A model generated the notes under the pieces. The model worked only from the letters and a program-made list of their open reading frames with translations, searched no databases and was not told the origin of the DNA. This document shows positions 1 to 64,000 of a DNA stretch of 64,000 nucleotides, one piece after another. Origin of the DNA: Leptolyngbya sp. SIO1E4 (GTDB taxonomy: Bacteria; Cyanobacteriota; Cyanobacteriia; Phormidesmidales; Phormidesmidaceae); contig JAAHFU020000001.1 in NCBI GenBank assembly GCA_010672825.2, positions 248,001 to 312,000 of the forward strand. The letters are read 5' to 3'. The position numbers and the translations under genes are program-made. Every line of letters begins with the position of its first letter. Position 1 is the first letter of the stretch.

Positions 1-158
1 ATGTAGCCATAGTGCAAGCCATGCTCTGTGATGAACGACTCAAATCGATTGCTGGTACAGAGGGTTACTGTATGGCCTGCGGCTTTTAAGCCTTGACCTA
101 AGGCCACATAGGGCTGAACATCGCCCCGTGAACCGAGGGTAAGAATCAAAATATGCAT
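1..158 (-). CDS. Glycosyltransferase, GT28/UGT type (5' end only)
   Basis: Read leftwards from an ATG at 158, the first 52 residues begin MHILILTLGSRGDVQPYVAL, the nucleotide-sugar glycosyltransferase N-terminus of sterol/UDP-glucosyltransferase-like GT1/GT28 enzymes (the G-S-R-G-D-V-Q-P-x-V-A-L signature). The gene runs off the window's left edge, so the C-terminal sugar-donor domain is not visible. Such proteins usually glycosylate lipids, sterol-like molecules or secondary metabolites. The acceptor cannot be inferred. Confidence 0.8.
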   Translation of the reverse strand, partial: MHILILTLGSRGDVQPYVALGQGLKAAGHTVTLCTSNRFESFITEHGLHYGY

Positions 159-194
159 CGTTTATTTGCCAAGCTATCAACTTGAAAGGGGAAG

Positions 195-719
195 CTATCT
201 CCGATCCCAGCCCATCGCCACCCGGTTCTCCATCCCAAGTCTTTTTTCCTGCGTGAGGATGTCGCATAGCATCGGAGTTAGCTCAGAACTGGAGAGAATT
301 CGGAAGCCTCTCTTTTCGTAAAAAGGTGCATTCCAGGGAATGTCTCGGAACGTGGTCAGCGTGACGCCCGATAGATTGCGATCCACAGCTTGTTGAATCA
401 CGGCTGTGAGTAACTGGGTTCCAATACCGCATCTTCCATAGTCAGGGTGGACAGCCATTTCAGCAAGATGGAGTAAGTCTCCAGAGACTCGTGATACCGC
501 AAATCCAGCGATCGCCCCCTCTAACACTGCGACCCATAAAAGTCCGTCGTCTTGTGCTTTTGCCAGTTCTGCTAGGGGCATCACGTCATCGGGATCCGGA
601 AGACGCCCCGGCGGAAACAGCCTATCTGCTGCGTGCTCAATCGCCTGCAGGCAGAGGAGATCACCTTTTTCAGCGAGTCGGAGCTGACATCCTGCAGCCC
701 TGCTACCTTCATGATTCAT
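195..719 (-). CDS. GNAT-family N-acetyltransferase
   Basis: A 174-residue GNAT protein. The acetyl-CoA pyrophosphate loop is visible as GRCGIGTQLL, preceded by the beta-strand 'LAEMAVHPDY' and followed by the C-terminal 'APFYEKRGFRIL' element, all in family order. The substrate is unknown; proteins of this kind acetylate amino groups of small molecules or proteins. A GTG two codons upstream (725) is an alternative start, but the ATG at 719 is preferred. It lies 36 bp upstream of the glycosyltransferase on the same strand and could be co-transcribed with it. Confidence 0.8.
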   Translation of the reverse strand: MNHEGSRAAGCQLRLAEKGDLLCLQAIEHAADRLFPPGRLPDPDDVMPLAELAKAQDDGLLWVAVLEGAIAGFAVSRVSGDLLHLAEMAVHPDYGRCGIGTQLLTAVIQQAVDRNLSGVTLTTFRDIPWNAPFYEKRGFRILSSSELTPMLCDILTQEKRLGMENRVAMGWDRR

Positions 720-901
720 GGTCACACTGTGGCCGATTGCACCTCTCGGTGATGTCGCAACTCATTGTACTGATAGAGCACTGCTTGAAAACCTCCCACT
801 CGCTGAATCCAGCACAGCTGGGTCAAGACAAGCGCTAAGATTTGAGGCTTAGGGGATGCTTGATCCGAGTACAACCGCTACCTATCAACAATTTTCCTGG
901 C

Positions 902-2317
902 ATGCTAAATGATGCAAAATTAGTCTGGGATCTGCAGCGGGCGAACCAAATTGCTCAAAGCTTTTCTGCCTCCTTAAATTCAGAAGAAATTGCTCACTTT
1001 GCCACAGAAGGGTTAGTGAAGTATTTTGACTGTGCCTTTGCACGAATTTGGCTGGTTGAGCCAGGAGACAAAACACTGAAACTAGTGGCTTCTTCTGGAT
1101 TATATACGCACACAGATGGTTCTTTTAGTCGCATCCCAATGGGAGAATTTAAAATTGGCCGTATTGCTCAAAATCGGGTCTCTCTATTGAGTAATAATCT
1201 GGCTGATGAATCTTGGGTGAGATATCCTGAATGGGCGATCGCGAACAAAATTAGCAGTTTTGCCGGGTATCCTTTAGCGAATTCTGACAAGGTAATTGGG
1301 GTCTTGGCTGTATTTGGCCATCATTCCATGGGGTCAGAGTTTTTAGAGGTATTGCTCAGCCTCTGCACCACCTTGACGGTCGCTTTAGAGATGGCCGCAC
1401 GGCACCAAAAAGAAAAACATACCTTACAGCCAATCCCCTCTAAAATCACCCTAGCTGAGCGTTCTTTATCTGATCGTCTGGCTCACATTCTAGATCAGAC
1501 TAAATTAACCGTATTCGGCACAGAAAGAAGCCTTGACTTCTCTCAGACTCAAGTTTTTCTAAAAGTTGCTGAAACCCTTAACCCCCTGGGGTGTACTTAT
1601 TGCCGCTTAACCTATGAAGCTGATTCAGTGACTTTAGAAGCAATCACCGCTACGGCATCCATTAATCCTCAGGAAACCTCAGACTGGGAGCAATCAGTCC
1701 TGGGTAATTTGCCCGCGATCGCAGCCTGCTTTGGAGGTGTTCTCAAAATCAATATCGAAGCCAGTATTAAGGCCCTTCAGGTGTCTTTAACATTTTCCTC
1801 TCCAGTCAGTTTCCCAGGGGGATTGCTGAGGGTTCATTGTAGCCAACCGCTGCTGCAGGCTGGGCTGACTCAGCTGGCATATTCTGCCGGGTTAAGGGTG
1901 CAGGCAAGTGACGATCAGCAAATTCCTCTCGTGACAGATCAAAAGGCGCTGGTGGCCACCAGCGATCACGTTATTTGGCTTAACCACACCTCAACTACGA
2001 TTCCCCATGAAGCAAAAGCCCAGGTCACCCTTTCTACGACACCCAACCAATTACGAGAAGCCGTTGAAACGATTATGCAAGGAGGAACATGGGGTCTCGC
2101 TCAGGAGACTCAAGTACACCAGAAACTCTCAGGTCGAGAACAGGAAGTGATGGCGCTGCTCGTGCAAGGATTCCGTGATCGTGAAGTGGCTGACCAGCTC
2201 TACATTAGTGATAGCACCGTTAAATTTCACATCAACAATATCTTGGCCAAACTCGATGCAAAAACCCGACTGCAGGCACTTTACACGCTCATGAGCACGC
2301 GTGGACTTGAGCTTTAA
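902..2317 (+). CDS. GAF-domain transcriptional regulator with LuxR-type HTH
   Basis: A 471-residue regulator. Residues about 1-170 form a GAF-type sensor (IAHFATEGLVKYFDCAFARI ... SFAGYPL ... VLAVFGHH). The middle part is weakly conserved. The last 60 residues are a LuxR/GerE helix-turn-helix (LSGREQEVMALLVQGF, then VADQLYISDSTVKFHINNIL). The open frame extends to a TTG at 842, but the first ATG at 902 opens directly into the GAF domain and is preferred; no clear ribosome site is visible at either. The stop lies 2 bp from the end of the convergent DsrE operon, so the two units meet tail to tail. GAF domains bind small molecules or cofactors; the ligand is unknown. Control of the facing sulfur genes is only a guess from position. 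Confidence 0.85.
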   Translation: MLNDAKLVWDLQRANQIAQSFSASLNSEEIAHFATEGLVKYFDCAFARIWLVEPGDKTLKLVASSGLYTHTDGSFSRIPMGEFKIGRIAQNRVSLLSNNLADESWVRYPEWAIANKISSFAGYPLANSDKVIGVLAVFGHHSMGSEFLEVLLSLCTTLTVALEMAARHQKEKHTLQPIPSKITLAERSLSDRLAHILDQTKLTVFGTERSLDFSQTQVFLKVAETLNPLGCTYCRLTYEADSVTLEAITATASINPQETSDWEQSVLGNLPAIAACFGGVLKINIEASIKALQVSLTFSSPVSFPGGLLRVHCSQPLLQAGLTQLAYSAGLRVQASDDQQIPLVTDQKALVATSDHVIWLNHTSTTIPHEAKAQVTLSTTPNQLREAVETIMQGGTWGLAQETQVHQKLSGREQEVMALLVQGFRDREVADQLYISDSTVKFHINNILAKLDAKTRLQALYTLMSTRGLEL

Positions 2318-2319
2318 CT

Positions 2320-2700
2320 TTACCAGTGCCACACATATTCAAACTGTTCGAAAAGTTGAGCAACTTGGTCTTGGCTAATAAACGAAACGCCTTCAATGAG
2401 TCGATCTTGAGGTAACGCTCGTGCTTGGATCTCTTCAACAACGGCATAAATTGAGATGCCTTTAGCAATCATAGCTTGCAAATCTCGATCTAATTCAGGT
2501 GGCTGTGTTTGTTTCCAGATGCCAAAACATAGGCTGAATGGTTTTTGGTCTTTGATCAGATAGTTGACAGCATTTCCTCTCAATAAGACTGAGACATCAA
2601 CGCCTGCAGTCTGAAAACTCTGACTGAGCCAAAGAATGGTATCATCCTGCTCTTCTAGGGTTGCTCGATAGGCGGTTTCAACAATATTTAATGCTTTCAT
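2320..2700 (-). CDS. DsrE/TusD-like protein (third DsrE of the sir operon)
   Basis: A 126-residue single-domain protein with the DsrE-like alpha/beta fold pattern: N-terminal strand 'MKALNIVETAYR', a helix, then 'VDVSVLLRGNAVNYLIK' where small DsrE/F proteins carry their hydrophobic strand and G-x-A-V/N loop. The one cysteine (in 'SLCFG') is not at the classical TusD position, so sulfur-carrier activity is uncertain. Last gene of a four-gene leftward run (sir, dsrE-like x3), 35 bp after the previous stop. Function probably relates to sulfane-sulfur handling by analogy with DsrE/TusD. Confidence 0.65.
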   Translation of the reverse strand: MKALNIVETAYRATLEEQDDTILWLSQSFQTAGVDVSVLLRGNAVNYLIKDQKPFSLCFGIWKQTQPPELDRDLQAMIAKGISIYAVVEEIQARALPQDRLIEGVSFISQDQVAQLFEQFEYVWHW

Positions 2701-2735
2701 TTTCGCTCCATGAGCTAGCTTTTATGGAATGGATA

Positions 2736-3158
2736 TCAGCGAGTTGGAATGACTAAAGTGCCATCACTTTCATGAACTGATTTGATGAAGTCCGCAGGCC
2801 CGCCTCGACGCACGCCCTCGATCCAATTTCCTGCTCCCCTTTCATCAACGCACAAACCACAGTTAACCCAGTTCAACGTAAGCCCCTTTTCTTGAGCCAG
2901 CTGAAATAGGGCAGCCACCCAATCTTTCGTCGTCGGATGATTCTCTTCTTCTACCGTTGTCCCTTTGATCGAATTAGCATGGGGGGCTTGCTCTTTCATG
3001 GTGAGATTAACGGCGCCTTCATAGGCAAAGACATGAACGTGATGTCCTTGATTTAAAGCACTATGAATGATTCTGAGTGCTGTAGTAGAATTTGCAGACT
3101 CATAGGGAGCATCCATGATGGCAATGCTCAGTGTTTTAGCCGGTGTTTTAGATGACAT
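2736..3158 (-). CDS. DsrE/TusD-like sulfur-relay protein with C-x2-C
   Basis: A 140-residue DsrE-family protein. It shows the strand 'LSIAIMDAPYES', 'GHHVHVFAYEGAVNLTMKEQ' and a C-terminal 'NCGLCVDERG ... VRRGGPADFI' segment. The cysteine pair sits just before an R-R-G motif, the place of the persulfide-forming cysteine in TusD/DsrE (C-x-x-x-x-x-R-R-G-like context). It is therefore the member of the trio most likely to carry a persulfide. The ATG at 3158 lies 36 bp after the stop of the preceding DsrE-like gene, consistent with one transcript. Partner and sulfur source are not known. Confidence 0.75.
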   Translation of the reverse strand: MSSKTPAKTLSIAIMDAPYESANSTTALRIIHSALNQGHHVHVFAYEGAVNLTMKEQAPHANSIKGTTVEEENHPTTKDWVAALFQLAQEKGLTLNWVNCGLCVDERGAGNWIEGVRRGGPADFIKSVHESDGTLVIPTR

Positions 3159-3194
3159 ATACTTCCCCGAGTTTTGTCAGATTCTGATTGTGTG

Positions 3195-3521
3195 CTAATG
3201 CCAGAGTGTTTTGGTTCCAGGGGTTAAACAAAGCTCAATTAAGCGATCGAGATTGCTCTTCTCCACGCCCATGGGAACATCGTGAATCCCTCGCTCCTGT
3301 AGGGCAAAGAAATCGGCAAAAATACCGACTCCTAATGCTTTCAGATCGGCGAAATGCTTTTCAAAGTAAGTTCCTTTGCGAGCAGGAAGCACTCCATTTT
3401 GCAACAGAAACAGGGTGACATCATGGCCATTCCTTTTAAGATCCATCAGGATCTCTTGCATGTTTGCCCAATCAGCAGAATCATAGGGATCTCTAGACTC
3501 TAGGATGAGATAGTGGGTCAT
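3195..3521 (-). CDS. DsrE-like protein, first after sulfite reductase
   Basis: A 108-residue protein with the DsrE-like pattern 'THYLILESRDPYDS', 'MDLKRNGHDVTLFLLQNGVL' and 'FADLKALGVGIFADFFALQERGI'. One cysteine near the C-terminus ('ELCLTPGT') could be functional. Its start is only 9 bp after the stop of the sulfite reductase gene, a spacing typical of co-translated operon members. This physical link is the main reason to place the DsrE trio in sulfur metabolism. No enzyme activity can be assigned. Confidence 0.7.
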   Translation of the reverse strand: MTHYLILESRDPYDSADWANMQEILMDLKRNGHDVTLFLLQNGVLPARKGTYFEKHFADLKALGVGIFADFFALQERGIHDVPMGVEKSNLDRLIELCLTPGTKTLWH

Positions 3522-3530
3522 TGTTTTTTC

Positions 3531-5294
3531 CTAAACGTTATGGGACGGGTTAAAAACTTCCTGCAGCTGGTCAAATCCAACTCGATGACAAAAGACCCCA
3601 AACCGTTCATTTAGTTCACGATTAGCTTTGAAATAAAGAAATAGAGGTTCTAAAAAGATTTCCAAGTCTTCAATCTTGAGCTTTTCCACATGGGGCTGCG
3701 CCAGTGTCGTGCCTTCAGGCGTGCCCCCCAGCCAAACTTGATAAGTCCCCGGCCCACTCCCCACAAAGCCTAATTCGGCTAGATAGGGGCGAACGCACCC
3801 ATTGGGGCAGCCGGTCATTCGTATGATCAACGGTTCGTCAGCCAGATTGAGCTTCTCTAGCAAGCGGGTAATACGCTCTAAAACGCTGGGAAATACTCGT
3901 TCTGATTCGGTAATGGCTAATCCACAGGTTGGTAAGGCAGGGCAGGCCATGCCATGGCGAGTTAACTGGTTCAGTTGCTCAGGATTACTTGCAACACCAT
4001 GGGTCTCTAAAATCTTTTCAATGGCCTGTCGCTGCGATCGCTCAATTTCATACAGAATAATATTGTGATTGGGGGTTAAGCGCAGGGGTAAATTAAACCG
4101 CTCTACAATTTCCCGTAAAGCTGTTTTGAGTTTTACGGGGCCCTTATCTTGAACCCGCCCATTTTCAACCAAGAGGCCAAAAAATTGTTGGCCATCTCCT
4201 TGATCGTGCCAGCCTAAAAAGTCCTGATATCGCCAGGGTGGAAGTTCTCGAAAAGGCTGCAGGGGCTTGCCAAAATAGGATTCAACTTGAGCCTTAAATT
4301 TGTCAATTCCCCAATCATGAATTAGATACTTCATTCGAGCATGGAGGCGGTTAGAGCGATCGCCATAATCTCTTTGAAGTGCACCAATGGCTTTTAGTAA
4401 CGGGTAAATGTCCTCTTTTTTGACGTAGCCTAAGTGATTAGAGAGACGGGCAAAAGTCTCTTCTTTATTGTGGGTGCGCCCCATGCCTCCACCTGTCAGC
4501 ACATTAAACCCCTCTAGCACACCATCTTTTCGGGTAATGACGACCAGGCTAATATCGTGGGTGTAAACATCAACGGAGTTATCGCCTGGAACCGTCACGC
4601 AACATTTAAACTTTCTAGGGAGATAGTTAGGCCCGTATAGGGGTTCTATAGCTTCCGTAAATATCTCAGCATTGAGGTCTTGCTGTCGTGCAGCTTTTTG
4701 TTCAGGGGCTGCTTCAGCACTAATGACCTTGTCACCATCCAACCAAATTTCATAGTAAGCGCCCGTTTGCGGTGTAAACAGGTTAGCCACTTTATGGGCA
4801 TATTCCCAGGCATAATCATAGTCTGAACGATGCTTAAAGGGAGCCGGAGGTGCCATAACATTACGATTTAGGTCGCCACAGGCCCCCAAGGTAGACCCCA
4901 TGCTGCGGATAATATCTGCAATCACCGGTTTCAAATTTTGCTTAAGAATGCCGTGCATTTGAAAGGCTTGACGGCTAGTGACTCTCAGCGTTTGATTGCC
5001 GTATATCTCTGATAAGCGATCGAGCGCCAGATAAAACTGTGGCGGAACAAAGCCTCCTGGCGTCCGTGTCCGCAACATCATTTGATAGTCTTTCCCTTGC
5101 CCTCTGACGCGGTTATCTCGGTTATCTTGCTGATAAGAACCGTGAAATTTAAGAATCTGCAGCGCTGCTTCACTGAAGTGGATTGTATCCTGCAGCAGTT
5201 CCGTTGCTAAGGGCTCTCGTAAAAAATTGCTATTGGCTTTGATGCTTTCTATTTTGGAAGGCTTTCTTTTGGAGGTCTTGGGAGCGGTCTCCAT
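3531..5294 (-). CDS. sir: Ferredoxin-sulfite reductase (siroheme/4Fe-4S)
   Basis: A 587-residue assimilatory sulfite reductase reducing sulfite to sulfide with six electrons from ferredoxin in the cytoplasm. Family landmarks include '[12 protein letters not shown]', '[15 protein letters not shown]', '[20 protein letters not shown]', '[11 protein letters not shown]', and the four cysteines binding the siroheme-coupled 4Fe-4S cluster as ACPALPTC (C-x5-C) and TGCPNGC (C-x3-C). The open frame can extend to a TTG at 5339, but the ATG at 5294 ('METAPK') gives the usual N-terminus. Three DsrE-like genes follow at 9-36 bp spacing, unusual company for sir. Nitrite reductase is the main alternative, but the sequence around the cysteines and the C-terminal '[10 protein letters not shown]' favour sulfite reductase. 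Confidence 0.9.
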
Positions 5295-5994
5295 ATTTCT
5301 TACCCATGAACGGCAAGCTGAATGTGATTTCGGGGTCAAGACTTATGCAGTTGAGTCAGTTTCGCCCCCTTATTTCTCAATTCTGGAAAACCAGATTCAA
5401 AGTCCATCAGAATTTGGAGATTTAAGGGGTCAACACGTAAGTCCTAAGGTTCTTTAATTTCAGCGTTGCTACACCTTAAATGAACTGAGTCAGTTTCCGT
5501 AACTCTGAGTTCTATGAGGATATTTGGTGACCGATAAAGAGAGTTTTGTCCAGATCTCTGTATTAGTGCTACGTCTTTCTAGAAGGCTATCTAGAGGGAG
5601 CTTCTGTGAAGAATGGAGACAGACAAATGACAGTTTCTAGAAGCACACCTGTTGATTTCACCAGGTAATCAGAAAGAATTATTGGTTGCTTTAATCAAAC
5701 TGACGAGACACCTATTGATTTTGCCAGGGGCAACTCTAGTTATATTGCTAGGTGCTAGAAATAGTTAACGTGAAATATATTTATCAAACATACTTTTAAC
5801 TTTTATAGTCTCTGCGATCGCGATCTAGGTCTGAATTGGAATCCTGACAATAAAGCATGCATGAAGAATCTGTATAAATTAACGGCTTATTACTAAATTT
5901 TGATTAGAACTGCTGCAATAGAGCATAAAAATTTTACAGTACTAAAAGTGTGTATTCAGAGCTTGTATTCAGAATAGGCAAGAGCAGTGCAGCG
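5295..5994. promoter_or_regulatory. 700-bp gap upstream of sir with spaced direct repeats
   Basis: This gap separates the divergent sir operon and the NTF2-like gene and should hold both promoters. Two degenerate direct repeats are visible: acacctgttgatttcaccagg at 5645-5665 and a copy matching 18 of 21 positions at 5708-5728 (63 bp apart). The decamer tttctagaag occurs at 5576-5585 and 5634-5643 (58 bp apart). They may be binding sites or a degenerate duplication. No RNA gene was recognised. Confidence 0.4.
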
Positions 5995-6387
5995 ATGACT
6001 GAAGAGCACCCAAACGTCACTCTATTAAAGGCATTAGACCCCACTAATCTGGCAAAATTTGCTGAACTTTTAGCAGAGGGTTTTGTCTGGCATTTCTTCA
6101 ATCCCAATCTGCCAGATGTCCAGGGAGACTATATGGGCTTGAGCGGCCTTCAGGCCTTCTTCGAGAAACTGGGTGTGCTTACAGGGGGTACCTTTCAGGT
6201 TGAATCGATCGCTATCATTCCCTTTGGAGATGAACTGGTTGTCACCCATGTTAAAGACAGCATGATGTGGGATGGCCAGCCCCATGAAACTGACGCGGTC
6301 GTCGTCTGGCGCATCGTAAATGGGCGGATTGCTGAAGCCTGGGACATTCCCTCCGTCCATACAAAACACCTGCAGACAGCAACCTGA
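5995..6387 (+). CDS. NTF2-like/SnoaL-type protein
   Basis: A 130-residue protein with the cone-shaped NTF2-like fold signature: an N-terminal helix ('KALDPTNLAKFAELLAEGFVWHFFNPNLPD'), 'GLSGLQAFFEKL', 'VTHVKDSMMWDGQ' and a final 'VVWRIVNGRIAEAWDIP'. SnoaL-like proteins are small-molecule isomerases, hydratases or binding proteins; the ligand is unknown. An in-frame GTG at 5950 is possible, but the ATG at 5995 starts the conserved part. The stop is 8 bp before the IMPase-family gene, so the two are probably co-expressed. Confidence 0.75.
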   Translation: MTEEHPNVTLLKALDPTNLAKFAELLAEGFVWHFFNPNLPDVQGDYMGLSGLQAFFEKLGVLTGGTFQVESIAIIPFGDELVVTHVKDSMMWDGQPHETDAVVVWRIVNGRIAEAWDIPSVHTKHLQTAT

Positions 6388-6395
6388 GAGGGGCG

Positions 6396-7184
6396 ATGAT
6401 TGAACTTTTGGTGCAAACCGTGGCAGACGTGGCTCAATATCAAAGACACGCGTTCACGGATGCCAATATCGTATTCAAGACAAAAGCGAATAAGTTTGAT
6501 CTCGTCTCTGAGGTAGATCAGCGATCGCAGCAAATGCTCTTGGCTGCGGTTGAGCGGTATTTCCCGGCCTCGGGCATTGTGGCGGAGGAAAGCGGTCAAG
6601 ACAAACTTTCCCAAGATGGCACCTGGTTTTTGGTAGACCCCCTAGATGGAACCGCTAACTTTAAGGCAGGAATTCCCCTCTGGGCCATTTCCATTGGCTT
6701 GGTGAGGGATGGCATCATAGACAGCGGTATCATCGCGTTACCCGCCACGGGCGAAATCTTTTGCAGTAAAGACGGGGCACCCTTGCGACACCCCATAGAA
6801 AAATTATCGGCAGCTCAGTGCTACGGCATTGATAGCAGCTTTGAAGATTTTCCGCTTCAGGGCTTCATGTTCAGGCGTCGTCAGTTGGGGGCGGCTGTGC
6901 CCACGCTGCTGTGGTGTTGTGATTCTCGCGATCGCCAACGCCCCCGACTTGATTTTGCCTTGATGGGTAAAGGGTCGCTCTGGGATGTCTGCGGCGCGAT
7001 CGCGTTCCTCAAACAAAAGGGGGGTGCCCTCATTGATACAACCGGCCAGGATTTTACGGAATGCTCAGACGTGTTTCGCGCGCTCGGAGGCTTCAAAAAC
7101 CTCCGCAGCTATAACTTTCGATATGTTGCTAGTGCCAGTAAACCAGTTGCTCAAGAGGTTTATCAGCGGTATCTACAAACTTAG
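6396..7184 (+). CDS. Inositol monophosphatase-family phosphatase
   Basis: A 262-residue Mg2+-dependent, Li+-sensitive-type phosphatase of the IMPase/FBPase superfamily. Metal-binding motifs are 'VAEESG' (Glu), 'WFLVDPLDGTANF' (the D-P-L-D-G-T-x-N-F signature) and the C-terminal 'GSLWDVCGAIAFLKQKGG' (W-D-x-x-x-x-x-x-L-x-x-x-x-G). Substrates in this family include inositol-1-phosphate, histidinol phosphate and 3'-phosphoadenosine 5'-phosphate; sequence alone does not choose. It is preceded by a purine-rich gagaggggc directly upstream of its ATG and sits 8 bp after the NTF2-like gene. Confidence 0.88.
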   Translation: MIELLVQTVADVAQYQRHAFTDANIVFKTKANKFDLVSEVDQRSQQMLLAAVERYFPASGIVAEESGQDKLSQDGTWFLVDPLDGTANFKAGIPLWAISIGLVRDGIIDSGIIALPATGEIFCSKDGAPLRHPIEKLSAAQCYGIDSSFEDFPLQGFMFRRRQLGAAVPTLLWCCDSRDRQRPRLDFALMGKGSLWDVCGAIAFLKQKGGALIDTTGQDFTECSDVFRALGGFKNLRSYNFRYVASASKPVAQEVYQRYLQT

Positions 7185-7412
7185 AAGGTGACTTTTTCTG
7201 GCAATCCCTTGATTGATCAGACAGATCGAATTGGGATGAATGGCCAGAATGCAAAATTGATAGGAAACTCCGCAACTGTGAACTTTCTATCAATTAAATT
7301 TATTCGGTTCGTAGCTACACGAGATTGATGGGTAATCTCAGGTGTACCGAAAACGATGGCTAATGGTGCTGGCAAGCTGACTTTGCCTTGCTCCACTTTA
7401 AAGGGAAATGTT

Positions 7413-8603
7413 ATGAAAAAAGTTGTGATGGCAGCAATGCTTCTGGGAGGTATTTTGATGACGGCCTCTGCAGCACAGGCGTTGACATCTGCCGCAGAGA
7501 CCTTTCAAGGTGATATTGAAGAATCGCCAATGCACTTGATTGCACAAGCACCAACCGCTGCAACCGAAGCCGAACTCCAAGCTGAGATCAACATGCTGCG
7601 AACCCGTCCGGCAGCCTATGCAGAAAAAATTGGGCAGATTTTGGCCGCAATTGAACAGGGTGACACAGCCTCTTATCGGGAGTTGACCGGGTCTCCTTGG
7701 GGATTACCAGGCGCAGCTTACCAAGCGCGCTGGCGGGAAATGCAAACCTATCTTGCATCAGCCGAACCCGTATCTCCCATTGCTTGGGAATCTGCAGGGA
7801 GCCCACTCGGCGTGGCTGCTGAAGACAACCTAGAAAAGGCTGAAGTCGTTATTACAGAGGACTATAACCTGGGTGCTTTTTATTGGGTCGGTTACAGCCG
7901 GACTGTAGAGGATCTGCAGCAGCTTCGATCACCGGCAATTTCAAGGGGGGCGGCTCATTTATTCCAAACGCCAGCAAATGACATTAATCCCAACACGCCT
8001 AAAGCCAGGCTGGCCTTGTTTATAGACTTTGAGTTGCTGTCTACCCCCCAGGAACAGCTCTCTTATCTGTCACGGCAAGAGACGCTGACGGCAGAAGAGA
8101 TGGCACTGGTACGAGAAGCGATGCTTGCGATCGCCAATGCCGCTCGAAATGATGCTCAATACCGCAGCAACAATACTTATGCCAATACTTTGACGGGTGA
8201 TACCGCAACGACGGATAGCGGCACAGAAAGACTCTATCGCGATGCAGATGTCATGGTGGATTTAGTCTTAAATGACAAGCTCAACCAGGCTGCACAGATT
8301 CAAGCTGAGCATAATGCGGCCACTTTATCTAACGGCCATGCTGGCCCCCAGAACCATAACGGAGAAGATTTACAAACGCTGGCAGCGCGTATAGCCTACG
8401 TCAATTATGAAAGCGCGACAGGTGAAGCTGCTGGCAGGGGAAATTTAGAAAACTACCCGACACAGTGGATGCGGAACGAAACTCACTATCGGCCTTTCTT
8501 CAATGTTGGAGACCCCTTCAGCGATATTGGATTCGGCGTGGCTAAGGGTTCAGATGGCAATTGGTACGTGATTGCGGTTGTTGGAGTTGCTAAAGGAGAA
8601 TAA
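7413..8603 (+). CDS. Secreted CAP-domain (SCP/PR1-like) protein
   Basis: A 396-residue exported protein. The ATG at 7413 has an aaaggga ribosome site and opens a clear signal peptide (MKKVVMAAMLLGGILMTASA, cleavage likely near A-Q-A). The mature part carries two stretches of the CAP/SCP type: an N-terminal 'LQAEINMLRTRPAAYAEKI' and the C-terminal core with 'AAQIQAEHNA', 'NGHAGPQNHNGEDL' and the terminal 'GDPFSDIGFGVAKGSDGN', 'WYVIAVVGVA'. CAP proteins act outside the cytoplasm as proteases, lipid binders or wall-associated factors; the role here is unknown. The frame extends 19 codons upstream to 7356, but that would bury the signal peptide. Confidence 0.85.
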   Translation: MKKVVMAAMLLGGILMTASAAQALTSAAETFQGDIEESPMHLIAQAPTAATEAELQAEINMLRTRPAAYAEKIGQILAAIEQGDTASYRELTGSPWGLPGAAYQARWREMQTYLASAEPVSPIAWESAGSPLGVAAEDNLEKAEVVITEDYNLGAFYWVGYSRTVEDLQQLRSPAISRGAAHLFQTPANDINPNTPKARLALFIDFELLSTPQEQLSYLSRQETLTAEEMALVREAMLAIANAARNDAQYRSNNTYANTLTGDTATTDSGTERLYRDADVMVDLVLNDKLNQAAQIQAEHNAATLSNGHAGPQNHNGEDLQTLAARIAYVNYESATGEAAGRGNLENYPTQWMRNETHYRPFFNVGDPFSDIGFGVAKGSDGNWYVIAVVGVAKGE

Positions 8604-8904
8604 TCAGGGTTTCCGCCTTATTGCACCTGAAGTGCTGGTTAGGACAGTCAGATTTCCTGGAATCCTTATGCAGCAAGGTTTTGATTTCTGCCTTCTGCCT
8701 TCTGCCTTCTGATTTCTGCCTTTTGCTATAACTTCCGGGCAGGCTGCGCCCAAAATCTGATCACGGCGACAAAACTGGGTCAGAAAAAAGCGGATGGCGA
8801 TCGCCATCCGCTTTTCCTTGCTAGCCGGAGCAAGCTTAATTGCTGAACCAGGAACCGAAAGAACTGGGTGCGGATCTCTCGGTTCCTGTCACTGGTTTCC
8901 GTGC
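8604..8904. repeat. Heptamer array (CCTTCTG type) in the 3' gap
   Basis: About 300 bp between convergent genes. At 8683-8726 there is a tandem array built from the heptamer ccttctg with interspersed gatttctg units, resembling the short tandemly repeated repetitive (STRR) sequences of cyanobacteria. Similar but more degenerate arrays occur near 33560-33622, 56127-56168 and 62812-62875. The palindromic terminator listed separately is in the same gap. Confidence 0.7.
8786..8815. terminator. 30-bp perfect palindrome, bidirectional terminator
   Basis: A perfect 30-base palindrome, left arm aaaagcggatggcga. The HIP1-type core GGCGATCGCC is at its centre and runs of A and T lie at the two ends. It therefore reads as a hairpin followed by a U-tract on both strands. 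It lies between the convergent CAP-protein gene and dnaK and is well placed to terminate both. Confidence 0.7.
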
Positions 8905-10818
8905 CTACTTGGATTCAGGCTCAGTAAACTCAGCATCAATAACATCCTCACCGCCACCGGTGCTGTCGCCTGCTGCACCGTCATCAGGCCCGCCTGCAGC
9001 CGCGCCTTCTGCCCCACCAGCTTGCTGATAGAGATTCGCGCTGATGCTGTAAAGTGCCTGTTGCAGCTCAGTGGTTAAGGACTGCATCTTGTCGTAGTCC
9101 TCAGCGGCGACCGCTTCTTTCAGCGCCTTGATTTGCTCCTCAACCTTGGCCTTCTCATCATCGGGCACTTTATCGCCGAGCTCTCCAATTTGCTTCTCAG
9201 CCTGGTAAGCCAGCGAGTCTGCCTGGTTTTTGAGATCGATCTTTTCACGCCGCTCTTTGTCTGCAGATGCATTAGCTTCTGCATCCTTCACCATACGCTC
9301 GACTTCGTTGTCATCCAGGGTAGAAGCGCCCGTAATGCTAATAGACTGCTCTTTCCCTGTCCCCTTATCCTTAGCGGTCACGCTGAGGATGCCGTTGGCG
9401 TCAATGTCGAAGATCACCTCAATCTGAGGAACCCCCCGAGGAGCTGGCGGGATGCCGTCTAACCGGAAAGTCCCCAAACTCTTGTTGTCGTTGGACATTT
9501 CCCGCTCACCCTGGAGCACATGGATCTCCACATTGGTTTGGCCATCCACAGCGGTAGAGAAGGTCTCCGACTTTTTGGTCGGCACGGTGGTGTTGCGAGG
9601 AATCAGCTTGGTCATAACGCCCCCGAGGGTTTCTACCCCGAGAGACAACGGCGTCACGTCAAGCAGCAGGATGTCCTTAACTTCCCCGGCTAAGACACCG
9701 CCCTGAATGGCAGCGCCAATGGCCACCACTTCATCCGGGTTCACGCTCTGGTTAGGTGCTTTACCCAGAATCTTCTTCACAACTTCTTGGACGGCGGGAG
9801 TCCGGGTTGAGCCCCCGACCAGCACAACTTCATCAATGCTTTCCTTGCTGAGCTTGGCATCTTTGAGCGCTTGCTCGACCGGAATGCGGCAGCGATCAAT
9901 CAGATCCGCCACTAGCTCCTCAAACTTGACTCGAGTGAGCACAGTTTCCAGGTGCTTGGGCCCGTCTTGAGTAGCCGTAATAAAGGGCAGGTTGATCTCA
10001 GTCTGAGTGGCGCTGGAGAGCTCAATCTTTGCTTTTTCAGCAGCCTCAGTCAGACGCTGTAGGGCCTGCTTGTCTTTGCGCAGATCGATGCCTTCGTTTC
10101 TCTGGAACTCCTCCGCCAGGTAGTCCACAATTTTTTTGTCGAAGTCATCACCACCCAGGTGAGTGTCTCCAGAAGTGGCCAAGACCTCAAAGACCCCATC
10201 GCCCACTTCCAGAATGGAAACGTCGAAGGTTCCGCCCCCTAGGTCAAAAACCAGAATTGTCTCGTTGCTCTTTTTGTCCAGTCCGTAGGCTAGAGAAGCG
10301 GCGGTAGGCTCGTTGATGATGCGCAACACTTCTAGTCCGGCAATTTTGCCCGCGTCCTTGGTGGCTTGACGCTGAGAATCATTGAAGTATGCGGGTGCGG
10401 TAATTACGGCTTGGGTTACCGGTTCTCCCAAATACTTGCTGGCATCATCGGCCAGCTTCCGCAATACTTGGGCAGAAATCTCTTCAGGCGCAAACTGTTT
10501 GCCGGCTTGTGGGCAATCCAGCTTCACATTGTTGCCCACGTTCAATACTTTGTAAGCAACTTCAGTAGATTCGTTACCCACTTCATCGAAGCGACGACCA
10601 ATGAAACGCTTGACCGAATAAAAAGTATTTTCAGGGTTCATGACAGCACCCCGCTTAGCAATTTGACCCACTAAGCGATCGCCATTCTTGGCGTAGGAGA
10701 CAACCGAGGGTGTTGTCCGAAACCCTTCTGCATTTGCGATAACCGTAGGCTTGCCGCCTTCCATAACGGCAACCACAGAGTTAGTCGTTCCTAAGTCTAT
10801 GCCGACGACCTTTCCCAT
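8905..10818 (-). CDS. dnaK: Chaperone DnaK (Hsp70)
   Basis: A 637-residue Hsp70. The ATPase domain begins [20 protein letters not shown] and shows phosphate-binding loops '[16 protein letters not shown]' and '[13 protein letters not shown]'; the linker '[15 protein letters not shown]' leads to the substrate-binding domain. The tail ends '[14 protein letters not shown]', the D-V-I-D-A-E-F end typical of the main stress-type bacterial DnaK (cyanobacterial DnaK2-like). The ATG at 10818 has GGAG eight bases upstream; an in-frame extension to 10869 lacks homology. The Gly/Ala-rich stretch before the tail is the usual disordered linker. No CIRCE element was recognised upstream. Confidence 0.96.
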
Positions 10819-10940
10819 ATACTTATACTCCGGCTTAACAGCTATATACAGTGTGCTAGCAGCACCCAATTCTCTGAAGGGGGGGATACCGAACTCTTCA
10901 GGGGGGAAAAGTGCAGATTTACTAAAGTTTTGTAGAAATT

Positions 10941-11360
10941 ATGGAAAACGCTCAAGCAAATCAGCCCTTAACCCCTGAGCTAATTCGCCATCTGCTGGCC
11001 AATGCAGCTCACTTTACAGCCTTTGAGGCTGAGCCTACGCCTTTGATGTCTACCTACAGACGTTTGATGGAAATTTACTGCGTGATCAAGGCAGGGGGAA
11101 TTGAGGCTCAGCGGGAAGTCGCCCACCGGCTAGAGGCAACTGAAAGGGCGGCCCTGCTGGCAGAGATTCAAACCCTCGCTGCTCAACCCAGTATGGAAAG
11201 TCGGGTTCGGGCTTTGCAGCAAGAAATCTGGGAGTTAGAGCAATCCGTTGCTAGCCGTCTGAACTATCTGGATACCATTGATGTCCAGGAAGCGGCGATC
11301 GTTCAGCGCTGCTTGCCAGAGATTGATGCTTACTTCAAGGCGTTAGGCCCCGCCCGCTGA
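10941..11360 (+). CDS. Conserved-looking helical protein, unknown function
   Basis: A 139-residue, mostly helical protein with heptad-like stretches ('AHRLEATERAALLAEIQTLA', 'SRVRALQQEIWELEQSVASR'). No signal peptide, membrane segment or catalytic motif is visible and the family was not recognised. Its TGA overlaps the ATG of the following FAD oxidoreductase (TGATG), indicating translational coupling and a possible functional link. The gene is divergent from dnaK with about 120 bp between start codons. Confidence 0.75.
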   Translation: MENAQANQPLTPELIRHLLANAAHFTAFEAEPTPLMSTYRRLMEIYCVIKAGGIEAQREVAHRLEATERAALLAEIQTLAAQPSMESRVRALQQEIWELEQSVASRLNYLDTIDVQEAAIVQRCLPEIDAYFKALGPAR

Positions 11361-12916
11361 TGACAACAGAAACCACCGCAGATGTCATTGTGATTGGCAG
11401 TGGCTTAGGGGGGCTAGTCGCTGGGGCCTTGCTGGCTCGATATGGACGAAAAGTTGTGGTGTGCGAAAGCCATACACTACCAGGGGGGGCAGCTCACGGG
11501 TTTGAACGGCAAGGATTCAAGTTTGATTCTGGGCCGTCTTTTTTCTCAGGCTTAGGGGATCCAGCGTCGCGGAACCCGCTCAAACAGGTGTTGGATGTTT
11601 TGGAAGAGCCGATTGAGGCGATCGCCTACGATCCGCTGGGGTACTACCACTTACCGGAAGGCACCTTGCCCATTTATCGCCAGCTTGCTGCTTATCAAGC
11701 CGAAGTCGCCCGCTTTACACCTCAAGGGGCTGCCGAACTGGGCAAATTTGGGCAGCGGTTGTTTGCCCTGTATGCCCCCCTGAGCCAGATTCCTAGTCTG
11801 GGGTTACGTCCTGATCTGCAAGTCATGCCCTTTTTGTTGCGCTATCCAGGGGCATTGCTAAAGCTATTGCCCCAATTGAAAGCTGTACAGCAATCGGCAG
11901 GTGTTCTGCTAGACCAAACCGTCCAAGATCCCTGGGTGCGGCAGCTCATTGATTTGGAATGCTTTTTACTCTCTGGGCTCAAGGCCCATGAGACGATCGC
12001 TCCAGAAGTTGCCTTTGTCTTTGGGGAACGAGAAACAGCCCCGGTGGATTATCCCGTGGGGGGCAGTGAAGCCCTGGTCAACGCCCTGGTGCGGGGCCTG
12101 AAAAAGTGGGGAGGTGAACTGCATTTAGGCACCCATGTTGACCGTATTTTGGTGCAGCAAGGGCGGGCTGTGGGAGTAAAACTCCGACGGGGGGAAACCC
12201 TTCATGCGCCTGTGGTAATTTCCAACGCCACCCTATGGGACACCTATGGCAAGTTGCTCGCGCCGACAGATTTGCCCAAGGCGTTTCGGCAGCAAGCGCT
12301 ATCGACGCCTGCCGTTCACAGCTTTATGCATCTGCACTTGGGGATTGACGCGACCGGACTAGACGATCTGACCGTGCACCATGTTGTGGTGCACGATCGC
12401 GACCATGATCTGACGACACCGGGCAATACTTGCATGATTTCCATCCCCTCGGTGCTAGATCCCTCTTTAGCACCTCCAGGGAAACAGGGTATCCATGCCT
12501 ATACGCTGGAGCCCTGGGACGGGTGGCAGCGCGATCACACCTACCCTCACCGCAAACGAGCCCGAGCAAAAAGGCTGTATCAGGCATTGGCAAAGGTGAT
12601 TCCAGACATCCGCGATCGCGTAGAGCTAGAACTCATTGGCACGCCGCTCACCCATCAACGCTTTCTCAGGCGCTACCAAGGCACCTATGGCCCTGCGATC
12701 GCCACTGGAACGGGACGGTTTCCAGACTGCAAAACCCCTGTTGAGGGCTTGTTACGGGTTGGAGACAGTACCTTACCTGGGATTGGTGTACCTGCAGCGG
12801 CAGCCTCAGGTATCCTTTGCGCTAATTCGTTGGTTCCGCCAGCGCTGACTTCACGGCTGCTCTCAGCGTCAGTCTCTGTTCGGGCCTCTTCCCGAAAGCG
12901 AGCTGCGAGCTTTTGA
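11360..12916 (+). CDS. FAD-dependent oxidoreductase, CrtISO/RetSat-like
   Basis: A 518-residue flavoprotein with the dinucleotide-binding start 'DVIVIGSGLGGLVAGALLAR', then 'VVVCESHTLPGGAAHGFERQ' and the C-terminal FAD contact 'GLLRVGDSTLPGIGVPAAAA' followed by 'SGILCANS'. This is the pattern of carotenoid isomerase (CrtH), phytoene desaturase-like and retinol-saturase-like enzymes. CrtH itself is possible but the match is general, so no symbol is given. The conserved domain ends near 12840. The last ~25 residues ('TSRLLSASVSVRASSRKRAA') are low-complexity and lie antisense to the neighbouring gene, suggesting loss of an earlier stop. Translation is coupled to the upstream gene by a TGATG overlap. 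Confidence 0.82.
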   Translation: MTTETTADVIVIGSGLGGLVAGALLARYGRKVVVCESHTLPGGAAHGFERQGFKFDSGPSFFSGLGDPASRNPLKQVLDVLEEPIEAIAYDPLGYYHLPEGTLPIYRQLAAYQAEVARFTPQGAAELGKFGQRLFALYAPLSQIPSLGLRPDLQVMPFLLRYPGALLKLLPQLKAVQQSAGVLLDQTVQDPWVRQLIDLECFLLSGLKAHETIAPEVAFVFGERETAPVDYPVGGSEALVNALVRGLKKWGGELHLGTHVDRILVQQGRAVGVKLRRGETLHAPVVISNATLWDTYGKLLAPTDLPKAFRQQALSTPAVHSFMHLHLGIDATGLDDLTVHHVVVHDRDHDLTTPGNTCMISIPSVLDPSLAPPGKQGIHAYTLEPWDGWQRDHTYPHRKRARAKRLYQALAKVIPDIRDRVELELIGTPLTHQRFLRRYQGTYGPAIATGTGRFPDCKTPVEGLLRVGDSTLPGIGVPAAAASGILCANSLVPPALTSRLLSASVSVRASSRKRAASF

Positions 12917-13887
12917 CGCACCATGGTGCCCTGCATCGAAGCTTTGGTCTCAGGGTCATCCACGACGATGTCAAGTAGCTCGCCGGGCAATTGTGCCAGC
13001 ATCGAGTCTGCCGGGATTGTCGTTTCAGGTAATGGCGCAAACAATCCCTCACGGGACGTTCCAGACAGGCCTGCGACCTCAGTAGGCTCGGCCCCAGAGA
13101 CGACTGGGGTGGCATCACGGGCAAACGCAGGGGCGGCTTCCGGAGTTGCAGGTGGAGCCACCGCAACCGGATTCTCGGCGTTGGCGACGGCAGCAGACTG
13201 CTCAGATTGAGCGGTTGCCTGCTCGGGGGGGGTTGCCTGGCTAGAGGCTATCTCGGAAGCCTCAGCTGCTTGAGCAGTTGGGGTTGTATCTTCCCCCTGG
13301 GCAAAGGCAGGCATGGTGGCGGGTGCCTCTGGCTGAGTCACCGCTGCCAGGTTGGCCGCCGCCGCCGTCGTGGCCACTGCCGCCGCTGCCGGGAGTGGAT
13401 TGGGTGCCGCCGCGGTCACTGCGGGTGCTGTGGTCACCGCTGGTGCCGTTGGAACGGCCCTAGGCAAGGGTTGAATGGGTTCGGTGCGATAGGCTAGCAC
13501 CTGCGATGGTGCCGGGAGAGAGGGCCCCTTGTTGCCTAACAAGGCTTGCAGATCAATATCTTCGCTATCGCCCAATAGCGCCTGCAGGTCAATCTCCTCG
13601 ATCGGATACTGAGTGGGATCGTACTGTGCTGGAATCGATACCGATCGCCCACTTGCTCGCTGCGACAGTTGCGGTATACTTGGCAACTCAGGCCCCGCAA
13701 CATCTGGTGTATAGTCTGAGTATTGAGCACTCAGCTCTTCTAGGGTGAGCTTCTCATCCGAAGCAGCGTTACTAGGAGGCTCAGCGTCTGGTTCTGGCAA
13801 AACTTGTGGGCCTGGAGATGCGTGAGTCAGGTTATAAGCTGCCAGCGTAATTAAGCCGCCACATGAAAACAGCGCCCAAGTCTGCAT
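12685..13887 (-). CDS. Ala/Pro/Thr-rich protein with N-terminal membrane segment
   Basis: A 400-residue frame starting MQTWALFSCGGLITLAAYNL, a probable signal or anchor segment. A tandem 'IDLQALLG' repeat follows near residues 95-120, then a long low-complexity region of Ala, Pro, Thr and Val (about 130-270). Such composition suits a periplasm-facing, disordered linker protein; no family was recognised. The last ~75 residues are antisense to the oxidoreductase gene, and those beyond about 12840 mirror its conserved FAD motif. They are therefore probably read-through, and the true ancestral end was likely near 12850-12920. Confidence 0.6.
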   Translation of the reverse strand: MQTWALFSCGGLITLAAYNLTHASPGPQVLPEPDAEPPSNAASDEKLTLEELSAQYSDYTPDVAGPELPSIPQLSQRASGRSVSIPAQYDPTQYPIEEIDLQALLGDSEDIDLQALLGNKGPSLPAPSQVLAYRTEPIQPLPRAVPTAPAVTTAPAVTAAAPNPLPAAAAVATTAAAANLAAVTQPEAPATMPAFAQGEDTTPTAQAAEASEIASSQATPPEQATAQSEQSAAVANAENPVAVAPPATPEAAPAFARDATPVVSGAEPTEVAGLSGTSREGLFAPLPETTIPADSMLAQLPGELLDIVVDDPETKASMQGTMVRQKLAARFREEARTETDAESSREVSAGGTNELAQRIPEAAAAGTPIPGKVLSPTRNKPSTGVLQSGNRPVPVAIAGP

Positions 13888-14122
13888 GGTTCTTCACTCA
13901 AAATTTAGTGCAAAGAGAAACTGATCACTTAATACATAGAGGCGATCGCAAATCCGCGAAAACTCGGTCAGAAAGATAGGATGGATTTTGCCTGCAACCC
14001 GCTCAATCCGCCTCTGATGTATGGGATAGATACGTCATGGGAAACAAGGACGCCCTGGGCAACATCCAAGTTCCAAATGACGGTGTATGGGGCAGTAATC
14101 TTCTTAAAGCACCTGGTTAAGG

Positions 14123-14638
14123 TTAACGTGCCGTACGGGGCCGCGTTCGCCACTGTTGCTTGGCCCATCGTAAGTACTTGAGCCAGAGTTCGGCAGGCTT
14201 GCCATAAAAGCTAAAAATGTCTCCGAAGGCGCGATAGGCATAGCGATGGTGAATCCAATGACGCTCTGGAGTGGTAATCCCCAACACCTGGCATCCCTTT
14301 AGCAACCACCCAGGGGTTCTGTAATGTGGAGAAAACTGGTGCCGCCAAATCACATGTAGCTCAGCCAAAATGAGCCCTAAGCCGACTCCCCAAGGTGAGA
14401 TATGCCACAGCAAGGGGAGCGCGACAAAATAGGGGAATGCGCTCAGAAATCCATCAATAAGGGCGATCGGTTGTCGATTTCGGATGGCGTACCGAATAAA
14501 ACTGCGATTAGGGCTGTGATGAACAATCGTGTGGAATTTTCCAAAAACGTGCTGCGGTACGTGATAACAAAAAGTAGCGACAAAATCTCCGATTAGCAGC
14601 AATAGTCCAGCAGCGACGAACAGCCGAATCCAGCCCAT
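14123..14638 (-). CDS. Membrane fatty acid hydroxylase/sterol desaturase-like protein
   Basis: A 171-residue membrane protein with the histidine clusters of the di-iron fatty-acid-hydroxylase superfamily: 'HVPQHVFGKFHTIVHHS', 'ELHVIWRHQFSPHY' and 'ERHWIHHRYAYRA'. Two or three hydrophobic segments ('LFVAAGLLLLIGDFVATF', 'FPYFVALPLLWHI', 'GVGLGLILAEL') are present. The enzymes hydroxylate or desaturate lipids, sterols or carotenoids using O2; the substrate is unknown. The ATG at 14638 follows GGGGAG at a good distance; an upstream TTG at 14683 is less likely. Confidence 0.8.
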   Translation of the reverse strand: MGWIRLFVAAGLLLLIGDFVATFCYHVPQHVFGKFHTIVHHSPNRSFIRYAIRNRQPIALIDGFLSAFPYFVALPLLWHISPWGVGLGLILAELHVIWRHQFSPHYRTPGWLLKGCQVLGITTPERHWIHHRYAYRAFGDIFSFYGKPAELWLKYLRWAKQQWRTRPRTAR

Positions 14639-14981
14639 AACGCTCTCCCCACTCTCAAACTCTGGGGCAACGCTATCAGCCAAATATTAACAAGATCTTA
14701 AGTGCAAATTTAGAAGGTATTATTCAAGCCTCAGCCTTATGACCCATGTGAAGCACTCGACTGGTATGGACATCCGATATGGACACCCGGCAGAGGCAGC
14801 CAGCCCGAGATCTTGCAACTCGGGTGGGAGTCTATGGTAAAGCCAGAGATCGTCCTAGATTTGAGGCAAATCAACAAAATATTGGAGCCTCTTAACCTGT
14901 CGACCTTTACTTGTGTTAAGCACACACTGTGAAGTGCTCAGAGATTGCGCTTCTTTTGCTACAACCATCTAGCAGGGGTTT
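14639..14981. other. Intergenic gap, nothing recognised
   Basis: About 340 bp between the divergent hydroxylase-like gene and the 554-residue gene. The two promoters should lie here. No repeat, RNA gene or hairpin stands out. Confidence 0.5.
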
Positions 14982-16646
14982 TTGATAACGCTTTATATGT
15001 ATACCCTCAGTCCATTCACCCGCGCTCGCCTGGAGCGATTGCCCAAACAGCCTGTGGTTTGGGAAGGCGATCGCCGTCCTATCTCTGAGGGCATGTTAGA
15101 CACGTTTGGCTATGACAGCAGTGCCCAAGATGGAGACCATGATGCGAGCGACTGTATTCTCTGGGTAGACGGTACCGAGGGCGTCGTGCGCGCAGTGACA
15201 ATTGTCCCCGCCGACACAGGGCCTGAGGCCGTGGTGCGCACCTTTCTACAAGCCATGGAGCATCCCCAAGGCTCCATGCCGCCCGCTCGCCCCCACAAGA
15301 TTGTGGTGCGCGATCGCGAAATTCACTTTTTTTTGAGGGGGGCTTTGCAAGGGCTGGATGTCATTGTGGACTATGCCGAGACGCTACCCATCATTAACGA
15401 CATCTTCGAAAGCTTGCAGCAGTCTGACGACCCCGTAGAATCGTCCTTGCCTGAAACCTGGGTGGCCGCCCTTAACGAACAGGCCCACCACATGTGGGAA
15501 AACGCCCCGTGGAACAACCTGGGAGATGACCAAATTCTCAGCATTGAGCTAAATCATTGGGACCTCGACACGCTATATGTCTCGGTTTTAGGCATGGCCG
15601 GGTTAGAGTATGGCTTGCTGATATACCGTTCTCTGGAATCGTTAACCCAGTTCCGGGAAATGGCGATGCTCGATACCCTCAGTACTCAGCAGATGCAGCA
15701 GGCCTTCTTGTCCCAAGATTGCTTATTCCTCAACTTTGATCTCATTCAAGAAGACGAAGCTTCTCAGCTGTTGCCCTTGCCTTGGCTGCGATCGGCCCCG
15801 TCTGAAGTCGTGCCAGAATTTGGCAGTCTACATCCCCTGGAGGGGCTACGAACAGCACTTGAGCTAGAAGAAGCCGCCGCCTTACAGATTTGTTTAGAGG
15901 GGCTCAATCAGTTTTTTCAGCAGCATGAAGGCAGGCTCGACGGGGCAGAGTTTCCCGAAATCATGAGCCAGTTCTCGATCGAGAATCCCATTGACCATAG
16001 CCCGCTAACGGTGACCGTTCAAACCCGTCCGGATATCGCAGCTCAGCTAGCGGCGCTAGAAGAGCAGGATGAAGGCGGATCGTCCGCTAGCCCCTTGGAT
16101 TTTCCCCGCTTTCGGGATGACTATGTGCCAGAAGGGTCCATGGTGCTGCTGACCCGTTTACCAGAGGGGATGCCCGCGCTGCTGCAGGCAAGCCCCCTGT
16201 ATTATGCGATCGCAGAGGCGCCTGCCCCCTTAGAGGTTTTTCCGATTATCGCCATCCAAACCTCCCGTCCAAAGGCTCAAAAACTCGTCGCACAACTCCA
16301 GGCCGCTAAGGGCATCCAGTCTGTCTGTTTTAGTCCAGGGTTAGATCCCATCACTGGTGATGCCTTACAACTAGGCCTACTGCAGACGGGGGATGGAGAT
16401 TTTCATCTCTTCATTGAGTTTTTGAGAGAAGATCCCCAAGACAGGCAGATGCTGGATCAGTGGTATCAATGGTGTGAACTGTCCGGCAACCTGTGCGGCG
16501 TCATGATTGCCAGCGGCATCACCGGAGCCGCCAAAGGCAAACCCGGCCTGCGAGAAACCGTCGCCTTTTTCGAAACATCCCTCAAAACCCCTGAGGAGCT
16601 AAACCTGCCTCCTTTGCAGATGAACTATGCGCTGGATTGGGAGTAA
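14982..16646 (+). CDS. Uncharacterised 554-residue acidic protein
   Basis: A long acidic soluble protein without signal peptide or membrane segments. It contains Trp/Pro-rich and Asp/Glu-rich stretches, including 'WVDGTEGVVRAVTIVPADTG' near the start and two related halves ending 'LNLPPLQMNYALDWE'. No catalytic motif was recognised; it looks like a conserved cyanobacterial domain of unknown function. The start is uncertain: a TTG at 14982 has GGGG only three bases upstream, and the in-frame ATG at 14997 has a distant site. Codon use and HIP1 density match the neighbours, so it appears to be a resident gene. Confidence 0.75.
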   Translation: MITLYMYTLSPFTRARLERLPKQPVVWEGDRRPISEGMLDTFGYDSSAQDGDHDASDCILWVDGTEGVVRAVTIVPADTGPEAVVRTFLQAMEHPQGSMPPARPHKIVVRDREIHFFLRGALQGLDVIVDYAETLPIINDIFESLQQSDDPVESSLPETWVAALNEQAHHMWENAPWNNLGDDQILSIELNHWDLDTLYVSVLGMAGLEYGLLIYRSLESLTQFREMAMLDTLSTQQMQQAFLSQDCLFLNFDLIQEDEASQLLPLPWLRSAPSEVVPEFGSLHPLEGLRTALELEEAAALQICLEGLNQFFQQHEGRLDGAEFPEIMSQFSIENPIDHSPLTVTVQTRPDIAAQLAALEEQDEGGSSASPLDFPRFRDDYVPEGSMVLLTRLPEGMPALLQASPLYYAIAEAPAPLEVFPIIAIQTSRPKAQKLVAQLQAAKGIQSVCFSPGLDPITGDALQLGLLQTGDGDFHLFIEFLREDPQDRQMLDQWYQWCELSGNLCGVMIASGITGAAKGKPGLRETVAFFETSLKTPEELNLPPLQMNYALDWE

Positions 16647-16776
16647 GCGGGTGACAGGGGTAAGCGGGTGGAGGAGTCAGGGAGTGAAATCAAAAACCCC
16701 TGCGCTTCCCCTCCCACGCATCCCATAGACCGTTAAAATACGTAAAGTTATCTTTAAGTGGGACACGTCACGGCGC

Positions 16777-18213
16777 ATGCGGGTTGCGATTGTTGGGGCA
16801 GGGCTGGCAGGGCTATCAACAGCGGTTGGGTTAGCGGATGCGGGCCATGAGGTTGAAATCTTTGAGGCGCGGCCCTTTGTAGGGGGTAAAGTCGGTAGCT
16901 GGATTGATAAAGACGGCAACCATGTTGAAATGGGCCTCCATGTCTTTTTTGGCTGCTATTACAACCTGTTTGAATTGATGAAGCAAGTGGGTGCCTTTCA
17001 GAATTTACGTCTGAAGGAGCATGTCCATACCTTTATCAATCGAGGGGGCATCACTGGAGCGTTAGATTTCCGGTTTATTACGGGAGCGCCTTTCAACGGT
17101 TTAAAGGCTTTTTTCACCACCTCTCAGCTCTCAGCAGTTGATAAAGCCATGAATGCGATCGCCCTGGGCACCAGCCCTATTGTGCGCGGTTTGGTGGACT
17201 TTAATGGGGCCATGAAAACCATCCGCGAGTTAGATCGCATCAGCTTTGCCGATTGGTTTCGCAGCCATGGTGGTTCCCAGGGTAGCCTCAAGCGGATGTG
17301 GAATCCTATTGCCTATGCTTTGGGATTTATCGACACGGAAAACATTTCAGCCCGCTGCATGCTGACCATCTTTATGTTCTTTGCAGCAAAGAGTGAGGCG
17401 TCAGTTTTGCGGATGCTGGAGGGGTCCCCCGAGGAGTTTCTGCATCAGCCGATTCTGCGTTACCTGACCGAACGAGGGGCTAAAATTCACACCCGGCGCG
17501 GGGTTCGCGAAGTTTTGTTTGAAGAGAATGGCACAACTACCCACGTTACTGGGTTGGCCGTTGCCGATGGTGAGGCGACAGAAACCATCACCGCTGATGC
17601 CTATGTCGCCGCTTGTGATGTCCCAGGGATTAAGCGATTGCTGCCAGAACCCTGGCGACGCTGGCCTGAATTTGACAACATTTATAAGCTGGACGCAGTG
17701 CCGGTGGCTACGGTGCAACTCCGGTTCGACGGTTGGGTCACAGAACTGCAAGACGCCGATGCCCGCAAGCAGCTAGATCATGCCGCCGGGATGGATAACT
17801 TGCTCTACACTGCTGATGCTGACTTCTCCTGTTTTGCGGATTTGGCATTGACCAGCCCCAGCGATTATTATCGCGAGGGTCAGGGATCTTTGCTGCAATT
17901 AGTGCTAACACCTGGGGACCCGTTCATTAAGGAAAGTAATGAGGCGATCGCCCACCATGTTCTGAAGCAGGTGCATGACCTTTTCCCCTCTTCGCGGGAG
18001 TTGACCATGACCTGGTACAACGTGGTGAAGCTGGCCCAGTCGCTCTACCGGGAAGCCCCGGGGATGGATCTTTATCGCCCCCATCAAGTGACCCCTGTGA
18101 GCAACTTCTTCTTAGCGGGCAGCTATACTCAGCAAGACTACATCGATAGTATGGAGGGGGCAACCCTTTCGGGCAAGCAAGCCGCTAAGGCCATTTTGGA
18201 GCGCATGAGATAG
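16777..18213 (+). CDS. zds: Zeta-carotene desaturase (plant type)
   Basis: A 478-residue FAD enzyme that converts zeta-carotene to lycopene via neurosporene in thylakoid or plasma membranes. It begins [20 protein letters not shown] with the Rossmann G-x-G-x-x-G and '[16 protein letters not shown]'. It contains '[20 protein letters not shown]' and '[13 protein letters not shown]', and ends with the FAD-binding '[20 protein letters not shown]', all diagnostic for plant/cyanobacterial ZDS rather than bacterial CrtI. An SRPBCC gene follows after 3 bp, a common pairing in cyanobacteria. Confidence 0.95.
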
Positions 18214-18216
18214 GGC

Positions 18217-18678
18217 ATGACTGACTGGCTAGAGCACAGCGTATTGGTTGAGGTGGATGTTCCGATTGATCTGGTGTGGAGTTTGTGGTCAGACTTAGAG
18301 CAAATGCCCCGCTGGATGAAGTGGATTGAGTCAGTCAGCATCTTGCCAGAGGATCCGGATCTGTCCCGTTGGAAGCTGGCGTCTGGAAACTTTGAGTTTA
18401 CCTGGCTGTCTCGCATTACTAAATTGGTAGAGCACCAGGTCATTCAATGGGAGTCTGTTGATGGCCTGCCCAACCGAGGGGGCATTCGGTTTTACGACCA
18501 CAAGGGCAACAGCAGCACGGTAAAACTCACGGTGGCTTACTCAATCCCCAGCCTTCTGGGTAAGCTAATGGATAATCTATTTTTAGGGCGCATCGTAGAA
18601 TCCACAATTCAGGCGGATCTCAATCGGTTTCGCGATTATGCCATGGCCGCTAAGCAGCAGCAAACGCAACAACTGTAG
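18217..18678 (+). CDS. SRPBCC-family (COQ10/polyketide-cyclase-like) protein
   Basis: A 153-residue START/Bet v 1-like protein: 'LEHSVLVEVDVPIDLVWSLW', 'LEQMPRWMKWIESV', 'NFEFTWLSRITKLVEHQVIQ', and a final amphipathic helix. The fold forms a hydrophobic pocket for lipids, quinones or isoprenoids. Its position 3 bp after zds suggests a carotenoid or quinone ligand, which is inference. No enzymatic residues are evident. Confidence 0.85.
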   Translation: MTDWLEHSVLVEVDVPIDLVWSLWSDLEQMPRWMKWIESVSILPEDPDLSRWKLASGNFEFTWLSRITKLVEHQVIQWESVDGLPNRGGIRFYDHKGNSSTVKLTVAYSIPSLLGKLMDNLFLGRIVESTIQADLNRFRDYAMAAKQQQTQQL

Positions 18679-18685
18679 TAGATCT

Positions 18686-20542
18686 GTGGCGTTTGAGGAT
18701 GCCTGCCGAACCCTAGCCAAGACCCTGAGGTATCATAGCAACCTCTTTGCAGAGGCCATCTCAGGGATTGAAGCCATGCCTGCCCGTCTCTGGTATGGGC
18801 AGGTGCTGCTGAACCGTCTGTTGCTGCTCTACGATTTGCAGGTGGCGGGGTTTTTAGGGCAGGGCGATCGCTGGTATCTGCACAATCACCTAGGCCACTG
18901 CCAGCAACAGCAGCCTAACCGCTTTTATCGTCACTATTTGCAACCCCTCTGCCACCAGGGGGTAGGGTTGCCCGAAATTGAGCGCCCTTTGCCGGTGCAA
19001 ACCACCTTTGGTCAGGTGCCTTATCTGGGCAGTCGCTTATTTCAACCGCATTCCCTGGAACAGCAGTACCCAGAGATTGACCTGCCTGACGAACCCTTTG
19101 AGTTATTGCTGGGTTGGCTAGCTGAACAGCCCTGGCACCGCACCTTTGAGGTAGCCACAGAACCAAACGCCATCACTCGTATCACCCTGGCCGGAGCTTG
19201 GGAATATTGGCACACTGGGAGAACGGGCAAGGCGATAGTGTCAGCGCCCGAAACGCTCCAAGATATCTGCGATCACACCCTAGATGCCTATGTGCTGAGA
19301 GCCCTGCATCAGCATCAGGGGCACCCAGGGCCTCCGGTAGCGTCCGTTGATGCACTCATCGCCGAGCTGGATGCCCCCACCTGTTATCTGCTATTAGAAA
19401 CCATCTTGCCGAGAATGACGATTTTGGATCCGGCTTGCGGGTCAGGGCGGTTCTTGCTGATGGCCCTGGCGCGTATGGGGCAGCTTTATCAGGCTTGTTG
19501 GACCCAGGCCCAGCAATCGCCAGATCTGAAGGGGCAAAGCTGGGGGCGATCGCCACAAGCAGCCAAGCCCACTACTGCCTGGGCTTTGGCAGCTCGCATT
19601 CTGACTCAAAACCTCTATGGTGTTGACCTGCGCCCTGAGGCAGTGGAAGTTACCCAACTCCAGCTATGGCTAGCGCTATTGTCTACGACAAGCAGCCTTG
19701 ATGACCTGGCCCCCTTACCAGATCTAGATTTCAACCTGACGACAGGTAACGCGCTGGTGGGCTTCATCCGAGTCGATGAACAAAGCTTTGACCAAATTGC
19801 CCCCAAACGGCAGTGCCAGGCGGCTGAAACCGTGCTGCAGGGCAACCTTTTGCAGCCCCTGACCGCCGCTAGCTATCGAGACACCCTGGCTGAGAAGCAG
19901 ATCCGCATCGAGCATTACCGAGCCCAAACCAAGGCCATGGCCGAAGCCGGGGGAATTCCAGAATATGTGCAGACTGAGTTTCTGCGCGATCGCATTGATG
20001 AGGTGAACCAAGCGGCGCAGCAAAAGCTCAACCGCCTTTTGTTGGAAACCTGCAGCCAAACCCTAGGCATTCAGGTCCGGGAACCGCAACCGACAGGCCG
20101 AACCCATAAGCGGTTGCTGATCCCCGCTGATATTGCCGCCCTCCATCCGTTTCATTGGGGCTTTTTCTTCAATCGAATTTTGGAACAGCAGGGGGGATTC
20201 GACATCATTGTGACCCATCCCCCAACGGGGACTCTACGGGCCAGCGCCGATGAGTTTTATAGCCAGTACGCCCATCGCTTCCAGCCATACCAGATTGATC
20301 GCGCTGCTTTTCGGCGATCGCGGCGGCTGACGCTCCAGCAAATTCCAGCTTTGGCCAAACTCTGGGCCACTTACGCTGGGCGCTTTTCTTACCTGCGGGC
20401 TTACTTTCGCCGGAGTGAAGCCTATCAACTTCCCTCGACACCTGCAGCGACACGCTCGATTCCCCTGAAAACCTTGTTTGCTCAGCGCTGTGCAGCCCTC
20501 CTGAGCCCTGAGGGGATGCCACCCTATCTTTATCTCCCTTAG
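18686..20542 (+). CDS. N6-adenine DNA methyltransferase-like protein, degenerate motif IV and short C-terminus
   Basis: About 618 residues. SAM-binding motif I is intact as 'ILDPACGSGRFLLMALARMG', followed by 'NLYGVDLRPEAVEVTQLQLW' (motif II-III) and 'DFNLTTGNALVGF', the layout of Eco57I/type IIG-like methylases. Where the catalytic (N/D)PP(Y/F) should stand, the sequence reads FDIIVTHPPTG, so Asn and Tyr are both replaced. The protein ends soon after ('LLSPEGMPPYLYLP') without a recognisable target-recognition domain, and a dispersed repeat begins 17 bp after the stop. It may be a decayed methylase or a repurposed SAM-binding protein. The GTG at 18686 is chosen because the ATG at 18638 would overlap the SRPBCC gene. 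Confidence 0.7.
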   Translation: MAFEDACRTLAKTLRYHSNLFAEAISGIEAMPARLWYGQVLLNRLLLLYDLQVAGFLGQGDRWYLHNHLGHCQQQQPNRFYRHYLQPLCHQGVGLPEIERPLPVQTTFGQVPYLGSRLFQPHSLEQQYPEIDLPDEPFELLLGWLAEQPWHRTFEVATEPNAITRITLAGAWEYWHTGRTGKAIVSAPETLQDICDHTLDAYVLRALHQHQGHPGPPVASVDALIAELDAPTCYLLLETILPRMTILDPACGSGRFLLMALARMGQLYQACWTQAQQSPDLKGQSWGRSPQAAKPTTAWALAARILTQNLYGVDLRPEAVEVTQLQLWLALLSTTSSLDDLAPLPDLDFNLTTGNALVGFIRVDEQSFDQIAPKRQCQAAETVLQGNLLQPLTAASYRDTLAEKQIRIEHYRAQTKAMAEAGGIPEYVQTEFLRDRIDEVNQAAQQKLNRLLLETCSQTLGIQVREPQPTGRTHKRLLIPADIAALHPFHWGFFFNRILEQQGGFDIIVTHPPTGTLRASADEFYSQYAHRFQPYQIDRAAFRRSRRLTLQQIPALAKLWATYAGRFSYLRAYFRRSEAYQLPSTPAATRSIPLKTLFAQRCAALLSPEGMPPYLYLP

Positions 20543-20558
20543 CCTCAGTCTGCGCGTT

Positions 20559-20654
20559 TATAGCCCTATTCAGTCCAATCCAGTACATTTTGGTGAAGGC
20601 AGGGTCTAGGGTTTGGGGTCTAGGGTGTACTTGATCCAAATGCACACCGCTATA
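20559..20654 (-). repeat. 96-bp dispersed repeat, copy A
   Basis: Full-length copy in reverse orientation. Outer ends are TATAGC and GCTATA, and the core on the minus strand reads cacaccctagaccccaaacc and continues into an accctagaccctg segment. It shares length and core with copies at 42316, 42533 and 60453. It begins 17 bp after the stop of the methyltransferase-like gene. Confidence 0.85.
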
Positions 20655-20687
20655 GGAAAGTTTTCGTGAGATTGAGGCGGGTTTAAC

Positions 20688-21599
20688 CTACTCATCTCTA
20701 AGCGCTTCGGCGAAAAATGCCGTGGTCTTCTCCCAGGCATCCGCTGCTGCTTCAGGGTTATAGCGGGTACCCGAGGGGTTAGCAAAGGCGTGATCGGCCT
20801 CTTCATAGATATGAATTTCAGCGGATTTACCCAGCTCGGTAAGAGCTGCTTCAAACGTCTCTACCATTGCGATCGGAATGCCCTGATCCTGCCCTCCAAA
20901 GAACCCCGCGATCGGCATTTCCAGCGGAGCCAGAATGGCGGGATCAGTCTCCAGTTGTCCGTAATAAATCACCACTGCATCCAGATCTTGGGGCAACAAC
21001 AGGCCCGTATTCAGCGACCAGGCACCCCCAAAGCACCAGCCAATGGAACCGACAGCAGAGGCTTGTTGCTCATTCACCAGGTAGTCATAGGCTTGCAACA
21101 AATTGTCCTCAGCGGGTTGCAAGTTTTGCATGACTCCCTGCATGAGCTGTCTGGCCTGATCGGGCTGGTCAACCACCTGTCCGCCATACAGATCCACCGC
21201 CAAGACGCTGTACCCCTCACCGGCCAAACGCTCGGTCATTGCCTTAATGTTGTCGTTGAGCCCCCACCATTCATGAATGGCAATAATGCCGGGGAGTGGC
21301 GCTTCCGTCTCAGCAGGCTGGGAGAAGAAGCCTGTGACGGGCTGACCCTCCACGGTGGCATATTCAACTGTTTGGGAAGTGACCTCTACGGCAGGGGCTT
21401 GGAGAGCAGCATCCGTCGCGATCGGCTCGTCGTCCTGGTGTTCCTGAGCCATACGCTCGGTAAATTCGTCGCCGCTGGGCTCATTGGCAGAAGGGGCATC
21501 TGGGCCTGCGCAAGATTGCAAGACGAAGACCAACCCCACGGTAATGGCGAACAGGCTGGCAAACCAAGGGCGTAAGCGGCTGAGAAGGCGACGAACCAT
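20688..21599 (-). CDS. Dienelactone hydrolase-family lipoprotein
   Basis: A 303-residue alpha/beta hydrolase. The N-terminus has a basic start, a hydrophobic helix and a lipobox (VLQSC), so the protein is probably a lipoprotein facing the periplasm. After a ~50-residue acidic linker the hydrolase domain shows 'IIAIHEWWGLNDNI' (with the Glu of the family), nucleophile 'GSIGWCFGGAW' (Cys), 'FFGGQDQGIP' (Asp) and 'EEADHAFANP' (His): the Cys-Asp-His triad of dienelactone hydrolases. The physiological ester or lactone is unknown. Its 3' end is 33 bp from repeat copy A. Confidence 0.9.
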   Translation of the reverse strand: MVRRLLSRLRPWFASLFAITVGLVFVLQSCAGPDAPSANEPSGDEFTERMAQEHQDDEPIATDAALQAPAVEVTSQTVEYATVEGQPVTGFFSQPAETEAPLPGIIAIHEWWGLNDNIKAMTERLAGEGYSVLAVDLYGGQVVDQPDQARQLMQGVMQNLQPAEDNLLQAYDYLVNEQQASAVGSIGWCFGGAWSLNTGLLLPQDLDAVVIYYGQLETDPAILAPLEMPIAGFFGGQDQGIPIAMVETFEAALTELGKSAEIHIYEEADHAFANPSGTRYNPEAAADAWEKTTAFFAEALRDE

Positions 21600-21980
21600 G
21601 GCAGGTCTCCAGGCAGAAGGGCTAATGGACTCAATTTAGCGCATCGCTAATTGGGGCGATCGGTGGAGACATCCCTTCCACAAGCCCAGCCGCCCTCAAC
21701 CGGCTGAAATTAGAAGTCAGCGAATCGGTGCACGCACCTAGATCCGCCCAGTGACGAGCGATCGCCCCCTAATTTCTCAACCCAGGCATTTCAGCCAGGG
21801 TTTTCCCAAGCCAAAATCGAAAATCTAGAATCGCAAATATCCCTCTTCTGTTACTTTCGTCAGCCCTCAAGCATATTTTGAGCCGATAAATTTCCCTTAT
21901 CAAAGGTATCCATAATCCTGAGTAATCCAGTTTTGCTTGAGGCTCGTATTTCCTTTTGATAGCTTATTAGGAGAGTATCC
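21600..21980. other. Intergenic gap, promoters of two divergent genes
   Basis: About 380 bp between the hydrolase lipoprotein and the fasciclin gene. A single HIP1-like gcgatcgc lies near 21760. No hairpin, repeat or RNA gene stands out. The ribosome site of the fasciclin gene, aggagag, is at 21968-21974. Confidence 0.5.
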
Positions 21981-22493
21981 ATGAAAGGATTGACTGCCTT
22001 TGCCAGCGCCTTAACAGCTGCAGGTTTACTGTTTGCTGTGCCCACAGCAGCCTATGCCGATGCGCATACGGCAACAGAGCAAACCAGCAACACCATTGCT
22101 GGCATTGCCTCAACGAATGATTCTTTTGATGTTTTAACCGCCCTTTTGAAGCGGGCTGAACTCGTCGGTGTCCTCAATGGAGACACCGAGTTCACCGTTT
22201 TTGCCCCCACCGATGCCGCCTTCGGTCGGCTACCGGCTGGGACCATCGAGAGCCTGTTTCAGCCAGAGAATAAAGCTTTATTGGCAACCGTGCTCACCTA
22301 CCACGTGGTGCCAGGCAGCATTCGGTCTACTGACCTCTCAGCGGGTAGTGTGGACTCTGTGGCAGAGATACCGTTAGATATCGCCGTCAGCCCTGGGGTC
22401 ACGGTGAACAGTGCCAACGTGGTAGAAGCTGATATTGAAGCCAGCAACGGCATCATCCACGTCATTGACCAGGTACTTTTACCTCCCCAATAG
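21981..22493 (+). CDS. Secreted fasciclin (FAS1) domain protein
   Basis: A 170-residue protein with a signal peptide (MKGLTAFASALTAAGLLFAV, cleavage probably after A-Y-A) and one complete FAS1 domain. Both FAS1 signatures are visible: H1 'FTVFAPTDAAFGRLP' and H2 'ADIEASNGIIHVIDQVLLPP', with the central YH motif 'LTYHVVPGSI'. FAS1 proteins mediate adhesion or bind outer-surface polymers. A strong hairpin terminator follows. Confidence 0.93.
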   Translation: MKGLTAFASALTAAGLLFAVPTAAYADAHTATEQTSNTIAGIASTNDSFDVLTALLKRAELVGVLNGDTEFTVFAPTDAAFGRLPAGTIESLFQPENKALLATVLTYHVVPGSIRSTDLSAGSVDSVAEIPLDIAVSPGVTVNSANVVEADIEASNGIIHVIDQVLLPPQ

Positions 22494-22510
22494 GAAAAGT
22501 TGGTAACCCG

Positions 22511-22560
22511 CTAACGGTGGGGGCTTGGCAGTGCCAAGCCCCCACCGTTAGTCTATTTTT
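22511..22560 (+). terminator. Strong intrinsic terminator after the fasciclin gene
   Basis: An inverted repeat of about 20 bp (ctaacggtgggggcttggca and its complement, 22511-22551) with almost no loop is followed by tctattttttt. It would terminate the fasciclin transcript and could also slow transcription from the opposite coiled-coil gene. Confidence 0.85.
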
Positions 22561-22580
22561 TCAGAGAATCCTCGATTACT

Positions 22581-22871
22581 CTACTCGGATGAGTTGTCTG
22601 ACTCGCCTAGCAGGTGCTTGAGGTTGTTGCTGATATTGCCCATCAGATACTCAACGGCTTCTTTAAGTTCATGCCAAGCATCCTCTGCTGCAGCCGAGAG
22701 ATCCTTAAGGCTCACGTGGGCCTGATCAAGATACTTTTCTAGATTCTCAATTTCTTCATGCTGCGCCGCTAGCAGAGCCTCCGCTTGCTCAGCCTTAAGC
22801 TTTTCAAGGGTTGCCTTTGTACTCGTAATCTGGGTTTCTAACTGTTGAACATAATCGAGGCGTTCACTCAT
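22581..22871 (-). CDS. Small coiled-coil protein, unknown function
   Basis: A 96-residue, strongly helical acidic protein. Two long heptad-like segments are visible ('YVQQLETQITSTKATLEKLK', 'AEQAEALLAAQHEEIENLEK'), ending in 'MGNISNNLKHLLGESDNSSE'. There is no signal sequence or known motif. It lies 39 bp upstream of the Na/Pi transporter gene on the same strand and may be co-transcribed with it. A structural or regulatory partner role is possible but not shown. Confidence 0.75.
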   Translation of the reverse strand: MSERLDYVQQLETQITSTKATLEKLKAEQAEALLAAQHEEIENLEKYLDQAHVSLKDLSAAAEDAWHELKEAVEYLMGNISNNLKHLLGESDNSSE

Positions 22872-22910
22872 GGCTAAAGCACTCCTTCAAAACAGGGAAT
22901 GGATCACGGG

Positions 22911-24059
22911 TTAGGTCAGCGCTGTTGCCCCCAGCAAAATGCCAGGGATTAGGAAAAACACGGCAATGATGTACGCCAAGGCCAAAAACTTGCGCTCAGA
23001 GGCAACAGCTGCCAGGGTATCAGCCCCTACGATGGGAAGCTTACGCAGGAAGGGAATTCCGTAAATGACGATGACCCCCAACAGGTTGTAAAGCAGGTGT
23101 ACCATGGCAATCTCGAGGGCAGGCACGGCTTCTGTTCCAGAAACGGCGGTAGCCGCCAACAGAGCAGTCACACAGGTGCCGATGTTGGCCCCTAACGTAA
23201 AGGGATAAACCTGAGCCAAGCCAAAAACCCCGGTTCCGGCCAATGGCACCATCAAGCTTGTGGTGGTCGAAGAAGACTGTACCAAAATCGTAATCAGTGT
23301 TCCGGCCAAAATACCGGCAATGGGCCCACGTCCGATCGCGGTATGCAAAATATCTTTAGCGCGGCCAACCATCAGCACTTTGAGCAGTTTGCCGATCAGG
23401 GTAATGGTCAAAAAGATGAACCCAATACCCAGCAAAATCAACACAATGCCATCGAAGGGAGCTGGCAGGACATGCGTTGCAGCCTTAAATAGCCCGACGA
23501 CTGGCTTAGTCACTGTTTTTACCACGTTCAGGTTTTTCATACTCACTGAACCACCCCCTACAAAGGCGTTAGCGAGGAACAAACCCATTCTTTCTAGCGG
23601 GTGAAATAGAATTTCGAGGGGTAAAAAGATAATGACGCTGAGCAGGTTAAAAAAGTCGTGCACCGTAGCTGCTGCAAAGGCTTTTTTGAACTCGGCTTTG
23701 TCTCGAACGTGACCCAGGCTCACCAGGGTGTTGGTAATGGTTGTCCCAATGTTGGCCCCCATTACCACGGGCACGGCGGTGGCGACCGGCAGCCCCCCGG
23801 CCACTAATCCCACGATAATTGACGTGACTGTACTCGATGATTGAATCAGGGCTGTTGCCACGGTGCCCACAATCAGGCCTAAAAAGGGATTGGTTGCAAA
23901 AGCAAATAACTCTTCAGCCCGCTCACCGGTAGCCGACTTAAAGCCTGCGCCAATCATGCCAACGGCAACAATCAATAAATAAACTAAAAAAGCTACCCCC
24001 AGCCATTGCAGGACCGGGCTCTTCTGAGTACGACTTTCTGGATCTAAGACCCGACTCAT
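22911..24059 (-). CDS. Na+/phosphate symporter family (NptA/PhoU-less type)
   Basis: A 382-residue inner-membrane protein of the Na/Pi cotransporter II family. The two inverted halves each carry the ion-binding Q-S-S-S-T motif: 'ATALIQSSSTVTSIIVGLVA' and 'LITILVQSSSTTTSLMVPLA'. Each is followed by a 'GANIGT' turn ('VVMGANIGTTITNTLVS', 'FTLGANIGTCVTALLA'). Eight or more hydrophobic helices are visible. The C-terminal PhoU-like domain of longer homologues is absent. It probably moves phosphate with sodium, though some members transport other anions. Confidence 0.9.
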   Translation of the reverse strand: MSRVLDPESRTQKSPVLQWLGVAFLVYLLIVAVGMIGAGFKSATGERAEELFAFATNPFLGLIVGTVATALIQSSSTVTSIIVGLVAGGLPVATAVPVVMGANIGTTITNTLVSLGHVRDKAEFKKAFAAATVHDFFNLLSVIIFLPLEILFHPLERMGLFLANAFVGGGSVSMKNLNVVKTVTKPVVGLFKAATHVLPAPFDGIVLILLGIGFIFLTITLIGKLLKVLMVGRAKDILHTAIGRGPIAGILAGTLITILVQSSSTTTSLMVPLAGTGVFGLAQVYPFTLGANIGTCVTALLAATAVSGTEAVPALEIAMVHLLYNLLGVIVIYGIPFLRKLPIVGADTLAAVASERKFLALAYIIAVFFLIPGILLGATALT

Positions 24060-24450
24060 AACCTAATTCTCCACGGCAATATGGATTGGATCAACCTGAG
24101 CCGCAAGTCCAGGAGTTAGAAAAATGCTGAACTTACTGCTGAGAAGCTCCTTCAGAATCGCGATCGCATCGATTCTTAAAAGCGTAAGAATATATAGATA
24201 TTAAACAAAAAAATTTAATTTCTGACAGCGAAGAGGTTAATCCCTACACAACCCAATTAACCGATTCAAGGCATCTTAACAATAAGGACAGCCACTTCAG
24301 TTCAACAACATTCTTATATGACTGTGTTGGGCCGGTTCTCTACTTTCAACATTTTGCTTTTATCGTCGCGATCTCGGTAGAGCGATCGCATCAATTCCGA
24401 CCCTTTAGACAGCGGTTACACTGTGACAAACCTGTCTTAAGCGCACCCCC
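24060..24450. other. Intergenic gap upstream of the NACHT gene
   Basis: About 390 bp between divergent genes, AT-rich around 24180-24230. Two HIP1-type octamers lie at about 24163 and 24383. No repeat, hairpin or RNA gene was recognised. The NACHT promoter should lie here. Confidence 0.45.
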
Positions 24451-26637
24451 ATGACTGGATTCGAGCCACTGATCGGAGCCGCCACTAGCGGCCTCACTGA
24501 CCTAATTAAAAACATCATTGAAGAACAAGGCAGTGAGTGGCTGAAGCAGGCGGACAGTGATCTGGGTCGCAACAGCACCTTTAACCAGGCAGTGCGAAAA
24601 TATGTGCAGCGCTCCGCGAACCGCTACGGCATTGTAAAGGTCGTCTGTGTGGGCATGAACCCTCCGGTCAAGCTGGAAGAGATCTACACCGCCGTCCAAT
24701 TACTGCCGCGCCCTGCCCTGCGCGATGACCAATCACCCCAGTCGTTGCAAGCGATGTTTCGTGAGAGCGGCAGACGGGGGTTAAATTTTCAACAAACAGA
24801 GAAAAAGCAAGGGCTTGAAGTTGCCAATCAGCAGCAATATTTGATGGTGTTAGGCGACCCTAACGTCGGCAAATCCATATTTCTGAGAAAGATGGGGTTA
24901 GAGGCACTGCGACGCATCGCCATTATGGAGTTTCCCTGGCAGTTGCCCCAGGCTCTGAAGCCACAAAAAAATTACTATGTCCACGAATGCATGCCGGTGA
25001 TGCTGGAATGCCGTCAGTTCAGCCCCCGTACTCTCAAAATCGAAGCGGTTATTGCCGACGAGTTTAAGGCCTGCGGTTTCCCAAAGCCCGATGAATTTAC
25101 AGAACTGCTGCTGAAAAGTGGAAAGCTGTTGATACTGCTGGATGGTTTGGATGAAGTCCCGGCAGAGGCTTTTCGCTACACGATTACCCAAGTTGAGACG
25201 TTGGTAGATCGTTACCCCGACAACCGCTTCATTGCCTGCTGCCGGACTGCAGCCTATCGCTCTAGGGGGGTCAAGCGATTTAAGAACATGGTCGTGGCCA
25301 CCTTTGAAGGCCCACAAATCGAGCGATTCATTCAAAACTGGTTTCAGAAATCGCAAGATATTGAAACCGACACCGCCAAACGCTGCTGGGAATTGCTGAA
25401 TAGCCCAGACTATAAAGCGGCCCGAGAACTGGCCCAAACGCCGTTATTGCTCACGCTACTCTGTGGCTTCTATGAGGAATTTCAAGATTTTCCTAAAAAG
25501 CGCCATCGAATCTATGGCGAAGCTTTGGATGTGCTGCTGTACCAATGGGCCGCAGAGCAACGGATGCAGAAAGGATTCATGTATCAAAAGTTTGGAGCCG
25601 ATTTAGAACTCGAACTTTTATCAGAAATCGCCTACACCCGCTTTGTGGATGACCAACTGTTTTTCCCAAAGCAAGCTATTTTAGATCAAATCCGAGACTT
25701 TCAAGGCGACATCGAAGATTCTCCCAACCTAGACGCGAACAAAGTACTGCAGGAAATTGAAGTACAGCAGGGGATTTTAGTTGAACGGGCTCGGGATACC
25801 TATTCTTTTTCCCATTTAACTTTTCAGGAATATCTCACCGCTAAGTACATTGTCGATAACCAAAAAGTGGCTCAAATTGTGCGCGCCAACCTCACAGACG
25901 AGCGCTGGCGTGAGGTGTTTTTATTGGTGGCAGGGCTGATGCCGGGCAAAGGAGGGGCAGATGACCTGCTGAGATCGATGGAGCAGTCGGCCCAACGCTT
26001 TTTAACGGGTGAAACAACAAGGGATTTGGTGGCATGGGCCGATGCGGCTACTCACAATTCCCCTGGTCAGGCTAAAAGTGCTGCCAAGCGAACCGCCGCT
26101 CTGGCCCTAGCCCTTGACCTTTCCCGTACCCGTGCCCGTACCCGAGCTCTTGCCCGTGCTCGCGCTCTAGATCTGGCCCGTGCCCGTGCCCTGGACCATG
26201 CACGTGCCCGTGCCTTTGACCATGCCCTGGCCCGTGCATTGGATCGTCCCTTGGCCCATGCAATAGATCGTGCCCGTGCCCTGGACCGTGCCCGTGTCTT
26301 GGAACGTGCCCGTGAGTACCAGCGGTTAGGAATTTTTCAGCCGGAGGAAGCTGAACGCTTAATTCATACGTTGGAAACCTTTCAGGCTCAAATTTCAGGG
26401 CAAGAAGATCCCAATAAAATGCAGCGTAATCTTGCTAACTCAATCATCAAGATCTGGTTTAATGCCATCAACCTAAATCCGGACTATCTAGATCTTTCAA
26501 AATCAGAGATAGACGCTTTAGAAAATTATTTCTATGCCCTTGAACTCATGATTCGCTGCAAAGAAGCTGCTGTGCGAGTCTCACTTCAGGTATGGGGAGT
26601 GATTGAGTCACGCATTTTGACCATCCCCGCTAACTAA
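24451..26637 (+). CDS. NACHT-domain STAND NTPase with Arg/Ala octapeptide repeats
   Basis: A 728-residue signal-transduction NTPase. Residues 1-120 are a helical N-terminal domain without an obvious effector enzyme. The NACHT core has Walker A GDPNVGKS (about residue 135) and Walker B 'LLILLDGLDEVP' (about 228), followed by 'RFIACCRTAAYR' and a winged-helix-like 'ERARDTYSFSHLTFQEYLTA'. Residues about 550-625 are degenerate octapeptides of the type ALDxARAR, encoded by 24-bp repeats. A C-terminal helical domain ends the protein. Bacterial NACHT proteins include antiphage NLR-like defence systems; standalone cyanobacterial members are mostly uncharacterised. No toxin or partner gene is adjacent. 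Confidence 0.88.
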   Translation: MTGFEPLIGAATSGLTDLIKNIIEEQGSEWLKQADSDLGRNSTFNQAVRKYVQRSANRYGIVKVVCVGMNPPVKLEEIYTAVQLLPRPALRDDQSPQSLQAMFRESGRRGLNFQQTEKKQGLEVANQQQYLMVLGDPNVGKSIFLRKMGLEALRRIAIMEFPWQLPQALKPQKNYYVHECMPVMLECRQFSPRTLKIEAVIADEFKACGFPKPDEFTELLLKSGKLLILLDGLDEVPAEAFRYTITQVETLVDRYPDNRFIACCRTAAYRSRGVKRFKNMVVATFEGPQIERFIQNWFQKSQDIETDTAKRCWELLNSPDYKAARELAQTPLLLTLLCGFYEEFQDFPKKRHRIYGEALDVLLYQWAAEQRMQKGFMYQKFGADLELELLSEIAYTRFVDDQLFFPKQAILDQIRDFQGDIEDSPNLDANKVLQEIEVQQGILVERARDTYSFSHLTFQEYLTAKYIVDNQKVAQIVRANLTDERWREVFLLVAGLMPGKGGADDLLRSMEQSAQRFLTGETTRDLVAWADAATHNSPGQAKSAAKRTAALALALDLSRTRARTRALARARALDLARARALDHARARAFDHALARALDRPLAHAIDRARALDRARVLERAREYQRLGIFQPEEAERLIHTLETFQAQISGQEDPNKMQRNLANSIIKIWFNAINLNPDYLDLSKSEIDALENYFYALELMIRCKEAAVRVSLQVWGVIESRILTIPAN
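26101..26316 (+). repeat. 24-bp coding minisatellite within the NACHT gene
   Basis: Degenerate tandem units built on gcccgtgcc with ctggac/ctagat spacers encode repeated (A/x)-L-D-x-A-R-A-R octapeptides. Six or seven units can be counted by eye. Third positions differ little between units (repeated gcccgtgcc), which implies recent duplication or slippage. The number of units may vary between strains. Confidence 0.75.
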
Positions 26638-26682
26638 AATGAAGCTAAGACGATTCCTGAGCCAGAAAATTCCCCTTTCGCT

Positions 26683-26760
26683 ATGCCCTCACCTTTACCC
26701 GGAATGGATCCCTATCTGGAACATCCCCGTTCCTGGCCTAATTTCCACGTCAGATGCTGA
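26683..26760 (+). pseudogene. Remnant of a DUF4058-type gene (N-terminus only)
   Basis: An ATG at 26683 opens 25 codons reading MPSPLPGMDPYLEHPRSWPN and then FHVRC before a TGA. This is the highly conserved N-terminus of the DUF4058 family, which is common in cyanobacteria and normally about 250 residues long. Nothing downstream continues the family, so this is a truncated leftover. It lies 45 bp after the NACHT gene. Confidence 0.65.
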
Positions 26761-26878
26761 GTGGCTGGTGGGCTGGTTAGGGCCGACCAATGCAGAATCC
26801 TAGCGATTGTGAGGGCAAGGCATTGCGTAAGTCATCTCAAGGAGTATCCTGAAATGCTTTTGCTGCAATGCCCCACCT

Positions 26879-28150
26879 CTACATATCCTCATCAAACACG
26901 CTGGCGAAGAAATCGATCGTGTCCTTCAACGCCGCGATGAACACATCAATCTCTTCCCGAGTGTTGTAAAAATACAAGCTGGCCCGCGCCGTAGAATTCA
27001 CCCCCAAAACCCGGTGCAGGGGTTGTGTGCAGTGGTGGCCAGAGCGGATCGCGATGCCCGATTGGTCTAACAGCGTCGAGAGGTCTTGGGCATGGACGCC
27101 ATCTACCGTAAACGTTGCCAGTGCCGCCCGTCCCGAACCGTCGGCATTCGGTTGAGGGCCATAAAGTTTAACCTGGGGAATGGCGTTCAGCTGCTGATAG
27201 AGGTAGGCCGTCAGCTCGTGTTCGTAGCCTGCAATCTTATCTAGCCCGATCGCACTCAGATAGTCCACCGCTGCCCCCAGGGCGATCGCCTCACAAATCG
27301 CTGGGGTTCCCGCTTCAAACTTGTGGGGGAGTTCTGCATAGGTGGAATGATCTAGAAACACATCGGCAATCATTTCACCCCCACCCAAGAAGGGCGGCAT
27401 CGACTCCAACAAATCCAGCTTGCCATAGAGGAATCCAGCCCCCGTCGGGCCACACATCTTGTGTCCGGAGGCCACCAGCCAATCACAGCCTAGTACCTGC
27501 ACATCCAGCGGCATATGAGGTGTGCTCTGGCAGGCATCGATCAGAACCTTGGCACCATAGCGCTTGGCCAGGGCCACAATTTCAGCCACCGGGTTAATGC
27601 AGCCCAGACTGTTAGAGATGTGATTAACGGCAATCAGCTTGGTCTTATCAGAAACCAGCGATCGCAGCTGATCCATATCCAGCTCGTGCGTCTCCGTTAG
27701 CCCCACATGCTTCAACACTGCCCCCGTCCGCTGCGCCACAAACTGCCAGGGAACCAGGTTACTGTGGTGCTCCATCACCGAGAGAATGATTTCATCCCCA
27801 GCTTGTAGCTGGGTCATGCCCCAGGAATAGGCCACCAGATTAATCGCCTCACTGGCATTGCGAGTAAACACAATCTCATCTCGCGATGCCGCCTTCACAA
27901 AGGCTGCCAGCTTGTCCCGCGCTCCCTCATAGGCCTCTGTTGCCCGCGCACTCAGAGTATGAACGCCCCGATGGACATTGGCATTATCCGTTTCGTAATA
28001 GTGCCGAATCGCATCCAATACCGCCTTGGGGGTCTGGGAGGTGGCGGCATTATCGAAATAAACCAGGGGATACCCGTTTACTTCCTGATGCAGAATCGGG
28101 AAGTCAGCACGAACCTTGGCAGCGAGGGTGAGTTCTTGGGCGACAGTCAT
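26879..28150 (-). CDS. sufS: Cysteine desulfurase SufS
   Basis: A 423-residue PLP enzyme that removes sulfur from cysteine for Fe-S cluster assembly. Landmarks: '[20 protein letters not shown]', the PLP lysine in '[12 protein letters not shown]', and the sulfur-accepting cysteine in '[12 protein letters not shown]'. The ATG at 28150 ([10 protein letters not shown]) is chosen over the longer frame to 28186. Last gene of the leftward suf cluster, 55 bp after sufD. Confidence 0.95.
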
Positions 28151-28205
28151 GGCGACAGTGGGAAAAACGGGAGAACTGTTGAGCAAGTTAGCAAGAGAGT
28201 GTCGA

Positions 28206-29548
28206 CTACCGTGTCCATTGGGTTACAGTTGCCGTCAGCATTTCTTGCAAAGTGGGAACTGGAATGCGATCGATAATGTCCATCGCAAACCCATAAATCA
28301 ACAGCCGCTGAGCGGCTTCGGCACTAATGCCTCGACTCTGGAGGTAAAATACCTCGTTGGCGTCGAGCTGGCTCACGGTAGCCCCGTGGGCGCACTTGAC
28401 GTTATCGGCCACGATGTCCAGCTCAGGTTTGGTATCCACCCGAGCCTTGCCAGACAACAGCAGGTTGCGGTTGAGCTGGCTGGCATTCGTCATCTGGGCA
28501 TTCTGAGGCACCCAAATTTGGCCGTTGAAGACAGCGTGGGATTGCCCGTCCATAATGCACTTATGGAGCTGCTCAGCAGTTCCGTGCGGGTGGTTAAAGG
28601 CAACGAGGCTGTGGGTATCAGCCAGTTGGGTATCGGCGATCGCCGTTAACCCATACAGCTTTGTATCAGTCTGGGCGCCGGTTTGATACACCTCTAAATT
28701 GTGACGAGAAAGACGTGCGCCCAAGGTCACCGCCGTACTGAGATAGCGGCTACCGCCCCCCTGGGTCACTGTGGTCTTGCCAATGTGGAAGGTTCCAGCC
28801 CCCTCTCGCTGCAGGCGCACGTGGGTCACCTGAGCATTCTCATCGGCCCAAATTTCTGTCACGCTGTTATTAAACTGATCCTGCGTCCCTGGCCCCCAGA
28901 AGTCTTCCACCAGGGTTAAGACACTCCCTGACTCGGCGACCACCAAACACCGGGGACAGGTAATGGTTGGGGTTGCCTGGTCAATCGATAGATAAACGAC
29001 CTGAATCGGTGCCTCAATCACTTGATTCGGAGGTACCCACACAACTGCGGCATCTTGAAAGCCCACAGTATTCAGGGCTGTAAATATCTCATGGCCCCCA
29101 GCCGCCTGGGCAAAGCGGGCCGCTAAAGAGGCTTGCATTGCCCCTGTATCGAGATCAGTGAGGCTACCTACCACCACCCCAGCAGGCAGAGCCTCTACAT
29201 CAGAGAGCGCTGCACTGAACTGGCCATTGACCAAGACTAATCGGGCTCCGGCCTCAGGCATTTGCACCGCTGATAGGGTGCTCGTCTCCACCTCAAGGGA
29301 CGCTGCACTGGCCTCAAAAGGCACTGACAACATGGGGGTTAGATCCGTAAAGCGCCACGCTTCTTGCTTCGTAGACGGAAACGTGTGCTCCTTCAGGAGT
29401 GCCTCGGCTTTTGACCGTACCGCTGGGAAAGTGAGGGGATCAGTCATATTCCCCTGGAGAGTGGCCAGCAGCGTTTTTAAGTAAGCCTCTCTCTGCTCTC
29501 TGCGGCTACCGAGTGTGGGCATGTCTGTGTTAGAAACCTGAATCGCCA

Positions 29549-29549
<1 letters not shown>
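28206..29549 (-). CDS. sufD: Fe-S assembly scaffold protein SufD
   Basis: A 447-residue SufB/SufD-family protein. The C-terminal beta-helix core is recognisable from 'LVALFNHPHG'-like sequence ('[20 protein letters not shown]'), '[20 protein letters not shown]', '[20 protein letters not shown]' and '[20 protein letters not shown]'. SufD pairs with SufB and SufC to build nascent Fe-S clusters. Its ATG overlaps the sufC stop (TAATG), so translation is coupled. Confidence 0.95.
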
Positions 29550-30337
<788 letters not shown>

Positions 30338-30455
30338 GGTTGTCGGGTCTAGCAATCCTAACTACGTCAAACTCTGTGGGTCGATTTTTCTTACAGACAA
30401 GGCATGGGCGATCGCCCGACCTTGCCTGACTTCAATGGTTTCACGCTGACCTTAT

Positions 30456-31892
30456 CTAGCCAACGGTATTCTCTAGTTTCAGGGCCATCAGCTTGTCTGC
30501 CTCAGCCGCAAACTCCATGGGAAGCTCATTGAAGACCTCACGGCAAAACCCGCTGATGATCATTGAGACCGCATCCTCAGGAGAAATCCCCCGCTGGGCA
30601 AAGTAAAACAGCTGATCTTCCCCAATTTTTGAGGTTGAGGCCTCATGCTCAACCTGAGCCGTACTGTTCTGTACCTGAATGTAAGGAAACGTGTTGGCGT
30701 TGGAAGTATCGCCAATCAGCATGGAATCACACTGAGAATAGTTTCGAGCCCCTTCAGCTTTCGGGCCAACCTTCACCAGCCCTCGATAGCTGTTTTTCGA
30801 ATTACCGGCAGAAATACCTTTAGAAACGATTGTGCTGCGGGTGTTTTTGCCAATATGCACCATCTTGGTGCCTGTATCGGCCTGTTGCAGGTTGTTGGTC
30901 AGGGCAACAGAATAAAACTCGCCCACAGAATTGTCTCCCAGCAGCACACAGCTAGGATACTTCCAGGTAATCGCAGACCCCGTTTCTACCTGTGTCCAAG
31001 AAATCTTGGCATTTTTGTGGCAGAGCCCGCGCTTGGTGACAAAGTTGTAGATACCACCTTTGCCATTTTTGTCGCCCGCAAACCAGTTTTGTACCGTCGA
31101 GTACTTGATTTCAGCGTTATCTAGCGCGACCAACTCCACGATCGCCGCATGTAGCTGGTTACTGTCATACATCGGGGCGGTACAGCCTTCCAGGTAGGTA
31201 ACCGAGCTACCCTCTTCGGCTACGATCAGCGTCCGTTCAAACTGCCCTGAGTCCCCATTGTTAATGCGGAAATAGGTGGACAAATCCATCGGACACTTCG
31301 TGTTTTTAGGAATGTAAACGAAGGAGCCGTCGCTAAACACCGCCGAGTTCAAGGCTGCGAAGTAATTGTCTCCCACGGGCACAACGCTGCCCAGATACTT
31401 CTTAACCAGCTCCGGGTACTCTTCCACCGCCTCTGAGATAGAGCAGAAAATGACCCCTTCCTCAGCCAGCTTCTCTTTATAGGTTGTCCCAATGGAAACG
31501 CTGTCGAAAATGGCATCGACGGCAACATTCGCCAATCGCTTCTGTTCCGAGAGGGGCAGCCCTAGCTTTTCAAACGTCTCCAGCAACGCTGGATCAGCCT
31601 CATCCAGGCTATTCAGCTTTTTCTTCTCTTGCTTGGGTGCTGAGTAGTAAACGATGTCTTGATAGTTAATGGGGGGATAAGCCACATTCGGCCAATCCGG
31701 CTCTGTCATGGTCAACCATTTACGGTAAGCCTTGAGACGAAACTCCAACATGAAGTCTGGCTCATTCTTTTTAGCCGAAATCAAGCGAATCGTTTCTTCG
31801 CTGAGTCCACGAGGAATAGTGTCAGCTTCAATCTCAGTTTTGAAACCGTACTTATAAGGTTGGCTAACGAGGGTCTGAACAGAAGAAGACAT
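30456..31892 (-). CDS. sufB: Fe-S assembly scaffold protein SufB
   Basis: A 478-residue scaffold of the SufBCD complex on which clusters form. Family sequences include '[20 protein letters not shown]', '[20 protein letters not shown]', '[20 protein letters not shown]', '[20 protein letters not shown]' and '[20 protein letters not shown]'. The length is standard for cyanobacterial SufB. First suf gene after ftrC, 95 bp downstream of it. Confidence 0.97.
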
Positions 31893-31987
31893 AGGACGTA
31901 GAAGGGTAATATCTACAACGAACAGGGGTCAATAAACTCAGCTAAAGAGGCATCACCAGGGTTGCCCTTGCACCAGGTGCTGAACGC

Positions 31988-32347
31988 CTAGTACTGATTC
32001 GTAGTGGTGCGAATCTCTTCAAAAGAGATTTCTTGCTTGTCCCCAGCAAAGGGGTTGTCATCAGTCAAAAACAGCATGCAGTGACATTCATGGCGTTCTT
32101 GCATGGGCACACAGGGGCAATTCCAGTAGGTCGCCTTGGCCTCTGCCTCCTTATCTTCATAGTGGCGGCAAGGGCAGAGTGGCGCACCCAGATCATCTTT
32201 GTGTTTCGCCAACCCCTCCAGCACCACCGCTGTTACGCCCAGATCTGCACAAAAGTACGTGCCTGTGCGCTTCGCATAGCTCTGTGCGAAGTTACGCATC
32301 AGCTCTAAATTCTTTTCCGTTGCCTGATTATTCGTGTTGTCGCTCAT
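31988..32347 (-). CDS. ftrC: Ferredoxin:thioredoxin reductase, catalytic (beta) subunit
   Basis: A 119-residue subunit that passes electrons from ferredoxin through a 4Fe-4S cluster and an active-site disulfide to thioredoxin. The cysteine motifs are all present: 'YFCADLG', 'APLCPCRHYEDKE', 'YWNCPCVPMQERHECHCMLF' (C-P-C, C-P-C and C-H-C). It needs the separate alpha subunit, not in the window. Here it is the first gene of the leftward suf run, directly next to the SufR operators, so it may share SufR control; its own Fe-S cluster makes that sensible. Confidence 0.96.
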   Translation of the reverse strand: MSDNTNNQATEKNLELMRNFAQSYAKRTGTYFCADLGVTAVVLEGLAKHKDDLGAPLCPCRHYEDKEAEAKATYWNCPCVPMQERHECHCMLFLTDDNPFAGDKQEISFEEIRTTTNQY

Positions 32348-32398
32348 CGGAATCTCTAGATGGAGTGGCGTGTTAACCTGACAATTCTATAATTAAAA

Positions 32399-32412
32399 CA
32401 ACCTCTAGGTTG
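32399..32412. promoter_or_regulatory. SufR operator 1 (CAAC-N6-GTTG)
   Basis: caacctctaggttg matches the CAAC-N6-GTTG inverted repeat bound by SufR in Synechocystis. It lies just beside a TATAAT-like sequence at 32388-32393 in the ftrC/suf-sufR divergent promoter. Confidence 0.8.
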
Positions 32413-32439
32413 CTCAACTTAATTTCCAGGGTACTTTAG

Positions 32440-32453
32440 CAACACTCATGTTG
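32440..32453. promoter_or_regulatory. SufR operator 2 (CAAC-N6-GTTG)
   Basis: caacactcatgttg, 41 bp from operator 1 start to start. Its flank actttagcaac (32433-32443) is mirrored by gttgctaaagt at 32475-32485, so operators 2 and 3 form one larger palindrome. Confidence 0.8.
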
Positions 32454-32464
32454 TCAAAGTAAGT

Positions 32465-32478
32465 CAACAAAAATGTTG
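32465..32478. promoter_or_regulatory. SufR operator 3 (CAAC-N6-GTTG)
   Basis: caacaaaaatgttg, 25 bp from operator 2 start to start. Third perfect match to the SufR half-sites within 80 bp. Confidence 0.8.
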
Positions 32479-32656
32479 CTAAAGTCTATAAGGAACTCCT
32501 GGACACCTCTGCAGGTAAGTCCTGTATAGGTTAAGGCAATGAGTCGCTTAAAGCGACATGAAGTGGTATCAGGGGTTTATCCCAGGCTTACAGGTTTGAA
32601 TAAAGCCAGGTTTAGGATGATTTCGCGAGTAACTTTATGGGTCTGTCGGCGTTGAC

Positions 32657-33343
32657 ATGGTTTCTAATATGACTTCTCTACAGCCGCCCTCCACTAAGGA
32701 CGACATTCTGCAGTACCTGTTGAAGCAGGGAGAAGCCAGTGCTCAAGCGTTGGCAGAGTCCTTTGGTCTCAGTGCGCAGGCGATTCGGCGACACTTAAAA
32801 GATTTAAGCGCCGAAGAATTGATTGAACATCGGGCTGTCCAAGAAGGGATGGGACGCCCCAATTATCTGTATCGGTTAAGCCAGAAAGGACGCGATCGCT
32901 TCCCGGCGCAATATGACGAGTTCGCCATTTCTTTGCTAGACACGCTGACTGAAACCGTCGGTAAAGATCAGGTGCGCACCATTCTCCAAAAACAGTGGCA
33001 GCGTAAAGCTGCAGAATATTGTGAGCGGGTGGGAAACGGTGCGATCGCTGAGCGGGTTGATCGCCTAGTGAAGCTACGGCAGGCCGAAGGCTACATGGCT
33101 GAATGGCACCAGGTTGAGCCAGAAGCCAACACGTGTCAAAGTGGCCCTTGTTACATCATTACGGAATATAACTGCGCGATTTCCCAAATTGCAGAATCTT
33201 TTCCCAGCGTGTGCGGACATGAGCTAGAAATGTTTCAAATGGCCCTGCCCGACTGCTCTGTGAAGCGCACTCACTGGCTCGCCCAGGGCGAACATCGATG
33301 TGGGTATTTGGTGCAGGCCCAGCAGGGAGCAGGAGACAGTTAA
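32657..33343 (+). CDS. sufR: SufR, Fe-S-sensing repressor of the suf operon
   Basis: A 228-residue DeoR-like winged-helix regulator. The N-terminal HTH reads 'LKQGEASAQALAESFGLSAQ', 'AIRRHLKDLSAEELIEHR'; the C-terminal part has the cluster-binding cysteines 'TEYNCAISQIAESFPSVCGH' and 'ALPDCSVKRTHWLAQGEHRC'. In Synechocystis SufR represses sufBCDS when its Fe-S clusters are intact. It is divergent from ftrC-sufBCDS with three CAAC-N6-GTTG sites between, the expected arrangement. A second ATG four codons in is an alternative start. Confidence 0.95.
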   Translation: MVSNMTSLQPPSTKDDILQYLLKQGEASAQALAESFGLSAQAIRRHLKDLSAEELIEHRAVQEGMGRPNYLYRLSQKGRDRFPAQYDEFAISLLDTLTETVGKDQVRTILQKQWQRKAAEYCERVGNGAIAERVDRLVKLRQAEGYMAEWHQVEPEANTCQSGPCYIITEYNCAISQIAESFPSVCGHELEMFQMALPDCSVKRTHWLAQGEHRCGYLVQAQQGAGDS

Positions 33344-33645
33344 CCGATAGCGATCAGCCATAGAATCATCAGCCATACAGCGTTTCTGAATCCAGTGAGG
33401 TACACAGATCTACCTAGAACCCTTGATCTCAGGAAATCAGCTGTACCTCACCTAGAGAGGAAATGCTGTAGAAATCAGAAGAGAGCTAAGGGGAAAATTC
33501 GAGGTCACTGGGTCACCGACAACCCGGCTGCCTCCTGAGCATTCATCCTCCATTCTCAAATGGCCGGACTTCTGGCTTCTGTCCTTTGCCTTACGTCCTC
33601 TGCCTTTTACCTTCTGCTCTAAAAAAGTCAAACCGACGTTCAACC
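33344..33645. repeat. Gap with a degenerate pyrimidine-rich repeat
   Basis: About 300 bp. At roughly 33560-33622 there is a degenerate cttctg/cctttgcc/ccttttacc array related to the one at 8683. It overlaps the in-frame extension of the following gene, which argues for the internal ATG at 33646. An inexact inverted repeat (gtacacagatctacc...gtacctcacc) lies near 33400-33450. Confidence 0.5.
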
Positions 33646-33999
33646 ATGCTTGATCAATCCATCCAATTTCTAACGCCAGAAGAATCTGCTGAAGTCGACA
33701 AGGCACTCTTAACATCCCCCGAAAAGTTCTTGGCCCGACTCACGATTTCGACGAGCAAGCTGCTGCAGGCGATCGCCCAAGATTTGGACACTGCGGTTGA
33801 AGCCTTGACACCCCAGCAGATCATCGCCTGGTTTGAAGCTGACTCTAAGCGCAAGCAAGAAGAAGGGGTCAACGCCTCTGTGTTGAAATGGGAGGCCGCC
33901 GATCTGGACACCCTGACAAAGGAGAAGGATGCCGAGTCGGTCCGACAGGCCCAGAACTTAAATTTTCCTAACTTAAATTTTCCTAGCGAGACAAACTAG
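33646..33999 (+). CDS. Small conserved-looking protein, unknown function
   Basis: A 117-residue acidic helical protein beginning MLDQSIQFLTPEESAEVDKA. No known motif was recognised. The C-terminus carries a short tandem duplication (NLNFPNLNFP), encoded by a directly repeated 15-bp unit at 33957-33986. The frame continues upstream to 33586 through the pyrimidine-rich repeat, which is unlikely to be translated. Confidence 0.7.
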   Translation: MLDQSIQFLTPEESAEVDKALLTSPEKFLARLTISTSKLLQAIAQDLDTAVEALTPQQIIAWFEADSKRKQEEGVNASVLKWEAADLDTLTKEKDAESVRQAQNLNFPNLNFPSETN

Positions 34000-34235
34000 A
34001 AACTCTGCTCGCTGTGCCAACGTGTATAGGGAACCATGTGCTAAGACTAGAGGCAGATAACCACCCACTGTTGTCTGTCAGGGAGCCTTAAATCGCCCAT
34101 GAAACTGTAAGGAACGTTGGTAGGATTCTGAATCTACACCAATGTCTGCCTGGGAAACGTTATCGTGGCTATTTAAGGGGTCTTTCTGGGGAATTACCTC
34201 AACATTGAAACCACGTTGGAAGGAAATGCAGAGTC
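34000..34235. other. Gap upstream of vipp1, possible structured leader
   Basis: 236 bp with no ORF. The strings ggcagata (about 34051) and tgtctgcc (about 34144) can pair with one G-U, and ccaacgt/acgttgg pairs also occur, so a folded leader or small RNA is possible. It was not recognised as a known RNA family. The ribosome site ggaaggaaa precedes the vipp1 ATG. Confidence 0.25.
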
Positions 34236-35006
34236 ATGGGGTTGTTTGATCGAGTCAGCCGAGTCATTCGCTCTAACCTGAACGCCGCTGTAAGTAGTGC
34301 TGAAGATCCAGAGAAGATTTTGGATCAGGCCATCATTGATATGCAGGAAGACCTGGTGCAGATGCGTCAGGCAGTGGCTAAGGCGATCGCATCTCAAAAA
34401 CGCGTTCAACAGCAATATGAGCGGGCGCAGTCAGAATCCAATACCTGGCAGCAGAGAGCACAGCTTGCGCTACAAAAAGGGGATGAGAATTTAGCGCGGG
34501 AAGCACTCACCCGCAAAAAAACTCAGAGTGAAACCGCCAATGCCCTAAAAGCTCAGCTAGACACCCAACAGGCACAGGTTGATCAGCTTAAGAAGAGCCT
34601 GATTGGCCTGGAGAGCAAAATCTCTGAAGCCAAGACCAAGAAAGACATGCTCAAGGCTCGTGCCAGCGCAGCTAAAGCCAATGAGCAGCTACAGAGCACC
34701 ATGAGCTCAATGAATACCAGCAGCGCCATGGGTGCCTTTGAGCGCATGGAAGAGAAAGTCATGATGATGGAAGCCAAGTCCCAGGCAGCAGCCGAACTGG
34801 CAGGCGCTGATTTAGAAAGCCAGTTTGCCGCCTTAGAAGCCGGCGGTGATGTGGATGCTGAGTTGGCAGCGATGAAGGCTCAACTGTCAGGTGCACCGGC
34901 AGATCAAGGGCAACTCCCGGCGGCTGACGAGCCTGTGGCTGCCCCCAAAGATGCTGAGGTGGATGCTGAGCTAGAAGCTCTGAAGACCCAACTCGATCAG
35001 CTTTAG
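34236..35006 (+). CDS. vipp1: VIPP1/PspA (ESCRT-III-like) membrane-remodelling protein
   Basis: A 256-residue, almost entirely helical protein. Helix alpha0 'MGLFDRVSRVIRSNLNAAVS' binds membranes, followed by the long PspA/IM30 hairpin ('EDPEKILDQAIIDMQEDLVQ' to 'GAFERMEEKVMMMEAK'). After the PspA core there is a linker rich in Ala, Pro and Asp and a final helix 'DAEVDAELEALKTQLDQL', the extension that distinguishes VIPP1 from PspA. VIPP1 forms rings and rods that maintain thylakoid and plasma membranes. A HIP1-containing terminator follows. Confidence 0.88.
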   Translation: MGLFDRVSRVIRSNLNAAVSSAEDPEKILDQAIIDMQEDLVQMRQAVAKAIASQKRVQQQYERAQSESNTWQQRAQLALQKGDENLAREALTRKKTQSETANALKAQLDTQQAQVDQLKKSLIGLESKISEAKTKKDMLKARASAAKANEQLQSTMSSMNTSSAMGAFERMEEKVMMMEAKSQAAAELAGADLESQFAALEAGGDVDAELAAMKAQLSGAPADQGQLPAADEPVAAPKDAEVDAELEALKTQLDQL

Positions 35007-35083
35007 AGCCGCTCTCAAGCAGCGCTCTCAAGCAGCGCTAACTCTGTATTAATGACGGTAACCATGGCCTGACGCTGTCGGCG

Positions 35084-35114
35084 AACAGGGCGATCGCACG
35101 ATCGCCCTGTTTTG
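35084..35114 (+). terminator. Terminator after vipp1
   Basis: A 13-bp stem (aacagggcgatcg/cgatcgccctgtt) with a 2-base loop is followed by ttt. HIP1-like gcgatcg sequence forms part of each arm. Confidence 0.7.
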
Positions 35115-35210
35115 ATTTGTAACCCTTAAAAAAGATGCGGCCACCAGGGCGCGATCAGCCTGCAAAAGCTGCGATAAGGTGGAATATGCCACCGTCACGC
35201 TTCATTTCCT

Positions 35211-36383
35211 ATGGACTTTGCTGATCGCCTCAAGCCTTTACAGACGAATGTCTTTGCCGACATGGATCGGGCCAAAGCCAATGCGTTGAAATCAGGCCAA
35301 TCGATTATTGATCTATCTCTGGGCTCTTCTGACCTGCCCACAGCACCTCACGTGCTAGACGCGATCGCAGAGGCCCTGCCAGATACCCGCACCCACGGCT
35401 ATTCCCTCTTCCACAGCACCTTGCCCTTCCGTCAAACCGCAGCCGCCTGGTACACGCAAAAATTTGGCGTCCCGGTTGATCCAGATACCGAAGTGCTGCT
35501 CTTGATTGGCTCCCAAGAAGGAACCGCTCACCTACCGCTGGCGCTTCTGAATCCAGGGGATTTTGCGTTGCTGACCGATCCGGGCTACCCTTCCCATGCC
35601 GGGGGCGTACACCTGGCAAGTGGGCAAATCTATACGATGCCGCTGCAGGCAGAGCATGGCTTTTTGCCCCAGTTTGCCAACATTCCAGATGCGGTTCTTG
35701 CCCAAGCACGGATGATGGTGCTCAGCTACCCCCACAATCCAACCACTGCCTATGCGCCACCATCCTTCTGGGCAGAAGCCGTCGCCTTTTGCAAAGCCCA
35801 CACCCTGGCCTTAGTGCATGACTTCCCCTATGGCGATGTCACTTACACCGGCGAACCCGCCCCTTCTGTGCTGCAGGCTGATCGAGAAAAGGCTGTCTCC
35901 ATTGAGTTTTTCTCGATGTCCAAGTCTTACAACATGGGAGGGTTTCGAGTCGGCTATGCGATCGGGAATGCCGACCTGATTGCAGCCCTGCGCCAGATCA
36001 AAGCGATCGTCGACTTCAACCAATATCCTGGTATTGTTCGAGGCGCCATGGCTGCACTCTCTGGCCCCCAAGACGGGGTCGAGAAAACCGTCGCCACATT
36101 TCGCCAGCGCCGCGACACCTTTGTCGCCGCCATGGCCCGTATCGGCTGGGAAATTCCCAAGCCGAATGCCACGCAATACCTTTGGATTAAACTCCCAGAC
36201 CCTTGGGCACAAGACTCGATTAACTTCTGTGTCAAGCTTGTCGAAGCGACTGGAGTTGCCCTTGCCCCTGGTCGCGGCTTTGGCAAACACGGCGAAGGCT
36301 ATGTCCGCATTGCCCTCGTCCAGTCTCCTGAGGTTTTAGAAGCAGCCGTACAAAAGATTGACGGATTCCTTAAATCAGCGTGA
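35211..36383 (+). CDS. PLP aminotransferase, LL-diaminopimelate aminotransferase-like
   Basis: A 390-residue fold-type I aminotransferase. Active-site features: 'GSQEGTAHLPLALLNPGD', 'LLTDPGYPSH', the Asn of 'LSYPHNPTTAYAP', 'VHDFPYGDVTY', and the PLP lysine in 'FFSMSKSYNMGGFRVG'; the carboxylate-binding Arg is in 'GYVRIALVQS'. The sequence resembles the LL-DAP/aspartate-type aminotransferase branch, so it may act in lysine synthesis or on another amino acid. Exact specificity is not assigned. It is a single gene between the vipp1 terminator and the convergent SDR gene. Confidence 0.85.
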   Translation: MDFADRLKPLQTNVFADMDRAKANALKSGQSIIDLSLGSSDLPTAPHVLDAIAEALPDTRTHGYSLFHSTLPFRQTAAAWYTQKFGVPVDPDTEVLLLIGSQEGTAHLPLALLNPGDFALLTDPGYPSHAGGVHLASGQIYTMPLQAEHGFLPQFANIPDAVLAQARMMVLSYPHNPTTAYAPPSFWAEAVAFCKAHTLALVHDFPYGDVTYTGEPAPSVLQADREKAVSIEFFSMSKSYNMGGFRVGYAIGNADLIAALRQIKAIVDFNQYPGIVRGAMAALSGPQDGVEKTVATFRQRRDTFVAAMARIGWEIPKPNATQYLWIKLPDPWAQDSINFCVKLVEATGVALAPGRGFGKHGEGYVRIALVQSPEVLEAAVQKIDGFLKSA

Positions 36384-36404
36384 TGAAACTCCTCGGTTGC
36401 CCAG

Positions 36405-36465
36405 GCTCCAAACCCTAGACCCTGTCTTGACCCAGATGTCCCGGGCTCAACTGAGCAAGGTTATA
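36405..36465 (+). repeat. 96-bp dispersed repeat, copy E (5'-truncated)
   Basis: Contains the distal two thirds of the element: gctccaaaccctagaccctg followed by a tcttgacccagatgt segment and ending aaggttata. It spans the 3' end of the convergent SDR gene and supplies its last codons and stop. Confidence 0.75.
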
Positions 36466-37272
36466 GAAAACTTTTTTCATCCGCAGGGTTTTCTCCACAC
36501 GGGGGGCAGGTGTTGACCATTGCACAATGCGTTCTAGCAGATTGGGGGCCAACCGGCCACACCATACGGCTAGATGTGTCTGCCACCCCACCAAAATTTC
36601 GGGTGTGCCCCAGCGCAGCCCTTTTACCAGGGCTTGGGCAACCTGCTCAGGGGTCATGGGGTGCACCCAGCGGAACCAGCGAAAATCTCGCACCATGTCG
36701 GTATCAGTCAGGGATGGAAGCAGCGCCATTACCCGAACGTTGTAAGGAGCCAGTTCACCTCGCAGCGCCTGGCTGAAGCCAAGAATTGCAAACTTAGTTG
36801 CAGAGTAGGTGGCCATGCTAGGAGCCGCCACTTTACCCATCAGGCTAGAGACATTAATGATATGACCTCGTTGATAGACCGCCATGCGCCGGGCAATCAG
36901 GCGCGTCACGGTATACAACCCAATCAGATTGGTGTCAATTTCCGATCGCACATGGGGCAGGTGCGACTGTAAGAACGGAACCTGGTGGGAAACCCCAGCA
37001 CAGTTGATCAATAGGTCAATGGGGCCATCAGTACGCCATGCCTGAGCAACGGCAACACTCACCTCAATCGGTTGAGTCAGATCTAGAGGCAGCACGACAG
37101 CCCGGACACCGAGCCTTTCCACTTCAGCGGCCACTTCAGCCAGCCGTTCAGCGTTACGCGCCACCAGAATTAAACATTCCAGCTTTTGCTTGGCAAATTC
37201 CAATGCGATCGCACGCCCAATGCCACGGGATGCTCCCGTAATCAAGGCGGTTTTTCCTTGCAGATTCATCAT
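36415..37272 (-). CDS. Short-chain dehydrogenase/reductase (SDR)
   Basis: A 285-residue classical SDR. Cofactor loop 'KTALITGASRGIGRAIALEF', 'LLINCAGVSH' (N-x-A-G), catalytic Ser in 'HIINVSSLMGKVAAPSMA' and Y-x-x-x-K in 'TYSATKFAILGFSQAL'. Arg at the end of the second strand ('LVARNAERL') favours NADP(H). The substrate is unknown. GGAGG lies six bases before the first ATG. The last ~10 residues (SPGHLGQDRV) are encoded inside a truncated copy of the dispersed repeat, so the C-terminus was altered by that insertion. Confidence 0.9.
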   Translation of the reverse strand: MMNLQGKTALITGASRGIGRAIALEFAKQKLECLILVARNAERLAEVAAEVERLGVRAVVLPLDLTQPIEVSVAVAQAWRTDGPIDLLINCAGVSHQVPFLQSHLPHVRSEIDTNLIGLYTVTRLIARRMAVYQRGHIINVSSLMGKVAAPSMATYSATKFAILGFSQALRGELAPYNVRVMALLPSLTDTDMVRDFRWFRWVHPMTPEQVAQALVKGLRWGTPEILVGWQTHLAVWCGRLAPNLLERIVQWSTPAPRVEKTLRMKKVFYNLAQLSPGHLGQDRV

Positions 37273-37876
37273 GATAAACCTCCAGGGTTTCAGGTTCCGA
37301 CAGCCTGAACCGACCTATCTAAGGCGATCGCAAGATCTCAGATAGGCTTAGCTGCCGGGCAAACTTTGTCGAAAGAACTTATTTGTCGAAAGAACTTAAC
37401 TGAACGTTCTGCTCGTCAACGGGCTTAGTCACAATCAGAGAAAACCGTTACACAACGTTCTGCTCGTCAACAGGCTTAGTCGCAATCAGAGAAAATCGTT
37501 ACACAACGCATCATCAGATCTCCTTCTTTGGCAGAACCGAGGGCTTCAACAAGCACGGAACGAAGCATTCCGGATGGCGTGTTCATCCAGATGGCTCCGA
37601 CGTTAACACCGGGATCAGGCAAGCGGCAACACAACTTAACGAAAACGCCGAATTTTCACGAACCTTTACAATGCCTCTCAGATTAAGGCAAGGAATCTGA
37701 GGGCGTGTTGATCGTGGGTAAACACCACACAGACTAAAATTCGCTAGCAGTAGAGAAAGTTTCTCAGGCCATTCGTGATCCTGAAAATTGACCGGCTCTC
37801 GCTGCGAATCTGAGGCGGTAATTTACGTGCATCGGATTGTTGTAGGCTAGCTCCAAGTTCTCTATCTCGACTGCCG
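37273..37876. repeat. Gap with two adjacent tandem duplications
   Basis: 604 bp. A 17-bp unit tttgtcgaaagaactta is duplicated exactly at 37365-37381 and 37382-37398. Immediately after, a 51-bp unit beginning aacgttctgctcgtcaac occurs twice at 37403-37453 and 37454-37504 with three or four differences. A small stem (ctcagatt/aatctgag) lies at 37677-37700. No gene was recognised. Confidence 0.8.
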
Positions 37877-38098
37877 ATGTCTCTATCACCAAAAGAAACT
37901 CAGCAACTGCTAGAACGCCTCGTGTTTGACGACAGCACAGCAGAAGATTGGGTGCAAGATGTGTGGGCACTCAGTCCGACATTGGGAGAAACGGCTGCCC
38001 GTTTAGTCGATGCCTTTAACGGATTGATTGGCTGCGCTCAAGACGAAAAGCTGGAGAACCTGCTGCAGGGCTTTTATCAAGAGCAGTTAGAAGACTAA
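37877..38098 (+). CDS. Small acidic protein, unknown function
   Basis: A 73-residue helical acidic protein (MSLSPKETQQLLERLVFDDS ... 'LLQGFYQEQLED'). No motif, signal peptide or membrane segment is seen. Its codon use matches the neighbours and it has a clean start and stop, so it is probably real. It lies about 90 bp upstream of rpsN on the same strand. Confidence 0.65.
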   Translation: MSLSPKETQQLLERLVFDDSTAEDWVQDVWALSPTLGETAARLVDAFNGLIGCAQDEKLENLLQGFYQEQLED

Positions 38099-38189
38099 AG
38101 GGGTGAACTCAAACGAGGCCTTTACGGACTCCTGCTGACTCGGTTATTATTAGAGACTGTGTCAAAAGACAGGAGAATCTAAGCGTTGC

Positions 38190-38492
38190 ATGGCTAAGAA
38201 GAGCATGGTTGCGCGCGAACGCAAGCGCGAAAAGCTAGTGGAAAAGTACGCTGAAAAGCGGGCTGCCCTTTTGGAAGCGTTCCAAAAGTCTAATGATCCG
38301 CAACAGAAGTTTGCCATTCACCGTGAAATTCAGCAGTTGCCCCGCAGCAGCTCTCGAACCCGCCTGCGCAATCGCTGTTGGAAAACGGGTCGCCCTCGGG
38401 GCTACTACCGCGACTTTGGGCTGTGCCGCAATCAATTGCGTGAAATGGCTCACCAGGGGTTACTTCCTGGGGTTGTAAAATCCAGCTGGTAA
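38190..38492 (+). CDS. rpsN: 30S ribosomal protein S14
   Basis: A 100-residue S14 of the long, zinc-free cyanobacterial/chloroplast type. It starts [20 protein letters not shown], contains '[20 protein letters not shown]' and '[20 protein letters not shown]', and ends 'LPGVVKSSW'. Position in the 30S head is near the decoding region. It stands outside the main ribosomal operon, as is usual in cyanobacteria. Confidence 0.97.
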
Positions 38493-38631
38493 CGTTAGCT
38501 GGGCAACCCTCTGTGGATCCGATACTCAGGGCACTGCTACCCGGCTCTTGAGAACGTTATTTGGGCTTGTTATGAGCTATAGGGGTGGCAAACTCAGTCA
38601 ATCTTGAAATGTTTTCTGCGGAGAGAACTTT

Positions 38632-39240
38632 ATGGCGCGTTATAGAGGCCCTCGCCTCAGAGTTGTACGTCGATTAGGTGAACTACCCGGCCTCACCCGT
38701 AAGTCCGCTCGGAAGGCTTATCCACCGGGGCAGCATGGCCAGAATCGTAAGAAAAAGACCGAATATGCCATTCGTCTAGAAGAGAAGCAGAAGCTGCGCT
38801 TTAACTATGGTGTCAGTGAAAAACAGCTGCTTCGCTATGTGAAAAAGGCCCGTCGTGCAGGCGGTTCTACAGGGTTGGTAATTCTCCAATTCCTGGAAAT
38901 GCGTTTAGATAACACCGTCTTCCGACTAGGGTTTGGCCCCACTATTCCCTCGGCTCGTCAAGTGGTGAACCATGGTCACATTATGGTGAATGGTCGAGTC
39001 GTGAGCATCGCGAGTTATCAGTGTCGCCCTGGTGATGTGATTAGCGTGCGCGATCGCGAGTCTTCCAAAAATGTGGTTCAGGCAAATCTTCAGTTCCCTG
39101 GATTGGCGAACGTGCCCACCCACCTGGAACTGGATAAGGAAAAGATGATTGGCAAGGTTAACAGCGTTATTGAGCGAGAGTGGGTTGCGCTGAACGTCAA
39201 CGAACTGTTGGTGGTTGAGTACTACTCCCGCAAGGCATAA
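38632..39240 (+). CDS. rpsD: 30S ribosomal protein S4
   Basis: A 202-residue primary 16S rRNA-binding protein. It begins [20 protein letters not shown], with '[20 protein letters not shown]' and the S4 RNA-binding domain '[20 protein letters not shown]', '[20 protein letters not shown]'. It ends with the standard '[12 protein letters not shown]'. A terminator follows 60 bp later. Confidence 0.98.
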
Positions 39241-39300
39241 CGTCTCTATTGGCAATCACTCAGGCGTACGATTTCGTACTCTTATCGCGCTATTTTTAGA

Positions 39301-39334
39301 AACCCCCAGAGTCCGTCAGCTCTGGGGGTTTTTT
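39301..39334 (+). terminator. Terminator after rpsD
   Basis: An 11-bp stem (aacccccagag/ctctgggggtt) with an 8-base loop is followed by tttt. Classical intrinsic terminator for rpsD. Confidence 0.9.
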
Positions 39335-39374
39335 GATGGTTGATGCTATAGCAAAAGTCAGAAATCCGATTGTC

Positions 39375-39419
39375 CTAACTAAATTTTGGTAAGCCGGGGG
39401 CTTACCAAAATTTAGTTAG
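39375..39419. repeat. 21-bp perfect inverted repeat at the marC 3' end
   Basis: ctaactaaattttggtaagcc and its exact complement are separated by ggg. The right arm contains the TAA stop of marC. The hairpin is much longer than a normal terminator and lacks a clear T-run. It may be a terminator, an RNA-stabilising hairpin or a miniature element. Confidence 0.75.
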
Positions 39420-40033
39420 AGTGCTTGCCCAAAATACTCTCTAATTCCAGCCAGGATTGTTTCCATTGCCAAAGCAGCGAGTAATAAACCCAAGATCCGA
39501 GTGATCACGTTCACCCCAGTTCTGCCCAACTTCTTCTGAATCCAGTCTGCTGCAAGCAAGGCCACATAGGTGATCAGCAACACGACTAACAGCGCCAACA
39601 CAGTCACCACCTGGTCCATAAATCCAAACTTCTGATTGTCTGTCAATAACACCACAGACATGATCCCGCCTGGGCCTGCAATCAGGGGCGTTGCCAACGG
39701 AAATACAGCGAGATCCACAGAAGAAGCGGGATCCGTTGAGGCAGAGTGCCCCCCGGACTCCTGTAAGACCATCTGTAAGCCCACAATCAGTAACAGGATT
39801 CCACCTGCAGTTCGAAAGGCTGGCAAACTAATTTCCAAAGCCTCTAACAGAGGCTGCCCCATAACTAGAAATGCCAACAAAATAATGGTGGAGATACCGA
39901 CCCCCAGCAGCGCAATCCGTTGGCGGCTAAACTGGGGCTCCTTTTGGGTGATGGCAATAAAAATCGGGACTAGCCCAATGGGGTCAATCACCACAAACAG
40001 CGTTACTGCATCCTGAAGAAAATGTTGAAGCAT
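39416..40033 (-). CDS. MarC-family integral membrane protein
   Basis: A 205-residue protein with six hydrophobic segments. It begins 'LQHFLQDAVTLFVVIDPIGL' and contains 'GGILLLIVGLQMVLQ', 'AVFPLATPLIAGPGGIMSVV' and a second 'VNVITRILGLLLAALAMETI', the two N-x-x-x-R/D-P-x-G-like halves of the MarC (UPF0056) family. The family sits in the inner membrane; its transport role is not established. A long hairpin overlaps its stop codon. Confidence 0.92.
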   Translation of the reverse strand: MLQHFLQDAVTLFVVIDPIGLVPIFIAITQKEPQFSRQRIALLGVGISTIILLAFLVMGQPLLEALEISLPAFRTAGGILLLIVGLQMVLQESGGHSASTDPASSVDLAVFPLATPLIAGPGGIMSVVLLTDNQKFGFMDQVVTVLALLVVLLITYVALLAADWIQKKLGRTGVNVITRILGLLLAALAMETILAGIREYFGQAL

Positions 40034-40187
40034 AGAGGTCTTTACAGAATTATTGAGATTTTTCCGATATCCACAGCAAACATCGTTGAGGTTAGCTAGC
40101 CGCTGTGGAAGAATACAGCATCACAAGGCACATGACAGATAAAGCGGTCTGCCATGGTGCCCAGCAGGTAATCGACGGCTCTGGGCG

Positions 40188-40859
40188 ATGCGAGCAATTC
40201 CAATGGTGCTATTGGTAGGCTCTCTATCTGCTGCCTGTACACAGAGAAACGATACCGCTAACAATGCAAGAAACAAACAGAAACCCTTTTTAGCGATGTC
40301 AGCAACCACATCCGATTCAACTTCAGGTTTTAGTCTGGGTGATCTTTGGGTGAATCCGCCGGGGCAATTCCTGTGGGATTTTGCGGGGGTAGATGGTCTG
40401 CAGGGGGCGATCGCCCTTTTTGGCCCCACCGTCAACCACATTGCCCCTTTTCAATCCCTCACGGCAGCGTTCGATCAGCAGCCCTGTTCTGTCCTGCGGC
40501 TGTGTGAAAACAACTTTCGGGTGGCCCTGCCAGTAGCACAGCCCTTAGATCAGGCGATCGCAGAACTGGGCTTAAAGATCTGGGTCAAGCCCTGCCAAAC
40601 AGCCACCCTGGTTTTGCCCACGATGCTTGGCCTAAAATGCTTAGCCCAAATTGCCACGACCAGGCCCCTCTATACCCTTGATCCGTTCCCCCTTGACCGC
40701 GCTGTGCCTGCCCGCATTAACGACACCGCAATTCTGGCGTGGTATCACCTCTGGCAGGGACGACCAAGGCTGGAGGTTCAAATTTCGAGTTCAGATTTAC
40801 CCAGGATGCGCGCTCTTTTGCAGGCATCACTGCTGTCGACAGCGCATTGCAACGCGTAA
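40188..40859 (+). CDS. Uncharacterised protein, possible lipoprotein
   Basis: A 223-residue frame. Read from the ATG at 40188, the N-terminus MRAIPMVLLVGSLSAAC is a short signal with a lipobox (L-S-A-A-C), suggesting a lipoprotein. Alternatively the ATG at 40296 would give a 187-residue cytosolic protein starting MSATTSDSTSGFSLGDLWVN. The body contains 'PPGQFLWDFAGVDGLQGAIA' and 'LLQASLL'. No known motif was found. The two starts predict opposite locations. Confidence 0.6.
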   Translation: MRAIPMVLLVGSLSAACTQRNDTANNARNKQKPFLAMSATTSDSTSGFSLGDLWVNPPGQFLWDFAGVDGLQGAIALFGPTVNHIAPFQSLTAAFDQQPCSVLRLCENNFRVALPVAQPLDQAIAELGLKIWVKPCQTATLVLPTMLGLKCLAQIATTRPLYTLDPFPLDRAVPARINDTAILAWYHLWQGRPRLEVQISSSDLPRMRALLQASLLSTAHCNA

Positions 40860-41120
40860 GCTTGTGCACGGGTATAACAAATTCGCAAATAGCAGCCCAA
40901 TGCTCAAATGGCTAGTGTTTCAAGCCACTTTATAGTATCTTTAAATTTTGTGAACTATCTTTCACGCTCGTTGCTAGGTAAGGGGTCTAATCGCGCTGAT
41001 ATCAAGGCCTGTTGGGTTTGCTTAGGAAAAACTACAGGGCTCAAACTAAGCGGAGTATCGCGTCCCCTAATCTGCATCTTAGGCAAAAGGTAGCGTTGAG
41101 ACGTTAACTGAGAACTATTT
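40860..41120. promoter_or_regulatory. Upstream region of desB
   Basis: About 260 bp preceding the desaturase, AT-rich at 40920-40960 (tatagtatctttaaattttg). The desB promoter and 5' leader should lie here. Cyanobacterial desB is typically induced by cold, but no specific site was identified. Confidence 0.35.
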
Positions 41121-42188
41121 GTGCAATTAAGTACCCCACCTGAGGCGGCTGTTTCAGCAACCGCCACTTCTCGCAACCAAGAACTTCCCTTTACCCTCCA
41201 AAACTTAAAGGCTGCCATTCCAGCCTATTGTTTTGAGCCGTCTACCTTTAAGTCGCTGGCCTATTTCTTTCTGGATATTGGCATTATTGCGGGGCTTTAT
41301 GCGCTGGCGGCTTACCTCGACTCTTGGTTATTTTTTCCCCTATTTTGGCTAGCACAGGGCACGATGTTCTGGGCGCTATTTGTCGTGGGGCATGACTGCG
41401 GTCACGGATCTTTCTCAAAGCACAAGTGGCTGAATAATCTGATTGGCCACTTGTCTCATTCACCGATTTTGGTACCTTATCACGGCTGGCGCATCAGCCA
41501 CCGCACCCACCATGCCAACACGGGCAATATTGACACCGACGAAAGCTGGTATCCCGTCTCTAAGTCTGAGTATGAGGGCATGCACTGGTCAGTAAAGCTG
41601 GTGAGATTTCAGCTATTGCTGTTGGCCTATCCCATCTATTTGTTTGTGCGCTCCCACAATCGAAATGGCTCGCATTTTCTGCCCAGCAGCCCGCTCTTTC
41701 GCGCTTCTGAAAAGTGGGGCGTGATTGTGAGTACGATTTGCTGGGGCCTGATGGTTGCCTTTCTCGGTTTACTAGGCGTCAAGTTTGGCCTGCTGTTTGT
41801 GGTCAAGTTTTATTTGATGCCCTACATCGTCTTTGTGATGTGGCTTGATTTGGTCACGTATCTGCACCACACGGTGCCCGAAATCCCCTGGTATCGCAAC
41901 GACAGCTGGTACTTCCTTAAGGGGGCACTCTCAACGATTGATCACGATTATGGGTTTATCAACAATATTCACCACAATATTGGCACCCATGTCGCGCATC
42001 ATATTTTCTTAAATATGCCGCACTATCATCTAAAGACTGCCACTGCAGCGATTAAGCCAATCTTAGGAGACTATTACCGCGTCTCTGACGAACCCGTTTG
42101 GAAAACGTTTTGGCGGTCTATGCGCAGTTGTCATTACGTGGCTAACAGTGGGCAAACGGTTTATTACCAGGCAGATCAGCAGCAGTAG
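41121..42188 (+). CDS. desB: Acyl-lipid omega-3 (delta-15) fatty acid desaturase
   Basis: A 355-residue membrane di-iron desaturase that inserts the omega-3 double bond into glycerolipid acyl chains. Three histidine boxes are present: 'VGHDCGHGSF', 'RISHRTHHANTGNIDTDESW' and 'NNIHHNIGTHVAHHIFLNMP'. The N-terminus 'LPFTLQNLKAAIPAYCFEPS' and 'ALAAYLDSWLFFPLFWLAQG' match DesB closely. It starts with GTG, as annotated DesB of Synechocystis does. It uses ferredoxin and O2. Confidence 0.95.
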   Translation: MQLSTPPEAAVSATATSRNQELPFTLQNLKAAIPAYCFEPSTFKSLAYFFLDIGIIAGLYALAAYLDSWLFFPLFWLAQGTMFWALFVVGHDCGHGSFSKHKWLNNLIGHLSHSPILVPYHGWRISHRTHHANTGNIDTDESWYPVSKSEYEGMHWSVKLVRFQLLLLAYPIYLFVRSHNRNGSHFLPSSPLFRASEKWGVIVSTICWGLMVAFLGLLGVKFGLLFVVKFYLMPYIVFVMWLDLVTYLHHTVPEIPWYRNDSWYFLKGALSTIDHDYGFINNIHHNIGTHVAHHIFLNMPHYHLKTATAAIKPILGDYYRVSDEPVWKTFWRSMRSCHYVANSGQTVYYQADQQQ

Positions 42189-42233
42189 GGGTCGCAGACT
42201 CAATTCCGGTTGTTTATCTGCAGTTTATTTTTG

Positions 42234-42263
42234 GGTAGAGACGCGCAATTGCGCGTCTCTACC
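42234..42263. repeat. 30-bp perfect palindrome (GTAGAGACGCGC type)
   Basis: ggtagagacgcgcaa and its exact complement, no loop. This is the form of a palindromic sequence widely dispersed in cyanobacterial genomes. It lies 45 bp after desB and may act as its terminator. Confidence 0.8.
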
Positions 42264-42315
42264 TTTGCTTTTGGAACCCTGTTTTTGGAGCCCTGTTTTT
42301 GGAGTAAAAAAGCTC

Positions 42316-42411
42316 TATAGCGGTATGCAGGCTAATCAAGCACACCCTATACCCCAAACCCTAGACCCTGTCTTGACCCGGATGTACTGGACTCAACTGA
42401 ACAAGGCTATA
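42316..42411 (+). repeat. 96-bp dispersed repeat, copy C
   Basis: Full-length: TATAGCGGTATGCAGGC at the left, ctataccccaaaccctagac in the core and acaaggctata at the right. Very close to copy B at 60453, in the same orientation. Confidence 0.88.
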
Positions 42412-42532
42412 AGATTAGCATCATCTTTTTATGGCGCTGGCCATTTTGATTAGGACACCGAGTATCGCTCTGATGCTCAGCACAACATCAAAATGGCTCG
42501 TAGTCCTGTCCTAATCAGACTGGCGACTGCTA

Positions 42533-42628
42533 CACAGCGGTTTGCCTTCGGATAAAGCACACCCTAGCCCCCAAACTCGAGACCCTGTCTTGACCAAGAT
42601 GCACTTGACTCATCTGAACAGCGCTATA
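42533..42628 (+). repeat. 96-bp dispersed repeat, copy D (diverged)
   Basis: Same length and orientation as copy C but more diverged: cacagcggtttgccttcgg at the left, cacaccctagcccccaaact in the core and acagcgctata at the right. Together with copy C it forms a direct pair 121 bp apart. Confidence 0.8.
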
Positions 42629-42666
42629 TCATAGACATCGACGAAGATGTCGCAAGATGTCGCAAG

Positions 42667-43548
42667 TCAATAGCAAGGCTTTGGCAGATACGTGAGCTGA
42701 TTGGTATCGCCTTCACTCTGCAAAAGGCCTTTGTTTACCATTTGCTTGAGATCTCGCTGCAGGGTGCGACGTGAGAACTGGGGGCAGATCGCTTCAAAGG
42801 CTTGAATGGTCAGCTTGCCCTGCTCTAATGCATGGGTGAGAGCCGCCCGTTGGCGGGGGTTGAGGTGATGCTGCACCGTGAGCATGGCAACCTGCTGGTT
42901 CAGAGCCTGCGAGACAGGAAAAGGGCGATCGCCGACATGAGGCTCAAGATAGTTAACCAAAAGGGTTTGAACTTCTGCATAGAGCTGGGTTCGGTGGTTG
43001 GCATTGCTTCTGAGGGCCATCAGCAGCACCGCATTGTAGGCCTGAACCACCACCTCACCAATGAGTTCGCTTTTTTCAACCGATAATGTCTGATTGCGCA
43101 GCCGTAGCAACCCGGCAAAGCGACGAGCGTACTCGTGGGTAACGCTATCGTCAAAGTAGGCAAACATGTCTGGGGCCAAAAAATATTGGGTGAAAACGAC
43201 CCTCGGAGCCGGGTCTTCAAAATACTGGGCAAAGATTTCTACAAACTGTTGAATGACGACCGCTAACGGTTGCTCCATAAACGCAGGGGTCATGAGCCTT
43301 GCGTGGATAGCATCAATGCTCAAACGATGCTGGTTTTCGAGGGCGTGGAAAATGGCGAGCTTATTCGGGAAAAAGCGATAGAGCGTGCCGACGGCGGTTT
43401 GGGCCCGCTGGGCGATCGCATGGGTGGTCGCCGAGTCGTAGCCCATTTCCCAAAACACCTCAGCGGCGGCTTTAAGAATTTGCTCAACCCGTTCCTGACT
43501 GCGCTGCTGCTGTGGCTGGCGGCGAAAAACCGGCTCGTTGGATGACAT
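42667..43548 (-). CDS. TetR-type regulator with a second, C-terminal winged helix
   Basis: A 293-residue regulator. The N-terminal TetR HTH is complete ('VEQILKAAAEVFWEMGYDSA', 'TTHAIAQRAQTAVGTLYRFF', 'PNKLAIFHAL'), followed by a helical ligand-binding region. Unusually, residues about 225-293 form another helix-turn-helix: 'LNPRQRAALTHALEQGKLTI', 'QAFEAICPQFSRRTLQRDLK', 'QMVNKGLLQSEGDTNQLTY', the pattern of DeoR/Fic-associated winged helices. Normal TetR proteins are about 200 residues and lack this. It is divergent from the Rieske-Tmm-MOSC genes (173 bp between starts) and is probably their regulator. Confidence 0.85.
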   Translation of the reverse strand: MSSNEPVFRRQPQQQRSQERVEQILKAAAEVFWEMGYDSATTHAIAQRAQTAVGTLYRFFPNKLAIFHALENQHRLSIDAIHARLMTPAFMEQPLAVVIQQFVEIFAQYFEDPAPRVVFTQYFLAPDMFAYFDDSVTHEYARRFAGLLRLRNQTLSVEKSELIGEVVVQAYNAVLLMALRSNANHRTQLYAEVQTLLVNYLEPHVGDRPFPVSQALNQQVAMLTVQHHLNPRQRAALTHALEQGKLTIQAFEAICPQFSRRTLQRDLKQMVNKGLLQSEGDTNQLTYLPKPCY

Positions 43549-43721
43549 ACCCCCCTTGACAACTTTAAAAACCGTGATCTAAGTATAAGTAAAGATGAAA
43601 AATCTGTCATGTTTTTGGGCGGACGCCTAAATTTCTTGCAGGCGCTTGCCCGCCCTGTCACCTGACATCCAGGCGGCAGAGCACCCGATATTAATCATTT
43701 TTGAGTCAGGAGTTTTTCACA

Positions 43722-44711
43722 ATGTCGATGCTTGCAGGGGCGCCATGGCTATTGGCGCACAAATCCATGTTGCCTGTGAATCAGCCCTTTAAAGTCTCGC
43801 TATACGGAAAAGATTATGTGTTGTGGAAAGACCACAACGACGCGGTTCAGGCCCTCCCCAATGTTTGCCCACATATGGGGGCCATGCTCTCCGAAGGCTG
43901 GTGTGAAGCCCAAATAGATGGTTCTAGTAAGGTCGTTTGCCCTTTCCATGCGTTGGAATTTGATGCCGAGGGATGCACATTTCTACCCGGCGCTCGTAAG
44001 AAGACGCCTTCTCAACTGAAGCCTTTAGAACTCATTGTTCAAGGTGACTTTATCTGGTCTTATGGGGATGCTGAGCCTAAAGTGCCGATTCCCGATGTGC
44101 TCAGCAAACTGGCGGCAACCTATGAGTTCGTGGGGGCAACCGCAGATATGAGTGTTGCGACACCGTTACTGCCCATGCTCATGAATATGCACGATTACAA
44201 TCACCAGAATGGCACTCATCGAGAGTTGTTTCGCATCGAGGAGGTGCAGTTCGAACAATTTATCGATCAGGGGCACTATTCTGAAGCTTTTTTCAAAACC
44301 CCAACGGCATCTCCTTCCTGGCGCGAAATTATTCGCAACCCCGCCGTCTTGACGCTCCCGGAGGTGTTAGAGGCCCATTTAGAAAATCACTTTCCGTCGT
44401 TGGTCATCTTTCATGGCCAAAGTGCGGTGGGGGTTGCTGCCCAATGTCATTTATTTGTCCCTGAATCAGTCGAGCAGACGCGAACCTACATTCTCTTGTT
44501 TGTACAGCCGAAAAGCCCGATGTTCAGGCTGATGAAAGGGGTGTTTCTGAACCTCAGCAAAACCATCGTTGAGCAAGATGCCAACATTTTGACCAAGCTC
44601 TACCCCGATCAGCCGCAAAAAATCAAGCTCAACAATGAGGTGGGCATGGATTGGGTGCAGCGTAACTTTAAACATTGGCCAGCGGTGGTAGACCCTAACC
44701 TATCGCGCTGA
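43722..44711 (+). CDS. Rieske non-heme iron oxygenase
   Basis: A 329-residue terminal oxygenase. The Rieske 2Fe-2S ligands are C49-x-H51 ('NVCPHMGAM') and C73-x2-H76 ('VVCPFHALEFD'); the mononuclear-iron motif is 'MHDYNHQNGTHRELF' (D-x2-H-x4-H). The ATG at 43722 has AGGAG ten bases upstream; a TTG at 43701 is less likely. The enzyme needs an electron-supplying reductase, which is not in the cluster unless a general ferredoxin reductase serves. Substrates in the family include aromatic acids, sterols, carotenoids, betaines and carnitine; the specific one is unknown. Confidence 0.88.
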   Translation: MSMLAGAPWLLAHKSMLPVNQPFKVSLYGKDYVLWKDHNDAVQALPNVCPHMGAMLSEGWCEAQIDGSSKVVCPFHALEFDAEGCTFLPGARKKTPSQLKPLELIVQGDFIWSYGDAEPKVPIPDVLSKLAATYEFVGATADMSVATPLLPMLMNMHDYNHQNGTHRELFRIEEVQFEQFIDQGHYSEAFFKTPTASPSWREIIRNPAVLTLPEVLEAHLENHFPSLVIFHGQSAVGVAAQCHLFVPESVEQTRTYILLFVQPKSPMFRLMKGVFLNLSKTIVEQDANILTKLYPDQPQKIKLNNEVGMDWVQRNFKHWPAVVDPNLSR

Positions 44712-44865
44712 TGGCTTCGCAGAGGCTCTGAGTTCATCGCTGTAGCGCTCTCTGCCAACCGGTCTTTGCCACACGCTGCCTTTAGCCTGGTATACCTGCT
44801 AGCAAAAGCCCCGGGTGAAAAGGAGTATAACTCCCACAGCGTTTCGATAAAAGACAGAAACAGCC

Positions 44866-46224
44866 ATGCCCTCTCGCGTTGCAGTGATCGGTGCTGGGCC
44901 GTGTGGTCTCTCACAGCTCCATGCCTTCGAGCAGGCCCGTCTTAATGGTGCCAATATTCCAGAACTGGTGTGTTTTGAAAAGCAGGCTGACTGGGGAGGG
45001 CTGTGGAACTACACCTGGCGCACTGGACTAGACGAATATGGCGAGCCAGTCCACGGCAGTATGTATCGCTACCTGTGGTCTAACGGCCCTAAGGAGTGCC
45101 TGGAGTTTGCTGACTATACGTTTGACGAGCACTTTGGGCAGCCGATTCCATCCTTTCCTCCCCGTGAAGTCCTTTACGACTATGTTGTGGGGCGGGCTAA
45201 AAAAGAAAATCTGGCACGTTACATTCACTTCAGCACCCCAGTGCGCTATGTGGACTATGTTGAAGCCAGCGATCGCTTCCGAGTGCGGGTCAAAGACCTC
45301 AAGGCTGATCAAGAGCGGACTGAAGAATTTGACGCAGTAATCGTCTGTACAGGGCATTTTTCAGTGCCGAACCTGCCCGTCTTTAAAGGTATTGACCAGT
45401 TCTCTGGGCAAATCCTGCACAGCCACGATTTCCGCGATGCCCGAGAGTTTGCCGATCGCGATTTGCTGGTTGTTGGCAGCAGCTACTCCGCGGAAGACAT
45501 TGCTCTGCAAAGCTATAAATATGGGGCGCGATCGGTAACCATCAGCTATCGCACTGCACCGATGGGTTTTGATTGGCCAGACGGCATTAAAGAGGTACCG
45601 CTCTTAACCCATCTAGAGGGTAAAACGGCTCATTTCAAAGACGGCAGCAGTCAGGCGATCGACGCCATCGTGCTTTGCGTTGGCTACCAGCACAGCTTTC
45701 CCTTCTTAGCAGACAGCCTCCGCTTAAAAACCCAAAATCGACTGTATCCTGGCTCCCTTTACAAAGGCATTTTCTGGGAAACCAATCCCAAGCTGATGTA
45801 CTTAGGCATGCAGGATCAGTTCTATACCTTCAGCATGTTTGATGTGCAGGCCTGGTATGCCCGCGATGTAGTCTTAGGGCGGATTTTACTACCCGAACCA
45901 GCCGTAATGGCAAAAGATATTGCCCTCTGGCAGCAGCGCGAAGCAGCGTTAAAAGATGCCTTTGAGCAAATTGATTTTCAGAAAGACTATGTCGTCGATC
46001 TGGCCAACTGCGTTGATTATGCCCCCTGTGACTGGGAGATGACGGTCGCGCTGTTTAAGGAATGGGAGCATGACAAAGAACACAGCATCCTGGGCTACCG
46101 GGATAAGTCGTTCGTCTCCCCCTGCACAGGGACGAAAGCCCCCATTCACCATACGCCTTGGATTGAAGCCATGGATGATTCGATGGCTTGTTTTCTGAAC
46201 AAACAGCCCATAGAGACTGCGTAG
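44866..46224 (+). CDS. Flavin monooxygenase, close to trimethylamine monooxygenase (Tmm)
   Basis: A 452-residue flavoprotein with 'RVAVIGAGPCGLSQLHAFEQ' (FAD), the FMO-type 'FSGQILHSHDF' (F-x-G-x3-H-x3-F) and NADPH loop 'LLVVGSSYSAEDIALQSYKY'. Long stretches agree with bacterial Tmm from Methylophaga and marine Alphaproteobacteria: 'CFEKQADWGGLWNYTWRTGL', 'EPVHGSMYRYLWSNGPKECL', 'EFADYTFDEHFG', 'KLMYLGMQDQFYTFSMFDVQ' and 'HHTPWIEAMDDS'. Tmm oxidises trimethylamine to its N-oxide and can oxidise dimethyl sulfide and indole. The physiological substrate here is not known. It lies 154 bp after the Rieske gene. Confidence 0.88.
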   Translation: MPSRVAVIGAGPCGLSQLHAFEQARLNGANIPELVCFEKQADWGGLWNYTWRTGLDEYGEPVHGSMYRYLWSNGPKECLEFADYTFDEHFGQPIPSFPPREVLYDYVVGRAKKENLARYIHFSTPVRYVDYVEASDRFRVRVKDLKADQERTEEFDAVIVCTGHFSVPNLPVFKGIDQFSGQILHSHDFRDAREFADRDLLVVGSSYSAEDIALQSYKYGARSVTISYRTAPMGFDWPDGIKEVPLLTHLEGKTAHFKDGSSQAIDAIVLCVGYQHSFPFLADSLRLKTQNRLYPGSLYKGIFWETNPKLMYLGMQDQFYTFSMFDVQAWYARDVVLGRILLPEPAVMAKDIALWQQREAALKDAFEQIDFQKDYVVDLANCVDYAPCDWEMTVALFKEWEHDKEHSILGYRDKSFVSPCTGTKAPIHHTPWIEAMDDSMACFLNKQPIETA

Positions 46225-46375
46225 CCATATTTATGGACTGTTTGTCTGTGATTAATTGCGTCGCAGATGGCGACCTTAGCCCCTTCAGGATTCGCCAGCT
46301 CCTCAAAAATACCAGGACTTGCCAGGCGACAACCGATCGCGAATGCACTTACCATTGATTCCAGGAGGATGTCCT

Positions 46376-47167
46376 ATGGCTGTAGTCGGTACGGTAGAGA
46401 GTATCTGGCGTTATCCCATCAAGAGCATGAGGGGCGAAGAACTCGCCGAAAGCTTTGTCTCCTTTGCAGGCTTGATGGGCGATCGCGTCTATAGCGTTGT
46501 GAAAGACGGCGGCAATCCGGGCTTTCCCTGGCACACCGCCCGCGATCAAGAATCACTGTTGCTCTACAAACCTCGATACAAGCATGCCAGTGCCACCATA
46601 CAACCCAACAACCTTGAAGCTGCCCAAGGAATGGGACCGGGAATCAATCCGCTTTACCCAGACACTGATCAGTTTGCTGTGGAGGTCGAAACCCCTGAAG
46701 GCGACATTTATAGTCTGGATGACGAGGCTTTTTTAACCCATCTCAAAACACTCACCCAAAACCAGACGCTGAAGCTGCACTTTACCCAGAGAAGCCAGTT
46801 TGATTGCCGTCCGCTGTCACTCTTTTCCCTCCAAACGCGAGATTTACTGGCAGAAGAATTGGGGATGGACGTTGACAAACGTCGGTTTCGCGCCAATTTC
46901 TATGTGAATTGGAACGAGAATAAGCCTCGTCTTTATGAAAATGAATTGGTGGGCAAGCGCTTAAAAATTGGCGAAATGCTGGAAATCACCGTGCTAGAGC
47001 GCGACCCTCGATGCAAAATGATCACGCTCGATCCAGACACCGCTGAAGCCAATCCTGCGGTGATTAAGCATGTTGCCAACGCCTATGAAGGGTTTGCCGG
47101 GGTATATGGGGCCGTTTTGGTAGAGGGCATGGTTAAAACCGGGGATGCCATTCAGCTGCTAGATTGA
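46376..47167 (+). CDS. MOSC-domain protein
   Basis: A 263-residue protein of the MOSC beta-barrel N-terminal plus MOSC type. It begins 'VESIWRYPIKSMRGEELAES'; the C-terminal MOSC core reads 'GKRLKIGEMLEITVLERDPR' followed by 'CKMITLDP', with the conserved Cys in 'ERDPRCKMITLD' that ligates molybdenum in mARC/YcbX proteins. Such proteins reduce N-hydroxylated compounds or N-oxides, or bind Moco. The ATG at 46376 has AGGAGG seven bases upstream. Being next to an N-oxygenating Tmm homologue suggests paired oxidation and reduction of nitrogen compounds (inference). Confidence 0.88.
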   Translation: MAVVGTVESIWRYPIKSMRGEELAESFVSFAGLMGDRVYSVVKDGGNPGFPWHTARDQESLLLYKPRYKHASATIQPNNLEAAQGMGPGINPLYPDTDQFAVEVETPEGDIYSLDDEAFLTHLKTLTQNQTLKLHFTQRSQFDCRPLSLFSLQTRDLLAEELGMDVDKRRFRANFYVNWNENKPRLYENELVGKRLKIGEMLEITVLERDPRCKMITLDPDTAEANPAVIKHVANAYEGFAGVYGAVLVEGMVKTGDAIQLLD

Positions 47168-47302
47168 CGGGCATCTTCTCCCACAATCAATAACTGGAAA
47201 ATTACAAAAAGCCCCCATTGGGCCTTACGAGAAAAGGTGACCAGACAGTCAATGTCGCGACTGAGGAACTCAGTTAGAGTGCTCCAAAGAATAGTGTGTC
47301 CA

Positions 47303-47364
47303 GGAACCCGGTTTCTCTCAAACCCCAGCCATTAGCTGGTTAGGCTTTGTAGAAACCGGGTTCC
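47303..47364. repeat. Inverted repeat GGAACCCGGTTTCT
   Basis: ggaacccggtttct at 47303-47316 is mirrored exactly by agaaaccgggttcc at 47351-47364 with a 34-base spacer. The GAAACCGGGTTTC-type sequence is common between genes of cyanobacteria. It sits between the convergent MOSC and phosphohexomutase genes. Confidence 0.8.
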
Positions 47365-47423
47365 CATCGCGAGATGATTTTCTTCCTGACTACTCTTAGG
47401 TAATTGCGTCGTGCTGTTAAGAA

Positions 47424-48890
47424 TTAACCGATCGCGGTGGCCCAGTCTTTCGCCCAATTCAAATTCTTATGCACCTCGTCCAACGTGTCGGCTTCACTAT
47501 AAAGCCGTAACACCGGCTCAGTACCGCTAAAGCGAATTAGCAGCCAACTGCCATCCTCCAGCGAAAACTTGTAGCCATCAATGCTGAGACAGTCCTTCAC
47601 TGCTTTGCCCGCCACTGTTTGAGGGCAATTAGTTTGCAGCGCCTGCAGCAGCTTGGCGCGAACATCCATGCTGGCTAACGGCAAATCAATGCGATCGTAG
47701 TCAGAATCGTATCCCGTGATTTGCTGCAGCTTGCGGTAGCGATCGCTCAAATCTAGCCCAGACTTCACCACCGACTCCAGCACATACAGCGCCGACAGCA
47801 GCGCATCTCGTTCGGGAATGTGATGGCCGTAGCCAACACCGCCAGACTCTTCACCACCGATCATCGCCTTCGATTCCAACATGCGATCAGCAATGTACTT
47901 GTAGCCAATGGGCGTTTCATGCAGCGGCAAATTATGCATCGCCGCTACCTTAGGGATGATGTTAGAACCGCTAATGGTCTTGATCACCTCACCCGAGTAC
48001 TCATGCACCGTAGTCAAATGGTCGATCAGGATAGGAATCAAAATCTGAGAACTCAGGAAATTGCCCTGCCCATCAACCGCCGCGATGCGATCGCTATCGC
48101 CGTCAAACACCAATCCGGCAATCAGCCCTCCCTGGACAGAGGGTTGGTATTCTTTCACCGTTTTCAGCATCCGCTGCAGATACTTGGGCAGCGGTTCCGG
48201 TGCCCCCCCTTCAAAGAGCGGGTCAGCATTCGTGTTCAACTCATTAATAGGCTGCCCTAGCAAGCGCTCTAGCCCCGTTGCAGCAGAGCCATGCATGACA
48301 TCGGCAAAAACCGTGAGCCGACCACTGGTGATGGCATCTTGAATAGCAGCCAAATCTACTTGAGCCTGCAAGCCAGCACAATAGCTGGGCCACGGGTCAA
48401 AGGATTCGATCGTGCCGGGTTGAGCGGGGGCTGGGAAGGATTTGTCTAGCTGAGCTTCTACCTGCTTAGTGACATCCGGAGGCACCGAGCCCCCAAAAGC
48501 ACTTTTAATTTTGAGGCCATTGTAAGCCGCTGGGTTGTGGCTAGCGGTAATGACGATCGCCCCTAAAGCTCCTTGATCTTTCGCAGCCCAGCTAAAAGCA
48601 GGTGTCGGGGCAAAAGTATCTGTCAGTAAAACATCGAACCCAGCCGCTGCCACCGCCTCAGCCGCCGTGCGCGCAAATTCTGGGGAGAGAAACCGGCGAT
48701 CGTGTCCCACGATCACCGTGTTGCTGCCGGTCTGCTCTCCGTAGCACTGCTTCAAGACATGGGCAGCCACCTGAGCCACCTGCAACACCCGTCCAAAAGT
48801 AAAGTCAGCAGCAATCATGCCGCGCCAGCCGTCGGTTCCAAATTTAATCGGCTTATCAATAAAGGAAGCGGGGGATAGTGCGATCGCCAT
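47424..48890 (-). CDS. Phosphoglucomutase/phosphomannomutase (alpha-D-phosphohexomutase)
   Basis: A 488-residue four-domain mutase interconverting sugar 1- and 6-phosphates. The phosphoserine loop is 'AIVITASHNPAAYNGLKIKS', the metal loop 'GLVFDGDSDRIAAVDGQGN', the sugar-binding loop 'IGGEESGGVGYG' and the phosphate-binding loop 'LLIRFSGTEPVLRLYSEAD'. The ATG at 48890 (MAIALSPASF) is the natural start; the frame extends upstream without support. It probably supplies glucose-1-phosphate or mannose-1-phosphate for glycogen and surface polysaccharides. Confidence 0.93.
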   Translation of the reverse strand: MAIALSPASFIDKPIKFGTDGWRGMIAADFTFGRVLQVAQVAAHVLKQCYGEQTGSNTVIVGHDRRFLSPEFARTAAEAVAAAGFDVLLTDTFAPTPAFSWAAKDQGALGAIVITASHNPAAYNGLKIKSAFGGSVPPDVTKQVEAQLDKSFPAPAQPGTIESFDPWPSYCAGLQAQVDLAAIQDAITSGRLTVFADVMHGSAATGLERLLGQPINELNTNADPLFEGGAPEPLPKYLQRMLKTVKEYQPSVQGGLIAGLVFDGDSDRIAAVDGQGNFLSSQILIPILIDHLTTVHEYSGEVIKTISGSNIIPKVAAMHNLPLHETPIGYKYIADRMLESKAMIGGEESGGVGYGHHIPERDALLSALYVLESVVKSGLDLSDRYRKLQQITGYDSDYDRIDLPLASMDVRAKLLQALQTNCPQTVAGKAVKDCLSIDGYKFSLEDGSWLLIRFSGTEPVLRLYSEADTLDEVHKNLNWAKDWATAIG

Positions 48891-48987
48891 AGGGTTTTTC
48901 CAAAATGAACAGCATCTATTACACTGCACCCAAGAGTTTACCCAGCTATCCGGAGAATCTCTAGACACCCAGAGAATAAAGCCCCTC

Positions 48988-49875
48988 CTAGGCAGCATCA
49001 GGAGCCAACCAAAGGGCTAGATTCCAAAAGTAGGTGTATATATCAGCAAGCCCTACGGGATGGGTCTTAACCCCCTGTCCAGGCGGTTCATCCACGAAGC
49101 TGGGGCACCCCATATCCGTATCAATGTTGTAGTCCACAAAATGGTGAAACGTCGACTGTGCAACTACTCGCCCGAGCATGTTGCCGTTTTCATCAAGGGC
49201 ACGATCCGCCACCACCACCAAGTTAAAGGGGCGCTTCGTCACCCTACTTTTGCCGGTAGCAATGACCCGAGCATGGGGCATGTCTGCGGGTACGCTGACA
49301 CCTCCCTCATGGGGATGCGCCAGAAAATATTGAATCGCCCCATTTGCACTCTTTAACAGCGGATGTAAAGGATCAACCGGAGTAATGATTTGATAATCTC
49401 CATTCGCCCCAGAGTGATAATTGGGCCAGTCAATCGTAGTCGTGTACGGATCATCTCGAACACAATGGTCTGGATCCGGCGGGTTCTGGCGCGATCGGAA
49501 GTGATGGAACGGCCCCAACGTCCCCAAGGCACACATCGAAATACCCATATCTTGATGATCGCGCGTGGTGAGAATACCTCCCCCAGCTCGATGAAATCGG
49601 GTAATCCCTTCACAGTCTGCCGTACTGAGACCATCCCCCACATCTAAGGCAAACAGCCACAGCTCATCGAACTGATCCCGACTCAGGGTGCTCAAGACTG
49701 GATCATTGCCCTCAGCATCTGGCCTGCGATCGCGTGCCGTCACCTCAAACAAAAAATTACCTGCATCATCTTTCAGCCCACTCAAATAGCCCCGAATCAA
49801 AGAAAATCGATGAATTGTCCAATCATCGGTATCCGTGGGTAACAGCGTCGTCTGCAACAAAATGCGGGTTGCCAT
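48988..49875 (-). CDS. ThuA/glutamine-amidotransferase-like protein, unknown function
   Basis: A 295-residue soluble protein. The arrangement 'FDELWLFALDVGDGLSTADC', 'EGITRFHRAGGGILTTRDHQ' followed by 'DMG' resembles the class I amidotransferase-like fold of ThuA-type proteins. The usual nucleophile Cys is replaced by T-R-D-H-Q in that place. His-rich stretches ('FHHFRSRQNPPDPDH', 'STFHHFVDYNIDTD') suggest a metal site. No function is assigned. It lies 97 bp upstream of the mutase. Confidence 0.6.
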   Translation of the reverse strand: MATRILLQTTLLPTDTDDWTIHRFSLIRGYLSGLKDDAGNFLFEVTARDRRPDAEGNDPVLSTLSRDQFDELWLFALDVGDGLSTADCEGITRFHRAGGGILTTRDHQDMGISMCALGTLGPFHHFRSRQNPPDPDHCVRDDPYTTTIDWPNYHSGANGDYQIITPVDPLHPLLKSANGAIQYFLAHPHEGGVSVPADMPHARVIATGKSRVTKRPFNLVVVADRALDENGNMLGRVVAQSTFHHFVDYNIDTDMGCPSFVDEPPGQGVKTHPVGLADIYTYFWNLALWLAPDAA

Positions 49876-50026
49876 GGCCAGCCTCCAAAATCAGCTTAAC
49901 CGTAACATCAGTCGGGTGATGGGGAATCTAATTTCTGATTTGCGATTTTTGATTTGGGGATTTTTCACCCCTTCACCTTTCCACCCCTTTGCCCTTCTAC
50001 GCCTTCACCCCTTCAACAACTTCTAC

Positions 50027-50725
50027 CTAGCCCGCTGCTACCAGTTCATCAAGCTTGGCTCGCACTGCTTGAATGTCTTGCCACATCAACCATTTAGGGG
50101 AGCCCTTATCACGAGAGGGGTTGCGGAGCAGGTAAGCTGGATGAAAAATGGGCATACACCAGCGGCCTTCCCACTGCATCCACTGGCCTCGAATTTTGGT
50201 GATGCCTCGTTTCTCACCGGTTAGCCCCTTCATTGCAGTGGCCCCTGTCATGAGAATAATTTTGGGATCCACCAGGCGAATTTGCTCAAGTAGGTATCCT
50301 TTGCAGGCAGCAGTTTCATCTGTGCTGGGGGTGCGGTTGCCCGGGGGGCGACATTTCACCACGTTACAGATATAGACATCCTTTTCAGTGTCAAAGCGGA
50401 CAGCGGCCAGAATCTTTTCCAATAGCTGCCCCGATTTGCCCACAAAGGGAAGTCCCTGCTCGTCCTCTTGCTGCCCTGGCCCTTCGCCCACAATCATAAT
50501 GGGCGCTTGGGGATTACCTCGGCTGACGACGACGTTGGTTCGCCCTGCCGCAAGACCACAGCGCTGACAGCTGTGGCAGTGAGCGGCTAAGGTTACCAAC
50601 CCGTCATAGATACCCGCTGGAATGGGGACACTGGCGCTGGTAGGAATAGCATCAAGGTCAAAGCCTTCAGGGGGAGCCGCGGCGGTTTCGGGGGAGGCAA
50701 ACAGGTCAATTTGGTTTTCACTCAT
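50027..50725 (-). CDS. Family 4 uracil-DNA glycosylase (Fe-S)
   Basis: A 232-residue type 4 UDG that excises uracil from DNA. The active-site motif is 'MIVGEGPGQQEDEQGLPFVG' (G-E-x-P-G-x-x-E-D), the uracil-pocket Asn is in 'VYICNVVKCRPPGNRTPS', and the C-terminal histidine motif is 'MPIFHPAYLLRNP'. Cluster cysteines lie in 'HCHSCQRCGLAAGRT' and 'ETAACKGYL' with 'KCRPPGN'. The ATG at 50725 (MSENQIDLF) is preferred over the longer frame. Confidence 0.93.
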   Translation of the reverse strand: MSENQIDLFASPETAAAPPEGFDLDAIPTSASVPIPAGIYDGLVTLAAHCHSCQRCGLAAGRTNVVVSRGNPQAPIMIVGEGPGQQEDEQGLPFVGKSGQLLEKILAAVRFDTEKDVYICNVVKCRPPGNRTPSTDETAACKGYLLEQIRLVDPKIILMTGATAMKGLTGEKRGITKIRGQWMQWEGRWCMPIFHPAYLLRNPSRDKGSPKWLMWQDIQAVRAKLDELVAAG

Positions 50726-50846
50726 GGGGCAAGGGGTTGGCGGGCTATCAACAAAAACAAAGGCCAAGCAAGAGGTGCCCCTCGCGGAGACATCAGGGTA
50801 CCTTCACATGAGTGATTATTGTAAATGACCCCTTACAGGGAAGTCT

Positions 50847-52058
50847 TCATTGGGGTGCAGATGAAAGTGTTTTTCCGGACAAGAGGATGCGGTAAGTGGC
50901 GATCGCCTGCTGTGCAATTGCCTGCCAACTGTAATGGGCTTGGGCAAATTTCTGCGCGTTCTGCCCCCGCTGCAGGCGCGCGTCAGGAGACTTGAGGGCC
51001 TCCCGTAGCTGAACCATTAAAGAGGCCTGGGAGCAGTCACAGATCCAACCGGAGCTGCTTTGTTCAATGTCTTGCCAAATATGAACTTGGTTAGAAATGA
51101 TAACGGGTAGCTGAGCCAGCATGGCTTCAGCCACCGCGATCCCAAAATTTTCGTAGTAGGAGGGCAGCACAAACAGCTCTGCTGTGTTGAGTAGCGCTGC
51201 CTTCAGGTCACCAGAGACAAACCCCGTAATCGTAGTCCGGGCTGATAGCGGTGAGTTTTGTATTTGCGTGTGGATGGACTGCTCATACTGCCGGTCTTGG
51301 GGGTTGGCGCCGCACAGCAGCAGATGAAAGTCTAGCCCTTCTTGCTGCAGGGTTTCTAACGCGGGGATGAGGAAGTCTAACCCTTTTTTAGGATCGAGGC
51401 GTGACATGAAGAGAATAATGGGCCGATCGCACGGAATCCCGAAGCGATCGCGCACATCAATTTCGGTCTCTACCGCAGACAACGGAGTGACCCCCAAGGG
51501 AAGCACCACATCGGGTGTTTTCGTTCCAAACCGTTCTGACACTAAGGCTTCCTGAGCACTGGTGAAATGAATCGCCGCGGCCCCAGCCAAGTTAGGGCGC
51601 TCTAGCACCGCTGCGTAGAGCTGCTTGAGCTGCTTCTTCTTTTGCAAATCAGCCGGGTCAAGGGTGCCTAAGGGTCTCAGTAAGTAAGGTCGCCCTCGCC
51701 AGCGGAGCACCGTAGCCGCCAAAGAACTTACCGGCGAAAACAACGCATGGATATGGACAATGTCATAGTCTGCGGCATGATGCCAAAGCCAGTGCAGTAA
51801 CCCTAGGGAAAATTTGTAGCGGCGAAAGGGAGAACAGCGAAAATACCAGACGGTGTAGCCATCCTGAGGCACGGGCTGAGCCAGGGGCACATCCAAGGGA
51901 GCCTCATCCACATCACCATTGGAGTCGGTCGTCACCACAGTCACGTCTGCCCCGGCGGCAGCCAGGGCTGCAGAAAACCCCCGCACCATTTGGCTAGGGC
52001 CGCCATACACCAGAGAGATAGACGGCACAACTTGCAAGATTTTTAGAGGCTGACTCAT
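50847..52058 (-). CDS. GT4 glycosyltransferase, HpsP-like
   Basis: A 403-residue GT-B glycosyltransferase. 'VPSISLVYGGPSQMVRGFSA' opens the acceptor domain and 'IILFMSRLDPKKGLDFLIPA' the donor domain; the retaining GT4 signature E-x7-E is in 'SYYENFGIAVAEAMLAQLPV'. It ends the leftward GT run (GT2, GT4, GT4), an order resembling hpsN-hpsO-hpsP of hormogonium polysaccharide synthesis. Its ATG overlaps the preceding stop by ATGA. The sugar is unknown. Confidence 0.85.
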   Translation of the reverse strand: MSQPLKILQVVPSISLVYGGPSQMVRGFSAALAAAGADVTVVTTDSNGDVDEAPLDVPLAQPVPQDGYTVWYFRCSPFRRYKFSLGLLHWLWHHAADYDIVHIHALFSPVSSLAATVLRWRGRPYLLRPLGTLDPADLQKKKQLKQLYAAVLERPNLAGAAAIHFTSAQEALVSERFGTKTPDVVLPLGVTPLSAVETEIDVRDRFGIPCDRPIILFMSRLDPKKGLDFLIPALETLQQEGLDFHLLLCGANPQDRQYEQSIHTQIQNSPLSARTTITGFVSGDLKAALLNTAELFVLPSYYENFGIAVAEAMLAQLPVIISNQVHIWQDIEQSSSGWICDCSQASLMVQLREALKSPDARLQRGQNAQKFAQAHYSWQAIAQQAIATYRILLSGKTLSSAPQ

Positions 52059-53230
52059 GCCACCAGTTCCCGATAAAAGTCGAGGGCTTGACAGGCAAGG
52101 GCGTGATTTGTGTATTGGGCCATGGCACGATCGTAGCCTCGTTTGCTGAGGTCAGTCTGCAACTCAGGGGATTCGATGAGAGTACGCAAGCGATCGGCCA
52201 GAGCCTCAGCATCCGCTTCGGGAAAGACCAACCCGGTATCCCCAATGACGTAGGGAATTTCACCCGAATCGGAGCCGATAACCGGTACCTGACAGGCCAT
52301 CGCTTCGATGATGACATGACCGAATTGTTCTTTCCAACCGACGGAGGTCAAAGTTTTGAACTTGTAGGTGGTTTCCGATGGCAGCACCAGCGTAGACATT
52401 AAGTTGATGTAGCGGGGGACATCATCGTGGGGGACGCTCTCAATCCAAATGATGCGATCGCGAATGCCTAACGCCTCTGCTTGCTGAGCCAGCGCCTCTT
52501 TCAGAGGGCCTCGCCCCAACATCAGCCATTTCCAGGGCTGGGGATGATCCTTCAGCTGCCCCAACGCTTGGGTAAGGGTCAACAACCCTTTCTCTTCAAC
52601 AAAGCGCCCGACAAAGCCCACAACAAACTCGTCAGGGTTAATGCCTAAGCTGGCGGCCAATTCGGGCTGGGATTGGGGTCGAAAGAGGGTTTCGTCTACC
52701 CCCAATTGCGGCATGACGCGAATAGGCCCGCCATAGCCGCGATCGCGCAAAATATCGGCTCCGTCCTGATTGCCCACAACAACACCGTTTGTGTGGCGCA
52801 GATTGTAAGCTTCCAGGGCAGAAATTGGGAACTTCAGCTCGTAGGGAAGATTCCACCAGGTAAAAAAGAGGGTTTTGGCCTTTAGCCCCAGCAGGCGATT
52901 CAAGGTAATCATCTCAGCGTAAGCAAGCCCTTTTGCACCTTGCTCAACCTGAATCACGTGGGGGCGAAACTCCCGCAGGAGACCCACCAAATCGAGCCCA
53001 AACGTGAGCATCCCTTGGTTGTTCTGGCTAAAGTTAGAAATTGGAACCACGCGAAACCGACCATCCTGCCAGGCTCGCGTTTCCACAATGCGGTTTTGAA
53101 CGCCACCAGGTCGCCATCGTTTAGGGACAACGACCGTAACTTCAATATCTGGCTCTAGGTGAGCCAAGGCGCGGAACTTTTCGCAGTTTAAGTCCACGAT
53201 ATAGGAGTGGCTGGCAACGAGTACTCTCAT
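52055..53230 (-). CDS. GT4 glycosyltransferase, HpsO-like
   Basis: A 391-residue GT4 enzyme: 'HVIQVEQGAKGLAYAEMITL', 'EFVVGFVGRFVEEKGLLTLT', 'GWKEQFGHVIIEAMACQVPV' followed by 'IGSDSGEIP' (E-x7-E region). It probably adds a sugar to a lipid-linked repeat unit on the cytoplasmic face. Coupled to the next gene by ATGA overlap and 25 bp downstream of the GT2 gene, forming one transcript. The hps assignment is inferred from gene order and neighbours. Confidence 0.85.
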   Translation of the reverse strand: MRVLVASHSYIVDLNCEKFRALAHLEPDIEVTVVVPKRWRPGGVQNRIVETRAWQDGRFRVVPISNFSQNNQGMLTFGLDLVGLLREFRPHVIQVEQGAKGLAYAEMITLNRLLGLKAKTLFFTWWNLPYELKFPISALEAYNLRHTNGVVVGNQDGADILRDRGYGGPIRVMPQLGVDETLFRPQSQPELAASLGINPDEFVVGFVGRFVEEKGLLTLTQALGQLKDHPQPWKWLMLGRGPLKEALAQQAEALGIRDRIIWIESVPHDDVPRYINLMSTLVLPSETTYKFKTLTSVGWKEQFGHVIIEAMACQVPVIGSDSGEIPYVIGDTGLVFPEADAEALADRLRTLIESPELQTDLSKRGYDRAMAQYTNHALACQALDFYRELVA

Positions 53231-53255
53231 AGCGGGGCTCCTGAAACCTGGTTGA

Positions 53256-54248
53256 TTAGCACTGAGCCGAAAGGGATAGATCTGTGTCTGCTGGAGTGGT
53301 ATACACCCGATGGCGCTTTCCAGTTTTAACGAGGGTACCTACGGCATCCAGAAAGCCCAGGCAATAAAAACCAAACCGCGTCACAACTTTGATTGGGGAA
53401 CCGCTCTTATTGCAGGGCGGGTTACCTAAGACATGGCAGTCAAACAAACGGATAAACAGCCGCACGGCCTGACCAGGTGTCAGGTTCTTAAGCCCCATTA
53501 AAAAGTGGTTGTGATAGAAAGTAATCTGGTAGCTGAGCGATCGCATACTAATATCGTGGCAGCCCCCAGTCTCTTCACCTAAATGCACCAGGTGAGCTTC
53601 TGGAGAGTACCAAATCGTATATCCGGTCTGCCGTAGCTGCAGGCAGAAGTCTGATTCTTCCCGCACCGCGCTGCCTCGAAAGCGCTCGTCAAACCGCAGG
53701 CCATACTTGTCGAACACGTCTCGCCGAAAAGACATGTTACAGCCCCGAGCCGTCAGCACCTGCTGGGGTTGGGTCGTGTGCACCAAATCAATGTGATACC
53801 AGGCAACACCTGGATCCATCGCTTCTTCTGGCAGATAGTCAATAGTGAGGTCAGGGTTATCTGCGAGTTTCATGCGATCAAACACGCGGCCTGCCACTGC
53901 ACCCACATCAGCCTTGTCCATCAAAACCTGGGCGTGGGCCTTTAGATACCCCTCTGGCAGTTCGATATCATCATCTACAAATAAAATAATGTCGCCCCGT
54001 GATCGCTCAATGCCATAGTTTCGCGCTCCTGGCAGGCTGGCCCACTCTACCTGAAACCACTGGATTTTGCCGCTTTTGGCAGTGTCTTCTAGGTAGGCTT
54101 CAGTCTGGGGTTGGTGCTCACGGGTTTGATCGACTACCAACACCTCAAAGTCAGGATAGTCTTGCTTTAGAAGATCAGCGATCGTGCTGCATAATACCTC
54201 TTCCCGCTGATAGGTCGGCACAATAACACTGATAGAGGGCCATTGCAT
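53256..54248 (-). CDS. GT2 glycosyltransferase, HpsN-like
   Basis: A 330-residue GT-A enzyme. 'SISVIVPTYQREEVLCSTIA' opens it, the metal-binding motif is 'GDIILFVDDDIELPEGYLKA' (D-D-D), and the acceptor-side 'FRGSAVREESDFCLQLRQTG' has the E-D-x-D-like catalytic acid. A C-terminal membrane-associated helix ('FGFYCLGFLDAVGTLVKTG') is possible. First gene of the leftward GT4/GT4 run. Confidence 0.86.
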   Translation of the reverse strand: MQWPSISVIVPTYQREEVLCSTIADLLKQDYPDFEVLVVDQTREHQPQTEAYLEDTAKSGKIQWFQVEWASLPGARNYGIERSRGDIILFVDDDIELPEGYLKAHAQVLMDKADVGAVAGRVFDRMKLADNPDLTIDYLPEEAMDPGVAWYHIDLVHTTQPQQVLTARGCNMSFRRDVFDKYGLRFDERFRGSAVREESDFCLQLRQTGYTIWYSPEAHLVHLGEETGGCHDISMRSLSYQITFYHNHFLMGLKNLTPGQAVRLFIRLFDCHVLGNPPCNKSGSPIKVVTRFGFYCLGFLDAVGTLVKTGKRHRVYTTPADTDLSLSAQC

Positions 54249-54752
54249 AACAAAATTACAGGGGGTAAAGAACTTAGAAAGCCAAATATGCTTTTAACTA
54301 GTATTCTCAAATTTCAGAGAATCTAAACAAAATTGACTGGATTTTTTCAACCTGCTTTCTGCGGCTTAAAGGCCAAACTTCAGCCGTGCACAAACAGCGC
54401 ACAATCGAAGAATAGCGCTCTTCTTGAACCTACCTGAGACGGTAGCACAGGGTAATAGAGAGATTTGTGTAGATTTGAAGGATTTATGTAGATTTATTCA
54501 GTTGCCAATATCAAGCCAAATTTTCGCCCGCGATCATCACAACCAGTTCACATGCATTTGAGAAAACTTCAAACTACTGCATGTCGCATAAATTTACCGT
54601 AAGCTGAGGCAGACTTCCCACTGAGCAAAATCAAAGACTCACTATACTCGAGCTATATAATTCGGGCTAATTCGGGCTATATAACTATACCTATACTTAG
54701 ACTATAGTTCAGTCTATTTTACTTGCTGTTTGAATAGCAAATTATTAATGTG
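54249..54752. promoter_or_regulatory. AT-rich divergent promoter region between glycosyltransferases
   Basis: 504 bp between two divergent glycosyltransferase genes. A 10-bp unit aattcgggct is repeated in tandem at 54659-54678, flanked by tatat/atata, and several ctatact/agtctat words follow. This is a likely regulatory or promoter zone for both units. No gene was recognised. Confidence 0.4.
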
Positions 54753-55673
54753 ATGACCTCGAAGCCGTCTCTCTCTATCGTGACGCCTACTCGTGGCAAT
54801 TTCTCAGCCTATTGGCTAGAGCAACTGCTAAACGTAGAAGGGGATGTACAGTTTGTGTTGGTGTATCCTCCCGGGGTGCCCCCAAAGCAAATTGCCGATG
54901 ATCGCGTTAAAGCCATCGTCAGCCCCTACAAGGGAGAGATGATGCAGCGTTTCGTAGCCCTCCTCAATGCGGATGGCCAATATGTCCTAGCGCTGGACGA
55001 TGACGACTTCATCCATCCCCATGTAGTCACGGCTGTAACTGACTATTTTCAGAAATATCCAGAGAGCGTTGTTCTTCGCCTTTTAACCGAAAAGATTGAT
55101 CATGAGAATCTTGAGGCTATCAAACGCCCTTGGGATCCGATGCCCCAGGTAGATCAGATACCAGAGGGCAAAAATGCTCAAACCGATTTGAGGAAGGTGC
55201 CGATCGCGCCGCTCAATATTCCTTTCGACAAGCGTTATTTAATTTGGCCGTTCATAAAACGCCGAGATGATAAGGCATCCCACATCGAGAATTTTAATAC
55301 CAAGGTTTGGCAGAATGACTATGTGCAGAAGGCGCTACCAGAAATCTCAAAGGCTACTAAATTATGGGGTGTTCTCACCTGGATTCCCAACTCTGCTTTT
55401 GATCGGCTAATGGGGCTTTTTGTGCAGGCTCAATCATTTCAGGCAGGGCAAACCGTAGGGCATTGGATGCCAGAACCAGGGCAAGTGCGATTTATTTCGC
55501 AAGATCCAGCATTAAAGCCCCCTCGTTATCACTTTCTGTCAGATTTTCTTTTAGTTAAACACTTTCCTCAATATGGCTATTTTTGGAATCTATTTTTTAA
55601 CAAGTCTTCTTACCTGCCAAGGATAGTCGCTAAATCTTTGCGCTGGAAGTTCCAGCACAAGACCTATCGATAG
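54753..55673 (+). CDS. GT2-type glycosyltransferase, opposite strand
   Basis: A 306-residue GT-A-like protein: 'LSIVTPTRGNFSAYWLEQLL', the D-x-D region 'GQYVLALDDDDFIHPHVVTA', then a long lysine-rich region and hydrophobic C-terminus ('YGYFWNLFFNKSSYLPRIV'). It lacks the clear catalytic E-D motif of the neighbouring GT2. It faces away from the GT2/GT4/GT4 run, so it is separately transcribed. The ATG at 54753 follows a GTG at 54750. It probably belongs to the same polysaccharide locus. Confidence 0.78.
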   Translation: MTSKPSLSIVTPTRGNFSAYWLEQLLNVEGDVQFVLVYPPGVPPKQIADDRVKAIVSPYKGEMMQRFVALLNADGQYVLALDDDDFIHPHVVTAVTDYFQKYPESVVLRLLTEKIDHENLEAIKRPWDPMPQVDQIPEGKNAQTDLRKVPIAPLNIPFDKRYLIWPFIKRRDDKASHIENFNTKVWQNDYVQKALPEISKATKLWGVLTWIPNSAFDRLMGLFVQAQSFQAGQTVGHWMPEPGQVRFISQDPALKPPRYHFLSDFLLVKHFPQYGYFWNLFFNKSSYLPRIVAKSLRWKFQHKTYR

Positions 55674-56251
55674 TGGCTAAAAGAGATACGATATCTTGTT
55701 TATATAAGGCAAAAGGATGTAGCTTGCTTCTGCGTAGCAGTAGGCAGTAGGCAGTAGGATAAATAGAAACGCTTGATTAGAGACCAGTTGAGTTATCTGG
55801 ACTGTCCTAACACAAATGCGGACTGCCCTATAAGTAATACTAGTTCTTGTTTCTAAAGCGACAGATCAGATCCCTCCAACCTGCTCTTGGCAAGCTATTG
55901 CTTATACATAAGTCCTGGTCTGATCCAGAATCGTACTGGGAACCCCCTCTAACTCCCCCTTACTCAAGGGGAGAACGGGATTTCCCTCCTTGAGAAGGAG
56001 GGATTAAGGGAGGTGATGCAGCATTGAAGTCCATCCATTTGAGATGTATATAAGTGCAGCTCTTGCCAAGGAGAGGTGCCGCAGGCGATGGGGTGGCGAT
56101 ATGTAGCGCTGCTTTAGAGAATTTGATCTCTGCCTTCTGCCTTTTGCCTTCTGCCTTCTGCCTTTTACTACATCCCTAAGATGTCATTCCGGATGTCTTT
56201 CAGACAGGCTACGCCCACGCGGAGCAACACCGCAACGGGAATTCATTGGGG
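55674..56251. repeat. Repeat-rich gap downstream of the GT2 gene
   Basis: 578 bp. A trimer-like gtaggca/gcagtag array lies at 55738-55762. Two inverted elements built on ctaactccccc and aagggg follow at about 55945-56015 (ctcaaggggag and ctccttgagaaggag). A ccttctgcc heptamer array is at 56127-56168, and a ggctacgcccacgcggagc sequence is near 56206. These are common classes of intergenic cyanobacterial repeats. No gene was recognised. Confidence 0.65.
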
Positions 56252-57916
56252 TTACTTAAACTCAGCTGCCGCTTGAGATTTCTTAAGCTGCCGCAGCTCT
56301 TTCTTCGACAGCTTACGCTTGGTGTCTCCTTCTAAACTTTGTTTCAAGCGCTCTTGGCGATCGATATCAGGTAATTTGAGCACAATCCCCGCTGCTAACC
56401 AGTAATAAACATTCACTGGATCTACGTCTAGCGGATAATAGTAGGGGTTGTAGCTAATAAACAGCACAAAAACCCACATTGAGGCAGCATAGCCCCGCAG
56501 GTTCGGGTCTTTAATAGATCGATAGGCTCGAAATGTAGAGACCGTCAAAATAGTGAATAGCGTTAGAAGCATGATCAGACCAAATGGCCCAACCTCGTAT
56601 AGAACTTTGGAATGGTAAGTTTCCACGAGTTGCGTTCGGCCAAAAATTCGAGCAGAGTTTGTTGCCCGGCCTAACCCTCTACCGAGAAATCCTCTCTGCT
56701 GGCGCTGCGCCCAATTTAACTGCTGCACAATAAACTCATGGGGAGGAGAGGCTTCCCACCGATCTTGAAAACTGGCGATACGCTCATTCACGATCGCCGG
56801 GTCACGGGCTACGAGAAAGCTCAGAATCAGAAATAGCCCAATGCCCACCGGGATAAACCGTTTCAGGTTAAAAATTTGGCCAGTTAAAACTAGAAGAACG
56901 ATCGCAGAAGTCGGCACCAGCGCTAGGGCAATGCGCTGTCCAGAAAGAACGGCCATCATCATGACCACGGCCATTGAGACCAACCCTAGAGCGCGCCAAA
57001 TGAATGAGCGATCGCTAAAGGCTGTGCCAAAGGCAAAGAATGCGCTAGAAATCAAAAACCAACCCCACTGCCAGGGGGCGACGAAGGTACCTGGTAGGCG
57101 TATCTGCCCCACCTGCGGCGCATAAAGCAGGGATCCGCCAACAAAACACCTCGACTCTAACGACGCTTTAAAGAGCTCCTCCCCGGTGCCTTGGGTACCT
57201 GGACAAATGCCCGTTCTCAGCATGAAATATTGAATGAATCCAAGCGCACAGCAGACGATAATCAATATCACCTGGATCCGCAGGAGAAAATACAGGTCTT
57301 CCTTAGTGCGAATTAAATAATAGATACAGGTAATCAGTAATGAGTAGCCCAGAAGCGCCTTCAATCCTAAAAGACCGACCAAGATAGGGGTTTCGTTGAC
57401 GGCTGAAAGCTGCTGAGAGCCATTGACTAGCAGCAGAACCGCCATCAAAAAGGTGAATAATATCAAGAGGGGAATCTTGATCACCTGAGGAATAATCAGG
57501 GCTTGCTTGTACTTGCGACAAAATAAGACGACGCCAAACAAGGCTGGGAAGAAGATTGCGTCCTTGGCCAACTGTAGGATGGCATTGCCCCCTAAGCCAT
57601 AGGTGACCGTACCGCTAATAGGCAGATAAATAATGAAGCCATAAATGGCATAGCGAGGATATTTGAAGGATAGGATCAGACACGCGATCGCCAAACCAGC
57701 TCCGACGCCTAGCGTCAGGCCTGATGTCAGGCCCACCAGCAGCCCTACAAACGCGGACACCGCTACGACTGTAACCGTGAACTGAATAATGCTTTGACGA
57801 ACTTGAGCTTGCTCACGCTGCAGCTTACGCTGCTCTTTGCGAGATAGCACCTTTGGAGCGGTGCCAATCGATTGCTGGGCTTGCGCTTCTTTCCTTTTTA
57901 CTTTTGTCTTCGGCAT
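56252..57916 (-). CDS. O-antigen ligase/polymerase-like membrane protein, HpsL-like
   Basis: A 554-residue polytopic protein. A basic N-terminal region ('KTKVKRKEAQAQQ', 'LSRKEQRKLQREQAQV') precedes about ten to twelve hydrophobic helices; a lysine-rich tail ends it. 'LPGTFVAPWQWGWFLISSAF' and 'RGFLGRGLGRATNSARIFG', then 'ETYHSKVLYEVGPFGLIMLL', match the O-antigen ligase/Wzy superfamily periplasmic loop. The basic start plus neighbouring GT genes match HpsL of the hormogonium polysaccharide locus. It probably polymerises or transfers exported polysaccharide. Confidence 0.8.
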   Translation of the reverse strand: MPKTKVKRKEAQAQQSIGTAPKVLSRKEQRKLQREQAQVRQSIIQFTVTVVAVSAFVGLLVGLTSGLTLGVGAGLAIACLILSFKYPRYAIYGFIIYLPISGTVTYGLGGNAILQLAKDAIFFPALFGVVLFCRKYKQALIIPQVIKIPLLILFTFLMAVLLLVNGSQQLSAVNETPILVGLLGLKALLGYSLLITCIYYLIRTKEDLYFLLRIQVILIIVCCALGFIQYFMLRTGICPGTQGTGEELFKASLESRCFVGGSLLYAPQVGQIRLPGTFVAPWQWGWFLISSAFFAFGTAFSDRSFIWRALGLVSMAVVMMMAVLSGQRIALALVPTSAIVLLVLTGQIFNLKRFIPVGIGLFLILSFLVARDPAIVNERIASFQDRWEASPPHEFIVQQLNWAQRQQRGFLGRGLGRATNSARIFGRTQLVETYHSKVLYEVGPFGLIMLLTLFTILTVSTFRAYRSIKDPNLRGYAASMWVFVLFISYNPYYYPLDVDPVNVYYWLAAGIVLKLPDIDRQERLKQSLEGDTKRKLSKKELRQLKKSQAAAEFK

Positions 57917-58039
57917 AAAGACCTACAAATACTCGCAATCCAATACAGCCTACCCAAGAAATGACGACGACTGGCGACGTAGTTCCTAGAAAACTCGCAA
58001 TCTTTACAGGATCTTTGTCAATTGATTGCGGGTAAACCC

Positions 58040-59434
58040 TTACCGCTCTAGGCAGTTGGGAATTCCCTCACAGCCATCGGGAATAGTGGCACGAGTTCTC
58101 TCGCCGCCCCAGCGACAGCAATATTGCCGCTGTTCTTCTGACATGCGTTTAGTCCCTGAGAGGTCGGCGCCTTCTATAACTGCCCCTGTATATTCCCCAG
58201 TCGTGAAGTTTGGGGGTTCGGTACGGCTCCGAGGAGACGCAGTTTCGGGAGTCCCGTAGAAGAAACGAGCCCCCATCAGATCAGTCTCTGATAATTGTGC
58301 GTAATAAAGAATGGTGCGGCTAAAATTTGCGCGGACGAGGTCGCAGCGGCCGAGATTTGCCCGAATCAGATTGACATCACTTAAATCTGTCCAGCGCAGA
58401 TCGCTGCTGGACAGATCCGCATTTGCTAACATCGCTCCCAAGCTGATTACCCTCAGCCCGGCTTGGCGATCTTCGGCGTAGCCACCACTGCCATCTAAAA
58501 TCGGTCGCCCTAGATGGCGATCGCGCTGCAGCGGTGTCAACAGTTTGGAGCGCGACAAAAATCGGATAACTTTAGCCTTACCGGGTGCATCAATACTGCT
58601 CAAAATAGCGGCGGTGCGGGCCTCGGCAATGATGCGTTCTTGGGGCCAATCTTCTAACAGCCCTTCGTCATCTAGCACCAGTTCTGAAATGCCCTGAAAG
58701 TAAGCGTCAATTGTTTGTTGTTGCGTAATGCGATTTTGCTGAACGGTGAGATCCCGCGAAATCACATATTGTCGCCACGCCACATACAGGGCCAACATAG
58801 CCACAAAGATTTGCCCAATAGCCCCTAAAAAATCGCCGAGGGCACCGACAACCTCCCACCGCACTGTGCGGCCCCAGGCTTGGATCAGACGATTCACCCC
58901 GGTCGCCTGCATCAGCCCCAAGACGCTGATGAAAAATGCTGGTAGGGCAATCAAGAGCGATCTCTGCTGGGGTGAGAGTTCTGCCAGCAGCCCTTGAACC
59001 GAAGGCCATATTAACCCCCACGCCAGAACACAACTTAGCAGTGCCCCAATTAACGTGAGCCAGGCAAGATTAAAGCTGAGGCCGAGCCCTAGTAGCAGGA
59101 GCCCGACCAAAATCACCACAATTGCTGGTGGACTCTTTCTAGCAATCGGGCCAGGCGCAGCATCAGCCGATTGGTCAAGTAAAGGATCGGCAGCCTCGTC
59201 TGCCGCAACCCCTTGCCCATTGTGGGTGTCAGCCGAGGGGGTAGGGGGCCCAGTCAGCGGCGAAACGGCTGTAGAGGGGGCCGGGTTTGTTCCAGATTTT
59301 TCGAACCGCGCCGTTTTATCTCCATGAGTACCTGCTGACACTGCATCGCCCTCCTCAGGGGTGAGCGGTTCAACGTCAGAGGCACTGCTGGAATGCAGAG
59401 CTTTCTTATTGCTAGGCTCTGAGCCAGAATTCAT
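58040..59434 (-). CDS. Pentapeptide-repeat membrane protein
   Basis: A 464-residue protein. Residues 1-100 are a disordered Ser/Thr/Pro-rich stretch. Four hydrophobic segments follow (about 104-235: 'IVVILVGLLLLGLGLSFNLA', 'LIGALLSCVLAWGLIW', 'LIALPAFFISVLGLMQATG', 'GDFLGAIGQIFVAMLALYVA'). A helical region leads to pentapeptide repeats near residues 335-385 ('LANADLSSSDLRWTDLSDVN', 'LIRANLGRCDLVRANFSRTI') and again 'GADLSGT'. Such proteins occur often in cyanobacteria; a partner-binding role is likely but unproven. Confidence 0.82.
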   Translation of the reverse strand: MNSGSEPSNKKALHSSSASDVEPLTPEEGDAVSAGTHGDKTARFEKSGTNPAPSTAVSPLTGPPTPSADTHNGQGVAADEAADPLLDQSADAAPGPIARKSPPAIVVILVGLLLLGLGLSFNLAWLTLIGALLSCVLAWGLIWPSVQGLLAELSPQQRSLLIALPAFFISVLGLMQATGVNRLIQAWGRTVRWEVVGALGDFLGAIGQIFVAMLALYVAWRQYVISRDLTVQQNRITQQQTIDAYFQGISELVLDDEGLLEDWPQERIIAEARTAAILSSIDAPGKAKVIRFLSRSKLLTPLQRDRHLGRPILDGSGGYAEDRQAGLRVISLGAMLANADLSSSDLRWTDLSDVNLIRANLGRCDLVRANFSRTILYYAQLSETDLMGARFFYGTPETASPRSRTEPPNFTTGEYTGAVIEGADLSGTKRMSEEQRQYCCRWGGERTRATIPDGCEGIPNCLER

Positions 59435-59553
59435 GGGGGATAGTCCTTATCCAAGACCAGATTTCTCGCTCAATGTAGCTTGTTCTGCCAGGGCTGCACA
59501 ATTTTTACCGGTAGGATTGAGACGAAACCAGACATGTTGCCAATAACCAGGAG

Positions 59554-60441
59554 ATGCGACCGGTGCGATCGCTTTTGATCACAGGGGTAAGTGGGTTTTT
59601 AGGATGGCACGCCTGCCGTCTCCTGGCACCAGAATGGCAGGTTCATGGCACGTATCATCAGCATCCCATTGCCCTAGATCAGGCTGTAATGTATTCCCTC
59701 GATTTGACTGATGACGATGCTGTTCAGGCTAGTTGGGATGCGATCAAACCCAGCGCAGTTCTCCATACCGCTGCCATCTCGAAGGTCAATCAATGTCAGC
59801 AAGATCCTGAGGGTAGCTTTTTGGTCAATGTGACAGGGGCTGTGAAGTTAGCAGAACGGTGTGCCGCTGCTGGCATTCCGTTTCTGTTTATGTCAACAGA
59901 TTTGGTATTTGAGGGTACCCAAGCACCCTATACAGAAACGGATCGTCCCAACCCGGTCAACCATTACGGTCAGCAGAAAGCGATCGCAGAAGCTCAAATT
60001 CTAGCAGCCTATCCCCAAGGGACAATTTGCCGCCTGCCGCTGATGTATGGCGCTGCCACACCGACAGCCCGTTGTTTTGTGCAGGGCTTTTTGCAGGCAA
60101 TCGCTGCGGGTCAAACACTCACTCTCTTCACCGATGAGATTAGAACCCCCGCTGAAGTTACAGATGTCGTGCAGGGATTAAGGCTGGTTTTAGATCAGGG
60201 CATCACCGGCATTATTCATTTAGGCGGCCCCCAGCGCCTCAACCGCTATGAATTTGGGCTGATGATGGCGCAGGCCTTTAAGCTTCCGGCCGCTGCCTTC
60301 CAGCCTGGTTTGCAATCATCTGTCCCCTTGTCTGCTCCTCGGCCTCAGGATGTCTCTCTGAATAGCCAGCGGGCGTTTTCCTTAGGGTATGCCCCGCGCC
60401 CGGCGGCAGCGGCCCTGGGGGCGATCGCAGCAGAGAGATGA
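59554..60441 (+). CDS. RmlD-like NAD(P)-dependent sugar reductase/epimerase
   Basis: A 295-residue extended SDR. Cofactor loop 'LLITGVSGFLGWHACRLL', 'VLHTAAISKVNQCQQDPEGS', active-site 'FLFMSTDLVFEGTQAPYTE' and Y-x-x-x-K in 'NHYGQQKAIAEAQI' are visible. The RmlD type reduces dTDP-4-dehydrorhamnose, but related reductases act on other sugars. It stands next to the polysaccharide genes and could supply a deoxysugar. Repeat copy B starts 12 bp after its stop. Confidence 0.85.
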   Translation: MRPVRSLLITGVSGFLGWHACRLLAPEWQVHGTYHQHPIALDQAVMYSLDLTDDDAVQASWDAIKPSAVLHTAAISKVNQCQQDPEGSFLVNVTGAVKLAERCAAAGIPFLFMSTDLVFEGTQAPYTETDRPNPVNHYGQQKAIAEAQILAAYPQGTICRLPLMYGAATPTARCFVQGFLQAIAAGQTLTLFTDEIRTPAEVTDVVQGLRLVLDQGITGIIHLGGPQRLNRYEFGLMMAQAFKLPAAAFQPGLQSSVPLSAPRPQDVSLNSQRAFSLGYAPRPAAAALGAIAAER

Positions 60442-60452
60442 ACGGTAGCCAC

Positions 60453-60548
60453 TAAAGCGGTATGCAGGCTGGTCAAGCACACCCTAGACCCCAAACCCTA
60501 GACCCGGTCTTGACCCAGCTATCCTGGACTCAACTGAACCAGGCTATA
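60453..60548 (+). repeat. 96-bp dispersed repeat, copy B
   Basis: Full-length copy with taaagcggtatgcaggctgg at the left, cacaccctagaccccaaacc in the core and accaggctata at the right. It lies 12 bp after the RmlD-like gene and overlaps the stop of a small opposite-strand frame. Confidence 0.88.
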
Positions 60549-60687
60549 AAGCAGCAACCCCAGCATTAAACACATCAAGAAGCCGCATTATCAACGAATC
60601 ACCGGTCTCTTTGGCTACTTTGAGGAAGCCAACCGGCTCCATAAAAATGTCCAGATAGATGTCTAGAGGATTGATGTTTCCACGCAA
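60544..60687 (-). pseudogene. Possible small ORF or gene remnant
   Basis: Reading leftwards from a TTG at 60687 gives 47 residues with ordinary composition (RGNINPLDIYLDIFMEPVGF, 'LKVAKETGDSLIMRLLDVFN', 'AGVAAL'), ending at a TAG formed by the tip of repeat copy B. No ATG start or ribosome site is visible, and the family was not recognised. It may be the cut-off 3' piece of a longer gene. Confidence 0.25.
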
Positions 60688-60729
60688 TCACAGACATACA
60701 GTCAAGTTTGCATAAACTTGGAGAAACGG

Positions 60730-62631
60730 ATGTTTAATTGGGAAGGATTACGCGCTGAGTCTGCCGCTTCAAATTCACCGCTCACAGCATTACTCCAGGC
60801 ATTTTACGCGGATCAAAGATCAACCCTAGAGAGCAATCACACCCTCAGCGGGCTCTCTTCTCTCAGTTCCCGCAGTGGCAACAGCGCTTCAGGCCCCACC
60901 TATGGGACAGAGGATTGGGACTTCCTAACAGGCAGTGACCAAAAAGACCAGCTGTACGGACGGGGGGGGAGCGACTTTTTATCTGGGGCAGCTGGAGATG
61001 ACACGCTCTTTGGGAATCAGGACAGCGATTTGCTCTGGGGCGGAAACGGTCACGACTTCCTCAATGGGGGTGAGGCGGCAGACGGGCTCATCGGGGCTGC
61101 GGGTGACGATACCTTGATTGGCGGATCCGGCGACGATTGGCTTTGGGGCGGGCGTGGACAAGACACTCTGAAAGGGGGGTCTGGGGAGGATGTGCTGTGG
61201 GGGGAAGCAGGCCAGGATCGATTGGATGGCGGCACGGGTCAAGACATCCTCAACGGGGGACGCGGCAGCGATATCCTAATTGACTCGGATGGCGGCGATA
61301 CCCTCACAGGGGGGCAAGGAACAGACGAATTTTGGCTTGGCGATGGAAACCTTGGCGCAACGCTGATCACCGACTTCCAGATTGGGCGCGATCGCCTCAA
61401 ATTTTTACAGATGGGCCTGACCTTTGATGACCTGACCCGAATCGATAGCGAAGCCGGTGCTGTGATTAAGTTTCGAGACACCGAATTAGCGGTGTTAGCA
61501 GGGGTTAGGGCTTATCAACTGACAGACGAGAACTTTATCTGGGGCAAGACAGAAGCGGCAAGTGGTTTGCAGGCTGCCATCAATACAGTCTTGGCAGCAA
61601 CAGACCTGCCTGGAGCGACGGTGTCTGTAACAGCCCCTGATGGCACTTTCTGGAGAGGTGCAGGCGGGGTCTCAGATCTGTCTCAAGACACACAGATGCA
61701 AGTGGCTGACCGCTTCCAGATTGGCAGTATCACCAAACCGATGGTGGCCACGGTTGTCTTACAGCTCATGCAAGAAGGTCGATTAACCCTGGAAGATACC
61801 CTGACAGACTGGCTGCCGACATCCATTACCGACAACTTAGCGAATAGCGATCGCATTAATATCCGCCAACTGCTCAACCACACCAGTGGAATTGCAGATT
61901 TTGCCAACCCGCTGCAACAAGCACTCTTTGCTGACAATTCCTTGGGATTAGAGCCTCGAACCAATGCCGAAATTTTGACTCGATATGTGTATGAGCAGCC
62001 CCCCTTCTCACCGCCAGGGGAAACTCATTACTACAGCAATACAAACTATCTCTTGTTGGGAGAAATCATTGAAACGGCAACCGATTCAACGCTTGCTGAC
62101 CTACTCCAGGCCCGTATTTTTGAACCACTCGGCATGAAAAATAGCGTCTTCTCACCCCAAGCGCCAGTACCTGGCGGCTATACCCGTGGCTACTTGGATG
62201 CTGAAAGCAATGGCATGCCAAGCCTTGACGTGAGTGCCCTCAACCCAGCCTTTGACGGAGACGGTGGCCACGCCGGGGTCGTCTCAACAGCCGAGGAGGT
62301 AGCCCGCTTTGCTCAAGGGCTGTTTACAGGAGAATTATTAGCGCCTGAAACCCTCAAGCAAATGACAACGGATTTGGTTCCAAGCGATGACGACACGTTT
62401 TATGGATTAGGCATCAATTGGACGCCCCAGGGCTATACGGCTCTCTTTCACGGTGGTAGCTGGCTGGGTTGGTCTAGCCAGATGGTTTATTTCCCTGAGC
62501 AAAACACAACCGTGTCAATCATGACAAATATGCAGAGCCGTCTCGAGCCACGGCCAAGTAATCAAATGTTTGAGGCGATCGCCTCAAGTCTGATAGATAA
62601 CTTTCAAGACGATTTTGTAGACGCTTCCTGA
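60730..62631 (+). CDS. RTX-repeat protein fused to a class C beta-lactamase-like serine hydrolase
   Basis: A 633-residue protein. Residues about 60-190 hold tandem glycine/aspartate nonapeptides of the RTX type ('GRGGSDFLSGAAGDDTLFGN', 'GGSGDDWLWGGRGQDTLKGG') with an RTX-like closing strand 'LITDFQIGRDRLKF'. From about residue 285 a serine hydrolase of the beta-lactamase/PBP-like superfamily begins: S-x-x-K in 'FQIGSITKPMVATV', Y-x-N in 'HYYSNTNYLLLGEI', and 'FHGGSWLGWSS' near the end. There is no N-terminal signal, consistent with type I secretion. The usual order has RTX at the C-terminus; here it is N-terminal. The ATG at 60730 follows GGAG. Confidence 0.9.
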   Translation: MFNWEGLRAESAASNSPLTALLQAFYADQRSTLESNHTLSGLSSLSSRSGNSASGPTYGTEDWDFLTGSDQKDQLYGRGGSDFLSGAAGDDTLFGNQDSDLLWGGNGHDFLNGGEAADGLIGAAGDDTLIGGSGDDWLWGGRGQDTLKGGSGEDVLWGEAGQDRLDGGTGQDILNGGRGSDILIDSDGGDTLTGGQGTDEFWLGDGNLGATLITDFQIGRDRLKFLQMGLTFDDLTRIDSEAGAVIKFRDTELAVLAGVRAYQLTDENFIWGKTEAASGLQAAINTVLAATDLPGATVSVTAPDGTFWRGAGGVSDLSQDTQMQVADRFQIGSITKPMVATVVLQLMQEGRLTLEDTLTDWLPTSITDNLANSDRINIRQLLNHTSGIADFANPLQQALFADNSLGLEPRTNAEILTRYVYEQPPFSPPGETHYYSNTNYLLLGEIIETATDSTLADLLQARIFEPLGMKNSVFSPQAPVPGGYTRGYLDAESNGMPSLDVSALNPAFDGDGGHAGVVSTAEEVARFAQGLFTGELLAPETLKQMTTDLVPSDDDTFYGLGINWTPQGYTALFHGGSWLGWSSQMVYFPEQNTTVSIMTNMQSRLEPRPSNQMFEAIASSLIDNFQDDFVDAS

Positions 62632-63066
62632 GGCGACCTTCTGAATGGGCTGTTTGGTCATCAACGCACATCCTTTCTTAAAGAATCGAGGTGCTTCAAG
62701 CTGCCGAGCATGAGGTCATCGAGGCCTCTCATTGGATGGTTCAATTTTCCAGCCACCCTCAAGAGATAATTTGACAGAGTTGGGGCTCCTGGGGGTGGCG
62801 TTTGATCACACCCTCCGCCGTTACCTTCTGCCCCTGCTTTTTGCCTCTGCCTTTTTTGCTCTCTGCCCTTCACTACAGCAGGTTAAAACCTCCATAACCC
62901 TGTGTTAACAGCATCATAGGCGCAGTTACCTATGCTGGTAATAGAGAAATAAAAAAAAGATTAAGTCTCTTGAGGCTCAATAGAATCTGTGCTGCCCATA
63001 TCTGTGGGTCGGCGGTAACCCTGCATCTGCGAGTGCTACTGGATTATTGCCATCTCAATATGACCA
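62632..63066. repeat. Gap with pyrimidine-rich repeat array
   Basis: 435 bp. At about 62812-62875 a degenerate array of ccttctgccc/tttttgcctc/ctctgcc units resembles the arrays at 8683 and 56127. No gene or clear terminator of the RTX-hydrolase gene was recognised; ataaaaaaaaga occurs near 62950. Confidence 0.5.
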
Positions 63067-63624
63067 ATGCCGAAATTTATTGTGTATGCTTGCCCGGTTG
63101 GTGAACTAGCGCACCAGTTAGCGATGTATTTTGAAAAAAGTCGGCGGATGTGTGGCCACAATAGTGCCCACGACTATATGCCTCACTGCACCCTCACAGG
63201 CTTTTTTGAAGATAAGGTGAGTGCGGCCCCTGCTTATACTCAAAAGCTAGCACGGTCCTATAAACGGTTGAAGCGATCGCAACCTCATCCAGCCATTGAA
63301 ATTAAAGGGCTTGCTTTTCGACCTGACTGGCAAGGCTTAGAGCTGGCTTCCGATTGGCTAAAAAAGGTCATGGTTGACTTTGCCTGCACCGCCACCTCCC
63401 CAACCCGAACCTCCCCTTTACGGTTGAAAGAATGGCTGCACCTAAGTCTGGCGTATGACTTTCAGCCCGATCAAGCAGAAACCCTAGAAATTCTGGCCCA
63501 AGAGCTGGTTGATCCAACCGCTCTTGTAGGGTGGGAACTCCGCTTTTATCAACAAAATCCTGGCAATCACTGGATTTGCCATCAGCGGTTGAAGCTAGAG
63601 AGCGCCGAGCCAAAATCTGACTAG
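63067..63624 (+). CDS. 2H phosphoesterase-superfamily protein
   Basis: A 185-residue protein with the two histidine motifs of 2H phosphoesterases/ligases: 'HDYMPHCTLTGFFED' (H-x-T) and 'KEWLHLSLAYDFQ' (H-x-S). The first half ('FIVYACPVGELAHQLAMYFE', 'KSRRMCGHNSAHDYMPH') recalls the 2H domain of eukaryotic UBASH3/TULA proteins, read by eye. Members act on 2',3'-cyclic phosphates or RNA ends. The substrate here is unknown. Next to carA by position only. Confidence 0.78.
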   Translation: MPKFIVYACPVGELAHQLAMYFEKSRRMCGHNSAHDYMPHCTLTGFFEDKVSAAPAYTQKLARSYKRLKRSQPHPAIEIKGLAFRPDWQGLELASDWLKKVMVDFACTATSPTRTSPLRLKEWLHLSLAYDFQPDQAETLEILAQELVDPTALVGWELRFYQQNPGNHWICHQRLKLESAEPKSD

Positions 63625-63644
63625 TGCCCGGTAAAGAGAGGAGG

Positions 63645-63692
63645 AACACCCTAGACCCCAACCCCCAAACCCTAGCCCCTATCTAGACCCAG
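63645..63692 (+). repeat. 96-bp dispersed repeat, copy F (partial, rearranged)
   Basis: Contains aacaccctagaccccaaccc, an aaaccctagcccct segment and tctagacccag, the element's core, without either end. The carA stop codon lies inside it. Confidence 0.7.
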
Positions 63693-64000
63693 TAGAGGCA
63701 GAAACAGATGTAGAGGGCTGTTGACGCATCAGGGCAACGAATTCCCGAAAGAGGTAATCGGCATCATGGGGGCCAGGACTGGCTTCTGGGTGGTATTGCA
63801 CCGAGAAGAGAGGCAGGGTTTTGTGTCGCATACCGGCAACAGTGCGATCGTTCAAATTGAGATGGGTAATCTCAACATCGGCATCAGGGATAGAGTCGGC
63901 ATCCAGTGCAAAACCGTGATTTTGGCTCGTAATCTCTACCCGATGCGTCAAGCCACAGGGCTGATTGAGCCCCCGGTGTCCAAACTTGAGCTTGAAGGTC
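63679..64000 (-). CDS. carA: Carbamoyl-phosphate synthase small subunit (3' end)
   Basis: The C-terminal ~106 residues of CarA; the gene continues beyond the right edge. Visible are '[20 protein letters not shown]', '[20 protein letters not shown]', '[20 protein letters not shown]' and '[19 protein letters not shown]' (H-P-E of the class I glutamine amidotransferase). CarA releases ammonia from glutamine for carbamoyl phosphate, feeding pyrimidine and arginine synthesis. The last residues (STGSR) and stop are encoded in repeat copy F. Confidence 0.93.

Follow-up and report, generated by a model that had tools for sequence, protein, structure and literature searches.

A very probably domesticated pseudo-methyltransferase of Type IIG descent downstream of an SRPBCC gene in one order of cyanobacteria

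The gene at 18686–20542 (+) of the window, the whole 64-kb stretch of DNA analysed here, encodes MTL, a Type IIG-derived pseudo-methyltransferase that, judging by sequence comparison, was very probably domesticated long ago and has no DNA-methylase activity. Its catalytic residue is lost, it is under purifying selection, and its inheritance is vertical and near-universal in its lineage, as in a domesticated pseudoenzyme. A fuller reading, for which the case is about evenly balanced, would make this ancient pseudo-methyltransferase a putative SAM-binding scaffold or regulator coupled to the SRPBCC protein encoded upstream. Restriction enzymes are generally regarded as mobile genes that a cell can do without; here the descendant of one is fixed in almost every genome of an order, and fixation appears to have come after loss of the residue and the region needed to read and modify DNA.

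The MTL gene and protein

The MTL frame opens with GTG at 18686, 7 nt past the SRPBCC stop at 18678, and encodes 618 aa; an alternative in-frame ATG at 18638 would give 634 codons and overlap the SRPBCC gene, and with either start the frame is open over more than 600 codons, as the first-pass annotation had stated. The GTG agrees with the chosen starts of six g2 relatives, which lie 3 to 14 nt past the SRPBCC stop; because a script picked the start codons of MTL and its relatives, the lengths given for some of the proteins are uncertain.

The homologous methyltransferase core of Type IIG enzymes is present, with Pfam matches to MmeI_Mtase (PF20473; 1.5e-9) and Eco57I (PF07669; 5.5e-8). The best PADLOC model is the Type IIG restriction-methyltransferase PDLC03628, which MTL matches at 2.5e-37 and two homologues from outside its family at 6e-161 and 3.7e-165. 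Motif I, the presumed SAM-binding loop DPACGSG (19427–19447, +; residues 248–254), is intact and continues as RFLL, as first annotated. It is followed by motif II LYGVD (19613–19627, +; residues 310–314), the presumed motif III GNALVG (19745–19762, +; residues 354–359), and a QGNLLQPL block (19838–19861, +; residues 385–392) that is nearly invariant among the homologues of the window's family (hereafter the group). Motifs II, III and X are presumptive, being assigned from general family knowledge without a structure. The (N/D/S)PP(Y/F/W) motif IV of Type IIG enzymes is absent, and THPPTG (20213–20230, +; residues 510–515) replaces (T/A)NPPW(E); the annotated loss of the catalytic motif is real.

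The target-recognition domain (TRD) is missing too, as had been noticed. MTL stops where long proteins from outside the group continue for 373–564 aa in 15 of 16 cases (236 aa in the distant L087). Also missing is the N-terminal region, a putative PD-(D/E)XK nuclease, that precedes the core in outside relatives. A tblastn search of the 64-kb window for detached pieces, using two outside C-terminal regions as well as outside N-terminal regions, returned nothing at E≤1. AlphaFold models from inputs of three and five sequences have mean pLDDT values of 38.9 and 54.1, and most of the methyltransferase core falls below 50; Foldseek with these poor models gave nothing at E≤0.001 and is uninformative on the fold. 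A PDB profile search with 25 sequences matched CamA, BREX and MmeI proteins, mainly at motif I; the same search with three sequences gave one match, which was spurious.

The repeat annotated 17 bp past the MTL stop is a copy of an interspersed CCAAACCCTAGACCC repeat on the minus strand (20559–20616, core 20602–20616, the outer edge being extrapolated from a 58-nt register) and is separate from the gene. Other copies of the 58-nt repeat beginning CCAAACCCTAGACCC lie on the plus strand at 36408–36465, 42354–42411, 42571–42628, 60491–60548 and 63665–63722, and its 15-nt core occurs seven times in the window with two or fewer mismatches, versus 0.12 expected. Farther to the right a gene at 24451–26637 (+) encodes a NACHT NTPase with an NCH2 C-terminal domain, preceded by low-complexity repeated ALDRARA-like units.

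Distribution and gene neighbourhood

The window's family, which alone represents the order here, is covered by 63 genomes, and 61 of these encode an MTL homologue (E≤1e-20), so MTL is not a chance ORF. The homologue is missing from G023 and G070, both of them draft genomes; the SRPBCC gene is likewise not found in either, which points to an assembly gap. A class-wide sample of 291 genomes contains 52 matches at E≤1e-50, 32 of them in the group, and the other 20 are patchily distributed among at most 257 genomes. Within the group, records L001 and L002 duplicate the matches of G027 and G059. The group frames are open at 34–57% identity to the window MTL, and broken frames occur in two drafts (G085 and G072).

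The window's genome has no close intact paralogue of MTL; its second match scores 24.5 bits over residues 259–399 and lies in a 1414-aa frame. Second matches at E≤1e-20 occur in few group genomes, and several of these are a split single gene or come from drafts. Both results count against MTL being a regulatory subunit for an active methyltransferase encoded elsewhere in the genome, in the manner of DNMT3L and METTL14. Retention of the fold with loss of catalysis would fit that role, as would the distant homologue in the 1414-aa frame, but the scarcity of candidate partners leaves it quite unlikely.

The constant upstream partner of MTL is an SRPBCC (Polyketide_cyc) gene (18217–18678, +; PF03364, 4.8e-19), itself preceded in the window by zds, encoding zeta-carotene desaturase (16777–18213, +; TIGR02732, 1.7e-273), and the annotation had identified both. 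On the ORF list for 14–25 kb, in which not every ORF is named, the genes nearest to MTL are zds, SRPBCC and DLH. Among 58 loci extracted from the group, SRPBCC is upstream of MTL and on the same strand in all 49 where an SRPBCC homologue is present, and the MTL frame opens 50 nt or less from the SRPBCC stop in 45 of them; in the other four the distance is larger (L049, 239 nt; L088, 622 nt) or the frame is broken (L100 and L127). At the remaining nine loci the MTL match starts at or near a contig end. The downstream side is less constant, with the commonest cluster in 29 of 55 loci, and zds adjoins the SRPBCC–MTL pair in only part of the group's genera. At 22 loci from 22 other families, zds is directly upstream of SRPBCC in 12 and MTL is beside an SRPBCC homologue in none; the zds–SRPBCC arrangement therefore looks old, with MTL added in this order. 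Beyond the window's family, 23 cyanobacterial families were sampled and all but one have a homologue of the SRPBCC gene (22 of 23); a literature search found no paper on the function of this gene.

Motif loss, phylogeny and selection

Motif and retention counts for the group refer to 54 of 58 sequences, the excluded rows being L127 (broken frame) and three from genus g7. Outside the group, C-terminal and retention counts refer to 18 of 22 sequences (minus L086, L087, L120 and L123), and the motif IV count restores these four, giving 20 of 22 with the column. The catalytic Asn is found in none of the 54 group sequences outside g7, versus 19 of 20 outside the group (NPP(W/Y)). It is replaced by His in 28, Arg in 10, Ala in seven, Gln in five and Ser, Val, Asp and Leu in one each, and the replacement varies between and within genera, as does that of the Trp. 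The first Pro of motif IV is kept in 22/54 and the second in all 54, while the aromatic residue, always Trp, is kept in eight and gone in 46. A Gly two residues past the second Pro (G515) is present in 50/54, where outside relatives mostly have Glu (17/20). H-P-P-T, which the annotation had proposed to check for conservation, is not conserved as such; what is conserved is the absence of Asn, the second Pro and the following Gly.

Motif loss is not uniform across genera. Both g7 sequences with the motif IV column read NPPW, and in g6, g9, g10, g14 and four of seven g13 sequences the Asn is lost and PPW is retained (as APPW, HPPW, RPPW or LPPW). The comparison of lengths that had been proposed finds all group members without the C-terminal region of the long outside homologues: they extend 0–102 aa past the end of the window MTL, g7 included (L127, with its broken frame, aside). 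The annotation had reasoned that orthologues with NPPY and a full TRD would mark the window copy as simply decaying; the C-terminal region is in none of them, and NPPW is confined to the two g7 sequences. The window's clade also lacks about 150 residues in front. Of 21 outside frames uncut by a contig end, 16 are 1,058–1,577 aa and five (L086, L109, L110, L120 and L123) are 560–928 aa. One outside Type IIG-like homologue, L111 in G110 (4671–8663, –), carries a C-terminal Schlafen AlbA_2 domain.

Changing the NPPY Asn to Ala abolishes methylation by TspGWI, a bifunctional restriction-methyltransferase (PMC2700111). In BrxX, changing the NPPY Tyr to Ala disrupts DNA binding (PMC11842806). Without the Asn, the motif IV aromatic and a TRD, MTL would not be expected to methylate DNA site-specifically, and to label any member of the group a 'DNA methyltransferase' is probably an error. 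MTL might instead be a pseudoenzyme that binds DNA or RNA, having kept a nucleic-acid face and serving as a transcription or RNA factor. Descent from a DNA enzyme would favour this, but the presumed target-reading C-terminal region is gone in every member and so, in 46/54, is the aromatic whose counterpart in BrxX matters for DNA binding, which makes such a role unlikely.

In a 73-row tree (seven of 80 rows with less than 75% of the core were dropped) the group is one clade with support of 100/100, and genera mostly group together, which disfavours horizontal spread within the group. With motif IV columns omitted (46 rows; the chosen row L088 was dropped for coverage), g7 is sister to all other group members (99/96). 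Because g7, with NPPW, branches first, a single loss of Asn after its divergence suffices, and that loss was probably a unique and ancient event; the PPW kept in several Asn-less genera is consistent with loss of Asn first and of the remaining motif later. On the fuller reading, a Type IIG gene would have become established behind the SRPBCC gene in the common ancestor of the order. The C-terminal (target-recognition) region would have gone before the first visible split, followed by the motif IV Asn and, in several genera, the N-terminal domain, with purifying selection maintaining the core. Stages are preserved in g7 (Asn kept, C-terminal region gone), in the genera lacking only the Asn and in those with most of the motif gone, making the order of events directly testable.

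An independent loss of Asn has occurred outside the group, in a 565-aa homologue from family f17 (L086 in G051; 6072–7766, –) that reads THSPN at motif IV and has no adjoining SRPBCC gene along the 11 kb of contig in view. When motif IV columns are omitted from the tree, no other outside row lies closer to the group, but in the midpoint-rooted 73-row tree this homologue falls among outside rows, and the shortening of MTL may be shared with it through a deeper origin.

MTL is under purifying selection, far from neutral. NG86 dN/dS is 0.053–0.230 in the 16 of 17 group pairs where it is defined (one pair is from g7, and dS is above 2, hence saturating, in two of the 17), and YN00 gives 0.076–0.347 for the 17 pairs. 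Five pairs of outside homologues have NG86 values of 0.095–0.279, and the SRPBCC gene has 0–0.086 where measurable; MTL therefore evolves faster than SRPBCC and much like an outside Type IIG-like enzyme. The first-pass annotation had offered constraint or recent inactivation to account for the open frame: the low dN/dS bears out the former, and the latter fails, the Asn being gone in 13 of 14 genera and 54/54 sequences. Recent inactivation or decay was rejected in view of the distribution together with dN/dS.

Conservation is concentrated in certain blocks. Asp, Ala, Cys and the first and second Gly of motif I are present in all 53 group sequences with the column (Pro in 52), and residue 314 in motif II is Asp or Glu in all 53. 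The 223 columns invariant outside the group have a mean retention of 0.49 within it, with 1.00 at the motif I Asp, Ala, Cys and first Gly, 0.98 at its Pro, and 0.00 at Asn511 and 16 other columns. The motif X-like stretch, FGAYYT in outside homologues, has eroded. Conversely, G55, W63, W144, P391 and E409 are fixed within the group only (P391 lies in QGNLLQPL), and these, with the new G515 (0.82 with genera weighted equally), are a sign of new constraint beyond mere loss. A slowly decaying remnant without function would account for the eroded motif IV and X-like stretch, the shed N- and C-terminal regions, the faster evolution relative to SRPBCC and the frames broken in two drafts. It is already disfavoured, and is highly improbable given near-universal open frames of such divergence, the low dN/dS and the invariant blocks.

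Possible function and relation to known systems

As a domesticated pseudoenzyme, MTL would be neither DNA methylase nor nuclease. It would most likely still bind SAM or SAH, as retention of motifs I–III suggests, although motif I may be kept merely as a structural turn and the eroded motif X-like YYT stretch counts against SAM binding. It would then act by binding, and the constancy of the coupling makes the putatively co-translated SRPBCC protein its most likely partner, with MTL as a scaffold or SAM-responsive regulator. A role as SAM-binding partner or regulator of SRPBCC is put forward tentatively, and the coupling could be mere co-expression. More speculatively, and rather unlikely on present comparisons, an ex-defence enzyme might serve as a SAM/SAH-sensing regulator of a START-like SRPBCC protein and so link the availability of methyl groups to a process connected with carotenoids or membranes; if so, such a sensor would span one whole order of cyanobacteria.

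The main rival to this scaffold or regulator is a SAM-dependent methyltransferase that still acts, on another acceptor (a small molecule, a lipid or quinone, or a protein) for which the NPPY Asn is unneeded, and to which a lipid-binding-type SRPBCC protein may present the substrate. Motifs I–III are kept, MTL is coupled to SRPBCC and in some genera lies near zds, and HW, GGF and P513 are nearly invariant with the new G515 beside them, so that the old catalytic loop is evidently still shaped by selection. The replacements of Asn and Trp vary, however, such that neither position has a fixed residue that could have taken over catalysis, and this together with the eroded motif X-like stretch leaves continued catalysis somewhat unlikely.

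Among the open-licence papers searched none is about the MTL family by title or start of abstract, which is weak evidence of absence, and a literature search found no example of a Type IIG-derived, lineage-wide pseudoenzyme. The group profile has no viral relatives; the outside profile has four, all with NPPW/Y. MTL resembles the adenine methyltransferases BREX PglX/BrxX, DISARM DrmMI and CamA in the fold region of motifs I–II. DrmMI keeps NPPY, and each of the three depends on a partner system or a TRD, whereas the genes nearest to the window's MTL are zds, SRPBCC and DLH. BrxX and CamA keep NPPY as well (PMC11842806), and MTL does not. The conserved fold with a lost catalytic motif is a likeness to pseudoenzymes generally, the subject of the review PMC10211241. 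Orphan DNA methyltransferases of Halobacteria offer a parallel of a different kind, an orphan kept in a lineage where restriction systems are patchy, but PMC6471742 deals with them as methylases that have target motifs, whereas MTL lacks the catalytic Asn. The closest likeness is to Type IIG enzymes (PDLC03628, PF07669 and PF20473), with which MTL shares the core and motifs I–III; it differs from them in lacking the C-terminal region, the catalytic Asn and, in the window's clade, the N-terminal region, and, whereas Type IIG enzymes are patchily distributed, hardly any genome of its order is without it.
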